From positions 62,001 through 126,000 of the forward strand of contig WGNG01000008.1 of NCBI GenBank assembly GCA_016124675.1: 64,000 bases of DNA, given 5' to 3'. The translations under genes were made by a program, and so were the position numbers. Positions 1 to 64,000 of this stretch are shown piece by piece. Below the pieces are notes generated by a model. It did no database searches. It saw nothing but the letters and a program-made list of their open reading frames with translations, and was not told where the DNA came from. Source of the stretch: Alphaproteobacteria bacterium (GTDB lineage Bacteria > Pseudomonadota > Alphaproteobacteria > Caulobacterales > Maricaulaceae). Within the stretch, counting starts at the first letter, position 1, and the number at the start of each line of letters is the position of its first letter.

Positions 1-315
1 GGGCGCCTGACGGTGCGTGAGGCGCTGCTGGCGCCCAATGGCTTCCTGCATGCGGCGAGCGTAATCGCGCTCGCCGACACGCTGGCGGGTTATGGCGTGA
101 TGGCCAGCCTGCCCGAAGGCGCGAGCGGGTTCACCACGGTGGAGCTGAAATCGAACTTCCTGGGGACCGCGCGCCAGGGCGTGGTGCTCGGCGAGGCGGT
201 GATGGTGCATGGCGGGCGCACCACCCAGGTCTGGGACGCGCGGGTCTGGCGCGGGAACGATGAGCGCGCCATCGCCCTGTTCCGCTGCACCCAGATGATC
301 CTTTACCCGCGCTGA
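1..315 (+). CDS. Hotdog-fold thioesterase, PaaI-like (5' end outside window)
   Basis: The reading frame is open from the left edge, so the N-terminus is missing; about 105 residues are visible. The motif NGFLHAASVIALADTLAGYG is the helix signature of the PaaI / acyl-CoA thioesterase hotdog family, in which a tetramer hydrolyses acyl- or aryl-CoA in the cytoplasm. The end of the protein (GRTTQVWDARVW followed by a short strand) matches the final beta strands of that fold. The true start must lie upstream. The 3' end overlaps by 13 bases a small gene on the opposite strand. The substrate cannot be read from the sequence. Confidence 0.75.
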   Translation, partial: GRLTVREALLAPNGFLHAASVIALADTLAGYGVMASLPEGASGFTTVELKSNFLGTARQGVVLGEAVMVHGGRTTQVWDARVWRGNDERAIALFRCTQMILYPR

Positions 316-494
316 AGCGGACTGCGGCGCATCAGCCGGCCGAGCGCAAAACCGCCCACACACGCCGCCACAAAGGCGGCCAGAAGCGGATTTTCGAACA
401 TGTGGACGAATCCGGCATAGGCCAGACACGCCGCCGCGACCGCGAATCCCGCCGCGCCAAGCCTGTCCAGCCATGAGACATGTGTCCGGTTCAT
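303..494 (-). CDS. Small two-helix membrane protein, unknown function
   Basis: This 63-residue protein has two hydrophobic segments (about residues 14-30 and 36-53) separated by a short polar turn, and ends in a basic tail (RLMRRSPLQRG). That composition suits a small inner-membrane protein with a cytoplasmic C-terminus. An AGGGA-like sequence lies just upstream of the ATG. It is convergent with, and slightly overlaps, the thioesterase. I recognise no family. It is short enough that a chance open frame cannot be excluded, but the clean hydrophobic pattern favours a real gene. Confidence 0.45.
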   Translation of the reverse strand: MNRTHVSWLDRLGAAGFAVAAACLAYAGFVHMFENPLLAAFVAACVGGFALGRLMRRSPLQRG

Positions 495-704
495 GTTTCC
501 CTACAGGCAAGGAGCGGGCCGTCCGGGGAGGCTTTGTTTACCATACGGATGAATTGCTGCACCTGCGGGCCAGTTATATCAGCGAAATCGCCCGTATTGC
601 CTTGCAAAGCGCCGTCAGAATCGCGCTTGATGCCTCGCGTTCAGCACTGGTGCGCCAAGCGATCCCCGCTTTGGCGAGCCCAAAACCAAAGGGGGGATCC
701 CTCA

Positions 705-971
705 ATGAACAAATCCGAACTCGCCAAAGCGGTCTCCGACAAGGCGGGCATCACCCGCGCTCAGGCCGGTGACGCCATCGACGCCTTCATCGACGCCGTG
801 GTCGGCGCCGCCAAAGGCCAGGACACCGTCCAGCTGGCCGGCTTTGGAACCTTCCACGCCAAGCACCGCGAAGCGCGTGAAGTGCGCAACCCGCGCACCG
901 GCGAGAAAATCAAGGCGAAAGCCAAGACCTCGCTGGCCTTCCGTCCGGCTTCGGCCCTGAAGGACCTCTAG
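705..971 (+). CDS. hup: DNA-binding protein HU
   Basis: This 88-residue protein is a standard-length HU/IHF histone-like protein that bends and compacts DNA as a dimer. It starts MNKSELAKAVSDKAG, carries the dimer-core motif AGFGTF, and has the flexible arm signature REVRNPRTGEKI with the intercalating proline, followed by the conserved end FRPASALKD. The frame is open further upstream, but the ATG at 705 matches the family start and is preceded by a strong GGGGGGA Shine-Dalgarno sequence. A perfect hairpin terminator follows at 1026-1055, so it is probably monocistronic. It is HU-type rather than IHF because the body is minimal and lacks IHF-specific extensions. Confidence 0.95.
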   Translation: MNKSELAKAVSDKAGITRAQAGDAIDAFIDAVVGAAKGQDTVQLAGFGTFHAKHREAREVRNPRTGEKIKAKAKTSLAFRPASALKDL

Positions 972-1025
972 GACGGCTCAGGGCCGGACGCGCTTGCGCA
1001 CCGGCCCGGCCACCCAGACATGAAA

Positions 1026-1055
1026 ACGCCGCCGGAGCGATCCGGCGGCGTTTTT
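1026..1055 (+). terminator. Rho-independent terminator after HU
   Basis: An 11-bp perfect GC-rich stem with a GCGA loop is followed by five T. The same stem with a different loop recurs at 4990-5021. Confidence 0.9.
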
Positions 1056-1131
1056 GTATGCGGCGATTAGTCCTGCTCCATGTGTGACGAAGGGCCTTGC
1101 CCGCGACCGGCGTCACGACCTAGTCAGTGTC

Positions 1132-1533
1132 ATGGCCTGGTCCGAGCCCCTTCGCAAACTCTTTGCCGTGCTCGCCCTGACCGGCGTGCTGACCGGTGGA
1201 TTGATACCGTCAGGCTGGATGCCCCAGGCCAGTGCCGACGGCCTGACGCTTGTGATCTGCACCGGTCAGGGGCCGGTCCAGATCCAGGTGGACGAGCACG
1301 GCGAGATCATTCATCCGGGTGATCCTGCGCCCGTAACCGGTGAAGCGCCTTGCAGCTTCTGCTCCACCGCCGGCGCTGTTCTCAGCGAAACAGCAGCCGC
1401 GCCGGTACCGGTAGACCGGTCCCAGGCTCGTGTCAGCGTGCTGACTCGGTCCCTCATCCTTGATCCGGCAGCCACCCCGCCCGGCTCACGCGGTCCACCC
1501 GCCTGTGTGAAACACACCAGACCCTTCGCCTGA
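1132..1533 (+). CDS. DUF2946-like exported protein, first gene of a TonB-receptor operon
   Basis: This is a 133-residue protein with an N-terminal hydrophobic segment (about residues 9-30). It has the DUF2946 hallmarks: GWMP after the membrane segment, a short LVICTGQGP stretch, the paired-cysteine motif CSFCS, and a C-terminal RGPPA. In other proteobacteria these proteins sit upstream of TonB receptors linked to metal, often copper, or heme uptake, and are thought to be periplasmic; no biochemical role is firmly established. The ATG at 1132 is chosen because it gives the canonical hydrophobic N-terminus. It lies 66 bases before the TonB receptor, in the same direction, so co-transcription is likely. 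Confidence 0.7.
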   Translation: MAWSEPLRKLFAVLALTGVLTGGLIPSGWMPQASADGLTLVICTGQGPVQIQVDEHGEIIHPGDPAPVTGEAPCSFCSTAGAVLSETAAAPVPVDRSQARVSVLTRSLILDPAATPPGSRGPPACVKHTRPFA

Positions 1534-1599
1534 TCCCCGAGCCGGTGCGCGCAACGGGGCGAAGGCCCCTGTTTCACACCATCTTTGCGGGAATTCCCC

Positions 1600-3654
1600 A
1601 TGAAAACTCTGCTTCTGTGCGGCGCTGCGGGCGCTGCTTTCCTGTCCGGATTCACATCGGCAGCCTTTGCTGAAACCGACGCCGGCCAAACCTCCGTGAC
1701 CGACCGCGTCGTGATCACCGGCTACCGGTTCAACGCCCCGGCAGAGGCCGCCGCCGCCGAGGCCAGCCGCCAGCCGGGCAATATCGCCGTGATCGAGGCG
1801 GGCAGCTTTGAGACGCGGTACGCGATCGGGTTTGCCGACACGCTTGCCTTTACCGCAGGCGTCGTTGCCCAGCCGCGCTTTGGCGAAGACGGGCGTCTGT
1901 CCATTCGCGGATCGGGCCTTGCCAACAATACGCACCTGCGCGGGGTGGAGCTGATCTTCAATGGCGTGCCGATGAACAATGCCGACGGGTTCGGTGATTA
2001 TCAGGAGATCGACCCGCTCTTCATGTCCCATATGGTGGTGAACCGGGGCGCAAACGGCTTCCGGACAGGCTCATCAATGCTGGGCGGCTCCATCGACATC
2101 ACCGGGTTGAGCGCCGCGTCTCTCGACGGCGGGTCGGCCCTGCGGCTGGAGGGGGGCTCTTTTGGCACCTCGCGCGCCCATACCCGCACCAGCGGGGCTC
2201 AAGGCGGGCTCGATTATGCGCTGGCCGCCACCTGGCAGCGTCAGGACGGGTTCCGCCCCAATGGCGCCCAGTCCAACGGCCGCATCTATGCCGATCTAGG
2301 CTGGCGGTGGAATGACGCGGTAGAGACCCGGTTCGGTCTGCTGGGGAGCGATATCAACCAGGATATTCCTGGCAATCTGACCCTCGCCCAGCTGCGCGAT
2401 GACCCGCGCCAGGCCACACCCGACAGTGTCGCACGCCGCTTTGGACGCGACATCAATGGCTGGCGCGGCTGGACCGTAACCCATATCGATACGGGCGCAG
2501 GCGTGGTTTCTGTCGGAGCCAGCACCGTCACGCGCTCGCTCTGGCATCCGGTGCCAGTGATTGTTGACCAGGACCTGCGCGACGCCCGCCTGTTCGCGCG
2601 GTGGAGCCATGAGGCGCAACTGGCCGGGCGGCCGCTCGCCATTACGCTCGGCGGCGATCTGCGCCGCAGCGAAACCGAGGCGCGGGTATTCGTCAATGCA
2701 GGGGGCAGTCCCGGCTTCCAGATTGGCGACAGCTTGCAAACTGCCGAAGGCGCCAAGGCTTTCGTGGATGTGCGCGTGGGCGTGACAGGCCGGCTTGATG
2801 TGCTGGCGGGCCTGATCAACACCTCCACCCGGCGCGAGGTGGACAATTTCCGCACGCCATCAGCAGGCGGTGACGCCAGCTTTTCCAACCTGTCGGCCCG
2901 TTTCGGAGCGCTTTACCGCTTCAATGACGCGCTGACGGGTTTTGCGAATATCAGCCAGATTTTCGAACCGCCCACCTTCTCTGACGTGACGCAAGGCGGC
3001 GTAGCCGGCTTCACGCCGATACGCGCCATGGAGGGGGTGAGCTATGAGATTGGCCTGCGCGGATCCTATGCCCGCTACAGGTTTGAAGCGGCGCTCTACC
3101 GCATCGAGATGGAGCATGAGTTCACCGCCTTCACGGTGACGCCGGACATTCCCGCCGCGATTTTCAATGCCGACGACACGCTGCGTCATGGCTTCGAGCT
3201 GGGCGCCGAAGCGTTGCTCCATGAAGGCGATCTGGGCGTGTGGCGCACGCGCTTGGCTTATACATGGGGTGATTTCCGATTTGAGGGCGACCCGGTTTAT
3301 GGCGACAACCGCCTGCCCGGGCTTGGCCGCCATCGGATGGTGGCGGAGCTGCGCTATGGTGTGGGACCGGTCGAAATCGCGCCCAGCGTGACGTGGCAAA
3401 GCGGGGACGGCTTCACAGATTACGCCAATTCCGAGCGCCTGCCGGGCCAAACCCTGATCGGACTGTCAGCGCGTTATGACATCAATGACCGGGTCGGGCT
3501 CTATCTGGAAGGGCGCAATCTGACCGACCGGCGCTACGTCGCGGCGATTTCAACCGTGGCGAATGCCGCCACGGCGGCGCCCGCGCGCTTCACCCCGGGA
3601 GAGACACGAGCACTCTATGCCGGGATCACACTGGCCTTCGGGCGCGGTCAATGA
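1600..3654 (+). CDS. TonB-dependent outer-membrane receptor
   Basis: The 684-residue protein has a signal peptide cleaved after residue 24 (SAAFA), a TonB-box-like DRVVITG at about residue 35, a plug domain of about 140 residues containing LRGVELIFNGVPMN and GSIDITG, and then a 22-strand-type barrel rich in alternating aromatic residues. The length is normal for a metal or siderophore receptor. It is followed with a 4-base overlap by a PepSY-TM protein and preceded by a DUF2946 protein. That trio is typical of iron-chelate or copper uptake, with the PepSY protein as the membrane reductase or partner. The exact ligand cannot be read. The final residues are AFGRGQ rather than ending on an aromatic residue. 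Confidence 0.9.
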   Translation: MKTLLLCGAAGAAFLSGFTSAAFAETDAGQTSVTDRVVITGYRFNAPAEAAAAEASRQPGNIAVIEAGSFETRYAIGFADTLAFTAGVVAQPRFGEDGRLSIRGSGLANNTHLRGVELIFNGVPMNNADGFGDYQEIDPLFMSHMVVNRGANGFRTGSSMLGGSIDITGLSAASLDGGSALRLEGGSFGTSRAHTRTSGAQGGLDYALAATWQRQDGFRPNGAQSNGRIYADLGWRWNDAVETRFGLLGSDINQDIPGNLTLAQLRDDPRQATPDSVARRFGRDINGWRGWTVTHIDTGAGVVSVGASTVTRSLWHPVPVIVDQDLRDARLFARWSHEAQLAGRPLAITLGGDLRRSETEARVFVNAGGSPGFQIGDSLQTAEGAKAFVDVRVGVTGRLDVLAGLINTSTRREVDNFRTPSAGGDASFSNLSARFGALYRFNDALTGFANISQIFEPPTFSDVTQGGVAGFTPIRAMEGVSYEIGLRGSYARYRFEAALYRIEMEHEFTAFTVTPDIPAAIFNADDTLRHGFELGAEALLHEGDLGVWRTRLAYTWGDFRFEGDPVYGDNRLPGLGRHRMVAELRYGVGPVEIAPSVTWQSGDGFTDYANSERLPGQTLIGLSARYDINDRVGLYLEGRNLTDRRYVAAISTVANAATAAPARFTPGETRALYAGITLAFGRGQ

Positions 3655-4982
3655 TCGCCGGGCTGCGCGCCTGGCACCGGACCGGTCCGGTGCTCGCCGC
3701 TGCGGTGGCGGTGATCTGGGGCGCATCGGGCTTTCTGCACCCCGTGATGAGCTGGACAGCGCCACGCCCCGCTCTTCAGGCGCCACCGGCGCTGATCGTG
3801 GAAACGGCAGGGGCGCTCGCCCCTGCCGCCGTCCCGGCGCCAGAGGGGGAGGTCCACCAGCTGCGGCTGGCGCCCTCACCCCTGGGCGCTTACTGGAATG
3901 TGTTGCCCGGCGAGGGCGGGGCGCGCATGGCTCTGGAGACCCGATCAGGGCAGGACGCCCATGCGGCGATGGAGGCGCACGCCATCGCGCTGGCGCGCCA
4001 TTACGCCAGCCTGCCGGAGGCGCCGGTGTTCTCGGTGAGCCAGATCACCCGCTTCTCGATGGACTATCCGCCCGTGAACCGGCTCCTGCCCGTGACCGAA
4101 GTGGTGTTTGATACCTCCGACCGGCTGACCATCTACGTCGATACCGGGTCGGACCGGTTGGCGGCCGTGTCCAACACGCCGCGGCGCTGGATGCTGCGCG
4201 CATTCCAGACGCTGCACACCCTTGCGCCACTCAAGACCGTCGAGCCAGTGCGACTGGTCGTGCTGAGCATCCTGACCCTGGCCTTCATGGCGACGGTGAT
4301 TGCGGGACTGTCCATGCTGTCAGCCGCCCGGGGGCGCAAGATGCGCCGCTGGCACCGCTGGGCGGGCGCCGCGCTTGCGCTGCCTGCCCTTGCCTTCCCG
4401 GCTTCGGGCCTGTTGCACGCCTGGACCGGATCATCCCTGTTCACAGGCCCGGCCCCTCAGGCCATCGTGTTCAGCACCGAGAGGCTGGGCGCGATTCCGG
4501 TGGGCCGCTTCACCCACCTGGCCGCCAGCGCGGACGAACACGGACCGGTCTGGCGCGGGGCCACCGGCATGGACGCGCGCTACTGGAGCGCGGAAGGCGA
4601 GGCGCTGGAGACCGATGACGCCGGTCGCGCCCGGGCGCTGGCCGGCGCCGGCCTCCTGGCCGAGACCAGGCTTCTGGCCCGGTTCGACGCTGATTACGGC
4701 TTCGCCAACAAGCGCCTGCCGGTCTGGCGTGTGGAGCTGGAGCATGGCCCGGTCTTTGTTGATCCGGTGGACGCCCTGATCGCGGGCCAGCCTGTCGGTC
4801 TGGTGGGGCAGGTGGAGCGATGGACTTTCGACCATCTGCACAAATGGCATTTTGCCAACCCGCTCGGGCGCAATCTGCGCGACTCCCTCATGATGTTCAC
4901 CGCAGCCGCCATCATGGTGCTGGCCCTGACCGGACTCAGCCTCCAACGCCGTCGCAGGCGGCGCGCCAAGGACACGCCCTGA
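3651..4982 (+). CDS. PepSY-associated transmembrane protein
   Basis: This 443-residue inner-membrane protein has one membrane segment near residues 10-30, two near 203-258, and one near 415-433, with two large periplasmic PepSY-like segments between them. It shows an internal duplication: WHRTGP followed by GASGFLHP near the N-terminus resembles WHRWAG followed by PASGLLHA in the middle, and histidines recur beside the last helix (FDHLHKWHF). PepSY-TM proteins such as siderophore reductases act next to TonB receptors, and the histidines are plausible heme or metal ligands. The start overlaps the receptor stop by 4 bases, so it is translationally coupled. A terminator ends the operon. Confidence 0.85.
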   Translation: MIAGLRAWHRTGPVLAAAVAVIWGASGFLHPVMSWTAPRPALQAPPALIVETAGALAPAAVPAPEGEVHQLRLAPSPLGAYWNVLPGEGGARMALETRSGQDAHAAMEAHAIALARHYASLPEAPVFSVSQITRFSMDYPPVNRLLPVTEVVFDTSDRLTIYVDTGSDRLAAVSNTPRRWMLRAFQTLHTLAPLKTVEPVRLVVLSILTLAFMATVIAGLSMLSAARGRKMRRWHRWAGAALALPALAFPASGLLHAWTGSSLFTGPAPQAIVFSTERLGAIPVGRFTHLAASADEHGPVWRGATGMDARYWSAEGEALETDDAGRARALAGAGLLAETRLLARFDADYGFANKRLPVWRVELEHGPVFVDPVDALIAGQPVGLVGQVERWTFDHLHKWHFANPLGRNLRDSLMMFTAAAIMVLALTGLSLQRRRRRRAKDTP

Positions 4983-4989
4983 CATGAAA

Positions 4990-5021
4990 ACGCCGCCGGA
5001 ACGTTCCGGCGGCGTTTTTTT
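4990..5021 (+). terminator. Rho-independent terminator after the PepSY gene
   Basis: An 11-bp perfect stem with an ACGT loop is followed by seven T. The stem and the flanking ACATGAAA are the same as in the terminator after HU. Confidence 0.9.
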
Positions 5022-5070
5022 GGGCGGTGCGGCGCCGGCTTGGACAAGCACTCCAGCGTGACACGGCGCC

Positions 5071-5562
5071 TCAATCGCTCTCGATGATCGCCTGCAGTTG
5101 CGGCAGCAGCTCAATCGAGATGCGCTCGCCTATACGCTCTCCGATCGCCTGACCTTCCTGCATGATCTGGGGCTGCAGCGCGATGAAGCGGGCGCCGGCA
5201 GGGGAGCGAAGGAAATCGGCCAGCGCCTCCAGCTCGGCCTGGGTGAAGCTGCGCCTGTAAAGCGCTGCCGTTTCGTCCATGAACCCGGGCGCCGCCCCGA
5301 TCAAGGCAGACCCCAGCAAATCCATCGCCTGCTGGATGGCCTTATCGCTGACGCCGGGCCAGCTTTGCCGGAAGCTGGGCTCAAGCAAGGGCATCGTCAC
5401 CGTGATCATGTCCCTGTAGAGCTGTTCGGCGCCCATCAGTTCGACCACCTCGCGCGCCTGTTGGAGATGGGCGTCCGGCTCCTGCGCGGCCGAAGCGTGC
5501 GCGAGCGCGCCGGGCGCCAGCATCAGGACGCAAACGAACGCGATTCTCACCCGTTTCAGCAT
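5071..5562 (-). CDS. DUF2059 exported protein
   Basis: The 163-residue protein has a clear signal peptide (MLKRVRIAFVCVLMLAPGALAHASA) and a helical DUF2059 domain. The domain is recognisable by YRRSFTQAELEALADFLRS and PAGARFIA in its second half. The family is periplasmic and common in alphaproteobacteria; its function is unknown. It is monocistronic here, convergent with the PepSY operon and 75 bases downstream of the DAHP synthase gene on the same strand. Confidence 0.8.
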   Translation of the reverse strand: MLKRVRIAFVCVLMLAPGALAHASAAQEPDAHLQQAREVVELMGAEQLYRDMITVTMPLLEPSFRQSWPGVSDKAIQQAMDLLGSALIGAAPGFMDETAALYRRSFTQAELEALADFLRSPAGARFIALQPQIMQEGQAIGERIGERISIELLPQLQAIIESD

Positions 5563-5636
5563 GGATATTCCCCTGAAATGCCCTACAAAGCATAATCATA
5601 CAGGGCAAAAAGCGGAACAGGGAAGCCGAAACCGAC

Positions 5637-7037
5637 CTACTCTGCCGCGCGCGACAGGCGTTTGGCGGGTTTCAGCGCCTCGGCGATCTGGAAGGCCATT
5701 TCGAGGGCCTGGTCGGCATTCAGGCGCGGATCGCAATGGGTGTGGTAGCGGCTCGACAGATCGGCCTCTGACAGATGGCCCGCCCCGCCCACGCACTCGG
5801 TCACGTCCTGGCCGGTCATTTCAAAATGCACACCGCCGGGCTCCCCGCCCTCGGCGTGGACGATCTCGATGAAGCTTCTGAGCTCGCCCAGCACCCGCTC
5901 GAAGGGGCGCGTCTTGTAGCCATTGGCCGCCTTGATCGTGTTGCCGTGCATGGGATCGCAGGCCCAGACCACATTGCGCCCTTCGGCGCGCACCTTGCGC
6001 ACCAGGGGCGGCAGGCCCGCGCCCACCTTGTCCGACCCCATGCGCACATAGAGCACCAGGCGCCCGGCCTCGTCGCGCGGATTGAGGATGTCGATCAGTC
6101 GGATGAGCTCGTCAGGGTCCAGCGTCGGTCCGCATTTGAGGCCCACCGGGTTTTCCAGCCCGCGCATATACTCCACATGGGCGCCGTCAGGCTGGCGGGT
6201 GCGGTCGCCGATCCACATGAGATGGGCGGAGGTGCCGTACCAGCGCCCGGTGGTGTGCTCCATCCGGGTCAGCGCTTCCTCGAACGGCAGATGCAGGCCT
6301 TCATGGCTGGTGAAGAAGTCCACGCCTTCCAGCGACGGCGCCGCGTCTGGCGTGACGCCGCAGGCGCGCATGAAGGCGAGCGCCTCGGTGATGCGCTGGG
6401 CGTAGGCGGCATAGCGCTCGCCTGCCGGGCTGCCGGCGAGGAAATCAAGCGTCCACTGGTGCACATTGTGCAGATCGGCGTAGCCGCCGGACGCCAGCGC
6501 ACGCAGCAGGTTCAGCGTCGCCGCCGACTGGTCATAGGCGCGCAGCAGGCGTTCGGGGTCCGGCGTGCGCCCTTCCGGGGTGAAGGCCATGTCGTTGATG
6601 GAATCGCCGCGATAGCTCGGCAGCTCCACCCCGTCGATGATCTCGGTATCGGATGAGCGCGGCTTGGCGAACTGGCCGGCGATGCGCCCCACCTTCACCA
6701 CTGGCTTGGCGCTGGCAAAGGTCATCACCACCGCCATCTGCAACAGCACGCGGAAGGTGTCGCGCACCGTTTCGGCGGAAAACTCCTTGAAGCTTTCCGC
6801 GCAGTCGCCGCCCTGGAGGAGGAAGGCCTGTCCCGACGCCACATTGGCGAGCTGGCGTTTAAGGCGCTTGACCTCGCCGGCGAACACCAGGGGCGGGCGC
6901 CGGGTGAGTTCGTGCTCCACGCGCTTGAGCGCCACGGCATCGGGATAGCCCGGCAATTGCCTGGCGGGCTTGGCTCTCCAGCTGTCGGGGCTCCAGGCGG
7001 TCATGAGGCGGCGGTCCTTGAAACGGGTCTGGATCAT
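5637..7037 (-). CDS. aroG: 3-deoxy-7-phosphoheptulonate synthase, class II
   Basis: This 466-residue plant-type (class II) DAHP synthase catalyses the first shikimate-pathway step, condensing phosphoenolpyruvate and erythrose 4-phosphate in the cytoplasm. Diagnostic blocks are [46 protein letters not shown]-type CDPMHGNT, and [10 protein letters not shown], which carry the PEP-binding arginines and the metal-binding Cys, His and Glu. The start at 7037 has GGAGG seven bases upstream; the frame stays open further 5' but without family similarity. The N-terminal half shows [19 protein letters not shown], the usual class II opening. The symbol follows mycobacterial usage; other naming exists. pheA, later in the pathway, lies at 37 kb. 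Confidence 0.95.
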
Positions 7038-7080
7038 AGAATGGCCTCCGTGCTGCGGCGCGGCAAGGGCGGGTGTGCGC

Positions 7081-7542
7081 CTAGCCCAGCTTGACCGCTG
7101 TGCGCACGAACACCTTGCGCATGGCGATGTTGGAGACGAGGCGCGCCACGCCGGGCAGGCCCGACAGGCGCTCGCGGTGGACGCGCTCATAATCGCGCGC
7201 ATCGCGCACCATCAGGCGCAGGAAGTAATCCTCGGCCCCGGTGGTCAGATAGCACTCCATCACTTCGTCAACCCCGGCCACGGCGCGTTCAAACCGCTCC
7301 ATGGTCTCGCGCTTCTGGTTTTCCAGTGTGACCAGCACGATCACGGTGAGCCCGCGCCCTACCGCCTCGGCATTGAGGATCGCCACATAGCCCGCAATCA
7401 CCCCTGCCGCCTCAAGTGCTTTCATGCGCCGGTGGCAGGCCGAGGCTGACAGACCGGCCCGCTCGGCAAGATCGGCATTGGAGATGCGCCCCTCGCGCTG
7501 GAGCGCATCGAGCAGAACATGATCCACCGCATCAAGACGCAT
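7081..7542 (-). CDS. Lrp/AsnC-family regulator, probable AldR
   Basis: The 153-residue protein has an N-terminal winged helix ([28 protein letters not shown], with recognition helix [14 protein letters not shown]) and a C-terminal RAM/AsnC ligand-binding domain ([19 protein letters not shown]). The ATG at 7542 has a GGAGGAG sequence about ten bases upstream and gives the family-normal N-terminus. It is divergent from alanine dehydrogenase across 216 bases that contain a perfect 12-bp palindrome. In alphaproteobacteria and actinobacteria, Lrp members divergent from ald (AldR) activate ald in response to alanine, so that role is inferred. Confidence 0.88.
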
Positions 7543-7613
7543 GAGGCCTGCCCTCCTCCGCAAGGATTCGCCGCGCCGGCCGGTCCAGACGCACGGGATG
7601 AAGCGTGACGATC

Positions 7614-7625
7614 GCAAAATTTTGC
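7614..7625. promoter_or_regulatory. Perfect 12-bp palindrome between lrp-type gene and ald, candidate operator
   Basis: GCAAAATTTTGC is a perfect inverted repeat with an AT core in the divergent spacer. That form suits an Lrp-family site, but binding is inferred only from position and symmetry. Confidence 0.4.
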
Positions 7626-7758
7626 TTTGGCGCAAGATTATTCGACAAACGCGGTTTCGCTTGCAGCATATGGCGCGCCGACGCTAATTTGTACGCAATA
7701 TCACACCAGAGCGCGCGGATCCTGACACCAGGCGCGCGCCAACCGGGAGACACAGTCC

Positions 7759-8877
7759 ATGCGCATCGGCGTACCCAGCGAGATCAAGATCCACGAACAC
7801 CGCGTCGGCCTGACGCCCAATGGCGCGCGCGAGCTGACCGCCCATGGACATGAGGTGTTCGTCCAGACCGGCGCCGGGCTGGGCGCGGGCTTCAGCGACG
7901 CCGAATATGCCGCGGCGGGCGCGGCCCTGCTCCCCGACGCCAAATCCGTGTTCGACGCGGGCGAGCTGATCGTGAAGGTCAAGGAGCCCCAGCCGTCCGA
8001 AACCGCCATGCTGACCCCGGGCCATGTGCTGTTCACCTATCTGCACCTGGCGCCGGACCCGAAGCAGGCGGAAGGCCTGCGCCAGTCAGGCTGCATCGCC
8101 ATCGCCTACGAGACCGTCACCGACGCGCAAGGGCGCCTGCCGCTGCTGCGCCCGATGTCGGAAGTCGCCGGCCGCATGAGCGTGCAGGTCGGCGCCGCCG
8201 CGCTGCAGAAATCCAATGGCGGGCGCGGCGTGCTGCTGGGCGGCGTGCCGGGCGTGACCCCGGCCAGGGTGGTCATCCTGGGCGCGGGCGTGTCGGGCAG
8301 CCATGCCGCCGAGATGGCGCTGGGTCTGCGCGCGGACGTGACGGTGATGGACCGCTCCATCCCGAAGCTCGCCGAGATCGACCAGTTCTTCCGCGGCGCG
8401 GTGAAGACCCGCTTCTCCACCCAGGGCGCCGTCGCCGAGGAGATCGCCGACGCCGATCTCGTCATCGGCGCGGTGCTGGTGCCGGGCGCCGCAGCGCCGC
8501 GGCTGATCAGCCGGGCCATGCTCAAAACCATGAAGGAAGGGTCGGTGCTGGTGGATATCGCCATCGACCAGGGCGGCTGCTTCGAGACCTCGCGGCCCAC
8601 TACCCACCAGGACCCCACCTATATCGTGGACGGCATCGTGCACTATTGCGTGGCCAACATGCCCGGCGCCGTGGCGCGCACCTCGACGCTCGCCCTGACC
8701 AACGCCACCTTGCCCTTCACGCTCGCCCTCGCCGACAAGGGCGCCCGGCAGGCGCTCAATGACGACATCCACCTCGCCCACGGCCTCAACGTGGCCGGCG
8801 GGGAGATCGCGTATGAGCCTGTGGCGCGGGACCTGGGGGTGGCGTATGTGAAACCGGACTGGCTGACGGTGATTTAG
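7759..8877 (+). CDS. ald: Alanine dehydrogenase
   Basis: The 372-residue cytoplasmic enzyme interconverts L-alanine with pyruvate plus ammonia using NAD. The sequence opens MRIGVPSEIKIHEHRVGLTP as in all Ald proteins. It carries the pyruvate-binding Lys in LIVKVKEP and the catalytic His in FTYLHLAPD. The Rossmann dinucleotide motif is VILGAGVSGSHAAEMA, and NMPGAVARTSTLAL is the conserved C-terminal hinge. Length and every signature are normal. The start has GGGAGA upstream. It is divergent from an Lrp-type gene that probably controls it. Confidence 0.97.
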   Translation: MRIGVPSEIKIHEHRVGLTPNGARELTAHGHEVFVQTGAGLGAGFSDAEYAAAGAALLPDAKSVFDAGELIVKVKEPQPSETAMLTPGHVLFTYLHLAPDPKQAEGLRQSGCIAIAYETVTDAQGRLPLLRPMSEVAGRMSVQVGAAALQKSNGGRGVLLGGVPGVTPARVVILGAGVSGSHAAEMALGLRADVTVMDRSIPKLAEIDQFFRGAVKTRFSTQGAVAEEIADADLVIGAVLVPGAAAPRLISRAMLKTMKEGSVLVDIAIDQGGCFETSRPTTHQDPTYIVDGIVHYCVANMPGAVARTSTLALTNATLPFTLALADKGARQALNDDIHLAHGLNVAGGEIAYEPVARDLGVAYVKPDWLTVI

Positions 8878-8933
8878 GCTCACAGCTCTTTCCTCCCCCG
8901 CCGGGGATCGGGTCCGGAAGTGCTGGCGCCGCA

Positions 8934-9086
8934 CCCCTCACTTTACCTCTCCCCTCTGAAGAGGGGAGAGGGGGCTTTGACGCCGATGTCTGTTCGGAAA
9001 TGCCTGGCCCCAAGCTCAAAGGATGAAACGCGGCTTGGATGCCCCCTCTCCCCCATGACCATGGGGGAGAGGATAAAGGTGAGGGG
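8934..9086. repeat. MITE/REP-like palindromic element, copy 1
   Basis: This 153-bp element has imperfect terminal inverted repeats: CCCCTCACTTTACCTCTCCC at the left and its near complement at the right end. Each end contains a short hairpin (CCTCTGAAGAGG and CCCCCATGACCATGGGGG). The centre (about 8990-9025) reappears in reverse orientation in the copy at 60343-60495. It occupies most of the 350-bp gap between ald and the sulfurtransferase gene; I see no coding sequence in that gap. No transposase lies nearby, so it would need one elsewhere to move. Confidence 0.8.
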
Positions 9087-9229
9087 GCGCGCCTGACGTG
9101 TGCGCGCCAACATGTCCACCCCATCCTGTCGCGCCAAAAGCCAGGCGCTGCTCCTTCGCACCGCAACATATCTCTGGCGACTGGCGGCGGCCCTGCTAGG
9201 CTTACCGGGTGTCGTTGCGGGAGGGGTGC

Positions 9230-10060
9230 ATGATCGAGCCGGTATCCATCAGCGCGGTGCAGGCGCTCGCCGAACCTGATCCGGTGTTTGTCGAGGCGAG
9301 CTGGTTCATGCCCGGCTCCGGCCAGACCGGGGCGCAGGCCTTCGCGGCGCGCCGCCTGCCGGACGCAGTGTTCTTCGACATTGATGCGGTGTGCGACCCC
9401 ACCAGCGCCCTGCCCCACATGGCGCCGGGATCGGCGGTGTTCGCGCGCTGGCTGGCGGCAAGCGGGCTCAATGGAGAGGGGCGCTTCATCGTCTATGACC
9501 AGAACAATTTCGCGGCTTCAGCGCGGGTGTGGTGGACGCTGCGCCGGTTCGGCTGCGACGTGCGCATTCTCGATGGCGGGCTGGAGGCCTGGCGCAAGGC
9601 GGGCGGGGCGATCGGGACCGGGCATGCGCCGCCCCGCGCCCCGGCGCGCGAGCGCATGGCGCGCCTGATCCGCGACGATGCCGTGACCTGGGCGGACGTG
9701 CTGCATCACGTGCAGGCCAAGGACGCCCTGATCGTGGACGCCCGCTCGCCCGGCCGCTTCGCCGGGACCGAGCCTGAACCCCGCCCCGGCCTGCGCCCGG
9801 GCCGCATCCCCGGATCGGTCAGCCTGCCTTTCCAGCGCGTCATCGGCGGGGACGGCAAGCTCCTGAAGGAAGACGCGCTCAAAGCCGCCCTGCCCGAGGT
9901 GAGCCGCGAGCGGCGCATCATCACCACCTGCGGGTCAGGCGTCACGGCGGCCATCCTATACGCCGCCTTCATCACCGGCGGCTTCCGCGATGTGCGCCTG
10001 TATGACGGCAGCTGGGCCGACTGGGGCGCGCGCGCCGACCTGCCGGTGGAGACGGGGTGA
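9230..10060 (+). CDS. sseA: 3-mercaptopyruvate / thiosulfate sulfurtransferase
   Basis: This 276-residue protein has two rhodanese domains. The first, inactive domain contains VYDQNNFAASARVWWTLRRFG and DGGLEAWRKAGG; the second holds the active-site loop TTCGSGVTAA, whose CGSGVTA form is typical of 3-mercaptopyruvate sulfurtransferase. The likely reaction is transfer of sulfur from 3-mercaptopyruvate (or thiosulfate) to a thiol acceptor or cyanide. The ATG at 9230 is preceded by GGGAGGGG. It stands alone behind the palindromic repeat. Confidence 0.9.
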   Translation: MIEPVSISAVQALAEPDPVFVEASWFMPGSGQTGAQAFAARRLPDAVFFDIDAVCDPTSALPHMAPGSAVFARWLAASGLNGEGRFIVYDQNNFAASARVWWTLRRFGCDVRILDGGLEAWRKAGGAIGTGHAPPRAPARERMARLIRDDAVTWADVLHHVQAKDALIVDARSPGRFAGTEPEPRPGLRPGRIPGSVSLPFQRVIGGDGKLLKEDALKAALPEVSRERRIITTCGSGVTAAILYAAFITGGFRDVRLYDGSWADWGARADLPVETG

Positions 10061-10155
10061 GCGGCTGGCCGCTTCAATACGGGGCTTCCCCTGCCCGCAA
10101 ACCACGCTAGCTTGGCGGCGAACACTGTTCACTGTTGTTGCAAGGGGAGGCCGGC

Positions 10156-11121
10156 ATGGCTGGACTGGATATTCTCAACGGCCGGCTGAGCGTGCCGGTG
10201 ATCGCGGCGCCGCTGTTCATCATCTCCAACCCCAAGCTGGTGATCGCCCAGTGCAAGGCGGGGGTGGTGGGCTCCTTCCCCGCGCTCAACGCCCGCCCGC
10301 AAAGCCAGCTCGATGAATGGCTCGACGAAATCACGTCCGAGCTCGACAGCTATAACAAGGCCAATCCCGACAAGCCCGCCGCGCCCTACGCGGTGAACCA
10401 GATCGTCCACCGGTCCAATGACCGGCTGGAGGCCGATCTGATGACCTGCGCCAAGTACAAGGTCCCGCTGGTGATCACCTCGCTGGGCGCGCGCGTGGAG
10501 CTCAATGACGCTGTCCACAGCTGGGGCGGCAAGACGCTGCACGACATCATCAACATCAAATTCGCCCACAAGGCGCTGGAGAAGGGCGCTGACGGGCTGA
10601 TCCCGGTGTGCACGGGCGCGGGCGGGCATGCCGGCGTGATGTCGCCGTTTGCGCTGGTGAGCGAGATCCGCGAGTTCTTCGACGGCCCGGTGGCGCTGTC
10701 CGGCTCCATCTCCACCGGCGCCGGCGTGCTGGCCGCACAGGCCATGGGCGCGGACTACGCCTATATCGGCTCGGCCTTTATCGCCACGGACGAGGCGCGC
10801 TGCGGCGATGACTACAAGCAGGGCATTGTGGAGGGCACCGCCGAGGACATCGTCTATACCAGCCTGTTCACCGGCGTGCACGGCAACTACCTGCGCCGGT
10901 CCATCGAGAAGGCCGGGCTCGACCCCGACAATCTGCCCGAAAGCGATCCGTCCGCGATGAATTTCGGCTCCGGCGGCGGCAGCGCGGCCAAGGCCTGGAA
11001 AGACATCTGGGGCTCGGGCCAGGGCATTGGCGCGGTGAAGAAAATCCAGAGCGCCGGCGGGTATGTGAGCCAGCTTCAGGCGGAGTATGAGGCGGCGAAG
11101 GCGCGCCTGATGGCGGGGTGA
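10156..11121 (+). CDS. Nitronate monooxygenase family flavoprotein
   Basis: The 321-residue protein is an FMN TIM barrel of the nitronate monooxygenase / 2-nitropropane dioxygenase family. It shows the N-terminal PVIAAPLFIISNPKLV, the phosphate-binding GADGLIPVCTGAGGHAG, and the second glycine-rich segment ALSGSISTGAGVLAAQAMGA. Members oxidise alkyl nitronates such as propionate-3-nitronate to aldehydes and nitrite. Some relatives instead are enoyl-ACP-like reductases, so the substrate is not certain. The start has AGGGGAGG five bases upstream. A strong terminator follows. Confidence 0.85.
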   Translation: MAGLDILNGRLSVPVIAAPLFIISNPKLVIAQCKAGVVGSFPALNARPQSQLDEWLDEITSELDSYNKANPDKPAAPYAVNQIVHRSNDRLEADLMTCAKYKVPLVITSLGARVELNDAVHSWGGKTLHDIINIKFAHKALEKGADGLIPVCTGAGGHAGVMSPFALVSEIREFFDGPVALSGSISTGAGVLAAQAMGADYAYIGSAFIATDEARCGDDYKQGIVEGTAEDIVYTSLFTGVHGNYLRRSIEKAGLDPDNLPESDPSAMNFGSGGGSAAKAWKDIWGSGQGIGAVKKIQSAGGYVSQLQAEYEAAKARLMAG

Positions 11122-11142
11122 GGCCCATGTCGGGCGCCAACG

Positions 11143-11175
11143 AAAAAGCCCCGGCGCGGCGCGCCGGGGCTTTTT
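11143..11175. terminator. Bidirectional terminator between convergent genes
   Basis: A GC-rich stem (AGCCCCGGCGC with its complement) is flanked by five A on the left and five T on the right, so it can end both the nitronate monooxygenase and the convergent phosphoesterase transcripts. Confidence 0.9.
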
Positions 11176-11197
11176 GCGTCAGGGCGTCCCCCCGCCC

Positions 11198-13117
11198 CTA
11201 CTGCCAGAACTCGCGCCGCCAGTAGCGGGCCGGGCGTTCGGCGCGCACTTCAACGAGGAGGGTGTCGGTGAAGGCCACGCCATTGCGGTCGGTGCTGGTC
11301 ACCTCGATGCGGTGCACGCCATCGGGCAGGCGCGGCAGGGCGACGCGCCACATATGCATGTTGCGGTCGGCGATGGAGCGCTGGGGCTGGGGCGCGGCCG
11401 GTCCGAAATTGGAGCCGCGGAACAGCTCGGCGCCCTGGGCGCGCTCATTGCCCGAGCGGCTCTGCAGCGCGATGCGCGAGACTGACAGCTGGCGCTGGGT
11501 GGAGTAGGGATCAGCCCACTCGGCGCCGATGCGCGCCGCTTCGCCTTCGCCCTCCTGCGTGCGCTCCAGCGCCAGCTCGCTGCCATCAGGAAGGCGGGCG
11601 CTGACACGGGTTTCGGCCGAACCGGCCCAGACATTCGCGGTGAGCCACACCCCGCCGTCGAAATCCTCAGGCGTCAGGATGCGCGTGTCGGGCAAGTCGT
11701 TGATGGAGAGGGGCGGGATGGGGTCGCGCCCGCTCGCGGGCTCGTTGACCCAGGCATAGATCGCCTCAAACCAGGTACGGAAATCAGGGGTGCTCAGCCC
11801 CACCCACTGGCCGCGGGCGGTGTCGATGCGCGCGCCGATATAGCGTTCGACATAGGACGGGCCTTCAAAGTCCAGGCGCAGAAAGCCCATGGGCGCGCCC
11901 ATGCGCTGCAGCGACATCGGCACGCCATCGACGTTGAAATCGCCCTGGTACCAGGCGCCCGAGGCGGCGCCGGCGATGATGTGGCGGAAAGGCAGCGGGC
12001 CGACGCCGGCCTGCTCGGCCCAGCCGTCGAAAATCTGGCCCGGAGCGTGGTTTTCGGTGGTGTGGGTATGGCCTGACAACGAGAGCGCCTCACGCCCCTC
12101 CAGCAAGGCATGGATCACGCCGGCATTGTCGGTCTGGTGCCGGTCACTGGTGGAATCCACGAAGGACACGAACGGAATGTGGTGGGCGAGCACGATCAGG
12201 CGATCTTCGGGGGTCGCCTCGATCAGGCCTTCCAGCCAGATCATCTGGGTCTCGTCGACGATGCCGTTATAGGCCGGGCGCTCGGGGTCGCCGCACCAGC
12301 TGCGCCCGGTCTGGCAGGGGTAGTCGACATTGTCGAGCACGACGAAGAGCACGTCGCCCTGCTCGAAGGCGTAATAGGTGGGGCCGAAAATCCGGCGCCA
12401 GCTATCGCCCTTGTCGGCGTTGGAGCGCGCGTCGAAATCATAGTCGTGATTGCCGATGGTCAGCCATTGCGGCGCGCCCGCCATGGCGCCGACCTCCATA
12501 AGCCGGTCCAGGAGACCCAGATCATCGCCCAATACGTCGCCGACATAGAGGATGCAATCGCTCTGGGTCAGGCCCGCCCGGGAGAGGTCATGGCCCACCG
12601 AATCGCGGAACCAGCTGATCTGTTCGTTGGAGTAGACCTGGCTGTCGCCGATGATGGCGCAGGTGAAGGCCTCGCCCGCCGCGCCGTCACGAATGAGCGG
12701 GAAATTGACCTGTTCCGGCGCCGGGCCGGTGTCCGGCAGGCCGCCATAGCGCATCTCGTATCCCGTGCCGCCGGGCTTGTGGATGTAGAAGAACTGCGGA
12801 ACCAGGCGGTGATCGGTGGGAACCCGCCAGCCAGCCGGCTGGACGATGGTGAGGTCCATGTCCGCGCGCACGGCGATCTCATAGGCGCCGTTCTCATCGG
12901 TGCGCGCCCAGTCGCGCCCGTTGGACACCAGAACGCCGGGCACGCCAGCCTCGCCACGGCTGCGCACGCCGTCGCGGTCAGCGTCCTCGAACACCACGCC
13001 GCGTATCGTTTCGCCGCCTGCACCGGGATTGATGATCTCAGGCGCGGCCTGATAGCGGTCGGCCTGGGCGGCGGCGCTGATGGCGCAGCCAGCGGCGAGA
13101 GCGAGAACAAGGCGCAT
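11198..13117 (-). CDS. Exported calcineurin-like metallophosphoesterase
   Basis: The 639-residue protein has a signal peptide (MRLVLALAAGCAISAAAQA), an N-terminal beta-sandwich of about 90 residues (GVVFEDADRDGVRSRGEAGV, an SdrD-B/MetallophosN-like fold), a calcineurin phosphoesterase core, and a C-terminal beta domain. The core metal motifs are IIGDSQ, VGDVLGDD, TIGNHD, LAHHIP and SLSGHTH. The usual D-x-H opening motif is D-x-Q here, a variant seen in this three-domain subfamily. It should act in the periplasm or outside the cell on phosphomono- or diesters; the substrate is unknown. The ATG at 13117 gives the signal peptide and follows CGGAGA. It is divergent from the patatin gene. Confidence 0.85.
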   Translation of the reverse strand: MRLVLALAAGCAISAAAQADRYQAAPEIINPGAGGETIRGVVFEDADRDGVRSRGEAGVPGVLVSNGRDWARTDENGAYEIAVRADMDLTIVQPAGWRVPTDHRLVPQFFYIHKPGGTGYEMRYGGLPDTGPAPEQVNFPLIRDGAAGEAFTCAIIGDSQVYSNEQISWFRDSVGHDLSRAGLTQSDCILYVGDVLGDDLGLLDRLMEVGAMAGAPQWLTIGNHDYDFDARSNADKGDSWRRIFGPTYYAFEQGDVLFVVLDNVDYPCQTGRSWCGDPERPAYNGIVDETQMIWLEGLIEATPEDRLIVLAHHIPFVSFVDSTSDRHQTDNAGVIHALLEGREALSLSGHTHTTENHAPGQIFDGWAEQAGVGPLPFRHIIAGAASGAWYQGDFNVDGVPMSLQRMGAPMGFLRLDFEGPSYVERYIGARIDTARGQWVGLSTPDFRTWFEAIYAWVNEPASGRDPIPPLSINDLPDTRILTPEDFDGGVWLTANVWAGSAETRVSARLPDGSELALERTQEGEGEAARIGAEWADPYSTQRQLSVSRIALQSRSGNERAQGAELFRGSNFGPAAPQPQRSIADRNMHMWRVALPRLPDGVHRIEVTSTDRNGVAFTDTLLVEVRAERPARYWRREFWQ

Positions 13118-13255
13118 GGTGAATCTCCGGTCAGCTGTCTGGCGAGGGCTAACAGGACAGATTGACATCTGCGTGACAAGACCGCCCTCGCCCGCACCCC
13201 CGCCTTGGCGCAGGCGGCCGGAATAGGCGAGGATGCACACCCGCCCGCGAATCGG

Positions 13256-15004
13256 ATGTGCGCCGTGGCCAGTTTTCGCTTTTCACGCCTGCCCTTTCTG
13301 GAAAGCGTCGAAGCCGCCGCGCTGAAAGCCATTGAGGCGGAGGTGGAATGGTTCTGCCTGCCCGCCGGCGCGATCCTGTTTCATGAAGGCGACGAGGCGG
13401 ATGCGTTCTATCTCGTCCGGTCCGGCGCGCTGGCGGCGTTCCGCACCTCGGCGGCCGGGCGCCCCGAACTGATCGGCCATATCCGCCAGGGCGAGCCCAT
13501 CGGCGAGATGGCGCTGGTGGAGGAACGCCGCCATTCGGCCAGCGTGTACGCCTTGCGCGACAGCGAGCTGGTGCGCCTTCCCAAGCCCGCCTTCGAGACG
13601 CTGACCCGCAAACACCCCTCCCTGATGCGCGAGCTGGCGCGCATGATGATGTTCCGGCTGCGCGGCGGGTCGATGCGCCAGCGCTCCGACCCGAAGATTT
13701 TCGCCCTGATCGCCACCTCGCCGACCATCGACCTCGATTTTCGCGCCCGCGAGCTCGAAAAGGCGCTCGGCGCCATGGGGCTGACCACAGCGGTACTCAC
13801 CGAGGACGCCTCGGGCCTGTCGGCCCAACGCTTTGACGTGATCGAGGCGCGCCATGACGTGGTGCTGCTGGCCGCGCGCATGGCCGATTATGACTGGACC
13901 CAGCGCGCCATGGCGCGCGCCGACCGGATCTGGCTGCTGGCGCGGGCCGATGCGCGCCCGTCCACGCCGCTACTGCCCGACACGCCCTCGCCGGCGGCGC
14001 GGCTGAAGCTGATCGATGTGGTGATGGTCCATCATGGCGGCGACCGCGCCGCAGCGCGGCCGTCCGAATGGGTGGAGGCGGCCGAGGCCGCGCGCTGCTT
14101 TCACTGGCGCCAGGGCCGGCGCGAGGATGTGCGCACGCTGGCGCGCACCCTCACCGGACGCTCGGTGGGACTGGTGCTGTCGGGCGGGGGTTCGCGCGCC
14201 TACGCCCATGTGGGCGCGGTGCGGGCGCTGCGCGACGCGAAGATCAGCTTTGATTTCTATTGCGGCGCCTCCATGGGCGCGATCATCTCGGCCGGTGTGG
14301 CGCTCGGCTGGGAGGACAGCGAGCTGGAAGAGCGCATGCGCGCGGCCTTCGTCACCTCCAACCCGCTCAGCGACTGGACCCTGCCCGTGGTCAGCCTGAT
14401 CAAGGGGCGCCGGGTGGACAAGCGCCTGGAGGAGCATTTCGGCGATACGGAGATCGCCGACATGCCGCGCCCTTTCTTCTGCGTGTCGTCAGACCTGACC
14501 CTAGGCGCCGTGCGCGTGCACCGCACCGGGCGGCTGCGCGACGCGCTGCGCGCCTCGCTGGCCATTCCCGGCCTGTTGCCGCCGGTGGTGGATGGCCAAT
14601 CGGTTCTGGTGGACGGGGCGGTGTTCAACAATTTTCCGGTCAACGAGCTCAAGAGCTTCCATCGCGGCCTCAATATCGGCTCGGACGTGACGCGCACGAA
14701 CGCGATCTGCGCCAGCGACTTCGTGGACCCGCCGGGCTTTTTCGGCTGGGCGCTGCGCCATGGCCTGAGCGACCCGCCGCCCATCGCCTCGCTGCTGCTG
14801 CGCGCCGCCACCGCCGGCACGCTGGACCAGCATGCGGCCACGCGCGACGCGGCGGACCTGTTGATCCTGCCCGAGCTGGACATGGATCTGCGCGAATGGC
14901 GCCGCTTCGACGATGCGGTGGAGGCGGGCTATGAAGCCGCCACCGCTATGATCAAGGCGATGGAGCCTGAAGATCTGGCGCGGTTCCAGGCGGGCGTGGC
15001 GTGA
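13256..15004 (+). CDS. Patatin-like phospholipase with cyclic-nucleotide-binding domain
   Basis: The 582-residue protein resembles neuropathy target esterase. Residues 1-125 form a cNMP-binding beta-roll (EGDEADAFYLVRSGALAAF, GEMALVEERRHSASVYA). A linker of about 150 residues follows, and then a patatin domain with oxyanion loop SGGGSRAYAHVGAV, nucleophile GASMG and the catalytic aspartate in VDGAVFNNFP. Such proteins hydrolyse phospholipids or lysophospholipids at the membrane, with possible control by a cyclic nucleotide. The ATG at 13256 is chosen; a TTG 51 bases earlier is less likely. The Shine-Dalgarno sequence is weak. Confidence 0.88.
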   Translation: MCAVASFRFSRLPFLESVEAAALKAIEAEVEWFCLPAGAILFHEGDEADAFYLVRSGALAAFRTSAAGRPELIGHIRQGEPIGEMALVEERRHSASVYALRDSELVRLPKPAFETLTRKHPSLMRELARMMMFRLRGGSMRQRSDPKIFALIATSPTIDLDFRARELEKALGAMGLTTAVLTEDASGLSAQRFDVIEARHDVVLLAARMADYDWTQRAMARADRIWLLARADARPSTPLLPDTPSPAARLKLIDVVMVHHGGDRAAARPSEWVEAAEAARCFHWRQGRREDVRTLARTLTGRSVGLVLSGGGSRAYAHVGAVRALRDAKISFDFYCGASMGAIISAGVALGWEDSELEERMRAAFVTSNPLSDWTLPVVSLIKGRRVDKRLEEHFGDTEIADMPRPFFCVSSDLTLGAVRVHRTGRLRDALRASLAIPGLLPPVVDGQSVLVDGAVFNNFPVNELKSFHRGLNIGSDVTRTNAICASDFVDPPGFFGWALRHGLSDPPPIASLLLRAATAGTLDQHAATRDAADLLILPELDMDLREWRRFDDAVEAGYEAATAMIKAMEPEDLARFQAGVA

Positions 15005-15106
15005 CGCCGGACCGGCCCAGCCCCGGTCGGGTGAGGCCGCTGCGGCTGGATGCGCTCGCGGCCCGGTGTTAGCCTGCCAGAAAGCAGAATGAGGGTGGAT
15101 GGAGCC

Positions 15107-16153
15107 ATGACACTGACACGCAGAATGGCGGCGCTGGGACTGGCCTCGGGTGCAGGCGCGCTGGCAACGGGGGCGGGCTTTGCCGGGCGCCGGGAGGACG
15201 ATGCGCGCTGGAGCCGGGCGCCGGACCTGCCCTTCCCGGTGCAGGAAATCTACCCCGCCCTGCTGGACGGCACGCTCTATGTGATCGGCGGGTTCGCCAC
15301 CGGGATATCCGACCGTCCGCTGGACATTTCAGACCGGGTGCTGGCCCTTACCCCCGGCGTGGATGACAGCTGGCGCGAGCTGCCCCGCCTGCCCGTGCCC
15401 ACCCATCACCCGCAATGCGTTGGCCTTGACGGCACGCTCTACGCCATCGGCGGCTACACGGCGCAAAACGGCGGGGCGTGGTCGAACACGTCGCGCGTCT
15501 GGACCCTGCGCCCGGGCGAAGACAGCGCATGGCGCGAAGGCCCCGCCCTGCCCGGACCGTGGGCGGAGAATGTGGCCGTGGCGCTGGATGGCCGCATCCA
15601 TGTGCTGACCGGGCGCCGGCCCGCGGGCGGAGAAAACGCCGAATGGAACCATCAGGCGGACGTCACGGCGCATCTCATGCTGGACCCCGCCAGCGGCGAC
15701 TGGACCACGCGTGCGCCGGCGCCCAGCGCCCGCAATTCCGCCGCGGCGGCTGTGCTGAATGGGCGCATCCATGTGGTGGCCGGGCGCACGGTCTCGGGCG
15801 GCAACACGCCGGTGCACGAAGTTTACGATCCGGCCAGCAATCGCTGGAGCCTCGCCGCGCCTTTGCCCCGGCCCGCGCGCGGCCCGCACGGATCGGGCGG
15901 TCTGGCCGCCGCCAGTGTGGGCGATACGCTGTATGTATTTGGCGGCGAATGGTTTGAAGAGGGCGGCGGGGTGTATGACGAGGTCTGGGCCTGGCGCGAC
16001 GGCGCAGACGCCTGGGAATCCGCCGGAACCATGCCCACCCCGCGCCACGGCCTCGGCGCCCACGCCCTCGGCGGCGCAATCTATACCATCGGCGGCGCCG
16101 CCCAGCGCGGCGCGGTGGATACGAGCGCCGTGGTGGAGGTGTTCAGGCCGTAG
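15107..16153 (+). CDS. Exported kelch-repeat protein (Tat-type signal)
   Basis: The 348-residue protein starts MTLTRRMAALGLASGAGALATGAGFAG, a twin-arginine-like export signal. It then has about five to six kelch repeats, each with the LYVIGG / IHVVAG beta-strand pattern and a downstream Trp (for example GTLYAIGGYTAQNGG, DTLYVFGGEWFEEGG, GAIYTIGGAAQRGA). A single six-bladed propeller is expected. Function is not known; propellers of this kind include mutarotase-like and oxidase-like proteins, but I see no catalytic residues to choose between them. A second secreted kelch protein lies at 43096-44100. It is convergent with ssb. Confidence 0.75.
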   Translation: MTLTRRMAALGLASGAGALATGAGFAGRREDDARWSRAPDLPFPVQEIYPALLDGTLYVIGGFATGISDRPLDISDRVLALTPGVDDSWRELPRLPVPTHHPQCVGLDGTLYAIGGYTAQNGGAWSNTSRVWTLRPGEDSAWREGPALPGPWAENVAVALDGRIHVLTGRRPAGGENAEWNHQADVTAHLMLDPASGDWTTRAPAPSARNSAAAAVLNGRIHVVAGRTVSGGNTPVHEVYDPASNRWSLAAPLPRPARGPHGSGGLAAASVGDTLYVFGGEWFEEGGGVYDEVWAWRDGADAWESAGTMPTPRHGLGAHALGGAIYTIGGAAQRGAVDTSAVVEVFRP

Positions 16154-16168
16154 GGGGGGGCGCAATCC

Positions 16169-16660
16169 CTAAAACGGAATATCGTCATCCAGCGTGTCGG
16201 ACGAGAAGTCCTCGCGCGGCCTGTCCATCTGGCGCTGGCCGCCACCGCCGCCGGAGCGGTCGTCCATCTGGTCATAGCCGCCGCTGCGGCCGCCGCCACC
16301 GCCCTCGCCCTTGCCGTCGAGCATGGTCAGCTCGCCGCGGAATTTCTGCAGCACCACTTCGGTGGTGTAGCGGTCATTGCCGTCGCGGTCCTGCCATTTG
16401 CGGGTCTGAAGCTGGCCCTCGACATACACCTTGGCGCCCTTCTTCAGATAGTTCTCCGCCACCTTGGCCAGATTGTCGTTGAAGATGACCACATTGTGCC
16501 ATTCGGTCTTTTCGCGGCGCTCGCCGGTGGACTTGTCGCGCCACTGCTCGGACGTGGCGATGCGCAGATTGACCACCGGGTCGCCGGAATTGAGCCGGCG
16601 CACTTCCGGGTCCGCGCCCAGATTGCCCACCAGTATGACCTTGTTCACGCTGCCCGCCAT
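16169..16660 (-). CDS. ssb: Single-stranded DNA-binding protein
   Basis: The 163-residue protein has an N-terminal OB fold ([44 protein letters not shown]), a Gly/Arg/Asp-rich flexible linker and the acidic interaction tip DTLDDDIPF. It coats single-stranded DNA as a tetramer in replication, repair and recombination. The ATG at 16660 has GGAG eight bases upstream; a second ATG nine bases earlier is too close to that sequence. A LexA box sits in the divergent spacer shared with uvrA, so it is probably SOS-induced. Confidence 0.97.
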
Positions 16661-16695
16661 CACATCCACTCCCTATTGCCGTTTGCCGGCATTTT

Positions 16696-16710
16696 GTTCA
16701 CACAATGTTC
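16696..16710. promoter_or_regulatory. LexA (SOS) box between ssb and uvrA
   Basis: The sequence GTTC-N7-GTTC (spacer ACACAAT) is exactly the alphaproteobacterial LexA consensus. It lies in the 198-bp divergent spacer of two classic SOS genes. Confidence 0.85.
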
Positions 16711-16858
16711 CACGCGTCAATTCCGCCGCGCGAGTCGCGCCTCAGCGAACACGAGCGCAGCGTCAATGTCCACTGCGCGCGCCGGCCCGGGGCGCAGCGG
16801 TGTTTGTGGCGAAGGCTCGCCAGTCGGTCTAGTTAGGGCGTGTCCGATGGAGAGCCTG

Positions 16859-19849
<2,991 letters not shown>

Positions 19850-19973
19850 GGTCGCCCGCCTTGTCCCCGCCCTCGCCTATGCAATACACTCCCAAGTGCA
19901 GTTCGTTTCCCCTCTAGGCGCGCGCGTTAACCAATGCCATAGTTCCGCCGGGACAAGGGCAAAGGGGAGCGCC

Positions 19974-20708
19974 ATGCCGATTGCAACACGCGGATTTGCA
20001 GAGTTTTTTGGCACGTTCTGGCTGGTTTTTGGCGGCTGCGGGAGCGCGATCTACGCCGCCGCTTTCGGCGAAATCGGGATCGGTCTGCTGGGGGTGTCGC
20101 TGGCGTTCGGGCTGACGGTGCTGACCATGGCCTACGCCATCGGGCATATCTCCGGCTGCCATCTCAATCCGGCGGTGACGCTGGGCCTGTGGGCAGGCGG
20201 GCGGTTCGAGGCGCGCGACGTGCCGGCCTATATCGGCGCGCAGGTGCTGGGCGCGCTGGCCGCGGCGGCGGCGCTTTATTTCATCGCCCAAGGCGGGCCG
20301 GGCGAGGTGACGGGACTGGCCTCCAACGGGTTTGGCGAGCGCTCGCCGGGCGCATATTCGCTGGTGTCCGGCTTCTCCATCGAGCTGATCCTGACCCTGG
20401 GCTTCCTCATCGTGATCCTGGGCGCCACCGACAGCCGGGCGCCAGCCGGTTTCGCGCCCATCGCCATCGGGCTGTGCCTCACCCTCATCCACCTCATCAG
20501 CATTCCGGTCACCAACACCTCGGTGAACCCGGCGCGCAGCACCGGGCCCGCGCTGGTGGAGTGGCTGGCGCTGGGCGATGGCGCGGCCGCCGGGCAGCTC
20601 TGGCTGTTCTGGCTCGCCCCGATCGCCGGGGCTGTGATCGCCGGCTTGGCCTACCGGGCAATGTCCCGGCCGGCCAATCTGGCGCCGGGCGCACCCCTGC
20701 CGGGCTAA
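19974..20708 (+). CDS. aqpZ: Aquaporin Z-type water channel
   Basis: The 244-residue inner-membrane protein has six membrane helices and the two half-helix NPA motifs, [11 protein letters not shown] (about residue 63) and [13 protein letters not shown] (about residue 182). It opens with [17 protein letters not shown] as in AqpZ. The constriction arginine follows the second NPA (NPAR). It passes water, possibly small neutral solutes. The ATG at 19974 has AAGGGGAG upstream. Its stop overlaps by four bases the stop of the convergent gene. Confidence 0.95.
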
Positions 20709-21556
20709 ATCCGTCCCGTCAGCGACGCCCAGGTCAGGCGCAGCTGGCGCGCGATCAGCGGCGGATCGACCTGTTCCCGGAACGGGTCGGCGATGCGGCG
20801 CACGCGCTTGAGATAGCCGCGCGCCAGGCAGGCGTAGCCGACCGCCGGGAACACCTCCGGCGGGAGGGATTTGGAGAGCCCCGAGAGCGCCTGCGCGCAG
20901 GCGTCAGCTTCGGCGATCAGGCCTGAAAGCGCCGCATGCGCCGCGTCCGGCTTGCGCCCGGAGAGCCAGTCGGCTTCGGTCAGGCCCGCACCAGCGGCTT
21001 CGTCGGCGGCGAACGGCGGCCGTCCGGCGGCGCACAGAGGCGCGAAAGCGCGGATCAGGCCGGTGAGCCCCCACAGCCGCCCGGCGGCGCTCAGCGCGTC
21101 GCGCGCCGCGTCATCGAGGACCGTGTCGGGCGCGGCGAGGCGGGCCGCAGCAGCCATCAGCGCGCCGGCCGTGCGGTCGACATAGTCGCGCCGGTCCTGA
21201 CGGGTCGGGAACGGCCCCTGCCCCAGATCGGCGGCGCGCGCCTCGATCAGCTGGTCAAGCTCCCCGGCGTGCGGAGCACCGGGCCCGAGAACCAGTCCGG
21301 CCAACGCTTCATAGGTGTCATGGCGGCGCACTTTGGGCGGCGACGCGTAGAGATCACGCACCGCCTCGCGCGCCCAGCTCAGGCGCATCTCGCCGATCAC
21401 CGGCTCGGTGACAGCGTCGGGCACGCGCGCGATCTCGTGGTAGAACCTGTAGAGCGTGACAAGCCGCGCGCGCGCCGGCGCCGGCGCGAACAGCGCCGCC
21501 ATCCACCGGTCGGGATCGTCGCGCTGCAGCGCGTCTTGGGAACTTCTTTCAGTCAA
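20705..21556 (-). CDS. Squalene/phytoene synthase family protein (NDUFAF6-like)
   Basis: The 283-residue helical protein belongs to the squalene/phytoene synthase superfamily. It has the opening [34 protein letters not shown], typical of the alphaproteobacterial branch related to the mitochondrial complex I assembly factor NDUFAF6. The aspartate-rich DXXXD prenyl-diphosphate motifs of true synthases are not evident, so enzymatic terpene synthesis is doubtful. The best start is a TTG at 21556, with GGGAG seven bases upstream; the open frame extends to 21646 but without family similarity. It is divergent from sodB. Confidence 0.72.
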
Positions 21557-21669
21557 ACCGATCTCCCTTGGGTGGACCTCAGCGTGACAGACGCCATATG
21601 GCGCACAGAGCGCCGCCAACGGCGCCGGCCCGAGACAACAGAGCACTGACCGAAAAAGGACGTCCCACC

Positions 21670-22269
21670 ATGGCCTTCACCCTCCCCGACCTGCCCTATG
21701 CCCGCGATGCGCTGGCCCCTCATATCAGCGGTGAGACGCTGGATTTCCACCACGGCAAGCACCACAAGGCCTATGTGGACAAGGCCAATGATCTGGTGAA
21801 GGGGACCGATCTGGAGAGCGCGGACCTGGAAACCGCGATCCGCGCCGCCTGGAAGGACAAGAACACCGCCCTGTTCAACAACGCCGCCCAGATCTGGAAC
21901 CACACTTTCTACTGGCAGTCCATGTCGCCGGACGGCGGCGGGCGCCCGTCGGGCAAGCTCGCTGAAGCCATCGACCGGGATTTCGGCTCGTTCGAAAAAT
22001 TCGCCGACGCCTTCAAGACGGCGGGCGCGGGCCAGTTCGGGTCCGGCTGGGCCTGGCTGGTGGTCAAGGACGGCAAGCTGGAGGTGCGCAAAACCCCCAA
22101 TGCCGAAACCCCCATCACCGAGGCTGGCGTGACCCCGCTCCTGACGATGGATGTTTGGGAGCACGCCTATTATCTCGATTTCCAGAACCGCCGCCCCGAC
22201 TATATGGGCGCTTTCCTTGTGCATCTGGTGAACTGGGACTTCGCGGCGGAGAATTTCGCGCGGGCCTGA
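21670..22269 (+). CDS. sodB: Superoxide dismutase, Fe type
   Basis: The 199-residue cytoplasmic enzyme converts superoxide to oxygen and hydrogen peroxide. It has the metal ligands in HHGKHHKAYVDKAN (His), IWNHTFYWQSMSP (His) and DVWEHAYYLDFQNRRPDYM (Asp and His). The motifs NAAQIWNHTFYWQSM and the QFGSGWAWL loop fit the Fe-dependent rather than the Mn-dependent group, but cambialistic metal use is possible. The ATG at 21670 gives the family-normal N-terminus AFTLPDLPYARDALAPHIS. Confidence 0.95.
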   Translation: MAFTLPDLPYARDALAPHISGETLDFHHGKHHKAYVDKANDLVKGTDLESADLETAIRAAWKDKNTALFNNAAQIWNHTFYWQSMSPDGGGRPSGKLAEAIDRDFGSFEKFADAFKTAGAGQFGSGWAWLVVKDGKLEVRKTPNAETPITEAGVTPLLTMDVWEHAYYLDFQNRRPDYMGAFLVHLVNWDFAAENFARA

Positions 22270-22360
22270 CCCCGGGCGTCATCATCGCGCGATTGACGAA
22301 CAGACCGGCCGCGGCGAGGCTCGCCGCGGTCGTTTTGTTTTTGGCTTGAAGGGGGATTTC

Positions 22361-23704
22361 ATGAGCCCGATGGATCACGCGCCCTGGCGCACACTGATAG
22401 GCGCAGGCGCGCTGGCCGCCTTGCTGGCGCTCTCGGCTTGCGGCGAGCGCGAGGCGCCCGCGCCCGAATCCGCGCCGCAGGCGGCGCCGGCGGCGGAGCC
22501 TGCCCCGGCGGCGCCCTCTGCCCGCGGGCTGGATGCCGGCGCGCTTAGCCGGCTCGACGAAACCCTGACCGCGCTGGCGGCGCGCCAGGACCGCTCAGGC
22601 TATGTCGCCGTGATCGCCCGCGACGGCGTGGTCCAGCATGTCAGCGAGGCGGGCTATGCCGATATCGAGGCGGGCGCGCCGATGCGCGCCGACACGGTGG
22701 TGCGCATCGCCTCCATGAGCAAGCCGGTGACGGCCGCCGCGATCCTGTTGCTCGCCGAGGACGGATTGTTGTCGCTGGGCGATCCGGTGGCGGACTACAT
22801 CCCCGCCTTCGCCAAGGCGCGGGTCGCCACCCAGCTCATGCATGACGAGACTTTCGAGATTCCCACCGAGCCGCTGGCGCGCCCGATCACCATCGAGGAC
22901 TTGCTCACCCATACCTCGGGCGTCGGGTATATCTTCGACTACCAGACCCATCTGGGCGCGCTCTATATCGACCGCGACATCTACCGCGCCGGTGAGCAAT
23001 CGCTGGAAGAGCGCATCAACACGCTCGCCGGCCTGCCGCTGTATTTCCAGCCGGGCGAGCGCTGGTTCTATTCCTACTCCAACGACATTCTGGGCCAGGT
23101 GATCGCGGTTGCGTCCGGCCAGAGCTTGGAGGATTTCATGCAGGCGCGGATTTTCGGTCCGCTGGGCATGAGCGACACCAGCTTCTTCCCTGGCGAGACC
23201 CAGCGCGAGCGCCTGGCGGCGCTGTACACCCATGACGAGGACGGATCGCTGGTCCGGGTGGCGGGCGAGCGCGATGTCGCCGTATCGGCGCCCGTGGAAG
23301 CGGGCGGCGCAGGCCTGTTCTCCACCGCCAATGACTACATGCGCTTTGCCCAGATGCTCGCCAATGGCGGCGAGCTCGACGGCGTCCGGGTGCTGCGCCA
23401 GGAAAGCGTCGCGGCCATGGTCACGCCCCATGTCGGACTTGACCGCATGGGCGAGGACCAGCGCCGCATCGGGCTGGCGTTCGGCTATTCGGTGGGCGTG
23501 TCGGTCAATGAGGATGGCGGGCGGCGCACCGGTGATTACGGCTGGGGCGGCTATTTCGACACGGCCTTTGTGGTAAGCCCGGCCACAGGCCTTGCCGCCG
23601 TGATCATGGCCCAGGAAGAGCCCGGCCCGGGCACCCGCGACACCACGAGCGCCGGGGCGGTGCTGCAGAGCCAGCTGGCCGGTCTGGTCCCCGCCGAGAG
23701 CTGA
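22361..23704 (+). CDS. Lipoprotein serine hydrolase, class C beta-lactamase fold
   Basis: The 447-residue protein has a lipoprotein signal ending LLALSAC, a Pro/Ala-rich linker (residues about 26-55) and a class C beta-lactamase / esterase EstB-like domain. The nucleophile motif is SMSK (S-x-x-K), preceded by RIA. The Tyr motif is YSYSN, and the third box is probably in the GDYGWGGYFDT segment in place of KTG. Relatives include esterases, D-aminopeptidases and transacylases; a true antibiotic-degrading role is unlikely. GGGGG lies upstream of the ATG at 22361. Location: membrane-anchored in the periplasm. Confidence 0.85.
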   Translation: MSPMDHAPWRTLIGAGALAALLALSACGEREAPAPESAPQAAPAAEPAPAAPSARGLDAGALSRLDETLTALAARQDRSGYVAVIARDGVVQHVSEAGYADIEAGAPMRADTVVRIASMSKPVTAAAILLLAEDGLLSLGDPVADYIPAFAKARVATQLMHDETFEIPTEPLARPITIEDLLTHTSGVGYIFDYQTHLGALYIDRDIYRAGEQSLEERINTLAGLPLYFQPGERWFYSYSNDILGQVIAVASGQSLEDFMQARIFGPLGMSDTSFFPGETQRERLAALYTHDEDGSLVRVAGERDVAVSAPVEAGGAGLFSTANDYMRFAQMLANGGELDGVRVLRQESVAAMVTPHVGLDRMGEDQRRIGLAFGYSVGVSVNEDGGRRTGDYGWGGYFDTAFVVSPATGLAAVIMAQEEPGPGTRDTTSAGAVLQSQLAGLVPAES

Positions 23705-23730
23705 GGCGTCGAGGGGTCCCACACACGAAA

Positions 23731-23759
23731 ACGGCCCCCGGATCGCCTCCGGGGGCCGT
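23731..23759. terminator. Hairpin terminator between convergent genes
   Basis: A perfect 12-bp stem (ACGGCCCCCGGA with its complement) with a 5-base loop. The T-run is short on either side (CTT on plus, TTTT on minus), so it can serve the convergent genes. Confidence 0.75.
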
Positions 23760-23784
23760 CTTGCATGCAGGCTTGGGCCGCGCG

Positions 23785-24393
23785 TCAGCCCAGCGTCTGG
23801 AAGCTCGCCATCGCCACCAGCATGGGCAGGGAGAGCAGCGTGTTGGTGCGCGAGAACAGCATCGCCGTGCGCGCCGCCTTGGGCTTGGCCTCAGCTTCGG
23901 CCTCCACCAGGCCCAGCGCGATCTTCTGGTTGGGCCAGATCACGAACCAGACATTGAACGCCATGATGAGGGCCAGCCACATGCCGATACCCATGAACAC
24001 AAAGCCCGGCGTGAACCCGACAAGGGCGCCCAGTGTCAGGGTCTCCAGCAGATACCCCTTCACCAGCGCCAGCAGCACGCCGGTCAGCACGGTGAACGCC
24101 GCGCCCCAGCGGAACCAGAACAGGGCGGCGGGCGCGATATGCTTGCCGATGGCGGGTTTGAGCGCATCCGGAATGGACGGCATGGTCGGGATCTGGACGA
24201 AGTTGAAATACCACAACAGGCCGATCCACATGATCCCGGTGACCACATGGGTCCAGCGCAGCAGCGATTCGAGAACTTGCGGCTCGCCCAGGCCCACGCC
24301 CTGTCCGACGATCACGTAGATGAAGAAGTAGGCCAGCGCCAACAGCACTGAAATCAGTACCGTCAGGCGCAGATTGGTCAGAACGTTCGCCAT
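23785..24393 (-). CDS. Urate-oxidase N-terminal-like membrane protein
   Basis: The 202-residue protein has about five membrane helices and matches the membrane part of PuuD (Urate_ox_N). Typical segments are LRWTHVVTGIMWIGLLWYFNFVQ, HIAPAALFWFRWGAAFTVLTG and GIGMWLALIMAFNVWFVIWPNQK. Full-length PuuD carries a C-terminal cytochrome c domain with CXXCH; none is present here, and the gene ends after a last helix. No purine-degradation genes are adjacent. Urate oxidation is therefore not supported; I infer a membrane heme or electron-transfer role at most. The conserved histidines are in the first helices. Confidence 0.75.
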   Translation of the reverse strand: MANVLTNLRLTVLISVLLALAYFFIYVIVGQGVGLGEPQVLESLLRWTHVVTGIMWIGLLWYFNFVQIPTMPSIPDALKPAIGKHIAPAALFWFRWGAAFTVLTGVLLALVKGYLLETLTLGALVGFTPGFVFMGIGMWLALIMAFNVWFVIWPNQKIALGLVEAEAEAKPKAARTAMLFSRTNTLLSLPMLVAMASFQTLG

Positions 24394-24494
24394 GTGAAGC
24401 CCCTGTGTCTGCTGCGAATCACGAGCGCAGCATAAGGCGATGAGCGGTGTGTGCGCCAGCGGCGACGGAGCGGGGTCACATACGGTTGCCCGGG

Positions 24495-25082
24495 TCAGGA
24501 GCGCGCGAACGCGATCAGGGCCTCATAGTCTTCGCGGTCAGCGCGCCGCAGCGCCGCCACATAGGCGCGCCGCACCTCACTGATCTGCTTGAGTGACCCA
24601 CCGCCCCAGGACAAAGCCGGTCTACCCAGACGGCGCAGGACAAGGTCCGCCATCATGCGCGCGTGACGCCCGTTTCCATTCGCGAAAGGGTGAATGAAGA
24701 CCAGCCTGTGGTGTACACGAACAGCGAGTTCGACCGGCTCATAGGTTTCATGCTCAAGCCAGTAGCACGCATCGGCCATGAGCTGGCTCGTCTGGACCCC
24801 GATCATATGGGGGGCAATGCCGATATTCCGCTCCGTGCGGCGATACTGACCGGCCCATGCCCAGACATCGCCGAACATGCGCGTGTGCAGCTGACGCACG
24901 AAGTCCACGGTCATCAGTGCGGGCTTGCGGGCGCGGAACGCCCAGGCAGCACCCTTGTCGATATTGTCCTGCTCGGCGATGTTCAGGTCGGCGCGTGTGG
25001 TCACCCATGTCAGGCGCAGGCCTTCACGCTCGCCGGGCTCAAGCGGGGTTCCATCCTCCGGCTCACGAAACAGGTCGGTCAT
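24495..25082 (-). CDS. Fic/DOC protein, 'mobile mystery protein B'
   Basis: The 195-residue Fic-domain protein has the complete catalytic motif HHRLVFIHPFANGNGRHAR (H-P-F-x-x-G-N-G-R), so it should transfer AMP or a related group from a nucleotide to a target protein. The N-terminal block DGTPLEPGEREGLRLTWVTTRADLN, with GAAWAFR further on, is typical of the family annotated mobile mystery protein B. No inhibitory (S/T)xxxE(G/N) helix is obvious in the protein itself; the partner upstream may control it. Its start overlaps the upstream gene's stop by four bases. The pair acts like a toxin-antitoxin module by organisation; toxicity is not shown. Confidence 0.88.
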   Translation of the reverse strand: MTDLFREPEDGTPLEPGEREGLRLTWVTTRADLNIAEQDNIDKGAAWAFRARKPALMTVDFVRQLHTRMFGDVWAWAGQYRRTERNIGIAPHMIGVQTSQLMADACYWLEHETYEPVELAVRVHHRLVFIHPFANGNGRHARMMADLVLRRLGRPALSWGGGSLKQISEVRRAYVAALRRADREDYEALIAFARS

Positions 25083-25537
25083 CCATCATTCCAGAGGTCA
25101 CGCTCGCGCAGTGTCTGCGAGATGAAAACTGCGATCCGTTGTTCAAGCTCATCATCGGGCGGGGTCTGGCCCTCCATCGCCATGGAATGGGAGACGCTGC
25201 CAATCGCCTCCAGCGCCCGGGCGCGCGCCCGCTCGGCGACCCGGTCTTCCAGCGGCTTGTTCGGGACGAACGCATAGACCAGCTGGCAATCCAGGGCCGC
25301 CGCCGCCTTGCGCAACGTATCCAGCCGGATCGTGCCGGCCGCTTCTGACTGCTCAAGCGAAACCACGCTGGGAGGCTTCACGCTCAGGCGCGCCGCCAGC
25401 TGGGCGCCCGACATGCCAAGGGCGTCGCGGATTGCACGCACCCAGCCCTTTGGCGGAACCGCAAATCTGTCCGCAGGGCGCAGCGGCGCCAGCCTCAAAT
25501 CAAGGGCATGGCGGGCGCGAGCGAGTGATTTCTTCAT
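25079..25537 (-). CDS. HTH protein, 'mobile mystery protein A'
   Basis: The 152-residue protein has an XRE-type helix-turn-helix in the middle (IRDALGMSGAQLAARLSVKPPSVVSLEQSEAAG, about residues 36-68) and a helical C-terminus. The opening RARHALDLRLAPLRPADRFAVPPKGWVRAIR is characteristic of mobile mystery protein A, which is regularly encoded just before the Fic protein. It probably represses its own operon and may neutralise the Fic partner. The upstream region (25538-25625) is unusually AT-rich and holds an inverted repeat likely to be its operator. Confidence 0.85.
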   Translation of the reverse strand: MKKSLARARHALDLRLAPLRPADRFAVPPKGWVRAIRDALGMSGAQLAARLSVKPPSVVSLEQSEAAGTIRLDTLRKAAAALDCQLVYAFVPNKPLEDRVAERARARALEAIGSVSHSMAMEGQTPPDDELEQRIAVFISQTLRERDLWNDG

Positions 25538-25577
25538 AGGCCGAACTCTATCGAAGCTGCATTTATAATTAGGTTGT

Positions 25578-25607
25578 AGCCTATTATTTTCTTAGTCTCA
25601 ATAGGCT
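25578..25607. promoter_or_regulatory. AT-rich promoter region with inverted repeat upstream of the HTH-Fic pair
   Basis: AGCCTATT and AATAGGCT form a perfect 8-bp inverted repeat with a 14-base spacer, about 40-70 bases upstream of the HTH start. On the minus strand TTGAGA (a -35-like hexamer) overlaps one arm. The rest of the 338-bp gap up to tRNA-Asp has no gene that I can support. Confidence 0.5.
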
Positions 25608-25875
25608 GAGGCTTACTTTTATATCGCGCTGAAGAGTCTGGGAGCAGTTGCTTGACGCCTTCTGGCAGGGACCCGCCCAGCCGGTCATGCAATGCCGAGG
25701 CGCCAGGTAGGCCGCGATTCGAACCAAGCCGCATTCGGCCGGCCGGGAGACGCGCGCGGGCGCGCGCCGCCAACATCGCGGCCGCCAATAGCATAAAGGC
25801 CCCGGAGCGGATGCACCGGAGCGAACTCGATCAAACCTGTTGTGAATTTGGGACTCTTGATCAATCAAGAGAAAA

Positions 25876-25952
<77 letters not shown>

Positions 25953-26130
25953 ATCGCTGCGTTCCCGGCGCCATCTCTGGCCGGGAGGCGTTGTCCTAAT
26001 AGGGCGCCGGGCGCCGGTCAAGCCGGTTTAGCGGCCAGACGCAGAGGCGGCGCAGGGCGCCTCTCCCTGCATCGGCATAGGGTGCGCGGCGCGCATGACC
26101 CTACCCGCGCGGCACCGCTAGAGTGATCCC

Positions 26131-27453
26131 ATGAAGACCCGGACCCGGCCCATGATCCTTGCGCTCGTCATCGTGTCGCTCGCCGCCGCCCTGGCGGTCT
26201 GGGTGAGCGCCTGCACGCCGGCGCGCCACCTCATCGTGACCGCAGACCGGCAGGCCCGCGGCCCGGCCGCATCGCCGCCTCTCATGGCGCCCGGATTCGG
26301 GCAGGGCGCCGTGTCGTCGCTGGAGGACTGGCAGGCGCGGCGGACGGCTCTGCTGGCTGCGCTGGACGAGCACATTTACGGCGCGGCGCCGCCGCTTGCC
26401 CGGGTGCGCCTGACGGCGTCCACGCCTGTCGATGCAGCGGCATATCAGGGCGCCGCACGGATCGAACGCCACGCGTTGGAGATGACCCTCGAGGATGGGC
26501 GCACAATCACCCAGACGCTGGCGCTGGTGCTTCCGGCGAACGTCTCCGGACCGTTGCCGGTCATCCTTGTGGCCAGCGATTGCGGCATCGACGCGGCGCT
26601 GGGAACAGAGGTGTTCGGCGCGCCGGACGCCTACCGCCACGGGTATTGCGAGGCAGGCGGGCTTTTAAGCCCCGTGGCGGGCTTCGTGTTCGGCGACCAC
26701 GTGCTCAGTCCGCCTGTCGGCGAGATTCTGGCGCGCGGCTATGCCCTCGCCGTCTGGCATGAAAGCGATATCGGGCCGGATTCGCCCGGCCTGCACGCTG
26801 CGTCACTGGAGCGCCTCGGCCTTGATCCGGACGCGGACGGCCGGCCAGGCCTGATCTCGCTGTGGGCGTGGACGATGAGCCGGGTGGCCGACCATCTCGC
26901 CGCCGATGAGCGGCTGTTGCCCAACGGGCTGGTTCTCTACGGTCATTCGCGCCGCGCCAAGGCGGTGCTGCTCGCCGCGGCGCGCGATCGGCGCTTTGCC
27001 ATGGTGCTGGCGCTGCAACCGGGAACCGGCGGCGGCGCGCTGCACGGCGATGGCGTGGGCGAGCCGGTGGCGTCCATCACGCAAGCCTATCCCCACTGGT
27101 TTTCGCGGCGCTACGCCGAATACGCCGCAGACGAAGCCGCGCTGCCGGTGGACGCCCATCACCTGCTGGCCCTCATCGCGCCGCGCCCGGTCCTGCTGGG
27201 CGGCGCCTGGCGTGACACCTGGTCGGACCCGGCGGGGGCCTTCCGGGCTGCACAGGGCGCCCGGCCCGCCTGGGCATTGTACGCGGCGGACGAACCCTGG
27301 CAGGCGCAGATGGATGCGTTCGAGCCCGCCTCGCGCCTCGCCATCCATATGCGCGGCGGCCTTCACGGCGTACGCGCCAGCGACTGGCGCGCCATTCTGG
27401 ACTTTGCCGACGCGCATCGCGCGCGGCTGGAAGGGGATGCTGGCGGGCAGTGA
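26131..27453 (+). CDS. CE15-like (glucuronoyl-esterase-type) exported hydrolase
   Basis: The 440-residue protein has an N-terminal hydrophobic signal with a lipobox-like VSAC, then an alpha/beta hydrolase resembling carbohydrate esterase family 15. The nucleophile elbow is LYGHSRRAKAVLLAAARD (Ser in GHSR). It is followed by a glycine-rich loop LQPGTGGGAL and by the catalytic-His region LPVDAHHLLALIAPRPVLL. In CE15 enzymes the pattern GHSRxGK uses a Ser-His-Asp/Glu triad to cleave 4-O-methylglucuronate esters joining lignin and xylan. Here Gly-Lys is Ala-Lys. It stands at the edge of the uptake locus at 27-37 kb, convergent with it, so it may supply the same pathway. Confidence 0.78.
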   Translation: MKTRTRPMILALVIVSLAAALAVWVSACTPARHLIVTADRQARGPAASPPLMAPGFGQGAVSSLEDWQARRTALLAALDEHIYGAAPPLARVRLTASTPVDAAAYQGAARIERHALEMTLEDGRTITQTLALVLPANVSGPLPVILVASDCGIDAALGTEVFGAPDAYRHGYCEAGGLLSPVAGFVFGDHVLSPPVGEILARGYALAVWHESDIGPDSPGLHAASLERLGLDPDADGRPGLISLWAWTMSRVADHLAADERLLPNGLVLYGHSRRAKAVLLAAARDRRFAMVLALQPGTGGGALHGDGVGEPVASITQAYPHWFSRRYAEYAADEAALPVDAHHLLALIAPRPVLLGGAWRDTWSDPAGAFRAAQGARPAWALYAADEPWQAQMDAFEPASRLAIHMRGGLHGVRASDWRAILDFADAHRARLEGDAGGQ

Positions 27454-27472
27454 CGGCGTGCGCCTTGCAGCC

Positions 27473-28618
27473 TCAGCCGCCGCTCAACGCCCATTGCTGC
27501 GCCGCGCGCCGCGCGTGATCGCGCACCTGGTCCGGCGAGGTCTCGTCACCGGCCTCCCAGGTGACGGCCACGGTGCGCCAGTCATCGGTGAAGACGGCCT
27601 TGGCGCTGAACCGCAGGCGCGGATTGGTGCGCATCGGCTCCAGCGTCTGAAACACGCCGTCCGCCTCCATGGCCGCCAGCCAGGCGTCGAGGCGGGCGCT
27701 GACCTGCGCGGGCAATTCCTCGGCCTGCGGCAGATAGAGCCGCTCGGCCACAGTGGCGTGAAAATCCACCATCAGCTCCAGATCGCCCGGCGCCAGCGAC
27801 AACGCGTCCAGCAGCGCAAACACCGCGCGCACTTCAGGCTGGCTGCGCCCGCGCCAGTCGCGATTGAGGTCCACGCGGTTTTCGTTCAGCCGCCAGTAGC
27901 CGGCGTCCACCCCGTCCGGATTGAGCACCGGAATGACGATCAGTCCTGACGCCAGCAGCCCGGCCTCGCGCAGGCGCAAGGCTTCATCCACGAAGGCGTC
28001 CAGCGCCCAGGCGCCGGGAATCTCAGGGGGGTGCTGACGGCCGAGGAAAAGCGCCCAACCGGCCCCGTCCGCCATCGGCTCAAGGACCAGCGCGCGCAGG
28101 GCGCGGCCCTCGACGCTAAGTCCGATCGTGCGCCACGGGCCAGGCCAGCGCTGCTCGAGCGCGGCGTAGTCGTCCAGATCATAGAGCGGCTGGGCAGCCA
28201 CCTGCAGCGGCCCGCCGCCCAGGGTAAGCTCGAGGACCGCCCGGCGTCCATCATCGGCCACCGCGACGTGGTCTGCTCCCAGACGCCTCCAGTCCCCTGC
28301 CCCGCTGCGGATCCACGGGGCATAGCGATGGGCGGCGGCCGCATAATTCAGCTCGACCCGGTAACGCCCGGGGGCGCCGTCCAGCGTGAAGGCGTACCAG
28401 GGGCTGGGGTTTATGGGTTCGGCCTCGGGCGCAATGACCAGGGTGAAATGCGCCGCGCCCGCATCGCCCCGGCGGCAGGCACTGTCCGGGGCGCTGTCAT
28501 AACCTGTCTCCAGCCGCACGGCGCCGGACGCGCAACCGGCGCCGGACGGCGCCGTGGCGCAGCCGGCAAACAGGCTCAGGCCGAGGCCGAAGGCGAGCAG
28601 CGCAAGAGGCGTCTTCAT
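27473..28618 (-). CDS. M14-family zinc carboxypeptidase, lipoprotein
   Basis: The 381-residue protein has a lipoprotein signal (MKTPLALLAFGLGLSLFAGC), an N-terminal beta domain of about 130 residues, and an M14 carboxypeptidase domain. Zinc ligands are visible in LGRQHPPEIPG (H-x-x-E) and in LMVDFHATV (His); NPDGVDAGYWRLNENRVDLNRDW is the strongly conserved substrate-binding block, and the catalytic Glu is probably in VAVTWEAGDET. The arrangement resembles cytosolic-carboxypeptidase-type M14 members, but this one is exported. It should remove C-terminal residues from a peptide or peptide-like conjugate in the periplasm. It overlaps the upstream lyase stop by four bases, so it is translationally coupled. 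Confidence 0.85.
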   Translation of the reverse strand: MKTPLALLAFGLGLSLFAGCATAPSGAGCASGAVRLETGYDSAPDSACRRGDAGAAHFTLVIAPEAEPINPSPWYAFTLDGAPGRYRVELNYAAAAHRYAPWIRSGAGDWRRLGADHVAVADDGRRAVLELTLGGGPLQVAAQPLYDLDDYAALEQRWPGPWRTIGLSVEGRALRALVLEPMADGAGWALFLGRQHPPEIPGAWALDAFVDEALRLREAGLLASGLIVIPVLNPDGVDAGYWRLNENRVDLNRDWRGRSQPEVRAVFALLDALSLAPGDLELMVDFHATVAERLYLPQAEELPAQVSARLDAWLAAMEADGVFQTLEPMRTNPRLRFSAKAVFTDDWRTVAVTWEAGDETSPDQVRDHARRAAQQWALSGG

Positions 28619-30036
28619 GGACGCCGGTCACCGTCACGCGCGCGCAAGGCGGCGGCGATCACCGCGTCGGTCTGCTCTGCGGCGAGGCCCACATAGCTGG
28701 CCGGGTCCAGCAGGGCGGCGCGCGCCTCGGCGGACAGCACGGCGGTGACCGCCTCGCTTCCGGCCATGGCATCGGACAGGCTCGCCCCGCTCTCGCGCGC
28801 ATCGCTGGCCAGATCGCGCATCAAGGCCTCCGCCTCCTCGCGCGGCATGTGATCGGACAGGGCGAACACCACGCGCTGCGACAGGATCCAGCCCTGGCTG
28901 CGATCAAGATTGGCCCGCATGCGCGCGGGGAACACCTCGAGCCGGTCAATCAGACGGCTGGCGTCGCGCAATTGCAATTCGATCTCCATGGACAGCTCCT
29001 CCACCTGGGTTATGGGGCGGGAGGTGTTGTCGCGTTCGAAAAAATTGATCACGTCGTCGGCGACCACTTCAGCCTGGCGCGGGATGACCCGGCCGCGGTG
29101 AATGAGCGCCTCGGACAGGGAGGGATTGGTCTTGTGCGGCATGGCGCTGGATCCCACCGCCCCGGCCGGCAGGCTCTCCTCCAGCTCTGCGATATCGGTG
29201 GACTGGAGCAGGAAGACCTCCTGGCCGAACCGGCTCCAGGAACGCGCGATCAGGCCGCACACCAGGGCGTATTCGGCGATGACGTCGCGCGACGAGTGCC
29301 AGTCATCCTCATAGGGCGGCTCAAGACCGAGATGCCCGGCCAGGCGCGCCTCCACCGCCATGGCGCGGGGTCCGAGCCCCAGATAGCTGCCCACCGCGCC
29401 TTTCATGATCGCCGAGCGCTCGATGCGCGCCAGCAGGCCGTGCAGCCGGTCGATGTGGCGGCGGTTCTCGCCGATCCACACGCTCAGCTTCTTGCCAAAG
29501 GTGATGGGCAAGGCGTGCTGGCCCAGCGTGCGCCCGATCATGGGCGTGGCGCGATGCTCGGCGGCCAGGGCGATCAGCTGAAGCTCGATGGTGCGAAGAT
29601 CGTCGATCAGCGCCAGAACGCTGTCCTGCAGCTGGAGCATCAGCGCGGTGTCGTAAATGTCCACCGTGGTGGCGCCGTAATGGAGATAGGAGGCGCTTTC
29701 CTCGTCGAGCGCCCGGCGCAGCACGTTAAGCAGGGCCACCATGCGATGGCGCACAACGGCGTTCTCCGCCTCGATCTCGGCGAGCGGAATGTTCTGCGGC
29801 ACGGCGGCGCGCACGATGGCGTCGGCGGCAGACTGCGGGATTACGCCCTCCTCGGCCTGGGCGCGCGCCAGCGCCGCCTCCACCCGCAGGACCCGGGCGT
29901 TGAGCTGGTCGGGCGTGAAGATCGCCGCGATCTCAAGCGCCGAGAGCGGCGGCGGGGCCTCCCGGGCCAGGGCGGGCCCGCCCGGAACCGTCCAGGCCAG
30001 CGCGGCGGCGGTGACAGCGCGCAGGACCGCGATCAT
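28615..30036 (-). CDS. Exported lyase of the fumarase/PurB/PcaB superfamily
   Basis: The 473-residue protein has the signature GSSAMPHKTNPSLSE of the aspartase/fumarase superfamily, which carries the catalytic Ser loop. HYGATTVDIYDTALMLQ and GRTLGQHALPITFGKKLSVW match the other two conserved regions, closest to PurB and 3-carboxymuconate cycloisomerase (PcaB). The usual His or Trp after GRT is Leu-Gly. Enzymes of this fold cleave C-N or C-O bonds, usually releasing fumarate. Unusually, residues 1-25 form a signal peptide (AVLRAVTAAALAWTVPGGPALA), whereas these enzymes are normally cytoplasmic. The start is fixed by a 4-base overlap with the regulator upstream, and no later Met precedes the conserved PLSALEIAAIF. 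The substrate is unknown. Confidence 0.82.
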   Translation of the reverse strand: MIAVLRAVTAAALAWTVPGGPALAREAPPPLSALEIAAIFTPDQLNARVLRVEAALARAQAEEGVIPQSAADAIVRAAVPQNIPLAEIEAENAVVRHRMVALLNVLRRALDEESASYLHYGATTVDIYDTALMLQLQDSVLALIDDLRTIELQLIALAAEHRATPMIGRTLGQHALPITFGKKLSVWIGENRRHIDRLHGLLARIERSAIMKGAVGSYLGLGPRAMAVEARLAGHLGLEPPYEDDWHSSRDVIAEYALVCGLIARSWSRFGQEVFLLQSTDIAELEESLPAGAVGSSAMPHKTNPSLSEALIHRGRVIPRQAEVVADDVINFFERDNTSRPITQVEELSMEIELQLRDASRLIDRLEVFPARMRANLDRSQGWILSQRVVFALSDHMPREEAEALMRDLASDARESGASLSDAMAGSEAVTAVLSAEARAALLDPASYVGLAAEQTDAVIAAALRARDGDRRP

Positions 30037-31343
30037 GCCGGACCTTTGAGACCGTGGAGGAGCAGGTGGAGATAATCCTCGCTCGCCGAGCGCGGGTCTT
30101 CAGCCAGGCTCCAGCCGGAGATATGGGTCGCTGCGGCCAGGGTGTAGCCGCCGTTCAGGAAGAGGACGCCGGCGAGAATCTCCTCGATCAGCCCGGTGTC
30201 GAGAGCGCGAATCTCTCCGGTCTCCATGCCCTCGGCCAGGGCGTCGCCGAGGCGCAGGGCGATATTGCGCATGCGGGTCTGGTAGCGCCGGCGCCGGGGC
30301 GAGGGAAGCACCGCCGCCATGCCGGGGCGGATCAGCGGCTCCACGCCCGCAGCCTGCCGGTAGATCAGCTCGGCGAGCACGCTGCGCACCCGGTTCAGCG
30401 CGGACAGCTCGGCGGCCTCGGCCAGGCTCAGGGCGCGCTCCACGATCTGCAGGGAACGGTCAAGGCACTGGTCCAGGAACTGCTCCTTGTCCTGGATGTG
30501 ATAATAGAACGCCCCCCGCGACACCCCCAGCGCCGCGGCGACCTCGGCAAGGGACGCGCCGCCGAAACCCTTCTGGTTGAACAGCCGCGAACCGGCCTTG
30601 AGGAAGGCCTCGCGCTTCATCCGGTTGCGTGCGTCCCGGTCAAAGATCGCCAGCGTCTCATCGCTGGCCAGGTCAAGCGGCGCAGGCGCACCGGCCGCCG
30701 CGCCGGCTGCGGCGAGCCCGTGTCCAAGCAGATCAGCCAGCGCCGCCCGCGCCGCGCGGATGTCCCCCTCCTTGCCCGTCCCGCCCTGGCGTTCGGCAAG
30801 CCAGTCCAGCAATTCCAGCACCAGCACGGTGACCGGTTCAGGCCGTCGCACCGGCGCGCCCGCATGCGCGATCCAGCCGGCCACGAGCGCGTTGATCTGA
30901 GCCACCGCTTCGGCCACGCGCCCGGCGATCTGCACCCGCACAGTGTCCGGCAGCGCCTCCAGATCCCGCAGGGCCGCCAGATGCGCCCGCCGCCCGCAGG
31001 CGGCCTCTTCAAGCTGGGCCGCATAGGCTGAGACCAGCGCCTGGATGCGGTCAGCCGGATCGCCCTGCGCAGCCTGCGCGGTGCTGACGGCGTCGTGCAG
31101 GAAGTCGGCGGCGGCGCGGAAGACGGCCTCGGCGAGGTCTTCCTTGCTGGCAAAATAATAGGCGATGCTGGTCTTGGTCAGCCCCAGATCAGCGGCGACA
31201 TCCTCCAGCCGGGTATGGGCGAAACCCTGCTCGTTGAAGCGCTGGGCCGCCGCGGACACGATCGCCCCGAGCTTGCGCTGGCGCTCCTGCTTGCGGGAGA
31301 AAGGCGAGCTGTGATCGGGGAAGTCCGGCCGCAGAACCGACAT
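30033..31343 (-). CDS. Tandem double-TetR transcriptional regulator
   Basis: The 436-residue protein contains two complete TetR-type DNA-binding domains in one chain. HTH 1 is at about residues 21-75 (LEDVAADLGLTKTSIAYYFASKEDL) and HTH 2 at about 238-292 (LAEVAAALGVSRGAFYYHIQDKEQFL). Each is followed by its own helical ligand/dimerisation region, roughly 80-225 and 295-436. Ordinary TetR proteins have about 200 residues and dimerise; this one could bind DNA as a monomer or as a four-headed dimer. The ATG at 31343 follows GGGAGGA. It heads the operon with the exported lyase and carboxypeptidase and is divergent from the TonB receptor, so it probably represses both sides. Confidence 0.9.
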   Translation of the reverse strand: MSVLRPDFPDHSSPFSRKQERQRKLGAIVSAAAQRFNEQGFAHTRLEDVAADLGLTKTSIAYYFASKEDLAEAVFRAAADFLHDAVSTAQAAQGDPADRIQALVSAYAAQLEEAACGRRAHLAALRDLEALPDTVRVQIAGRVAEAVAQINALVAGWIAHAGAPVRRPEPVTVLVLELLDWLAERQGGTGKEGDIRAARAALADLLGHGLAAAGAAAGAPAPLDLASDETLAIFDRDARNRMKREAFLKAGSRLFNQKGFGGASLAEVAAALGVSRGAFYYHIQDKEQFLDQCLDRSLQIVERALSLAEAAELSALNRVRSVLAELIYRQAAGVEPLIRPGMAAVLPSPRRRRYQTRMRNIALRLGDALAEGMETGEIRALDTGLIEEILAGVLFLNGGYTLAAATHISGWSLAEDPRSASEDYLHLLLHGLKGPA

Positions 31344-31441
31344 GGCGGATAGGGTCCTCCCTTCGATTGCACGCCCGGCGCGCCAGCCCGGACTCGCCGA
31401 TACGGCGGCAAAAGGCAACCCGCCGCTTTAAATTTGAACCG

Positions 31442-31464
31442 AGTGTATCTTTTTCGTTGACACT
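31442..31464. promoter_or_regulatory. Candidate operator/promoter for the TonB receptor
   Basis: AGTGT-N13-ACACT is an inverted repeat whose right arm overlaps TTGACA (31457-31462), a perfect -35 hexamer on the plus strand. No good -10 follows at 17 bases (CTCTCT). This is a plausible site for the divergent TetR protein. Confidence 0.35.
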
Positions 31465-31515
31465 GTCCAGCCAACCTTGCTCTCTTCACGAAAACACATA
31501 ACCGGGGAGGGAATG

Positions 31516-34500
31516 ATGTCAATCAGAGCCATTTTGAATTCGGGCGCGGCGCTTGGCGCGCTGGCGCTGGGCGGGGCGGCGCTGGCGCAGGAGCCGGTGA
31601 CGACACCGCAGCCGCAGCCGGCAGCGGAGCGCCAGGCGGATGACGTGATCATCGTCACCGGCACCAATATCCGGGGCGCGCGCATCAATGAGGCGCTCCC
31701 GGTCACGATCCTCACCGAAGCCGACCTGGCCGCCATTGGCGGGGTGGACGGCGAGGACCTGATTCGCGCCCTGCCATCCCAGGGCAGCGTCCAGTTCCGC
31801 AACGACAACAACACCACCAACAATAACGCGCGCGGCGACATCGCCTCCATCAACCTGCGCTCCATCGGATCGAGCGGCACGCTGGTGCTGCTCAACGGAC
31901 GCCGGGTCGTCAATCACCCGTCCACCCAGGCCGAATTGTCCACACCGGTGACCACGGTGAACGTCAATGCCCTGCCGGTGGCAGGCATTTCGAGGGTGGA
32001 AGTGCTCAATGACGGCGCGTCAGCCATCTATGGCAGCGACGCGGTCGCCGGCGTGTTCAACACCATCCTGACCGACAATTTCACCGGGTTTAACGTGCAG
32101 GCGCGTCACCTCTGGGCGACAGGCAACGGCCTCAACGAACAAACCCTGACCGCGCGCGGGGGCGAGGACTTCAACGGCGGGCGCACCAACGTGTCCTTCT
32201 CCGCCGAGTATTCGCGCCGCGAGGGCCTGTTCTCCAGGGAAATCCCGGCGGCGGCCAGCGAAGACATGCGCCCTCTGCTCGTGGGAACCAGTTTTGAAGA
32301 CAGCGCGTCCTTCGACAATCGCGCCACCCAGACGCCCTGGGGTCAGTGGACGCTGAACACCACCTCGTCCACGCGCGTGCGCCGCAACGGGGCGACGCTG
32401 ACCTCGACCGGGGGCGTCTTCCACTTCCAGCCCGACACCTTCCCGGGATGCCTTGGCAATACCGCCAACGCCCTGTCCGTGCCTGGTCTGTGCATCGATG
32501 ATGGCTCCCAGGACCGCGATCTGCGCTATGACGGCGCCACCGAGCGCTCGATCATCTCCGACCGCGACCGGTTCAACGCCTTCGCGTTTCTGAACCACGA
32601 GCTCGACAACGGGATGGAGATGTATGGCGAGCTGGGCTTCTACTGGGCCGAGACCCGCTCCACCAACGAGCCGCGCAACGGTATCGGAGGCACGGAGATT
32701 TCGGTTCCGGCGCAGTATTATTACAACCCGTTCGGTCCGGTGACGTTCTCTGACGGCCGGCCAAACCCCAACCGCCTCTCGGGCCTGACCAACGTCCCCG
32801 CTGGCGGTCTGCCGGTGTTCACCGATGCGGGCCGCTACCGCTTCGTCGATGTCGGCTTCCGCGACATCGTGGTGATCAACTCCCAGTTCCGCGCCCTGGG
32901 CGGCGCGCGCGGCACGTTCGGCCGATCCGGCTGGGATTGGGATTCGGCTGTCCTGTACAACCGCTCCTACGCCGAGGACTCGGTCAACAACTCGATCTCG
33001 CGCAGCCTCTTCCAGCGCGAGCTGCTGAAGGAAACCCCGGACGTCTACAACCTGTTCAACGGGGGCGATCCGGCCAACCCGTCAGTAGGCGACGCCACGG
33101 CGAACCCGCGCAATCTGATCGAGCCGTTCCTGGTGGACGTGGTGCGCGAAAGCACCGCCGAGCTGGCGCTGGCGGACTTCCGGGTCAGCAATGGCGAGGT
33201 GTTCAATGTGCCCGGCGGCGCGGTCGGCATCGCCGCCGGCGTCGAGGCCCGCTATGAGGCCTATGACGAAGACCGCGACGCGCGGGTGGACGGGACCATC
33301 ACCTTTACCGATCTGGTGACCGGCGAGTTCAGCGAAACCGATATCTACGGCACCAGCCCGACGCCGGACTCCAGCGGGTCGCGAGAAGTGCTGGCGGCCT
33401 TCGCCGAAGCATCGATCCCGCTCGTCAGCCCGGACATGAACATCCCCCTCGTCGATACGTTCGACGTCCAGCTCGCCGCCCGATACGAGGAGTATTCCGA
33501 CTTCGGCGGCAGCGGGATCAAGCCGCGCATCGCAGCGGCCTGGACCCCGTTCGGCGGCATCAAGTTCCGCGGCGCCTATTCTCAAGGCTTCCGCGCCCCC
33601 AACCTGATTGTCATCAATGAAGGCGTGGACCGGTCCAACGCCCGCGAAGACAGCTATGCCTGCGAAGCGGGCGCGCGTAACGGGACCTTCGCCAATTTTG
33701 GCGCCTGCACCGGCTTCAGCGAAGGGCGCACCGAGCGCCGTGCGGTCGCCGCCGATATCGGCCCGGAAGACGCGACGAACGTCACCTTTGGCGTGGTGCT
33801 TGAACCGCGCGGCATCACGGGGCCCATGCGCTTCCTCAACGGCCTGACCATCACCGTGGACCGTTGGGAGATCCAGCGCGAGAACGTGGTGGGCGTGTTC
33901 GGCGCCGAGAACCATATCAGCCTGGACTATCTCTTGCGCCTGCAGGGCAGTTCCAACCCCAACGTCGTGCGCGCCGCGCCGACGGTGGACCAGGTCGCCT
34001 TCTACGCGGCCGCCGGCCTTGATCCGGCCGGGGACATCCTGTTCATCCAGGACACCTATGACAACAACGAGAATATCGATGTCGAGGGCACCGATTTCGG
34101 GGTGTATTACAGCTTCACCGATACCCGGCTTGGCGATTTCGACATCAAGGTCAACGCCTCCTACCTCGACACCTATTTCATCGCCCTGTCGCCGGGCGCC
34201 CAGCAAATCCGCGATGCAGTGGACAGCGGCGCCATCTCCAATGAAATCACCGTGTCCCAGGAAGGTGAGATCATCCGTCAGGATGGTCAGCCGGAGTGGC
34301 GGATCGCCGGTGGCGTGACCTGGGCGCATCCCAACGGTTTCGGGGCTGGCGTTCGCGCCGACTATACCAGCGACTTCATCGACACCGGCGTCAGCTTCAA
34401 CGCGGCCGGCGAACCCTTCATCGTCGAGTCCTGGACCTCAACCAATGCCTATGTCGAGTACACGGTCAGCCGTCCGGGCCCGCTTGAAGGCCTGAGGACA

Positions 34501-34626
34501 CGGATCGGGGCCAACAACATCTTTGATGTGGACCCGCCGCTGGCCGACGAAACCAACGGCTATGACGCTGCCTATCACAGCGTGCGCGGCCGCCAGGTTT
34601 ATATCGACCTGCGCCTCGCGTTCTGA
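31516..34626 (+). CDS. TonB-dependent receptor (large, peptide/oligomer-type)
   Basis: The 1036-residue protein has a signal peptide (MSIRAILNSGAALGALALGGAALA), a TonB-box-like VIIVTGTNIRG, and a plug with INLRSIGSSGTLVLLNGRRVV and DGASAIYGSDAVAGVFN. A barrel follows, ending TYIDLRLAF-like (VYIDLRLAF), the classical C-terminal phenylalanine. The size and the RSIGSSGTLVLLNGRR motif fit the large alphaproteobacterial receptors used for nutrients rather than siderophores. Two ATG codons are adjacent (31513 and 31516); the second has better spacing (five bases) from GGAGG. It opens the operon with an exported hydrolase and a DASS transporter. Confidence 0.92.
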   Translation: MSIRAILNSGAALGALALGGAALAQEPVTTPQPQPAAERQADDVIIVTGTNIRGARINEALPVTILTEADLAAIGGVDGEDLIRALPSQGSVQFRNDNNTTNNNARGDIASINLRSIGSSGTLVLLNGRRVVNHPSTQAELSTPVTTVNVNALPVAGISRVEVLNDGASAIYGSDAVAGVFNTILTDNFTGFNVQARHLWATGNGLNEQTLTARGGEDFNGGRTNVSFSAEYSRREGLFSREIPAAASEDMRPLLVGTSFEDSASFDNRATQTPWGQWTLNTTSSTRVRRNGATLTSTGGVFHFQPDTFPGCLGNTANALSVPGLCIDDGSQDRDLRYDGATERSIISDRDRFNAFAFLNHELDNGMEMYGELGFYWAETRSTNEPRNGIGGTEISVPAQYYYNPFGPVTFSDGRPNPNRLSGLTNVPAGGLPVFTDAGRYRFVDVGFRDIVVINSQFRALGGARGTFGRSGWDWDSAVLYNRSYAEDSVNNSISRSLFQRELLKETPDVYNLFNGGDPANPSVGDATANPRNLIEPFLVDVVRESTAELALADFRVSNGEVFNVPGGAVGIAAGVEARYEAYDEDRDARVDGTITFTDLVTGEFSETDIYGTSPTPDSSGSREVLAAFAEASIPLVSPDMNIPLVDTFDVQLAARYEEYSDFGGSGIKPRIAAAWTPFGGIKFRGAYSQGFRAPNLIVINEGVDRSNAREDSYACEAGARNGTFANFGACTGFSEGRTERRAVAADIGPEDATNVTFGVVLEPRGITGPMRFLNGLTITVDRWEIQRENVVGVFGAENHISLDYLLRLQGSSNPNVVRAAPTVDQVAFYAAAGLDPAGDILFIQDTYDNNENIDVEGTDFGVYYSFTDTRLGDFDIKVNASYLDTYFIALSPGAQQIRDAVDSGAISNEITVSQEGEIIRQDGQPEWRIAGGVTWAHPNGFGAGVRADYTSDFIDTGVSFNAAGEPFIVESWTSTNAYVEYTVSRPGPLEGLRTRIGANNIFDVDPPLADETNGYDAAYHSVRGRQVYIDLRLAF

Positions 34627-34640
34627 TCAAGCGGGATCCA

Positions 34641-34669
34641 GGGGCGCCGCCTGCCACAGGCGGCGCCCC
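34641..34669 (+). terminator. Strong hairpin between receptor and hydrolase, possible attenuator
   Basis: A perfect 12-bp stem (GGGGCGCCGCCT with its complement) with a GCCAC loop ends nine bases before the hydrolase ATG. There is no T-run (GATTGCGT follows), so it may protect the receptor mRNA end or lower downstream expression rather than terminate. Confidence 0.5.
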
Positions 34670-34678
34670 GATTGCGTC

Positions 34679-35545
34679 ATGCGCACCGCCCTCACCCTCA
34701 TCCTGACCGCGTTCGCGGTGCTGACCGCCCCCGCCTCCAGCCAGGCGCTGCGTACGGGCAGTTTCGTGTTCGACGCCTGGCAGGGACCGCCCCTGCGCGT
34801 GTACTTCGTCGAACCCGCAGACGGGCCAATGGACGGTGCGCCCGTGGTGATCGTGCTGCACGGCGTGGACCGCAACGCCGATGTCTACGCCCGCAACTGG
34901 CAGGAGCTGGCGGCTGTCTACGGCCTAAGGGTCTATGCGCCGGAATTCACCAACGACGCCTTCCCCGGCGCCGCCATGTACAATCTCGGCGGCTGGGGCA
35001 CGGACGGGCCATTCGCGTTCGCCGCCTTCGAGCCCTTGTTCGATGTGATCGCCGCGCGCGGCGGAGATGCGGCGGGCTATCACCTGTTCGGTCACTCGGC
35101 TGGAGCGCAGGTCGCCCATCGCGCCGTATTGCTGGAGCCGCTGCCGCGCCTCATCACCGCCTACGCCGCCAATGCCGGCTGGTATGCCCTGCCCCATGAG
35201 GGCGTGGCCTGGCCCTATGGCCTCAGCGGCGCCGGCATCGAAGAGGCGGCGGTGCGCGCCTGGCTGGAAGCCCCGCTGATGATTTTGCTGGGCGACCAGG
35301 ACACCGATCCGCGCCACCGCCACCTGCGGCGCACGCCAGACGCCGCCGCCCAGGGGCCCCACCGCTATGCCAGGGGCGCCTTTTTCGCCAGCGTCGGCCG
35401 GGCGCAGGCTGAAGCGCTCGGCGCTGACTTCAACTGGCGCGTCGGGTCGGTTCCCGGCGTCGCCCATGACAATGCCGGCATGGCGCAGGCGGCGGCGGCG
35501 CTCATCGCGCAATATCCCGACGGCTTCACCGCGCCCGCCGACTAA
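34679..35545 (+). CDS. Exported alpha/beta hydrolase (PHB-depolymerase-like)
   Basis: The 288-residue protein has a signal peptide (MRTALTLILTAFAVLTAPASSQA) and an alpha/beta hydrolase fold. The oxyanion strand is VVIVLHGVDRNADVYARNW and the nucleophile elbow is LFGHSAGAQVAHR (Ser in GHSAG). A probable acidic residue lies in LLGDQDTDPRHRHLRRTP, and the His is in VPGVAHDNAGM. The overall style is that of polyhydroxybutyrate-depolymerase/feruloyl-esterase-like proteins. It should act in the periplasm on an ester or amide imported by the receptor encoded just before it. No clear Shine-Dalgarno sequence precedes the ATG; the hairpin described above lies there instead. Confidence 0.8.
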   Translation: MRTALTLILTAFAVLTAPASSQALRTGSFVFDAWQGPPLRVYFVEPADGPMDGAPVVIVLHGVDRNADVYARNWQELAAVYGLRVYAPEFTNDAFPGAAMYNLGGWGTDGPFAFAAFEPLFDVIAARGGDAAGYHLFGHSAGAQVAHRAVLLEPLPRLITAYAANAGWYALPHEGVAWPYGLSGAGIEEAAVRAWLEAPLMILLGDQDTDPRHRHLRRTPDAAAQGPHRYARGAFFASVGRAQAEALGADFNWRVGSVPGVAHDNAGMAQAAAALIAQYPDGFTAPAD

Positions 35546-35563
35546 TCGAGATCAGGACACGTC

Positions 35564-37027
35564 ATGACCGCATCCGAACCTGCAGCCGGTCCGGCCCTGT
35601 ACCAGCGCATCGGCCTGGTCCTCGGACCGGTGGCTGCGGGGCTTGTGGCGACTGTTTTCGCGCCCGAAGGCCTGCCGCGCGAGGCCGTTCTGGTGGCCGC
35701 CATCGGCGTGCTGATGGCGATCTGGTGGGCGACCGAGGCCATTCCGGTAGCCGTCACCGCCTTCCTGCCCCTGGTCGCGCTGCCCATTCTTGACGTGGCG
35801 CCGCTGAGCAGTATGGCCGCGCCCTATGCCAATCCGATCATCTACCTGTTTTTCGGCGGCTTCGTGATCGCCCTGGCCATCGAGCGCTGCGGCCTGCACC
35901 GGCGCATTGCGCTGAGCGTGTTCGCGCTCTCCGGCGCCGATGCGCGTGGCCTCGTCGCCGGGTTCATGATCGCGGCGGCGTTCGTGAGCATGTGGATATC
36001 CAACACCTCCACGACGCTGATGCTCCTGCCCATCGCGGTTTCGGTGGTGACTGTCATCGCCGAAACCATGCCCACGCTGTCCTTGCGTCAGCGCAATCAT
36101 TTCGGCATCTCGCTGCTGCTGGGACTGGCCTATGGCGCGACGCTGGGCGGGATGGCCACGCTGGTGGGTACGCCGCCCAACGCCTTCATGGCCGGCTTCA
36201 TGGCTGATAACTATGGCGTGGAGATCGATTTCGCGCGCTGGATGCTGGTGGGCCTGCCGGTCACGCTGGTGCTGCTGCCGCTGGCCTGGCTGCTGCTGAC
36301 CCGGATCATGTTCCCGATCGACTTCAAGGCTTCGCCCGAAACGCTGCGCTACATCAAGTCCATGCGCACCAGCCTGGGCTCCATGAGCAAGGCCGAGGTG
36401 CGCACCGCCGGCCTGTTCCTGTTTCTGGTGGCCGGCTGGCTCGGGCGCGGCTGGCTGGAAGGCCTGCCCTTCGTGGGCGATCTCAGCGACACCGGCGTGG
36501 CGATGATCGCCGCAATGGCGGCCTTCCTCATCCCGTCAGGCAAGAAGGGCGAGGCGCTGATGACCTGGGACAGCATGTCCCGCCTGCCCTGGGGCGTGCT
36601 GATCCTGTTCGGCGGCGGCCTTGCGCTGGCCGCGGCGGTGAGCAGCTCGGGCCTCGCCTTGTGGCTGGGCCAGCAGCTATCCGGAATCGGGACCGTCAAC
36701 GCCGTGCTGCTGGTGGTCGCCGCCACGGCGCTGGTGATCTTCCTGACCGAGCTGACCAGCAATCTGGCCACCACCGCCACCTTCCTGCCGGTCATTGCCG
36801 CCATCGGGGTGGAGACCGGACAGGACCCGCTCATCTATGTCATTCCCGTCACCCTGGCGGCGAGCTGCGCCTTCATGCTGCCGGTGGCCACGCCGCCCAA
36901 CGCGGTGGTGTTCAGCTCCGGACTGGTGGCGATCCCGACCATGGCCCGGGTAGGCCTGGTGCTCAACATCATCGCGGTGGCTGTGCTCAGCGTGGTGGCG
37001 CTGGTGATCGCGCCGGCCGTGTTCTGA
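35564..37027 (+). CDS. DASS/SLC13-family dicarboxylate transporter
   Basis: The 487-residue inner-membrane protein has about eleven helices and the two S-N-T type substrate/sodium hairpins of the divalent-anion:sodium symporter family: MWISNTSTTLMLLPI (about residue 147) and TELTSNLATTATFLPV (about residue 395). Each is followed by a TPPNA stretch (VGTPPNAF, ATPPNAVVF), as in VcINDY. These transporters take up succinate, fumarate, malate or sulfate with sodium. It is the last gene of the receptor operon, 18 bases after the hydrolase. Next to a lyase of the fumarate-releasing superfamily, a C4-dicarboxylate is the most economical substrate. Confidence 0.92.
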   Translation: MTASEPAAGPALYQRIGLVLGPVAAGLVATVFAPEGLPREAVLVAAIGVLMAIWWATEAIPVAVTAFLPLVALPILDVAPLSSMAAPYANPIIYLFFGGFVIALAIERCGLHRRIALSVFALSGADARGLVAGFMIAAAFVSMWISNTSTTLMLLPIAVSVVTVIAETMPTLSLRQRNHFGISLLLGLAYGATLGGMATLVGTPPNAFMAGFMADNYGVEIDFARWMLVGLPVTLVLLPLAWLLLTRIMFPIDFKASPETLRYIKSMRTSLGSMSKAEVRTAGLFLFLVAGWLGRGWLEGLPFVGDLSDTGVAMIAAMAAFLIPSGKKGEALMTWDSMSRLPWGVLILFGGGLALAAAVSSSGLALWLGQQLSGIGTVNAVLLVVAATALVIFLTELTSNLATTATFLPVIAAIGVETGQDPLIYVIPVTLAASCAFMLPVATPPNAVVFSSGLVAIPTMARVGLVLNIIAVAVLSVVALVIAPAVF

Positions 37028-37049
37028 GGCCGGGTTGAATGCGTTTTAA

Positions 37050-37125
37050 TGGTGGGCGGTGACGGGCTCGAACCGCCGACCCTCTCGGTGTAAACGAGAT
37101 GCTCTACCAACTGAGCTAACCGCCC
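37050..37125 (-). tRNA. tRNA-Val (TAC)
   Basis: 76 bases with encoded CCA. The acceptor is GGGCGGT, the D arm is AGCTCAGTTGGTAGAGC, the anticodon stem is TCTCG/CGAGA with loop TTTACAC (anticodon TAC), and the T loop is TTCGAGC. Confidence 0.97.
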
Positions 37126-37136
37126 CTGGCCTCTGT

Positions 37137-38303
37137 CTACTCTGCCCGGCCCGCCGGCTTCAACCGGTCTGATCCGTAGCAGCCAAGCTGACGCACGGTT
37201 TTGGCGTGGCGTGACAGGTGCGCCAGGGCGCGCGCCACGGCCGGATCGTCCTCGTGGCCTTCCAGGTCGAGGAAGAAGAGCTGCTCCCATGGCGCGCCCG
37301 CCACGGGCCGGCTTTCCAGCTTGGTGAGGTTCACGCCTTCGGTGCGGAAGCCCTCCAGCGCGCTGATCAGCGAGCCCGCCTCGTCGCTGGTGACCACCAC
37401 CAGCGACGTCTTGCACGGCAGGAGCCGCGAGGCGGGCGCGGGGTCCAGCGCCAGCGATACAAAGCGCGTCTCGTTGCCGGCGAAGTCGGAGATATTGGGT
37501 TCGATCACATTGAGCCCGAACAGGCGCGCCGCATCCGGGCTCGCCACGGCGGCCACGCCTGCCCCCTCGTCAAGCGCCCGCTCCAGCGCGCGGGTGGTGG
37601 AGGATACAGAGACTTTCTGCAGATCGGGCCTCGAATTGAGCCAGCGCTGGGCCTGGCGCAGCGCCTGGGGATGGCCGTAGACGGTGCGCACCACACCCAC
37701 ATCGCTGGCCTTGCCGATCAGGGCGTGGACGATGCGCTGATGATGCTCGCCGGCGATCTTGAGGCGGGTTTCACGCAAGAGGTCATAGACCTCCACAATG
37801 CCGCCGGTGGCGGTGTTCTCAATGGGCAGGAAGCCGTACTCTGCCTCGCCCGCCTCCACCGCAGCAAAGATGGCGGCATAGTCGCGCTTGATCACCGGCG
37901 CCACGCCGGAATAGCGCCCGGAGTAGTGGGCATAGACGCCAAAGTGCGAATAGCTGCCCGGTCCACCGAGATAGGCGACGCGCGCCTCGGTCAGCAGCCG
38001 GTCGCCCGCGCGCGCATCCAGCCCGGCGCGCTGGCGGCGCAGGGAGTCGTCGATGATGGCCTGGAACAGGGTCTCGATGAAACGCGCGTCCAGCCCCGCC
38101 TCGCCGCCCATTTTGACCGCGCGCGCGATCACGTCCTGCTCGCGCTCCACATCGCGCACCGGTGTCTGCTCGCCGGCTTTCAGCGCGCCCAGCGCCTCGC
38201 CCAGACGGCGGCGCTCGGCCAGGAGGCGGATCAGCTCGGCATCCGCCCGGTCGATGGCGGCGCGCAGCACGGCGCGTTCATTGCGCGGTTCGGGCGGGGT
38301 CAT
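37137..38303 (-). CDS. pheA: Chorismate mutase / prephenate dehydratase (P-protein)
   Basis: The 388-residue bifunctional enzyme makes phenylpyruvate from chorismate via prephenate. Residues about 5-95 form an AroQ-type chorismate mutase helix bundle (LRAAIDRADAELIRLLAERRRLGEAL). Residues about 108-285 are prephenate dehydratase (VAYLGGPGSYSHFGV, LPIENTATGGIVEVYDLL, and the TRF motif in NETRFVSLAL). A C-terminal ACT domain carries the ESRP motif for phenylalanine inhibition (GVNLTKLESRPVAG). In the mutase part an extended KxGxxxGLD segment leads into the dehydratase. A terminator-like hairpin lies between its start and an upstream short reading frame, suggesting attenuation. Confidence 0.96.
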   Translation of the reverse strand: MTPPEPRNERAVLRAAIDRADAELIRLLAERRRLGEALGALKAGEQTPVRDVEREQDVIARAVKMGGEAGLDARFIETLFQAIIDDSLRRQRAGLDARAGDRLLTEARVAYLGGPGSYSHFGVYAHYSGRYSGVAPVIKRDYAAIFAAVEAGEAEYGFLPIENTATGGIVEVYDLLRETRLKIAGEHHQRIVHALIGKASDVGVVRTVYGHPQALRQAQRWLNSRPDLQKVSVSSTTRALERALDEGAGVAAVASPDAARLFGLNVIEPNISDFAGNETRFVSLALDPAPASRLLPCKTSLVVVTSDEAGSLISALEGFRTEGVNLTKLESRPVAGAPWEQLFFLDLEGHEDDPAVARALAHLSRHAKTVRQLGCYGSDRLKPAGRAE

Positions 38304-38321
38304 GATGGTCTCCTGACAAAC

Positions 38322-38346
38322 AAAAACCCCCGCTTTGCGGCGGGGG
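38322..38346 (-). terminator. Attenuator-type terminator in the pheA leader
   Basis: Read on the minus strand, CCCCCGC-CGCAAA-GCGGGGG is followed by five T, and it ends 18 bases before the pheA ATG, upstream of its CAGGAGA ribosome-binding site. No minus-strand gene lies upstream that would need it, because the next gene is on the plus strand. Confidence 0.75.
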
Positions 38347-38377
38347 CGGACTGGTCTTCATCTTCAAACAGACGAGC

Positions 38378-38455
38378 TCAGCCGGTCCCCTCAAGGCCGC
38401 CGGTATAGCCGGTAAAGGGATAGGTGGCCGGGCGCGTGATCATGCGATGCAGCAT
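38378..38455 (-). CDS. Possible pheA leader peptide
   Basis: A 25-codon reading frame (or 21 from an internal ATG at 38443) encodes MLHRMITRPATYPFTGYTGG followed by LEGTG. It contains TAT-CCC-TTT-ACC-GGC-TAT, a Tyr/Phe cluster with one rare TTT, and its stop lies about 30 bases upstream of the attenuator hairpin. The GGCGG just after the cluster could pair with CCGCC of the terminator stem. There is no Shine-Dalgarno sequence; only one Phe codon is present, fewer than in classical pheL. The call is tentative. Confidence 0.35.
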   Translation of the reverse strand: MLHRMITRPATYPFTGYTGGLEGTG

Positions 38456-38564
38456 GGCGCAGCGGCGTTTGTCCGGTCAAGCGGGAAAACCGCGCGCGTT
38501 GACTCCCGCGCCCCGGCGCGCTCCGATCACGCTGCGATATCGATACAGGGTACAGGAGATCACC

Positions 38565-39212
38565 ATGACCATGCGCTTTACTGCCGCCGCCGCCATGTCC
38601 GCCGCCTTGCTGGCCGCCTGCAACGCGCCGCAGGAGCAGAGCGCCGCGCCGGGTCCGGCCGGGCAGCCCCATGCCGTGATCGAAACCAGCCTTGGCGATA
38701 TCCGCATCATGCTGCATGCTGACCGCGCGCCGGTGAGCGTCGCCAATTTCCTCGCCCATGTGGAGGCGGGCACGTTCAACGACGGTGAATTCTACCGCGT
38801 GGTGCGCGACGATAATGACCGGCCGGAGATCGAGACCCCGATGAACCTCATCCAGGGCGGCTGGGGGTTCGAGGGCTTGCCCGAGGCAATCGGCATCGCC
38901 CATGAGGGTACGGACATGACAGGCCTCTCCCACGTGCGCGGCGCGGTCTCGATGGGACGCTATGACGTGGGCACGGCGACCACCGAGTTCTTCATCATGC
39001 TCAACGACACGCCGGGCCTCGACGCCGGTCCGGACGGGCGCAATCCGGGCGACGAGGCGGGCTATGCCGTGTTCGGCCAGGTGGTGGAAGGCATCGAGAT
39101 CGCCGAGGCCATCATGAACCGCCCGGCGGGCGGCCGGGAGGGCGCCCCCGAAAGCCTGGCCCACCAGTTCCTCACCGAACCGGTCACCATCCGCGCGATC
39201 CGGGCGGAGTGA
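38565..39212 (+). CDS. Lipoprotein cyclophilin-type peptidyl-prolyl isomerase
   Basis: The 215-residue protein has a lipoprotein signal (MTMRFTAAAAMSAALLAAC) and a compact cyclophilin domain from about residue 38: AVIETSLGDIRIML, DRAPVSVANFLAHVEAGTFN, GEFYRVVRDD and GAVSMGRYDVGTATTEFFIML. The core FHR(V/I) Arg is present as YRVVR, and the usual GxGTGG stretch is altered to MNLIQGGWGFEGLP, so the active site is divergent. It should work in the periplasm as a proline isomerase or chaperone. AGGAGATCACC precedes the ATG at 38565. Confidence 0.85.
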   Translation: MTMRFTAAAAMSAALLAACNAPQEQSAAPGPAGQPHAVIETSLGDIRIMLHADRAPVSVANFLAHVEAGTFNDGEFYRVVRDDNDRPEIETPMNLIQGGWGFEGLPEAIGIAHEGTDMTGLSHVRGAVSMGRYDVGTATTEFFIMLNDTPGLDAGPDGRNPGDEAGYAVFGQVVEGIEIAEAIMNRPAGGREGAPESLAHQFLTEPVTIRAIRAE

Positions 39213-39238
39213 GAGGGCGCGGCGATCAGGCCAAGACG

Positions 39239-40411
39239 CTACCTTGTCGCGTTGAACAGCTCGCGCCCGATCAGCATGCGGCGGATCTCGCTGGTGCCGG
39301 CGCCGATCTCGTAGAGCTTGGCGTCGCGCAGGAGGCGGCCCGTGGGGTACTCGTTGATATAGCCATTGCCGCCGAGGATCTGGATGGCGTCCAGCGCGCA
39401 CTGGGTGGCGGCTTCCGCCGCGAACAGAATGGCGCCCGCCGCGTCCTGGCGCGTCGTGCGGCCCCGGTCGCACGCTTGCGCCACGGCGTAGACATAGGCG
39501 CGCGCAGCGGTCATGCGGGTGTACATGTCGGCGATCTTGCCCTGGATCAGCTGGAACTCGCCGATGGCCTGGCCGAATTGCTTGCGCTCGTGGACATAGG
39601 GCATGACCACATCCATGCACGCCTGCATGATCCCGATGGGACCCGAGGCCAGCACGGCGCGCTCATAATCAAGCCCGCTCATCAGCACGCGCACCCCGCC
39701 GCCGACCGAGCCGAGCACGTTCTCTTCGGGCACGTCGCAGTTTTCAAACACCAGCTCCCCGGTTTCAGACCCGCGCATGCCCAGCTTGTCGAGCTTCTGG
39801 GCAACGGAGAACCCCTTCATCCCCTTCTCGATCAGGAAGGCGGTGATGCCCTTGGAGCCGCCTTGCGGATCAGTCTTGGCGTAGACCACCAGCACATCGG
39901 CGCTGGGCCCGTTGGTGATCCACATCTTCGATCCGTTGAGGACGTAGCGGTCGCCCTTCTTCTCGGCTTTGAGGCGCATCGAAACCACGTCGGAGCCGGC
40001 GCCCGTCTCGCTCATGGCCAGCGCGCCCACATGCTCGCCGCTGATCAGCCTTGGCAGATAACGCGCGCGCTGATCATCATTGCCGTTGAGCCGTATCTGG
40101 TTGACGCACAGGTTTGAGTGCGCGCCGTAGGACAATCCCACCGAGGCCGAGGCCCGGCTGATCTCTTCCATGGCGATGCAGTGTTCGAGATAGCCAAGCC
40201 CGGACCCGCCGAGCTCCTCTTCCACCGTGATGCCCAGAAGGCCCAGCGCACCCATCTCCTGCCACAGATCGGCAGGGAATGTGTCGGTGGCGTCGATTTG
40301 CGCCGCGCGCGGCGCAATTTTGTCGGAGGCGAAGGAGCGCACGGTGTCGCGCAGCATCTCCGCCGTGTCGCCGAGCGCAAACTCGAGCGTGGGATATTGG
40401 TTGGCTGTCAT
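39239..40411 (-). CDS. ivd: Isovaleryl-CoA dehydrogenase
   Basis: The 390-residue FAD enzyme of leucine degradation oxidises isovaleryl-CoA to 3-methylcrotonyl-CoA. Acyl-CoA dehydrogenase signatures are present: [14 protein letters not shown] and [36 protein letters not shown]. The isovaleryl-specific catalytic Glu lies in the middle domain, [17 protein letters not shown], rather than near the C-terminus, which distinguishes it from short-chain acyl-CoA dehydrogenases. The whole C-terminal half matches Ivd closely. The rest of the leucine genes (mcc) are not in the window; pccA at 47 kb is nearby. Confidence 0.95.
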
Positions 40412-40464
40412 GGCGAGCGAGATACCACGCCGGGGCGCCCGGTCAAGCGGCGGCGCAGCAGCGC

Positions 40465-41151
40465 TCAGGCATAGACCGCCGCGCCCATTGCCCCGGCGAT
40501 CCCGGCAGAGGCGGTCAGCGCCGCGCCCAGGCGCCGCCAGACCGGCTCGTCAGGTCCCGAAATCGCGCGAAGATGAAAATAGCTGACCCAGAGCACGATC
40601 ACGCCGAGCACCACCGGTTCGAACACCCCGTTATGGCCGCCCGGCCCGGCGAGCGTCGAGGCCGGTTCGGCCGCGCTGATGACCGCCAGAAATCCGAACA
40701 GGCCGTATTGCGCGCCGCGAACACTGGCCGTGAGGGAGCGCCGCCTGAGCCGCCAGATCTGGGCCGAAGCGAACAGGATAATGCCAAAGGCAAGGGCGCC
40801 GAGAAACAGCGGCACGGCGACCGAGGCCGCCCGCCAGAACTGGCCCTCCCCGGCGGCGGCGCGCACGCCCTCGCCCATGGCGACGACAGCGCCGCCCGCC
40901 TGGGGAACGGCAAGGGATATCGCAATCAGTCCGGCAAACAGGCCCAGCACCAGGAACGGCCCGGGCGCCAGCCACCAGCCGCGCCGGCCCTCATTCCCGA
41001 TAGCGTCAAGCTGCGGCGCGAGGACGCGCGGATTGAGCAGCACCGCCAGCAGGGTCGGGATGATCAGGATAAGCCCGAGCGACAGCTGCGTCAGCGCGCC
41101 ATCGATCACGCCCAGCGCCCGCCGGCCTTCGCTTACCGCCTCATCCGCCAT
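40465..41151 (-). CDS. Multi-pass membrane protein, unknown
   Basis: The 228-residue protein has about six hydrophobic helices (for example [73 protein letters not shown]) joined by short loops. The start at 41151 has GGGAGG eight bases upstream; the frame is open to 41184 but without such a site. It lies 66 bases downstream of spmX on the same strand. I recognise no family; a role in the cell envelope is the only inference. Confidence 0.65.
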
Positions 41152-41217
41152 GACCACCGCCTCCCGGGCAGACTTTGGCGCCATGCTCCGGTCCGGTCCA
41201 GTCTCCCGGCTTCAGGG

Positions 41218-43035
41218 TCAGTTGCGTTTGGCGCGCCGTTCCTTCAGCCGTCCGGCGATCGTGACCCCGGAGGCGACCGCCATGAGCACGCCGCCCGCGA
41301 TCAGGGCCGGGGCGATCCAGTCATGGCCGATGCCTTCAGCCCTGTAGGCATCGAAGTTGGAGACCAGATAGGACGCGCCGAGCCCGGTCATCAACAGGCC
41401 GAGGCCCAGATTGCCGATGAAGAGCTTGATGCCGGCGTGTTGCGGCTGGCTCTGCGCGCCCTCATCCGGCATGTGCGCCATCGCCTCGGCGCCGGCCAGG
41501 TGCGCCGGATCAAGGGCGGCGTCATCCTCGTGGACGGCGTCAGCAGGCTCGCCTTCGGGGCGTCGCGGGCCTTCCACTTCACCTGACAAACCTGCGGCGC
41601 GGGCCGGTGCGTCGCCCGGATGCGGCGGCGCCAGATCAGCGCCTGAACCGGCAGGACGAGGAACAGCGCCCTCAACCAAGGCCCCCTCGAGGGACGCCGG
41701 CTGCGGCGCAACACGCTGCTCAAGGGTCGTAACCGGTGCGTCAACCGCAATGGTCTGCGCGGCGTGCGGGTGTCCAGGCGCCGAAACTGGCGCATCAGCC
41801 TCAACCGGGCGCGGCGCGGCCGCCTCAACCGATTCTGACATGGGCTGCGCAGGGTTTTGCGGCGCCGTCACGACGGCCGGTGTGAGAAAGTTGAATCCGA
41901 GGATCGGGTTGGCGCTGGCGGGCCAGTTGGCTGGCCGGGGGGCCATGTCCGGGCCTGGCGCATGGGCGGGCGCGACGGGCTCGGTCTGAGGCTGAGGCTC
42001 GGCTTCAGGCTCCGTCGCAAGCTCGGGCTCAGCTTCAACCACGGTCTCCGGGTCCGGCTGAAGCGCCGGGTGCGCTGCGGGCTCCGCTTCGGGTTCAGCC
42101 GCAACGGCGATCTCATCCTCCGGCTGGGGCTCGGGCCGGGCCTCGATCTCTCCTTCTGCCTCTGCCGCCACCTCAGCTTCAGCATGTGCTTCAGGTGCGT
42201 TGGCCGCCGGCGCCGCAACCACAGACGCTTTCGATGCATCGCCAGCCATGGACGCCGCCATGCGCGCCAGCACGGCTTTCACTGCGGCGTCCTGTTCGGT
42301 GCGCGCCGCCTGCTGGGCCGCAGGCTCAGGTGCGGGCTCCTGCAAGGATTCCGGCTCGGGCGCCGGCGCCGACCGGTCATGCCCTTGGGATGCGGCCTCC
42401 TCAGATGCAGCGACCGCCTCAGATCCGTTCACCGTATCAGCGCAGGCGGGAGCCGCGTCCGCAGCGGGCGCGGCCTCGGCGGGCCCGTCTTCAAATGCGA
42501 TATCCACTTCGACCAGCGGGCCAAGGCGCGGCGCAGGCGCAGGCTGGGCCGGCGGGGCGGGCTCGGGGGCCGCCGCCGGCGCATCAAGCGCCGACAGGAA
42601 CAGCGCCTTTTCGGCCGCGCGGCGGCGCACCAGGCGCTCGGACACCACAAGGCGTCCGTCTTCTTCGGCGCGCACCCAGGTCTCCAGCGCCGCTGCGGCC
42701 TCGCGATGCTTTCCCGCGCGTGTCAGGCGCGCCACGTCAGACACCTTGAAGGCATTGGCGCCCACCGACGCCGCGAAGGAGACCAGCGCATCGCGCATGG
42801 GGGCGGGCAGATCGGCGCCGGCGGCCGTCTCCACCGCCTGTTCGGCCAGCAGCACGTCATAGATCAGGAGCAGTTCGGCGTTTTCGCGGCTGAGGGTGAC
42901 GCCCTCTTTCGCTGCAGCGCTGTGGCCATAGCCGACCAGCCAGCGGCGGCCGCGCCGTTCGGCCACGCCCAGGAAGGGTTCGTGAGCCTTGATCAGATCG
43001 CGCGCAGTGCGGGTGGATTTCAAACGCGGTTTCAT
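41218..43035 (-). CDS. spmX: SpmX-like polar muramidase-fold localisation protein
   Basis: The 605-residue protein has an N-terminal lysozyme-like (GH24) domain at residues 1-150 (MKPRLKSTRTARDLIKAHEP, WLVGYGHSAAAKEGVTLS, DALVSFAASVGANAF). A very long disordered Ala/Pro/Glu linker (about 150-530) follows, and then two C-terminal membrane helices (FIGNLGLGLLMTGLGASYLV and APALIAGGVLMAVASGV). That order is the hallmark of SpmX, which in Caulobacter recruits DivJ and interacts with PopZ at the stalked pole. The lysozyme Glu is kept (HEP) but the active-site Thr in W(T)IGYGH is Leu, consistent with a scaffold rather than an enzyme. The linker is longer than in Caulobacter, as reported for Asticcacaulis. 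The name rests on architecture. Confidence 0.85.
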   Translation of the reverse strand: MKPRLKSTRTARDLIKAHEPFLGVAERRGRRWLVGYGHSAAAKEGVTLSRENAELLLIYDVLLAEQAVETAAGADLPAPMRDALVSFAASVGANAFKVSDVARLTRAGKHREAAAALETWVRAEEDGRLVVSERLVRRRAAEKALFLSALDAPAAAPEPAPPAQPAPAPRLGPLVEVDIAFEDGPAEAAPAADAAPACADTVNGSEAVAASEEAASQGHDRSAPAPEPESLQEPAPEPAAQQAARTEQDAAVKAVLARMAASMAGDASKASVVAAPAANAPEAHAEAEVAAEAEGEIEARPEPQPEDEIAVAAEPEAEPAAHPALQPDPETVVEAEPELATEPEAEPQPQTEPVAPAHAPGPDMAPRPANWPASANPILGFNFLTPAVVTAPQNPAQPMSESVEAAAPRPVEADAPVSAPGHPHAAQTIAVDAPVTTLEQRVAPQPASLEGALVEGAVPRPAGSGADLAPPHPGDAPARAAGLSGEVEGPRRPEGEPADAVHEDDAALDPAHLAGAEAMAHMPDEGAQSQPQHAGIKLFIGNLGLGLLMTGLGASYLVSNFDAYRAEGIGHDWIAPALIAGGVLMAVASGVTIAGRLKERRAKRN

Positions 43036-43095
43036 CGCTGTCCCGTTCCGAAACGGCAGACTTCTGGCAGGATCGGCCTTGCAAGCGCGAGGCCG

Positions 43096-44100
43096 TCAGC
43101 GCGCAGGCCGGTCAAGAATCTCCACCGAGTCCACGGCGGTGAAGGGCGCAAAGAAGCCCGCCCCGGCCCCCCCGCCGATCAGCCATATCTCCCCGCCCAG
43201 CGCCACGGCGGCCGCTTCGGTGCGTGTGGACGGCAGCACCGCGCCCTGGCGCCAGGCTGACGCGCCGGGATCGAGGACCAGATGGTCGCGCAGGGTCTGG
43301 CGCATGTCCGAGCTGCGCCCGCCGAGTATGTGAATGGCGCCGTTGAGCGCCACCATGGCATGCCCGGCGCGCGGCCGGGGCAGATCCGGGCCGCGCCGCC
43401 ACTCACCCGCCGCCAGGTCATAGATATCGACACGGGCGCTGGTCTCTCCATCGCGCGAGCCGCCCGCCAGCCAGATCTCGTCATCGAGGCGCACCGCCGC
43501 CCCGCCCCGCCGCGCGGTTTCGATGGGCGCGGACAATGTGCTCCATTCGCCGGCCTCGAGGTCGAGGACATAGAGGTCGGTCGCCCCGTCCTCGCCGCCC
43601 ACAGCGTAAAGCCGGCCATCCGCCTCGATCAGGGTGAAGGACGCCTTGGCGCCCGGCATGGCCGGTTCGCCCTGCCAGACATCAGCTTCGGGGTCATAGG
43701 ACCAGGCTTCAGCGATCGGCTCGCCGCCTGACTCGGAAGAATACCCGCCCGCAATCCAGATCCGCCCGTGCGCGGACGCCATGGCGAAGCGCTCCAGCCC
43801 CAGCGGCAGCGGCGCGCGCGCGCGCCACGCGCCGTCATCCGGCGCCAGCGCCTCAAAATCATTGCGCGGCTCGACCAGGCCCGCGCCGCCTGCTGCGTAG
43901 ATCACCCCGTCATGCACCACCCCCGCCAGGCCCGCGCGCGCCGTTTCCAGCCGCGGGCCGGGACGCCACGGGCCGCTGATCGAATAGCCCGACACCGGGC
44001 CGCGCTCGCTCCATGGGCGGGCGTCGTCCTGGGCGGACGCATCGGGCGCGGGGCCGAGGAGCGGCGTGGCGAGTGCGAAAATGCAAAGTGTGCGCAGCAT
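43096..44100 (-). CDS. Exported kelch-repeat protein
   Basis: The 334-residue protein has a signal peptide (MLRTLCIFALATPLLGPAPDASA) and six kelch-type repeats with the pattern hydrophobic-strand-GG followed by W (DGVIYAAGGAGLV, GRIWIAGGYSSESGG, GRLYAVGGEDG, DEIWLAGGSRDG, GAIHILGGRSSD, GEIWLIGGGAGA). It should form a complete secreted beta-propeller. Function unknown. It is 60 bases downstream of spmX's start, on the same strand, and is the second such protein in the window (the other is at 15107-16153). Confidence 0.78.
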   Translation of the reverse strand: MLRTLCIFALATPLLGPAPDASAQDDARPWSERGPVSGYSISGPWRPGPRLETARAGLAGVVHDGVIYAAGGAGLVEPRNDFEALAPDDGAWRARAPLPLGLERFAMASAHGRIWIAGGYSSESGGEPIAEAWSYDPEADVWQGEPAMPGAKASFTLIEADGRLYAVGGEDGATDLYVLDLEAGEWSTLSAPIETARRGGAAVRLDDEIWLAGGSRDGETSARVDIYDLAAGEWRRGPDLPRPRAGHAMVALNGAIHILGGRSSDMRQTLRDHLVLDPGASAWRQGAVLPSTRTEAAAVALGGEIWLIGGGAGAGFFAPFTAVDSVEILDRPAR

Positions 44101-44212
44101 GGAATATTCCTGTCAGTGCCACCCCGTCGATCACCCCCATTGTCTGGCGCCAAAGGCGGCGGAACAAGGGCCGGCGCGCGTCCTTGCCAATACGTTCGCA
44201 GCGCGCCAATGC

Positions 44213-44240
44213 AAAAAGGCCCGGCGCTTGGCCGGGCCTT
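44213..44240 (-). terminator. Terminator downstream of tRNA-Leu
   Basis: On the minus strand a hairpin AAGGCCCGGC-CAAGC-GCCGGGCCTT is followed by a T-run (five T). It lies just beyond the 3' end of the tRNA gene. Confidence 0.85.
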
Positions 44241-44271
44241 GTCACAGGCGCTCCGGTGAAGGAGCGCGGGA

Positions 44272-44358
44272 TGGTGCGGTCGAGAAGACTCGAACTTCCA
44301 CGGGTTTTACCCCACAGCGACCTCAACGCTGCGCGTCTACCAATTCCGCCACGACCGC
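44272..44358 (-). tRNA. tRNA-Leu (GAG)
   Basis: 87 bases with encoded CCA and a long variable arm. The acceptor is GCGGTCG, the anticodon stem is CAGCG/CGCTG with loop TTGAGGT (anticodon GAG), and the T arm contains GTTCGAGTC. Confidence 0.96.
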
Positions 44359-44428
44359 AAAACCGGAGCGCGCGTGTACCAAGACGGCGGGGGCTTGTGA
44401 AGTCCCCCGGTGTAGAGCGCGGCCCGGC

Positions 44429-44674
44429 TCAGGCTGCGAAATAATCGTGGACGTCGGCCGGACCGGTGATCGACACGGCGACGCGGTCGCCCTGGATCAC
44501 GAGCTCACCGCGCGCGATAGGATGATTATTGGCCAGGACCCACACTTCCTCATGCTCGGCGGTGGCGAGCGGAATCACCGCGCCCCGGCCCATGCGCAGG
44601 AATTGCTGGATCGTCATGCGCGACCGGCCAAGCAGAACGGAGATTTCGACCTGGACTTCGCCCAGCTGGCTCAT
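44429..44674 (-). CDS. fliN: FliN/SpoA-domain flagellar switch protein, stand-alone
   Basis: The 81-residue protein is essentially one SpoA domain: VQVEISVLLGRSRMTIQQFLRMGRGAVIPL, then VWVLANNHPIARGELVIQGDRVAVSIT. That is the core of FliN, the C-ring component that works with FliM and FliG in flagellar switching and assembly. No other flagellar gene is in the window, and FliN is normally somewhat longer with an N-terminal tail. It could be the sole FliN, a second copy, or a related SpoA-domain adaptor. There is no clear ribosome-binding site. It is divergent from lipB. Confidence 0.82.
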   Translation of the reverse strand: MSQLGEVQVEISVLLGRSRMTIQQFLRMGRGAVIPLATAEHEEVWVLANNHPIARGELVIQGDRVAVSITGPADVHDYFAA

Positions 44675-44790
44675 GGTGACGCGGACCGGTTGGACTCTGA
44701 CAGGAGCGAGGGCTTGCCTCGCGGCTCGGGAGTTACGATGTTCCGCACCGGTTTCGGAGGCGTTAAGGCCCTGAGCAAGGACAGCGAAAA

Positions 44791-45462
44791 ATGCCGATCA
44801 GCTGGGCGGTTTCAACAGCGCGCGTACCCTACCCCGACGCCGTTGCGGCCATGGAGGCCCGCGTGGACGCCATTGCGCGCGGAGAGGCCAATGAGCTGAT
44901 CTGGCTTCTCGAGCATGACCCCATCTATACCGCCGGGACCAGCGCCGACCCGTCCGACCTGCGCGATCCGGAGCGGTTCGCGGTGCATCGCACCGGGCGC
45001 GGCGGCGAGTACACCTATCACGGGCCTGGCCAGCGCGTGGCCTATGTGATGCTGGACCTGCGCGAGCGCGGCCGGGATGCGCGCCAATTTGTGCGCGATC
45101 TGGAGCAGTGGATCATCCACACGCTGGGCGCCTTCAACGTCACCGGCGAGCGCCGCTGCGGACGGGTCGGGGTGTGGGTGAACCGCACTCAGGCTGGCGG
45201 GCCCGAGCGCGAGGACAAGATCGCCGCCATCGGCATCCGCCTGCGCCGCTGGGTGTCGTTCCACGGCATCGCGCTGAATGTGGAGCCGGACCTGACGCAT
45301 TTTGACGGCATCACGCCGTGCGGCATAACCGATCCGCGATATGGGGTGACCAGCCTCATCGATCTGGGATTGCCGGTGACCATGGACGAGGCTGATCTCG
45401 CGCTCAAACAGGCGTTCGAGGCGCTGTTCGGCCCGGTCAGCCCCGAGGCGGCGCCGGTCTGA
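44791..45462 (+). CDS. lipB: Octanoyl-[ACP]:protein octanoyltransferase
   Basis: The 223-residue cytoplasmic enzyme moves octanoate from acyl carrier protein to lipoyl domains, the first step of lipoate synthesis. It has [21 protein letters not shown] with the family's conserved motif, the catalytic Lys in [13 protein letters not shown] and the catalytic Cys in GITPCGI. Length is normal. The ATG at 44791 is preceded by AAGGACAGC. The 3' end overlaps the convergent membrane-protein gene by 26 bases. Confidence 0.95.
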
Positions 45463-46024
45463 CCTTCGGCCCCAGGCGCGCAAACCATAGCGCAAACAGG
45501 GCGATGACAATCCAGAACGCCCAGGTGGAGGGCCAGACGCCCGCCTCGGCGATCAGGCGGGTGAGCCCTTCGTCATTGGCCAGTCGCTCGCTCAGGGCCT
45601 GCTGCAAGGCGCGATCACGGGCGGCGGCGTTGACGGCCCGGGGATCGTTCAGATCGACACCGCGCGCTTCCATGAGGTCGAAAAACACCGGAACCAGCGA
45701 GACCGTCATCGCCAGAATGGCGATCACCGTCTTGGCAAGCCACGCCACCAGGAGCGGGACGACGGCCATATCCTGCCGGCGCCCGGCATGACGCAGGCGG
45801 TTGATATGCGCGCAGAGGACAAAGAACGCGATCGCCGGCCAGAATATCAGGCCCTCCGCGCCCAGAAGGCTCAACCGCACGAAATCCACCGCCGCGATCA
45901 GGCCAAGCGCGATCCAGTACTGGTCCGCGTCCGCGCGCTGATTGGGCAGGAAGGCGGCGGCGAAGGTCAGGCGGGAAATCACAGATCGGACACCGGGTTG
46001 AACGCTGAGCGCGCCGCGCGACAC
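45437..46024 (-). CDS. Small multi-pass membrane protein, distantly DUF805-like
   Basis: The 195-residue protein has four hydrophobic segments ([81 protein letters not shown]). The N-terminal block [15 protein letters not shown] followed by [10 protein letters not shown] resembles the G-R-x-x-x-YW and RLHD-G pattern of DUF805, seen complete in the neighbour at 46668. The start is uncertain: GTG at 46024 or GTG at 45982, neither with a clear ribosome-binding site. It is one of three small membrane genes in a row. Function unknown. Confidence 0.6.
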
Positions 46025-46131
46025 TCGCGCGACTGGCTGCCCACGGTATGGAGCCCGGCCGCGTCCGGTTCAAGACACACCGGCGCCCGGAGGAGGCCTC
46101 CAGGCGCCGAAAGCCTTCGTGGCGTGCCGGA

Positions 46132-46503
46132 TCAAGCCGGAACGGCCGCGGCCGCCGGGGGCGGAGCGGACGGCGCCGCGCCCGCGGAATCGCCGGAGAA
46201 CGACGCTCTGAGCTGGCGGGCGAGTTCGATATTCTTCGCGCGCGCGCGGCTGCCGATCAGGAAATAATCGATCAGCACCCACAAACCGAACCCGCCAAGG
46301 GTGATCAGCTTCAGGATCCCGGCGACGATATCACCGACCAGAAAGCGATCTACTCCAAGAAAGCCCAGCCAGACATTGAAACCGAACAAGAGGGTCGGAT
46401 TCTTCTCCGATGACTGGAATGCGGTGAGAAAGGATTGGCGCCTGGATTCCGGAATGGACGCGACAATCGATGCAAGCTCGACAGTATAACCTTTGAGATT
46501 CAT
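46132..46503 (-). CDS. TM2-domain membrane protein
   Basis: The 123-residue protein has a soluble N-terminal part of about 35 residues, then the TM2 pattern: NPTLLFGFNVWLGFLGVDRFLVGD followed by IVAGILKLITLGGFGLWVLIDYFLI. This is two helices with the conserved FLGxDRFxxG...GxLKLxTxGGxGxWxxxDxF motif. It ends in a Pro/Ala-rich tail. The start at 46503 has GGGGAGG five bases upstream. The family is widespread and without a defined role in bacteria. Confidence 0.85.
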   Translation of the reverse strand: MNLKGYTVELASIVASIPESRRQSFLTAFQSSEKNPTLLFGFNVWLGFLGVDRFLVGDIVAGILKLITLGGFGLWVLIDYFLIGSRARAKNIELARQLRASFSGDSAGAAPSAPPPAAAAVPA

Positions 46504-46667
46504 GATACCCTCCCCAGATGAAAACAAGCGACCGCGAGTTAGCGCCGATCCGCCCTCCGCCGCAACAAAATAAGGATTTCCAGCCTCATCCAGTGCAGCG
46601 AACCCGTCGTGGCCTGGAGGCGTCAATACCTGCGTGAACCCGCCCGCGCCGAACCGGCGGCAGCCTG

Positions 46668-47168
46668 TCAGGGCGTCGCGCCCGGAGACGGCTGCGCATC
46701 CGGCGCGAGCGGCATGGGTCCATACTGGTTTTCGCATGCGTCGCTTTTCAGAAGGCCCACCCAGATCGTATAACCGGCCCAGACAAGCATCGCCACCGAG
46801 ATCAGAAGCAAGGAGACCCCGCCGGCGGCGATCATGGCTGCGATGCTGGCCGTGCTGGGACGATCATTCTGGGAAGCGTCCAGGACCAGCTGAATGACGC
46901 CGACGCCGACCACGGACAAAGCAATGATCGCCATCACGCTGGTGATCGCCCAGGGAATAACGTGCAGCCAGGCGGTCCTGCCGCCATCATGCAGGCGCTT
47001 GCCATAAACAGCGATCCCGACCCAGACCAGTCCAAGCCAGAGCAGACCCCCAACGCCTGGAATGATTCCGGCCACAACATTGCCTGCGATCAAAATCAGG
47101 ATGCCGATCCAGTACGCCTGCTGGCCGATCCGTCCGTTCGGGCTGAAAAGCACATGGGAGAGGTTCAT
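46668..47168 (-). CDS. DUF805 membrane protein
   Basis: The 166-residue protein has four or five helices and the DUF805 opening: FSPNGRIGQQAYWIGILILI and a later YGKRLHDGGRTAWLHVI. It ends with a Pro-rich cytoplasmic tail. The start at 47168 gives the family-normal N-terminus MNLSHVLFSPNGRIG. The family is of unknown function in the inner membrane. It is on the same strand as the TM2 and DUF805-like genes but separated by 160 bases from the former, a gap in which I see nothing. Confidence 0.85.
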   Translation of the reverse strand: MNLSHVLFSPNGRIGQQAYWIGILILIAGNVVAGIIPGVGGLLWLGLVWVGIAVYGKRLHDGGRTAWLHVIPWAITSVMAIIALSVVGVGVIQLVLDASQNDRPSTASIAAMIAAGGVSLLLISVAMLVWAGYTIWVGLLKSDACENQYGPMPLAPDAQPSPGATP

Positions 47169-47253
47169 CGGCGCGCCTCGCAGATTGCAACTGTCAAGCG
47201 TGAACGCCAGACCGTGACATGTCAACGAAGCGGGCGTTGCGCCCTCGCGGCCC

Positions 47254-49284
<2,031 letters not shown>

Positions 49285-49400
49285 CAGCGCGGCTTGCCCC
49301 CAGGGGAATGACAGCTTCAAATCGGTCGCCAAGGGTTTAGCCCGGCGCGCGCGCACGCGGCAAGCCGGGCGCCCCTACCGGCCGATGCGCGCACGTGGGC

Positions 49401-49889
49401 TCAGGACCCGTCGCGCCGATTATCGTGTCTGAACAGGTCCGGCTCCGAGCGCCCTTCGAGCCAGTCCATCTCCACGCTGCGCAGACGCGACAGAACCGAG
49501 ATCAGGAACACGGTCGACCAGCCCAGCATGATGAACCCGTTGGCGCTCTGGATCGCCGAGACCATGCGCCAGCGGCTCTCGATGACGATCTCGCCATACC
49601 CCACTGTCGTGAAGCTGGAGGTGGAGAAATACAGCGCGGTCTCGAACGCCTGGAACTCGCCCAGCGCCATATAGACAGCCGCATAGATCCATATCTGCAC
49701 GGCATGGATGGCGAACAGGCCCAGCACGATCACCAGAATCACCCCGGCCTGCTGCAGCACATAGGCGAGACTCGCCATGCGCGGCGCGCGCCAGCGCATC
49801 ATCCAGATCAGCACGGCGAGACCCGCGATCTGGAGCATCACGGTCACGGCGACCAGGGCCGCTGACAACAGGAGAGGTTCAAGCAACAT
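49401..49889 (-). CDS. Two-helix potassium-channel protein (Ion_trans_2)
   Basis: The 162-residue protein has an N-terminal helix pair (LLLSAALVAVTVMLQIAGLAVLIWMM; AGVILVIVLGLFAIHAVQIWIYAAVYM), a pore loop ALYFSTSSFTTVGYGEIVI with the K+ selectivity filter TVGYG, and an inner helix SANGFIMLGWSTVFLISVL. No RCK or cyclic-nucleotide domain follows; the tail is short and charged. It should form a tetrameric K+ channel in the inner membrane. It is divergent from the TauD-family gene. Confidence 0.88.
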   Translation of the reverse strand: MLLEPLLLSAALVAVTVMLQIAGLAVLIWMMRWRAPRMASLAYVLQQAGVILVIVLGLFAIHAVQIWIYAAVYMALGEFQAFETALYFSTSSFTTVGYGEIVIESRWRMVSAIQSANGFIMLGWSTVFLISVLSRLRSVEMDWLEGRSEPDLFRHDNRRDGS

Positions 49890-49968
49890 GCACGCACGCT
49901 AGCGCAAGCCGGGTTGACGCGTCAGCCTCCATGGACCGACGCTGGCGCCATAACATCGGGAGGCCGCC

Positions 49969-50811
49969 ATGGCAGACATTCAAGTAACCCCTAGCGGCGC
50001 CGCGCTGGGCGCTTCGGTGACCGGCGTGGACCTGACCCAGCCGCTCGACCCCGGCACGGTCGCCGCGATTCGCGCCGCCTGGCTGGAGCATCTGGTGCTG
50101 GCCTTTCCCGGCCAACCCATGAGCCATGACGATCTGGAGCGTTTCACCCTCTATTTCGGGCCGTTCGGGGATGATCCCTTCATCGCCCCCCTGCCCGGCC
50201 GGCCGCGCATCATCGAGGTCAAGCGAGAGGCGCACGAAAAGGCGTCGGTCTTCGCCGCCGCCTGGCATTCGGACTGGAGCTTCCAGGACACGCCGCCCGC
50301 CGCCACCATCCTGCACTCCAAGATCATCCCGCCCGTGGGCGGCGACACACTCTTCTGCAATGGCTACGCGGCCTATGACGCGCTGCCTGACGCCACCAAG
50401 GCCCGGATCGAGGGCTTGCAGGCGGTGCATTCGGCGGCGCTCGCCTACGCGCCCGACGGTGTCTACGGCGCCATGGACGGACCCGACCGGTCCATGACCA
50501 TCCGGCCCGACGAGCGCGCCCGCGCCGCGCGCCTGCATCCGGTGGTGAGAACTCACCCCGAAACCGGCCGCAAGACGCTGTTCGTCAATCCCGGCTATGT
50601 GCGCACGATCGAGGGGCTGAGCGATGAGGAGGCCTTCTTCCTCCTGATCGAGCTCTACCAGGCTGCCCACGACGAGCGCGTTGTCTACCGCCATGTGTGG
50701 GCGCCCGACATGCTGCTCATGTGGGATAATCGCTGCACCCAGCACATGGCCACGGGCGGCTATGACGGCCACGCCCGGCTCCTGCACCGCACCACGGTGG
50801 CGGGACCCTAG
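49969..50811 (+). CDS. TauD/TfdA-family Fe(II)/2-oxoglutarate dioxygenase
   Basis: The 280-residue enzyme has the facial-triad H-x-D in AAWHSDWSFQDTPP and the distal His and co-substrate Arg in TQHMATGGYDGHARLLHRTTV (the Arg is in LLHR). The N-terminal VTPSGAALGASVTGVDLTQP matches the TauD/TfdA opening. It couples decarboxylation of 2-oxoglutarate to oxidation of a sulfonate, aryloxyacetate, carnitine-like or other small acid. No sulfonate transporter is adjacent, so taurine is not supported. It overlaps the convergent CpcT-like gene by four bases. Confidence 0.9.
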   Translation: MADIQVTPSGAALGASVTGVDLTQPLDPGTVAAIRAAWLEHLVLAFPGQPMSHDDLERFTLYFGPFGDDPFIAPLPGRPRIIEVKREAHEKASVFAAAWHSDWSFQDTPPAATILHSKIIPPVGGDTLFCNGYAAYDALPDATKARIEGLQAVHSAALAYAPDGVYGAMDGPDRSMTIRPDERARAARLHPVVRTHPETGRKTLFVNPGYVRTIEGLSDEEAFFLLIELYQAAHDERVVYRHVWAPDMLLMWDNRCTQHMATGGYDGHARLLHRTTVAGP

Positions 50812-51476
50812 TCGAGCAGCCGATCAAACTCATAGGCGCCCGCGCCGGGGACCTTGAACGCGTAGGCGCCGCCGTCGAGACGGCCTGATTCGCTGTAACG
50901 GACCCGCATCAGGCTGAGCTCGATGCGGGCGTTGATGCCCATCTGCCGGCCCGATTGCGCCGTGATCACACAGGCGCTTTCATCCACCTCCAGCACCGTC
51001 ACGCCATCCTCGCGCGAGACCGGCGCCAGGCGGCAGTCTTCAGGATAGCCGATCAGATCATCGGGCGTGAGATCGGTGAAGTCGTCCTCGCCGGTGCGCC
51101 CCTCGAAGGCTTCAGGGTGGCGGAACGCATAGAAATCCATGCCGATGAGCGGGCTGTCATGCTCTTGGATCCCGGACTGGAACACCCAAAGGCGCTGGCG
51201 GCTCATCGGCCCGTCCGGCCCGCCCGAGCGCCATTCCAGATACACAGCGTCGCCGGGAATATGGGGCGTGTCCACCGGCACAAAGCGCGCATGCTGCACA
51301 TCCAGCCAGTCGTAAGGATGCCCCGGCGCCGGCGGGCGTTTCAGGGCTTCATCGGCGGCCTCGTACTGGGCGGCGTTGGACCAGGCCCCGGCCAGCAGGC
51401 GGGCGAGGATTTCACCCTCGGTCTCGATCTCACCGGCCGACCCGGCGGCCAGAACGATCATCAGCGCCGTGATCAT
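50808..51476 (-). CDS. CpcT/CpeT-family exported protein
   Basis: The 222-residue protein has a signal-like N-terminus (MITALMIVLAAGSAGEIETEG) and a CpcT/CpeT barrel: LAGAWSNAAQYEAADE, AVYLEWRSGGPDGPMSRQRLWVF, MDFYAFRHPEAFEG and LTPDDLIGYPEDCRLAPVSRE. In cyanobacteria the family attaches bilins to phycobiliproteins; here there are no phycobiliproteins, and the relatives in proteobacteria have unknown roles. The domain probably binds a hydrophobic ligand in the periplasm. It is convergent with the dioxygenase gene. Confidence 0.82.
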   Translation of the reverse strand: MITALMIVLAAGSAGEIETEGEILARLLAGAWSNAAQYEAADEALKRPPAPGHPYDWLDVQHARFVPVDTPHIPGDAVYLEWRSGGPDGPMSRQRLWVFQSGIQEHDSPLIGMDFYAFRHPEAFEGRTGEDDFTDLTPDDLIGYPEDCRLAPVSREDGVTVLEVDESACVITAQSGRQMGINARIELSLMRVRYSESGRLDGGAYAFKVPGAGAYEFDRLLD

Positions 51477-51570
51477 GACAGCGTCTCCATCGATTATGCC
51501 TCAGCCCAGCCTGCCTGATCAGGCGCGCAGGAGTGAATGGGGGTTAGCGAGATACTTGAAAGTGGCGGCG

Positions 51571-51579
51571 TGATATAAA
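51571..51579 (+). promoter_or_regulatory. Candidate extended -10 promoter of hicAB
   Basis: TGATATAAA fits the extended -10 form (TG-n-TATAAA), about 60 bases upstream of hicA. A TTGAAA at 51556 is only 12 bases away and is too near to serve as the -35. Confidence 0.4.
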
Positions 51580-51639
51580 ATCCCCTATGAGTTGCGCGAA
51601 GGCGAGCGTGAGTGCTCTGTCAGTTGCAGGGAGTGCTCG

Positions 51640-51945
51640 ATGACGCGCCGGCCAACCAAGGGAAAGGTGCCGGGATCAGGCGTCAAAATCCCGAAACAGC
51701 TGTCGGCCATGGCGGCGAACCCACGCAATGATTGGCGCATTGAGCAGCTTGTGAGCGTCGCAGAGAAGATCGGCGTGGCGGTCCATCCGCCCAGGGGCGG
51801 GAGCCACTATGTGTTCTCCAGCGACAAGATCAGGGAAACTCATCTTACCGTCCCTTATAAACGACCGATCAAACCTGTATATGTAAGGCTGTTCGCAGAA
51901 TTTTGCCGGGCGCATCTGGACCGTCGGGAGGCCTCCAATGGCTGA
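51640..51945 (+). CDS. hicA: HicA-type mRNA interferase toxin
   Basis: The 101-residue protein has the HicA double-stranded-RNA-binding-like fold: NPRNDWRIEQLVSVAEKIGVAVHPPRGGSHYVFSS then LTVPYKRPIKPVYVRLFAEFC. The GSH motif holds the catalytic His of HicA ribonucleases. An N-terminal tail of about 25 residues (MTRRPTKGKVPGSGVKI) is longer than in minimal HicA. The ATG at 51640 has GGAG six bases upstream. Downstream, an overlapping hicB completes the toxin-antitoxin pair. Confidence 0.87.
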   Translation: MTRRPTKGKVPGSGVKIPKQLSAMAANPRNDWRIEQLVSVAEKIGVAVHPPRGGSHYVFSSDKIRETHLTVPYKRPIKPVYVRLFAEFCRAHLDRREASNG

Positions 51946-52195
51946 TACCCTTTATGAAATCCGGGTTACGCCGCTCTCTCAAGAGGATGGGGGAGGGTAT
52001 ATGGCCACGGTCCCCGATCTCGACGGCTGCGTTTCTGACGGAGAGACCCCGCAGGAAGCTGTGGCGAACGCCATGGACGCCATTGCCCAATGGCTTCAGG
52101 CGCGCCGGGAGATGGGCCGGGAGATTCCGGTGCCGGGCTCGGCGTCTGGCCCACAAACCTCTCCTCGAACGCCGGAAAAGCTGACGGGCGGTTGA
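51938..52195 (+). CDS. hicB: HicB-type antitoxin
   Basis: The 85-residue protein has a partial RNase H-like HicB fold: YEIRVTPLSQEDGGGYMATVPDLDGCVSDGETPQEAVANAMDAIAQWLQ, the usual Y-x-a-x-vPdlpGC-x-t-x-GdTxeEA pattern. The C-terminus is a short flexible tail without an obvious HTH or ribbon-helix-helix, so DNA binding may need HicA or another factor. It overlaps hicA by eight bases. It should neutralise HicA by masking its active site. Confidence 0.88.
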   Translation: MADTLYEIRVTPLSQEDGGGYMATVPDLDGCVSDGETPQEAVANAMDAIAQWLQARREMGREIPVPGSASGPQTSPRTPEKLTGG

Positions 52196-52238
52196 GGCCT
52201 CTGATGAATTGGCGCCACGTCCGGAGCCGCTAACCCCC

Positions 52239-53666
52239 TCAAATCCCCGCCGCGTCCAGAATCGCGATCGCGGCGCGCTCGCCCGATTCCATGGCCGCTT
52301 CCATGCCGGTGTGGAGGTCGCCTGTGTGCTCGCCGGCGAAATGCAGCCTTCCCGCTGGCTGCAGGCGGGCATCGGACCAGCGGTGCGCCTCGCCCGGGCG
52401 CCAGTGCATATAGGCGCCGCCCGCCAGCGGGTTCGACGCCGTCCAGCGCTGCACATGGGCCAGCCGCACCCGGCCTTCGCTGGCGGGGCGGATGGCGGCG
52501 AGGGTGTCGCGCGCCAGCGCCTCCAGGCCCGCGTCGTCCAGTTCATCGGCGGCCAGCGCCCCGCGCCCGTCAATCCAGGCTGTCAGCATGCCCGTGGGCG
52601 CGCCATCGGAATGGCGCTGGGCGAAAATGCGGTTAAGCGCCGAGTCCGTCCACATATCCGGCGCCAGCCCGTCATCCTCCCACCAGGGATGCTCCGCCTC
52701 CAGATGCAGTTGCACGATGGGGGTGTACGCCATCTCCTCCACCGCCTCACGGGTGACGGGATTGAGCGGCGCATCGATAACAAGTGCGCGCAGGGCCGCG
52801 AACGGGATGGTGCAGATCGCAAAATCCGCGCGCAGCTCCGCCCCGTCGCTGAGCTGCACGCGCGCGCCGGCCGCGTCGGCCTCAATCGCGCGCACCGCCT
52901 GGTTCAGGCGCACCTCACGCCCCAGCCGCGCGGCCATGCTTTCGGGCACGCGCTGGGCGCCGCCCACCACTTGCTGCGATCCGCCCAGCGGACGCTCCTG
53001 CTCGTAGATCGCCAGCGAGCGCCAGACATTGAGCATGGAATAGCTCTCCAGATCGCGCCCGTTCAGGGTGGAATCCATCAGGCGCAGCGCCTCGCCATTG
53101 GCGCCCTGGGCGGTGAGCCATTCAGCCGCAGCGATGTCATGGGCGGCCGAAGCGGGATCACGCCACGCATAGATGTCGAACAACGGATTGGCGCGCGCGG
53201 CGAGCCCCATGAACAGGCGGTTGGGCGGGATGGCGCGCCAGGCCTGCGGCAGGCCGTTATGCGGCGACTGCGCCCAATCGCCCGCCTGAATGAGGGCGCC
53301 GTTGACGCTCAGCACCTCGCCAAACCGGCTCGGCGGGAAGCCGGCGAACTCCAGCCCCGCCTCGCCGGCGCGGGCACGGAAGCGGGCATAGGTGGCGCCC
53401 ACCTGCTGGCCGCCGGCTTCCGGTGCGCCGGGCAGATGATCCAGCGTCATCAGCCGCCCGCCAATGCGGCCCGAGGCTTCCAGCACGATGACGCTGAGGC
53501 CCGCCTCCTCCAGCATCAGCGCGGCGTGCAGGCCGGACAGCCCGGCGCCAATGACGATGACGTCGGCGTCCTTGCGCCCCCGGTCCGCGCGTGGTCCGCA
53601 GCCGGTCAGTGCGAACGCCCCTGCACTCAAAAATCCCGATAAGGCGCTGCGCCGCGTCAGTTTCAT
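52239..53666 (-). CDS. Flavin monoamine oxidase family protein, Tat-exported
   Basis: The 475-residue protein has a twin-arginine signal ending in a lipobox-like Cys (MKLTRRSALSGFLSAGAFALTGC), so it is exported folded. The dinucleotide-binding motif is DVIVIGAGLSGLHAALMLEEAG with the following LEASGRIGGRLMT. The C-terminal flavin-contact block is PAGRLHFAGEHTGDLHTGMEAAMESG, typical of monoamine/polyamine oxidases. The substrate (an amine or amino acid) cannot be told. The start at 53666 is the Met before KLTRRS. It is divergent from a TRAP transporter across 140 bases holding a palindrome, suggesting linked amine or acid metabolism. Confidence 0.87.
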   Translation of the reverse strand: MKLTRRSALSGFLSAGAFALTGCGPRADRGRKDADVIVIGAGLSGLHAALMLEEAGLSVIVLEASGRIGGRLMTLDHLPGAPEAGGQQVGATYARFRARAGEAGLEFAGFPPSRFGEVLSVNGALIQAGDWAQSPHNGLPQAWRAIPPNRLFMGLAARANPLFDIYAWRDPASAAHDIAAAEWLTAQGANGEALRLMDSTLNGRDLESYSMLNVWRSLAIYEQERPLGGSQQVVGGAQRVPESMAARLGREVRLNQAVRAIEADAAGARVQLSDGAELRADFAICTIPFAALRALVIDAPLNPVTREAVEEMAYTPIVQLHLEAEHPWWEDDGLAPDMWTDSALNRIFAQRHSDGAPTGMLTAWIDGRGALAADELDDAGLEALARDTLAAIRPASEGRVRLAHVQRWTASNPLAGGAYMHWRPGEAHRWSDARLQPAGRLHFAGEHTGDLHTGMEAAMESGERAAIAILDAAGI

Positions 53667-53734
53667 GGCTATGCTCCCCACACCAACTCCCGGCGGCTGC
53701 GCGCAGTGCGCGCCTTGCCATCGGGGACGAATTT

Positions 53735-53750
53735 AAATGTTATACCATTT
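53735..53750. promoter_or_regulatory. Imperfect palindrome between amine oxidase and TRAP operon
   Basis: AAATGTTATACCATTT is close to the ATGGTATACCAT-like sites bound by GntR-type regulators. It lies centrally between divergent genes, 57 bases before dctP-like and 69 before the oxidase start. Operator function is inferred. Confidence 0.45.
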
Positions 53751-53806
53751 GAAGCCGGAGCGAAGCGCAAGTCAAAAGCGCGCCCGGCGTCTGAAGGGGA
53801 GCGCGC

Positions 53807-54907
53807 ATGCGCCGCAGACAGTTCATGGCCCTGGCCGGGGCGGCGGGCTCCGCGCCGTGGATCACCGCCTGCGGCGGCCAACGCGATCCCGAACGCCTCT
53901 ATGGCCGCGCGGTGGCGCAGGCGCCGCCGCGCACGCCCTGGGACGCGCAATGGGCCAATTTCGAAGCCAATATCGCCGCCAACCCGTCGCTGGATTTCGA
54001 GTATTTCACCAAGGCCGAGCTGGGCGACGAGGAGCGCATGCTCCACGATCTGCGCCGCGGCCGCGCCCATGTCGGCGGCATGAGCCTGCAGGGCCTGTCC
54101 TCCTCCATCCCCGAACTCACCATCGCCATGGCGCCTTATCTGTTCGACAGCCAGGCCGAGGTGGATTTTGTCTATGACGAATATCTGTTCGACATTTCCG
54201 ATGAGCTGGCGCGGGCGCAGAATCTGCGGCTCCTGCAGTGGGTAGAAGTGGGCTGGACCCATGTCTTCGCCAACCGGCCCCTGACCCATCCCGACATGGC
54301 CGCAGGCCTGCGCATGCGCACCAGCCCCAACGCAGCCGCGCGCTTTTTCTGTGAAGCCGCCGGAATGGACGCGATCCCGCTGGGCATCGCCGATGTGATC
54401 CCGGCCCTGCAGACGGGCCTGGTCCAGGGCGGGTTGTCCAGTGCGGTGTTTCACTTCTTCTCCACCCTGGATCTCGCCGAGCATTTCACCCTGACGCGCC
54501 ATTCCTACGACACCGGCGCGATCATCCTGAACAAGCCCTGGTATGAGAACGCCAGCGACAGCCAGCGCGCCACCATCGACACCGCCTGGGGCAGCCCCGC
54601 CTCGGCCCGGGCGGGCGTGCGCGTGCTCGATGATCTGGTGGTGGGCTGGATGCGCGCGGGCGCCCAGCGCGGGCCCGACGGGCAGGTGGTGCGGGAGATC
54701 CGCACCTCCAGCGGCGCGCCGATCCATATCCACGAGCTGTCCGGCAGCGACCGCGCCGCGTGGCAGGCGGTGACCGGCAATGTGCTCGACCGTCTGGTCA
54801 ATTCCATTGGCGGCCGCGCACGCGACTTCGCCGACCAGATCATGGCGGGCAAGGCCGCGTTCGCACAGCGCGCTACCGACGACACCCGGTCGGAGAACCC
54901 GGCATGA
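53807..54907 (+). CDS. TRAP transporter substrate-binding protein (DctP family)
   Basis: The 366-residue protein begins MRRRQFMALAGAAGSAPWITAC, a Tat-like signal with a lipobox, and is then a DctP-type binding protein. Typical blocks are AHVGGMSLQGLSS, LRMRTSPNAAARFFCEAAGMDAIPLGIADVIPALQTGLVQGG, and a long C-terminal helix. The LRMRTSPNA Arg is the conserved carboxylate clamp residue, so an organic acid is the likely ligand. The ATG is preceded by GGGGAGCGC. Translation is coupled to the next gene by a 4-base overlap. Confidence 0.88.
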   Translation: MRRRQFMALAGAAGSAPWITACGGQRDPERLYGRAVAQAPPRTPWDAQWANFEANIAANPSLDFEYFTKAELGDEERMLHDLRRGRAHVGGMSLQGLSSSIPELTIAMAPYLFDSQAEVDFVYDEYLFDISDELARAQNLRLLQWVEVGWTHVFANRPLTHPDMAAGLRMRTSPNAAARFFCEAAGMDAIPLGIADVIPALQTGLVQGGLSSAVFHFFSTLDLAEHFTLTRHSYDTGAIILNKPWYENASDSQRATIDTAWGSPASARAGVRVLDDLVVGWMRAGAQRGPDGQVVREIRTSSGAPIHIHELSGSDRAAWQAVTGNVLDRLVNSIGGRARDFADQIMAGKAAFAQRATDDTRSENPA

Positions 54908-55443
54908 GAGCGCTGTTGAACCTCATCGGCGCGACCGAGCGCTGGCTGACCATCGCCGCCTTCGCGCTGATGGCGCTCGCCCTGCTGGCCGATGTGATCT
55001 CGCGCCGGATATTTCTCACCGGCCTCATCGGCGCCACCGAGATCGCGGTGATCGGCATGGTGGCCGTGGCCATGTTCGGCATTGGCGTCGCCACCGATAC
55101 CGGTGCGCACCTGCGCCCGCGCCTGTTTGACTTTCTGATCCCCGGATCGGTCGAGCCCGCTCTCGACCGCCTCGTCAGCGCCGTCACGGCGGCCTTCTTC
55201 GCTGTGTTCGCGGGTCTTGCCGTCTGGATGGTCATCGAAAGCATGATCCTCAGCGACCGCACCGAAATCCTGCGCCTGCCGATCTGGACGCTGCAGGCGA
55301 TGATCGCGGCCGCCTTCATCACCAATTTCATCCGCTTCGCCGCCTACGCCATCGATCCCGGCCTCAAGCCCGGCGAGTTCCTGGAAGAGATACGGGAGGC
55401 GGCTGCGGAGGCCGCAGACCCCGTCGACGGAGAGCCGCGCTGA
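54904..55443 (+). CDS. TRAP transporter small permease (DctQ family)
   Basis: The 179-residue protein has four membrane helices, as in DctQ (WLTIAAFALMALALLADVISRRIFLTG, EIAVIGMVAVAMFGIGVATDTGAHL, VTAAFFAVFAGLAVWMVIE, LQAMIAAAFITNFIRFAAYAI). The ATG at 54904 overlaps the stop of the binding-protein gene and the stop overlaps the large-subunit start by one base. It helps the large subunit in the inner membrane. A short charged tail ends the protein. Confidence 0.85.
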   Translation: MRALLNLIGATERWLTIAAFALMALALLADVISRRIFLTGLIGATEIAVIGMVAVAMFGIGVATDTGAHLRPRLFDFLIPGSVEPALDRLVSAVTAAFFAVFAGLAVWMVIESMILSDRTEILRLPIWTLQAMIAAAFITNFIRFAAYAIDPGLKPGEFLEEIREAAAEAADPVDGEPR

Positions 55444-56702
55444 TGGAAATGTGGCTTCTGGTCGGACTGATCGTCGTCCTGATGGTGCTGCGCCAGCCCG
55501 TTCTCGTGCTGCTCGGGTGCGCGACCCTGTTCGTCTATTCGGTGTTCAATGACGGGCGGCCCGAATACGCCGTCTATGACGTCTGGTTTGCGGTCAATCA
55601 GGAAGTCCTGCTGGCGATTCCCCTGTTTGTGCTGGCCGGCGCAGTGATGTCCAAGGGCAGTATCGCCGAGCGGATCATTGATCTGATGCGCGAGATCACG
55701 CGGCCCATCCCTGGCGGGCTGGCGCTGGCGGCGGTGCTGTCGTGCGCCGGCTTTGCGGCCATCTCCGGCTCGGCAGCGGTGACGCTGCTGGCCGTCGGCG
55801 GCATCATGTACAAGGCGCTGACCGAGGCGGGTTATTCGAAAAGCTTCTCCATCGGCATGCTGTGCTCGGGCGGCGTGCTGGGCATCATCATCCCGCCCTC
55901 GATCCCGCTCATCCTCTACGGCTACATCACCCAGACCTCGATCGCGAAGCTGTTCCTGGCCGGTATCGGCCCCGCGATCGTGATGGTGGCGGTATTCGCC
56001 GCCTACGCCTTCGTGGTGAATTTCCGCCGCCGGGAGGGCCATTGGCGCATCAGCGGCTTCGTGCGCGCGCTGGGCCGCTCCATCTTCGCCATCCCCATCC
56101 CCGTCGTGATCCTCGGCGGCATTTATGGCGGGTTCTTCACCGTGACCGAAGCCGCCGCCGTCGCGGTGGTGCTGGCCGTGGTGGTGGAGGTGCTGCTGCA
56201 CCGCGACCTCTCCATGGCCGATCTCAAGGCGGTCACTGTGGAATCGGGCAAGCTTCTCGGCTCGCTCTACCCGGTGCTGGCCTTTGCCTTTGCGCTCAAT
56301 GTCTTCCTCACCGCCGAGGGCGTGCCCCAGGCGCTGGTGGCGCAGCTCAACGAGATGATCGGAGGGCGCACCGAATTCATGCTGCTCGCCAATCTCCTGC
56401 TCCTGGCCGTGGGCATGGTGATCGATGTGGGCTCGGCCACGCTGGTCCTGGCGCCGCTGCTGCAGCCGCTGGCCGAAGCCCAGGGCGTGGACCCGGTGCA
56501 TTTCGGCATCATCATGATCGTCAATCTGGGGATCGGCTATCTGACCCCGCCTCTGGGCCTCAATCTGATCGTGGCCATGGCCGCCTTCAAGGAGAGCTTC
56601 TGGACGGTGACCAAAGCCGTGCTGCCCTTTATCGGGCTGATGCTGCTCGTGTTGATCGTGGTCGCCTTCGTGCCGGAGATCGCGCTTTATTTCGTCAGGT
56701 GA
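55443..56702 (+). CDS. TRAP transporter large permease (DctM family)
   Basis: The 419-residue protein has about twelve membrane helices of the DctM type: LLAIPLFVLAGAVMSKGSIAERIIDLM, SCAGFAAISGSAAVTLLAVG, GVLGIIIPPSIPLILYGYITQTSIAKLF, and NLGIGYLTPPLGLNLIVAMAAFKES. These are the sodium-coupled translocation segments of tripartite ATP-independent periplasmic transporters. It completes a three-gene TRAP operon (binding protein, DctQ, DctM). The imported substrate is unknown but probably an organic acid; the divergent amine oxidase may act on the same pathway. Confidence 0.92.
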   Translation: MEMWLLVGLIVVLMVLRQPVLVLLGCATLFVYSVFNDGRPEYAVYDVWFAVNQEVLLAIPLFVLAGAVMSKGSIAERIIDLMREITRPIPGGLALAAVLSCAGFAAISGSAAVTLLAVGGIMYKALTEAGYSKSFSIGMLCSGGVLGIIIPPSIPLILYGYITQTSIAKLFLAGIGPAIVMVAVFAAYAFVVNFRRREGHWRISGFVRALGRSIFAIPIPVVILGGIYGGFFTVTEAAAVAVVLAVVVEVLLHRDLSMADLKAVTVESGKLLGSLYPVLAFAFALNVFLTAEGVPQALVAQLNEMIGGRTEFMLLANLLLLAVGMVIDVGSATLVLAPLLQPLAEAQGVDPVHFGIIMIVNLGIGYLTPPLGLNLIVAMAAFKESFWTVTKAVLPFIGLMLLVLIVVAFVPEIALYFVR

Positions 56703-56717
56703 TGGGCGCTGGCGGCG

Positions 56718-57500
56718 CTATTCCAGCGTGAATTTCGGCGCGCGCTTTTGCAGGAAGGCGCTATAGCCCTCCTGGAAATCCGCGCTCTGGAAGGCGTCGA
56801 GAAACAGCTGGCGTGTGGCCGCGTCATCGCTGGCCTGACCCGCCTGGATGCGGGCTATGATCTGCTTGGTGACGCGCGCCGATTGGGCGGAGGTCTTCGC
56901 GACGGCGCCGGCAAAGCCCTCCACCGTCTCCGCGAGGGCCTCCCGGGTTACCAGCCGGTCGATCAGCCCCATAGCCAGCGCCTCGTCCGCCTCCAGAATG
57001 CGCCCGGTGAACAATATGTCCTTGGCGCTGCTCACCCCCACCGCATCGATCAGGCGGCGCGTGTCATTGAGCGTATAGGCCAGCCCCAGCTTGCCCGGCG
57101 TGATGCCGAACTTCGACCCCTGCGCTGCGAAGCGCAGATCACACGCCAGCGCGAGGCCACAGCCGCCGCCCACGCAGGCGCCATCGATCATGGCCAGGGT
57201 GGGTTTGGGGAACGCCGCCAGCGCATCCAGCGCCTCGGCGATGGCGCGCGAATAGGCCGCCGCGCTGTCGGGCGTGGCGTAGACCTGCTCAAACTCGGAG
57301 ATGTCGGCGCCCGCCGCGAACGCGCCCCCGGCCCCGCGCACCACAAGAAGCCGCACACCGCCATCGTTGGCGGCCTCGTCCAGCAGGCCCGGGATGGCGG
57401 CCCACATGGCGGCGTTGAGCGCATTACGTTTCTCGGGCCGGTTCAGGACCAGATGCGCCGTAACGCCCTGGCGCTCGAGGCAGACCGGATCGGAGCGCAT
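56718..57500 (-). CDS. Crotonase-fold enoyl-CoA hydratase/isomerase family protein
   Basis: The 260-residue protein has the crotonase fold: VLNRPEKRNALNAAMW, the oxyanion strand GAGGAFAAGADISEFE, and the second oxyanion helix GACVGGGCGLALACDLRFA. Two catalytic glutamates of true hydratases (E144 and E164 of rat) align here with Gly (GGGCG instead of GGGCE) and Pro (ITP where PE is usual). The C-terminal tail (FQSADFQEGYSAFLQKRAPKF) is normal. The CoA site is intact, but hydration by the standard mechanism is unlikely; decarboxylase, isomerase or hydrolase activity is possible. It is convergent with the TRAP operon. Confidence 0.85.
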   Translation of the reverse strand: MRSDPVCLERQGVTAHLVLNRPEKRNALNAAMWAAIPGLLDEAANDGGVRLLVVRGAGGAFAAGADISEFEQVYATPDSAAAYSRAIAEALDALAAFPKPTLAMIDGACVGGGCGLALACDLRFAAQGSKFGITPGKLGLAYTLNDTRRLIDAVGVSSAKDILFTGRILEADEALAMGLIDRLVTREALAETVEGFAGAVAKTSAQSARVTKQIIARIQAGQASDDAATRQLFLDAFQSADFQEGYSAFLQKRAPKFTLE

Positions 57501-57618
57501 GCGATTGGTCCTTCAACAGGGCTGGGCGCGGGCCGGGAACGCCTTATGATTTGTCCGGACCAATGGCGTCAATCCCGCTCGCCATTCAAGCATGATCTCC
57601 AGCCGAGGGAAGCCCGCA

Positions 57619-58065
57619 ATGAAACTGATCAAATGGCGCATGCCGGTGCTCGCCCGTCACGCGGGCGAATGGCGCGGCGTGTATTCGCATGTCGGCGTGG
57701 ACGGCACGGTCATAGACCAGCACCGCTCCCACCTGATCTGCCAGTTCCCGGATGAAGGTCCATGGGATTACCACCAGACCAATCGATATGCCTGGGAGGA
57801 CGGGCGCGAGGAAACCCACGTGTTTCCCGCCACCTATGCCGAGGGGCGCATCTGGTGGGACACCGATCGCATCGAGGGCTGCGCCTGGGAGATTGATGCG
57901 CGCACGGTGTGCCTGACCTGGAGCCGCAAGGACATGCCCGGCGAATATCTCTACGAGATGATCCAGCTCAGCGCCTGCTCCAACAAGCGCGGGCGCACCT
58001 GGCACTGGTTCCGCGAAGACGAGCTCTACCAGCGCACGCTGATCAAGGAAGAGCGAGTGGGCTGA
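57619..58065 (+). CDS. DUF3598-like small protein
   Basis: The 148-residue protein has no signal peptide and shows the pattern ARHAGEWRGVYSHVGVDGTVIDQHRS, WDYHQTNRYAWEDGREETH and CLTWSRKDMPGEYLYEMIQL. This looks like a single lipocalin-like barrel of the DUF3598 family. Conserved tryptophans line the presumed pocket. The ATG at 57619 is chosen because GAGGGA lies nine bases upstream; the open frame starts earlier. Function unknown. It is the first of two genes co-directed with pirin, 125 bases apart. Confidence 0.65.
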   Translation: MKLIKWRMPVLARHAGEWRGVYSHVGVDGTVIDQHRSHLICQFPDEGPWDYHQTNRYAWEDGREETHVFPATYAEGRIWWDTDRIEGCAWEIDARTVCLTWSRKDMPGEYLYEMIQLSACSNKRGRTWHWFREDELYQRTLIKEERVG

Positions 58066-58190
58066 GGGCTCTTTCCGTTCCGGCAAAAGACTGCATCCGC
58101 GTCCCGTCTCAATGGCGCGGCCCTTCATGCCTATGTGAGCGGTCAACAGGCGCGCGCACCCGCGCGCCGCAACACACGATGGAGGCCGTC

Positions 58191-58886
58191 ATGATTGACG
58201 TGAGACCGTTTGATACCCTCGGCAAGGCTGACCATGGCTGGCTGAAGGCCCGTCACCATTTTTCCTTCGGGTCCTATTACGACCCGGCCCGGATGGGCTG
58301 GGGCGCGCTGCGGGTCTGGAATGACGACGTGATCGCGCCGCGTTCGGGCTTTCCGCCGCACCCCCATGCGGACATGGAGATCATCACCTATGTGCGCGAC
58401 GGCGCGATCAGCCACGAGGACTCCCTTGGCAATAAGGGCCGCACCGTGGCGGGCGATGTGCAGGTGATGAGCGCCGGGTCGGGCATCCGCCATGCGGAGT
58501 TCAATCTGGAGAACGAGCCCACGCGCATTTTCCAGATCTGGATCCTGCCCGATGAAAAAGGCGGCGAGCCCTACTGGAATGCGCGCGAGTTCCCCAAGGA
58601 CACGCGCGACGGCCAGTTCGCGATCCTGGCTTCAGGCCGCAAGGGTGATAACGCCCTGCCCATCCGCGCCGACGCGCGGGTGCTGGGCGCCACGCTGCAG
58701 CCCGGCGCGAAGGCCGTCTATGAGCTGGAGCCGGGCCGTCACGCCTATCTGGCGCCGGCCAAGGGCCGGGTGCGCGTCAATGGCGTGGACGTGAACCCCC
58801 GCGATGGCGCCGCCATCAAGGATGTGGCGCGTATCGAGGTGGAAGCGCTCGATGACGCCGAGATCGTCCTGGTTGACAGCCGGTAA
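58191..58886 (+). CDS. Pirin family protein (cupin)
   Basis: The 231-residue protein is a two-domain cupin. The N-terminal pirin metal site is seen in GFPPHPHADMEIITYVRDGAISHEDSLGN and AGSGIRHAEFN (two His of HPH, one His and one Glu, binding iron). The bicupin shape matches YhaK/YhhW-type quercetin-dioxygenase-like pirins. The ATG at 58191 has GGAGG five bases upstream. An enzymatic role (quercetinase-like) or a regulatory role (pirin binding to pyruvate dehydrogenase) is known in different relatives; neither can be chosen here. Confidence 0.88.
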   Translation: MIDVRPFDTLGKADHGWLKARHHFSFGSYYDPARMGWGALRVWNDDVIAPRSGFPPHPHADMEIITYVRDGAISHEDSLGNKGRTVAGDVQVMSAGSGIRHAEFNLENEPTRIFQIWILPDEKGGEPYWNAREFPKDTRDGQFAILASGRKGDNALPIRADARVLGATLQPGAKAVYELEPGRHAYLAPAKGRVRVNGVDVNPRDGAAIKDVARIEVEALDDAEIVLVDSR

Positions 58887-58974
58887 GGCGGCCTTCACTT
58901 CCTCGGCCTTAGGAATGGCGGGCGGCGCAAAACCTTGCGCCGCCCGTTTTCATTCAAGCCGCAAGGGCCGCCCC

Positions 58975-59202
58975 ATGCCGCGCATCATGCTCCTCGCTGC
59001 CGTGCTCGCCGCGCCTTGCCTGACATCGGGATGCATCGCCATCGCCGCTGCGGATCTCGCTGTGGGGACCGCGGTCGGCACGGTGCGCGTCGCGGGCGAT
59101 GTGGCCGAAGGCGCGATCAATCTCGCCACGCCGGGCGGCAAGGATCAGGACGAAGAAGAAGAGCGCGAGCGTGAGCGTGATCGCGACCGCCGCCGCAACT
59201 AG
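58975..59202 (+). CDS. Small lipoprotein, unknown
   Basis: The 75-residue protein has a lipoprotein signal ending in the lipobox LTSGC ([20 protein letters not shown]). A short hydrophobic stretch [28 protein letters not shown] follows, and then a highly charged Glu/Arg/Asp tail ([15 protein letters not shown]). The ATG at 58975 is preceded by AAGGG. The 3' end overlaps queA's stop on the other strand by four bases. I do not recognise a family; the outer-membrane-directed lipobox suggests an envelope location. Confidence 0.6.
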
Positions 59203-60278
59203 CCGCGCGCGCCGTCCGCCCGCCAGATCAGGCTGGAATCCCCGTAGGAGAAGAAGCGGTAGCGCTCACGGATCGCATGGGCGTAGGCGCCCTGCATCAC
59301 GTCCAGCCCCGCCAGCGCGCTGACCAGCATGAACAGCGTCGATTTGGGCAGGTGGAAATTGGTCATCAGCCCGTCCACCAGCCTGAACCGGTAGCCCGGC
59401 GTGATGAAGATGTCGGTCTCGCGCGATCCTGCGCTCACCGTCCCGTTGGCATCGGCCGCGCTCTCCAGCGTGCGCAAGGCCGTCGTGCCCACCGCGATGA
59501 TGCGCGCGCCTTCACCCTCCGCGGCATTGATGGCGTCTGCCGCCGCCTCACTCACCTCAAACCACTCGCCATGCATGCGGTGCTCGGTGACGTCTTCGGT
59601 CTTCACCGGCAGGAAGGTCCCTGCGCCCACATGCAGCGTGACTTGCGTCCGGCGCACGCCGCGTGCGTCCAGGGCTGCAAACAGGCGATCAGTAAAATGT
59701 AGCCCCGCCGTGGGCGCGGCCACCGAGCCGGTCTTGTCCGGCGCCGCGTAGAGCGTCTGGTAGTCGCTGCGGTCGGCCTCATCGGCGGCGCGTCTGGACG
59801 CGATGTATGGCGGCAGCGGCGGCGCGCCGGCAGCCTCTATGGCGGCGTCGAGCGCAGCGCCGGCCCGGTCAAAGCGCAGCGTCACCTCCCCGCCCTCGCC
59901 CTTGGCGCTCACCTTAGCCGACAGCCCGGCGTCAAAATCCAGCCGGTCCCCGGCCCGCAAGCGTTTGGCGGGACGCACAAAGGCGCGCCACACATCCGGC
60001 CCGTCACGATGGTGCAGATTGATCTCGATGCTCGCCGGACCGCCCCCGCCATGGGCGCGGGCCGGGCGAATGCCCGTGAGGGCGGCGGGCAGGACGCGGG
60101 TGTCGTTGAACACCATCAGATCGCCCGGCTGCAGCAGGCCCGGCAGGTCCAGAACGCCAAAGTCCTCCGACGCGTGACCGGGGCGCACATGCAGCAGGCG
60201 CGCACTGTCACGCGGCCGCGCCGGACGCAGCGCGATCAGCTCTTCAGGCAGGTGGAAATCGAAATCGGAGAGTTTCAT
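59199..60278 (-). CDS. queA: tRNA preQ1(34) S-adenosylmethionine ribosyltransferase-isomerase
   Basis: The 359-residue enzyme builds epoxyqueuosine on tRNA by transferring and isomerising ribose from S-adenosylmethionine. Signatures are [31 protein letters not shown] at the start, [48 protein letters not shown] and [17 protein letters not shown] near the end. Length is normal. Gene order in alphaproteobacteria often places queA near cyclophilin and coaD, as here. tgt, its usual partner, is not seen downstream. Confidence 0.97.
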
Positions 60279-60342
60279 GACGTGGGCGCCAGCTTGTGTC
60301 TTCCCCCGGCTTGCAAATGAGGAGGGAGATGATGTCCCGCGT

Positions 60343-60495
60343 CCCCACTCACCTTACCTCTCCCCCATAAATGGGGGAGAGGGGGCTTTCGACGCTGCGA
60401 TATATCCTTTGAGCTTGGGGTCAGGCATTTCTCAACAGAACGCAGCGTCAAAGTCCCCTCTCCCCTCCTGGAGGGGAGAGGATAAAGGTGATGGG
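60343..60495. repeat. MITE/REP-like palindromic element, copy 2 (inverted relative to copy 1)
   Basis: The 153-bp element has TIRs (CACCTTACCTCTCCC at the left, GGGGAGAGGATAAAGGTG at the right) and a hairpin at each end (CCCCCATAAATGGGGG, CCCCTCCTGGAGGGG). Its centre CCTTTGAGCTTGGGG-(T)-CAGGCAT is the reverse complement of the centre of the copy at 8934-9086. It lies in the 254-bp gap between queA and a cyclophilin gene, where I see no other feature. Confidence 0.8.
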
Positions 60496-60532
60496 TGGAC
60501 GCGTCGGCGTTTAACAGGCAGGGGGCAGACCC

Positions 60533-60994
60533 CTACTGCACCACCGCCTTGATAATCTTGCCCGGCGACCGCGGCGGCTCGCCTTTGGGCAGGGCGTCCA
60601 CATGTTCCATGCCCGACGTCACTTCGCCCCAGACCGTGTACTGACGGTCGAGGAAGCGCGCGTCATCAAGGCAGATGAAGAACTGGCAATCGCCCGAGTT
60701 CGGGTCCTGCGTGCGCGCCATGGAGGCCGCGCCGCGCACATGGGGCGCCGCGTTGAATTCCGCCGGGATTTTCTGGCCCGTGCCGCCGGTGCCATTGCCG
60801 CGCGGGCAGCCGCCCTGGGCCATGAAGCCGTCAATCACCCGGTGGAAGGTGAGGCCGTCATAAAACCCTTCCTCCACCAGCGCGGAGATGCGCGCCACAT
60901 GCTTGGGCGCCAGATCATCGCGCAGGCGGATGACCACATCCCCGCCATCAAGGGTCAAAACCAGATTGCGTGCGTCAGCCAAGTCAGTCTCCAA
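60533..60994 (-). CDS. ppiB: Cytoplasmic cyclophilin peptidyl-prolyl isomerase
   Basis: The 153-residue protein is a compact cyclophilin: GDVVIRLRDDLAPKHVARISAL, FYDGLTFHRVIDGFMAQGG (the F-H-R-V active core), GGTGQKIPAEF, and RGAASMARTQDPNSGDCQFFIC. No signal peptide is present, so it acts in the cytoplasm. It is followed on the left by a palindromic repeat and preceded, four bases upstream, by a lipoprotein cyclophilin gene of the same strand. Confidence 0.92.
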   Translation of the reverse strand: METDLADARNLVLTLDGGDVVIRLRDDLAPKHVARISALVEEGFYDGLTFHRVIDGFMAQGGCPRGNGTGGTGQKIPAEFNAAPHVRGAASMARTQDPNSGDCQFFICLDDARFLDRQYTVWGEVTSGMEHVDALPKGEPPRSPGKIIKAVVQ

Positions 60995-60997
60995 TGC

Positions 60998-62017
60998 TTA
61001 TTCGAGGATGCGCACCGGCACATCAATTTCGCAGATGTCCGGCAGGCGGTTATTGGGTCTCGACGCGGCGAGCGCTTCGAGATAGCGAGCAAAATCAGGG
61101 GTGTCGGTGTCGAACACCTGCGCCGTGGGGCGTTCGTCCTCGGGCAAATCGCTGGCGATGTGGAAGCCCATGATGAAGTCGGGCGAGAAGCCCGGCGTCT
61201 CGCCCACGGTGCCGACGCGGATGGCGCGAACGGCGTCCATCCCCGCGCGCACACGGCCCCAGACGGTATAGGTGGCGTTGAGATGCTCGGCCTGCCCGCG
61301 CACTAAATAGAACTGGGCATTGGCGGAATTGGGATCGGCGGTGCGCGCCATGGCGGCAGCGCCATCGCAGTGGAGAAGCCAGCTATCCACCATGCCGTCG
61401 GCGCGGATGAAGGCCTGGGCGGCGGGGAGGGTTCCGGCGGGGAAGCCATTCCAGAAACCGGCCTGGGCCGGGGTGCGGTTCTCGCGCGGGTTGATGACGC
61501 GCTCCTGCAGCTCGGAGATGGAAAGCACGTCCGGCGAGCGCTGGATGGTGAATTCGGCCTGCAGCGGGGGCAGCGGAGAGGTGATTCCAGGATTGTCCGG
61601 CGCACCGCCGCCCTGGGCCATGAAGCCGTCAATGACGCGGTGGAACACCTTGAAATCAAAGTAGCTTGAGCGCGCCAGCTCGCGGATGCGCGCCACGTGG
61701 GCGGGCGCAAATTCCGGCGCCAGCTCCACCCAGATCATGCCGGTGCGGGTGCGGATACGCAGGAGGTTTTCCGGGTCCACCGTGCGCCAGGCCGCGTCCG
61801 GCGCGGCGTCGATCACCGCTTGCGGCGAGCCGGCTTCGGCCACAGCCGGCCCGTCGGCGTCCGGCTGGAGGTCTGTCCCGGCGGTGACGTCAGCGCCCTC
61901 CATGGAGACATCAGAGCCCTGCGAGGAGACATCGGCCCCGTTTTCTGAACTCTCGGCGCAGGCGGTGGCGGCGAACAGGACAGCGCAGAGCGCGGCAGAC
62001 GCGAACAGACGGGTCAT
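60998..62017 (-). CDS. Lipoprotein cyclophilin with extended loops
   Basis: The 339-residue protein has a lipoprotein signal (MTRLFASAALCAVLFAATAC), an acidic Ser/Gly/Asp-rich linker (residues about 20-65), and a cyclophilin domain. The core is intact (YFDFKVFHRVIDGFMAQGGG, AAAMARTADPNSANAQFYLV, LNATYTVWGRVRAGMDAVRAI), but about 60 extra residues occur between these parts, and the domain is followed by a C-terminal extension. It should be a periplasmic proline isomerase for envelope-protein folding. It is coupled to coaD by a 4-base overlap. Confidence 0.88.
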   Translation of the reverse strand: MTRLFASAALCAVLFAATACAESSENGADVSSQGSDVSMEGADVTAGTDLQPDADGPAVAEAGSPQAVIDAAPDAAWRTVDPENLLRIRTRTGMIWVELAPEFAPAHVARIRELARSSYFDFKVFHRVIDGFMAQGGGAPDNPGITSPLPPLQAEFTIQRSPDVLSISELQERVINPRENRTPAQAGFWNGFPAGTLPAAQAFIRADGMVDSWLLHCDGAAAMARTADPNSANAQFYLVRGQAEHLNATYTVWGRVRAGMDAVRAIRVGTVGETPGFSPDFIMGFHIASDLPEDERPTAQVFDTDTPDFARYLEALAASRPNNRLPDICEIDVPVRILE

Positions 62018-62508
62018 CGGGCGAATTTCTCCATCAGACGGGTTTTGACCAGCGGCGGCACGAACGGGTCGATATTGCCCCCCAGCCGGGCGATTTCCTT
62101 GACCAGCCGCGAGGCGATGGCCTGGTGGCGGGGGTCCGCCATCAGGAACACCGTCTCGATGTCCGCATTGAGGCGCTGGTTCATGCCGACCATCTGGAAC
62201 TCGTACTCGAAATCGGACACCGCGCGCAGGCCGCGAATGATGGCGCTGGCGCCGACTTCCTCGGCGAAATGCATCAGGAGGCCCTGGAACGGGCGCACCT
62301 CGATCACCGTGTCGCCGGCCACCGACTGGGCGAGCTCGCGCGCCATCTCGACGCGTTCATCAAGGCCGAAGAGCGGGTTCTTGTCCGAATTGCGCGCCAC
62401 GCCGATGACCAGCTTGTCATAGAGCTTTACCGCCCGCCCGATAATGTCGAGATGGCCGTTGGTGAGCGGATCGAACGTGCCGGGATAGAGCGCGGTGCGC
62501 TGTTTCAT
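62014..62508 (-). CDS. coaD: Pantetheine-phosphate adenylyltransferase
   Basis: The 164-residue enzyme makes dephospho-CoA from 4'-phosphopantetheine and ATP. It has the nucleotidyltransferase T/HxGH motif in ALYPGTFDPLTNGHLDIIGRA. The conserved block ASAIIRGLRAVSDFEYEFQM, and ETVFLMADPRHQAIASRLVKEIARLGG near the end, complete the signature. Length is normal. It is the second gene left of gyrA, an order common in alphaproteobacteria. Confidence 0.97.
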   Translation of the reverse strand: MKQRTALYPGTFDPLTNGHLDIIGRAVKLYDKLVIGVARNSDKNPLFGLDERVEMARELAQSVAGDTVIEVRPFQGLLMHFAEEVGASAIIRGLRAVSDFEYEFQMVGMNQRLNADIETVFLMADPRHQAIASRLVKEIARLGGNIDPFVPPLVKTRLMEKFAR

Positions 62509-62518
62509 CTCATTCCCT

Positions 62519-63136
62519 TCAATCGGCGCGCCGCAGAGCGAGCCAGCCCGCAGCGCACAGCATCAGCACACCCGAACCGCGACGGGCTATCGTCTGGACG
62601 TCAAACCGCGCCAGGGCCGCCTTCGCCCAGCCAGACAGAACAGCATACAGGCTGTCCAGCGCCAACGCGATCACGAGGTAGATGGCGCCCAGCACCATCA
62701 GCTGCGGCCCGGCCGGCTGGCCCGGCTCAACAAAGAGAGGCAGGAATGCCGCGTGGAAGATCAGCGTCTTGGGATTGGCGAGCGCTGTGGCTGCACCGGT
62801 GGCGAACAGGCGCCCCGAAGAGATCGGCTTGACCTGTCCCGTGTGGGGCGCCGACAGGAGCGCTGACAGGCCGAGCCAAGCCAGATACGCCACCCCGGCC
62901 CATTTTATCAGACCGAGCGCCCAGCCGAACGCCGCCAGCAAGGCGGCCAGACCGCCTGTCACCAGAGCGATCTGCGCCGCTTGCGCCAGCGTGGACCCGG
63001 CGACGACGGTCAAGGCGGCGCCGCGCCCGTGCGCTACGCCCGTCGCCGTAATCACAGCCACATTCGGTCCCGGCACAGCGATCAGCGCCGCGGATGCGAT
63101 TGCAAACGCCAGCAAGATCTCTGGTTCGACCAGCAT
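62519..63136 (-). CDS. LysE/RhtB-family amino-acid exporter
   Basis: The 205-residue inner-membrane protein has six helices typical of LysE/RhtB exporters. It contains AVPGPNVAVITATGVAHGRGAALTVVAGSTLAQ, the classical N-terminal PGPxxxxV segment, and GAATALANPKTLIFHAAFLPLFVEP, the family's central N-P-K block. It should export an amino acid or a related small molecule. It sits between coaD and gyrA, where relatives often have no such gene, so it may be an insertion in that conserved cluster. Confidence 0.9.
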   Translation of the reverse strand: MLVEPEILLAFAIASAALIAVPGPNVAVITATGVAHGRGAALTVVAGSTLAQAAQIALVTGGLAALLAAFGWALGLIKWAGVAYLAWLGLSALLSAPHTGQVKPISSGRLFATGAATALANPKTLIFHAAFLPLFVEPGQPAGPQLMVLGAIYLVIALALDSLYAVLSGWAKAALARFDVQTIARRGSGVLMLCAAGWLALRRAD

Positions 63137-63145
63137 GGTCTGTCC

Positions 63146-64000
63146 TCAGCCTCCCCCGGGCGCGGGGACGTCTGACGCGTCGCCATCGCCCTCGCCGTCC
63201 GCCTCGCCCGTCTCGGCGACGCGCACGATGGAGACGAGCTTCTCGCCCGCGCCCAGCCGGATCAGGCGTACGCCCTTGGTCGCGCGCGCCGCGATGCGCA
63301 CGGTGTCGACGGGGAAGCGGATGAGCTGGCCGCCATCGGTGACGGCCATCACCGTGTCGCCTTCGTTGACCGGGAAGCAGCCCGCCAGCGGTTCGGGGAA
63401 GCGCTTGTCCTTGGTCCACACCCCCTGCCCGCCGCGTCCTTGCGTGAAGTATTCATACGCGATGACGCGCTTGCCCATGCCCGAGGCCGCCACGGTCAGC
63501 AGCATTTCCTCATTGGCGTGGAGCTCCATATAGCGCACGTCCGACAGCGTGATGTCCTCGCCCGCGTCCTCGCCGCCCTCTTCGCCGGCGTCATCCACAA
63601 TCTCTTCGGCTTCCAGCACCTCATCGCCCTCGGCGCGCATCTCGGCGCGGCGGCGCTTGATATAGGCGCGGGTCTCGGCGCGGCTGATCTCGATGCCGTT
63701 GAGGATCGCCATGGAGATGAGGCTGTCGCCCGTGCCCATGCGGATGCCGCGCACGCCGGTGGAGTTGCGGCTGGCGAACACGCGCACGTCGCCCACCGGG
63801 AAGCGGATCGCCTTGCCCGAGGCGGTGACCAGCAGCACGTCCTGGCCCTCGCGGCACAGGCGCACATCGAGAATGCGCGAGCCCTCTTCCTCCAGCTTCA
63901 TGGCGATCTTGCCATTGCGGTTGACCTGCACGAAGTCCGACAGCTTGTTGCGCCGCACCGTGCCTTCGGTGGTGGCGAACATGACGTCGTACTGGTCCCA
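63146..64000 (-). CDS. gyrA: DNA gyrase subunit A, C-terminal part (5' end outside window)
   Basis: The frame is open to the right edge (reading WDQYDVMFATTEGTVRRNKL at the edge), so only the last 284 residues are visible. These form the beta-pinwheel that wraps DNA, with repeated blade motifs (GYDV-type DVMFATTEGTVRRNKLSDF, LLVTASGKAIRFPVGDVRVF, GVRGIRMGTGDSLISMAIL, VWTKDKRFPEPLAG, GVRLIRLGAGEKLVS). An acidic insert (EEIVDDAGEEGGEDAGED) and an Asp/Glu-rich C-terminal tail are present. The rest of the protein, with the active-site Tyr, lies beyond 64000. Confidence 0.96.
   Translation of the reverse strand, partial: WDQYDVMFATTEGTVRRNKLSDFVQVNRNGKIAMKLEEEGSRILDVRLCREGQDVLLVTASGKAIRFPVGDVRVFASRNSTGVRGIRMGTGDSLISMAILNGIEISRAETRAYIKRRRAEMRAEGDEVLEAEEIVDDAGEEGGEDAGEDITLSDVRYMELHANEEMLLTVAASGMGKRVIAYEYFTQGRGGQGVWTKDKRFPEPLAGCFPVNEGDTVMAVTDGGQLIRFPVDTVRIAARATKGVRLIRLGAGEKLVSIVRVAETGEADGEGDGDASDVPAPGGG

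Follow-up and report, generated by a model that had tools for sequence, protein, structure and literature searches.

A conserved gene set with a predicted exported lyase of the fumarase superfamily, probably for extracytoplasmic uptake and digestion of aspartate-type polymers

The window, a stretch of 64,000 nucleotides from an alphaproteobacterium of the Maricaulaceae, carries two divergent gene arms. On the reverse strand lie genes for an M14 lipoprotein metallocarboxypeptidase (positions 27473–28618; Pfam AstE_AspA_cat and Peptidase_M14), a predicted exported lyase of the adenylosuccinate lyase/fumarase superfamily (28615–30036; Lyase_1, 149.8 bits, and ADSL_C) and a double TetR regulator (30033–31418; two TetR_N stretches). 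On the forward strand, a conserved divergent-promoter element (31433–31462) is followed by genes for a TonB-dependent outer-membrane receptor (31477–34626, 1049 aa as listed; Plug and TonB barrel), a predicted exported alpha/beta hydrolase of the PahZ1 family (34679–35545; similarity to 6ve6) and a DASS/SLC13 importer (35564–37027; TIGR00785 and Na_sulph_symp). Open reading frames and Pfam matches place all six genes at the positions and in the families given by the earlier note, and the four-base overlaps between the M14 and lyase genes (28615–28618) and between the lyase and double TetR genes (30033–30036) are exact. Judged by eye, translation probably starts slightly inside the listed frames for the double TetR (about 31343) and the TonB receptor (about 31513), and the ATG at 34679 is the likely start of the hydrolase; the lyase leader, the hydrolase leader and the M14 lipobox are also by-eye readings of the window sequence. 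A glucuronoyl-esterase-like lipoprotein gene (26131–27453) was rejected as part of the locus, being matched in only one (G1032) of 25 related loci. In G1033 its place is occupied by an unclassified 440-aa ORF.

The window lyase belongs to Lyase_1 by domain match and by its SSxMPxKxNP loop. Of the 18 NCBIfam models that it matches (PurB, CMLE, XcbD, AspA, FumC, ArgH and others), none reaches its cut-off; the best score is 312.4 against a cut-off of 600, and the model nearest to its cut-off is PurB (282 against 326.2). XcbD, ASL and CMLE give 312, 301 and 270 bits, compared with 56 bits for aspartase, and CMLE is among the closest solved structures. In a tree, the lyase falls within a clade of 26 members with a support of 1.0; a protein of 32% identity (L010) lies outside this clade and was left out of the 26 before counting. 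The loop residues S296, S297, P300, K302, N304 and P305 are invariant in all 26 lyases, H97 and H119 are likewise intact, and the active-site region diverges at positions 98, 171, 281 and 337–340. Position 171 corresponds to the His of GRTHxxHA, which we take to be the general acid in enzymes of the adenylosuccinate lyase type. This His is absent from the clade, which has Leu (24 members) or Ile (2) instead, as compared with His in 42 of 47 outgroup proteins and Leu or Ile in none; CMLE aligns with a Trp. Because an aliphatic residue replaces the His of most relatives, the leaving group of the reaction probably needs no such acid.

A hydrophobic N-terminal leader was detected by score in 24 of the 26 clade lyases and in 0 of the 47 outgroup lyases; in the two left, G954 (slightly under the threshold) and G867, it was recognised by eye. 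The lyase seems to be exported, which is unusual for a fumarate-type lyase, and the earlier requirement that it should not be cytoplasmic agrees with these predicted leaders in the window and in its relatives. A plasmid origin was rejected: all 547 plasmid records that match the lyase are below 60% identity, and among the best 15 of the 547 none exceeds 37%.

The hydrolase matches 6ve6 with an E-value of 1.2e-56 over residues 26–276, as well as LpqC (3d0k, 5e-36) and 9o7u (6.8e-34), and its only Pfam matches, Abhydrolase_6 and Esterase_PHB, are sub-threshold. Similarity covers the whole catalytic domain, including a Ser/Asp/His triad assigned by eye (S140, D208 and H263) that is invariant among 12 aligned relatives. 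By sequence, the hydrolase is a PahZ1-family protein (poly(aspartic acid) hydrolase-1). Enzymes of this type, examined in one study on a thermally made polymer, cleave beta-aspartyl amide bonds, and the enzyme of KP-2 prefers the L-Asp to D-Asp junction (PMC4456602).

The M14 lipoprotein scores 27.8 bits against PF00246 (cut-off 21.6) and has the HxxE...H zinc site and catalytic Glu of a metallocarboxypeptidase, with H196xxE199, N252-R253, H287 and E355 invariant in three aligned proteins; among solved structures it is closest to bacterial M14 peptidases, presumably of the CCP type. The TonB receptor is 73–87% identical in 14 of 25 related loci. The DASS protein passes TIGR00785 (284.8 bits; NCBI cut-off 198.6) and matches the solved SLC13A2, SLC13A5 and sulfate carrier SLC13A1 with 244, 239 and 225 bits, and is probably a sodium-coupled importer of anions with C4-dicarboxylates as cargo. 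The promoter element could be aligned in 16 loci and, more weakly, in G025 and G1045. A search of 12 genomes returned exactly one match per genome, located at this locus in every case, and zero matches for the reversed control. The element is probably the operator of the double TetR, and with a single site in each of the 12 genomes a wider regulon was rejected.

To assess the neighbourhood, we compared the 26 lyase loci, which come from 26 genomes. DASS is present in 24, the TonB receptor and M14 in 22 each, the hydrolase in 20 and the double TetR in 19 (tblastn). Gene order within the six-gene set is rearranged between loci, and any further ORF cluster is confined to at most 6 of the 26. The two loci without DASS (G779 and G836) each contain an SDF carrier. 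Co-conservation of lyase, receptor and transporter, on which the earlier note had made its pathway depend, is thus borne out. Its wider recurring set of lyase, M14, double TetR, TonB receptor and DASS also reappears, except that six loci of the Erythrobacter group have a LysR gene and no double TetR; an amidohydrolase gene (six loci) and a D-amino-acid-dehydrogenase-like gene (five) are added. Since the six-gene set recurs in relatives, chance does not explain the arrangement. Four genomes (G594, G836, G867 and G898) have PahZ1 elsewhere than beside the lyase, and in two with the lyase (G779 and G954) a threshold as lenient as E≤1e-10 yielded no PahZ1 match. Of the 137 genomes in the window's family, 19 have a PahZ1 match scoring at least 340 bits, a threshold chosen after the scores were known (E≤1e-30 gives 26 genomes). 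These 19 include every one of the 17 that carry the lyase, and the co-occurrence has a Fisher p of 8e-20 with kinship ignored.

We also fetched 20 PahZ1 regions without an adjoining lyase, five from the nine family genomes that lack the lyase and 15 from 37 other genomes, four of these 15 carrying the lyase elsewhere. DASS occurs in 24/26 lyase loci as compared with 3/20 PahZ1 regions (p=9e-8), or 3/16 (p=2e-6) once the four from lyase-carrying genomes are excluded, in a comparison that ignores kinship, sets regions centred on different genes side by side and includes 6 of 46 shorter than 19 kb. Three genomes retain the locus without the lyase. In G1033 most of the lyase gene is lost and DASS has an in-frame stop, and M14, double TetR, TonB and PahZ1 are open frames; G034 and G183 retain DASS though the lyase is absent. 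The lyase is therefore an optional module, an add-on to a PahZ1–TonB core.

Other PahZ1 genes without the lyase have informative neighbours, each a single case: PahZ2 (451 bits to 7ljh) adjoining in G756, a beta-aspartyl-peptidase-like gene in G163, an aspartase-like gene in G727, and DctA in G799 and G845 (655 and 645 bits; cut-off 513). Asp-related neighbours are absent from most of the 20 regions. The aspartase-like protein lies above the cut-off of a model that class II fumarase passes too, and no leader was seen in it; at the position of a His in the G000 fumarase it carries Gln, which we count as a point in common with aspartate ammonia-lyase. The presence of a cytosolic aspartase was rejected as a test: NF008909 matched once in each of 22 genomes, of which 15 have the lyase and seven lack it, and the match in G000 is presumably a class II fumarase, judging by its RTHLMDA motif, so that the test does not discriminate. 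Together with the PahZ1 kinship of the hydrolase, these neighbours point to a beta-aspartyl or similar (e.g. beta-malyl) oligomer as the most likely substrate.

From these comparisons, the window's bacterium carries a conserved gene set that probably serves the extracytoplasmic uptake and digestion of aspartate-type polymers. On balance, we favour substrate-specific uptake and digestion of beta-linked aspartyl-type polymers or oligomers, possibly with D-Asp. The TonB receptor would bring oligomers into the periplasm, where the PahZ1-type hydrolase would cut beta-aspartyl amide bonds inside the chain, leaving the ends to be trimmed by the M14 lipoprotein. The exported lyase would then eliminate the succinyl (aspartyl) unit, probably freeing fumarate in the periplasm for DASS, and this carrier, or SDF-family carriers in some relatives, would deliver the C4 acid to the citric acid cycle. 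Both divergent arms may be governed by the double TetR from the single site seen between them. As elimination from an amide is chemically hard, the lyase would need a free or N-terminal unit as its target, or else a different bond; most simply, it may be an aspartase-like ammonia-lyase or an end-unit lyase. Of the scheme first drawn for the locus, entry through the outer membrane, trimming by the hydrolase and the carboxypeptidase, and dicarboxylate import fit; the changes concern the substrate, the optional lyase, and the regulator and added genes of the Erythrobacter group. Points against the favoured reading are the lyase genomes with PahZ1 at a distance or with no PahZ1 match, the greater similarity of the lyase to XcbD, ASL and CMLE than to aspartase, the retention of DASS without the lyase in G034 and G183, the many PahZ1 regions that have no Asp-related neighbour, and the fumarase-type model match of the G727 protein. 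More tentatively, an exported fumarase/ASL member, perhaps the first, may complete the depolymerisation of an amino-acid polymer by beta-elimination to periplasmic fumarate, with a dedicated carrier importing the C4 acid.

Polymalate and beta-poly(Asp) share one backbone, the former having an ester in place of the amide, and it is conceivable, though rather unlikely, that the polymer is poly(beta-L-malate) or a malyl ester. The hydrolase would then act as an esterase, in keeping with its relative LpqC, a putative PHB depolymerase, and the lyase would produce fumarate by eliminating a carboxylate at an O-acyl malate terminus. CMLE handles a carboxylate bond, and the Leu/Ile of the lyase stands, like the Trp of CMLE, where most relatives have His. 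Bacteria using polymalate are reported (PMC9210645). On the other hand, the known activity of PahZ1 is on amides (PMC4456602), and some loci have D-amino-acid-dehydrogenase-like, beta-aspartyl-peptidase-like or aspartase-like genes nearby, which point to amino acids. The earlier note's candidate, an aminopolycarboxylate, would be of the iminodisuccinate or EDDS type or else an N-succinyl conjugate, its C–N amine bond being split by the lyase. EDDS lyase and iminodisuccinate lyase, of the same superfamily, split such bonds and provide precedents, and the D-amino-acid genes of the Erythrobacter group would fit the products. Such a substrate has no amide for PahZ1 or M14 to cut, although both rank among the most frequent partners (20/26 and 22/26), and the His that could protonate an amine is missing from the lyase. 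We consider this substrate quite improbable: the characterised relative of the hydrolase, PahZ1, is a beta-aspartyl hydrolase (PMC4456602), which makes an aspartyl-type polymer the likelier substrate.

Aged protein or peptide with isoaspartyl and D-Asp residues, the lyase acting on its degradation products, would suit the junction preference of the KP-2 enzyme (PMC4456602) and the D-amino-acid-dehydrogenase-like and amidohydrolase genes added in the Erythrobacter group; M14 is the sole conserved peptidase of the set, and we give this origin little credence. A similarly low probability attaches to an exported lyase that makes no fumarate and is a cycloisomerase-like or binding protein with the ASL fold. 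The kinship with CMLE and the active-site differences would agree with this, whereas the SS loop, H97 and H119 remain intact in 26/26 and C4-dicarboxylate-type carriers are linked to the lyase loci.

To our knowledge, the fumarase superfamily is regarded as cytoplasmic or organellar and polyaspartate is not well known in nature, and a conserved exported lyase clade with its own active-site signature was unexpected. Among the papers listed from open-licence literature, we found nothing relevant on an aspartase or fumarase that is periplasmic or secreted, and no description of a locus of this make-up for PahZ. The locus provides a genetic frame for PahZ1-type poly(Asp) hydrolases, comprising receptor, one-site regulator, importer and accessory enzymes, so that their natural substrate becomes open to experimental test; the eliminative route, if true, would also indicate the class of compound on which they naturally act.

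Compared with the PahZ1/PahZ2 systems of Sphingomonas sp. KT-1 and Pedobacter sp. KP-2, the window has a clear PahZ1 relative with an export-type leader and again a second metallopeptidase, but this is M14 instead of PahZ2; the PahZ1 gene is not paired with PahZ2 but neighbours TonB and DASS, and the receptor, DASS, double TetR and exported lyase are additions. With the adenylosuccinate lyase/CMLE/XcbD branch the lyase shares the fold family, the catalytic SS loop, H97 and H119, and it differs in its export-type leader, its separate clade, Leu/Ile at 171, D281 for E and NTSR at 337–340. Aspartate ammonia-lyase is only weakly similar (55.7 bits). TonB-linked polysaccharide utilisation loci show parallel roles (receptor, endo-enzyme, exo-enzyme, lyase, importer and dedicated regulator), an analogy only: they deal with another class of substrate, and neither their enzyme families nor the fold of their lyases is related. 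The eliminative route proposed here for an amino-acid polymer would resemble the action of polysaccharide lyases on sugars.

The six genes described in the earlier note, together with the exact four-base overlaps, are all present in the window, which belongs to a genome of 2.88 Mb (G000). ORFs of at least 130 aa were clustered across windows around 26 lyases, comprising the relatives recovered from our genome samples and the Erythrobacter locus L009. The commonest clusters were the lyase (26 windows), the DASS transporter (24), the TonB receptor (22), the M14 carboxypeptidase (22), the PahZ1-type hydrolase (20; PahZ1 is poly(aspartic acid) hydrolase-1) and the double TetR regulator (17, with two further loci, G1025 and G1032, detected by tblastn). 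These were followed by a LysR regulator (6), an amidohydrolase lipoprotein (6; Amidohydro_3), tentatively labelled a D-aminoacylase, a D-amino-acid-dehydrogenase-like gene (5), an SDF carrier (3) and one other cluster (3); both the amidohydrolase and the dehydrogenase-like gene score under the NCBIfam cut-offs. The locus is one unit, and its genes are shuffled in order between groups. The usual TonB and M14 genes are missing from the G143 and G1024 loci, the G954 locus has the double TetR gene and a different TonB receptor without PahZ1, and in G867 only DASS and an AbgT-type carrier lie near the lyase. The AbgT-family gene adjoins both (L095, 12301-13890; 655 bits, cut-off 754), and the clustering of the 26 windows gave no conserved cluster for such a carrier in the other lyase loci.

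An element of approximately 40 bases in the divergent double TetR promoter is conserved in 16 loci and is weaker in G025 and G1045. When 12 genomes were scanned with a 30-base pattern of this element (31433-31462 in the window), allowing up to three mismatches, each of the 12 gave exactly one match, located at the locus, and the reversed control pattern gave no match in the same scan. The G143 locus, missing the usual TonB gene, has the site between the double TetR and PahZ1 genes. The element is most probably the operator of the double TetR.

Close relatives of the lyase (28615-30036, minus strand) have a patchy spread across genomes. In overlapping samples, they were found in 6 of 200 genomes of the order (at least 49% identity, own genome counted), in 2 of 385 of the class beyond a clear score gap (638 bits versus 342 for the next match, own genome counted), in 17/137 genomes from the family to which the window belongs and in 7 of 397 of the family of G343, which clusters with L009 in the tree and which we therefore term, by inference, the Erythrobacter group. 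No additional close relative was found in the phylum sample of 200 genomes. When analysed in one tree together with 47 outgroup lyases, the 26 form a single clade (support 1.0), with identities of at least 41.7% inside the clade and at most 39.1% to outsiders. By a simple score, 24/26 clade lyases have a hydrophobic leader ahead of the domain, versus 0/47 outsiders, the exceptions in the clade being G954 (1.63, threshold 1.8) and G867, in which the leader sits upstream of the ORF start used. Several leaders have lipoprotein-like signals when inspected by eye (LVLAAC, FVLAAC and others). The clade is rare, separate and apparently exported.

The locus is flanked by tRNA-Asp (25876-25952) and tRNA-Val (37050-37125, 22 bases beyond the DASS stop), which delimit 25876-37125, and this position together with the patchy distribution suggests that it is an island. 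Its GC content is inside the window's range, the minimum 2-kb step being 0.631 at 24001-26000. Near tRNA-Asp, a Fic protein and an HTH regulator (24495-25537, four-base overlap) exceed the cut-offs for mobile mystery proteins B and A. A lipoprotein with a glucuronoyl-esterase-like domain (26131-27453; PF22244, 71 bits) is convergent with the M14 gene and has a match among related loci only in G1032 (77%).

Pfam and NCBIfam profiles place the lyase in Lyase_1/ADSL_C, and it reaches the cut-off of none of the 18 NCBIfam models that it matched. By score, XcbD ranks first (312 bits), ahead of an adenylosuccinate lyase subfamily (301), PurB (282) and CMLE (270), and an aspartase subfamily profile gives 56 bits. 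All 26 clade lyases keep the SS loop, H97 and H119 unchanged, and NTSR at 337-340 is nearly invariant. Position 281 is Asp throughout the clade versus Glu in all 47 outsiders. At position 171 the clade has Leu (24/26) or Ile (2/26); His is found there in 42/47 outsiders and in 3c8t, and Trp in CMLE 1re5. In adenylosuccinate lyase this His acts as the general acid, and its absence from the clade suggests a leaving group that would not need such an acid, for example of the ammonia or carboxylate type.

The hydrolase (34679-35545, plus strand) matches PahZ1 structures 6ve6 (E=1.2e-56) and 9o7u (E=6.8e-34), as well as LpqC 3d0k (E=5e-36). Pedobacter KP-2 PahZ1 cuts beta-Asp amide bonds, favours the L-Asp to D-Asp junction and has a trimer as its minimum substrate (PMC4456602). 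The extra genes of the Erythrobacter group, namely those for the amidohydrolase and the D-amino-acid-dehydrogenase-like protein, would suit D-Asp. The strongest rival to a beta-Asp polymer is beta-polymalate, ranked top because its backbone is that of beta-poly(Asp) with an ester replacing the amide. Bacteria that degrade polymalate have been reported (PMC9210645). Concerning PahZ1 itself, matches at E<=1e-30 occur in 26/137 genomes of the window's family, and 19 genomes reach at least 340 bits, including all 17 with the lyase; G1033 and G163 make up the rest, and the G163 copy has internal stops. Five of the seven lyase genomes in the Erythrobacter-group sample have PahZ1, adjacent to the lyase only in G343, and none was detected in the lyase genomes G779 and G954 at E<=1e-10.

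Twenty PahZ1 windows without the lyase were compared, four of them from lyase genomes. DASS (35564-37027, plus strand) is present in 24/26 lyase loci versus 3/20 of these windows (p=9e-8), or 3/16 once the four are removed (p=2e-6); both p values ignore kinship, and the windows of the two sets have different genes at their centres. An SDF carrier is present in both lyase loci that lack DASS, G779 and G836. In G1033 (L167) the lyase gene is a short remnant, most of it lost, and DASS has an in-frame stop, which may be a sequencing error, while M14, double TetR, TonB and PahZ1 are all open frames; this pattern comes from one genome. Double TetR, TonB and DASS are retained without the lyase in G1033, G034 and G183, with M14 also in G1033 and G034, and the DASS genes of G034 and G183 count against a strict lyase-DASS link. 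TonB and M14 share the PahZ1 window in G799, G845 and G749, with DctA close by in the first two (655 and 645 bits; cut-off 513).

Asp-related neighbours of PahZ1 are selected cases and give no rate, since none was obvious in the remaining windows of the 20. A relative of PahZ2, the second poly(Asp) hydrolase, overlaps PahZ1 in G756 (7ljh, 451 bits), and the G163 window (L168) has a beta-aspartyl-peptidase-like lipoprotein (267 bits, under cut-off). Genes resembling 3-hydroxy-D-aspartate aldolase (98 bits, far under the cut-off of 690) lie near PahZ1 in G163 and G848 (L180), genomes from two different families, and may point to hydroxy-aspartate in the substrate. An aspartase-like protein in G727 passes NF008909 (613 bits, cut-off 510), with aspA (530) and fumC (423) both under cut-off; because a G000 protein reading as a fumarase also passes NF008909 (524 bits), the aspartase label rests on aspA exceeding fumC and on the motif Gln.

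The analysis establishes the gene set and its conservation, the leader, the family assignments and the lone promoter site. In the mechanism we propose, the TonB receptor would bring in oligomers, PahZ1 would make internal cuts, M14 would trim the ends, the lyase would release fumarate and DASS would import it. Among the open-licence papers listed, none described a gene locus for PahZ1, itself little covered there, and none was relevant to an exported aspartase or fumarase; as only this literature was searched, its silence is weak evidence of absence. We read the locus as a substrate-specific uptake locus around a PahZ1-type hydrolase, in which the new element is the apparently exported superfamily lyase.
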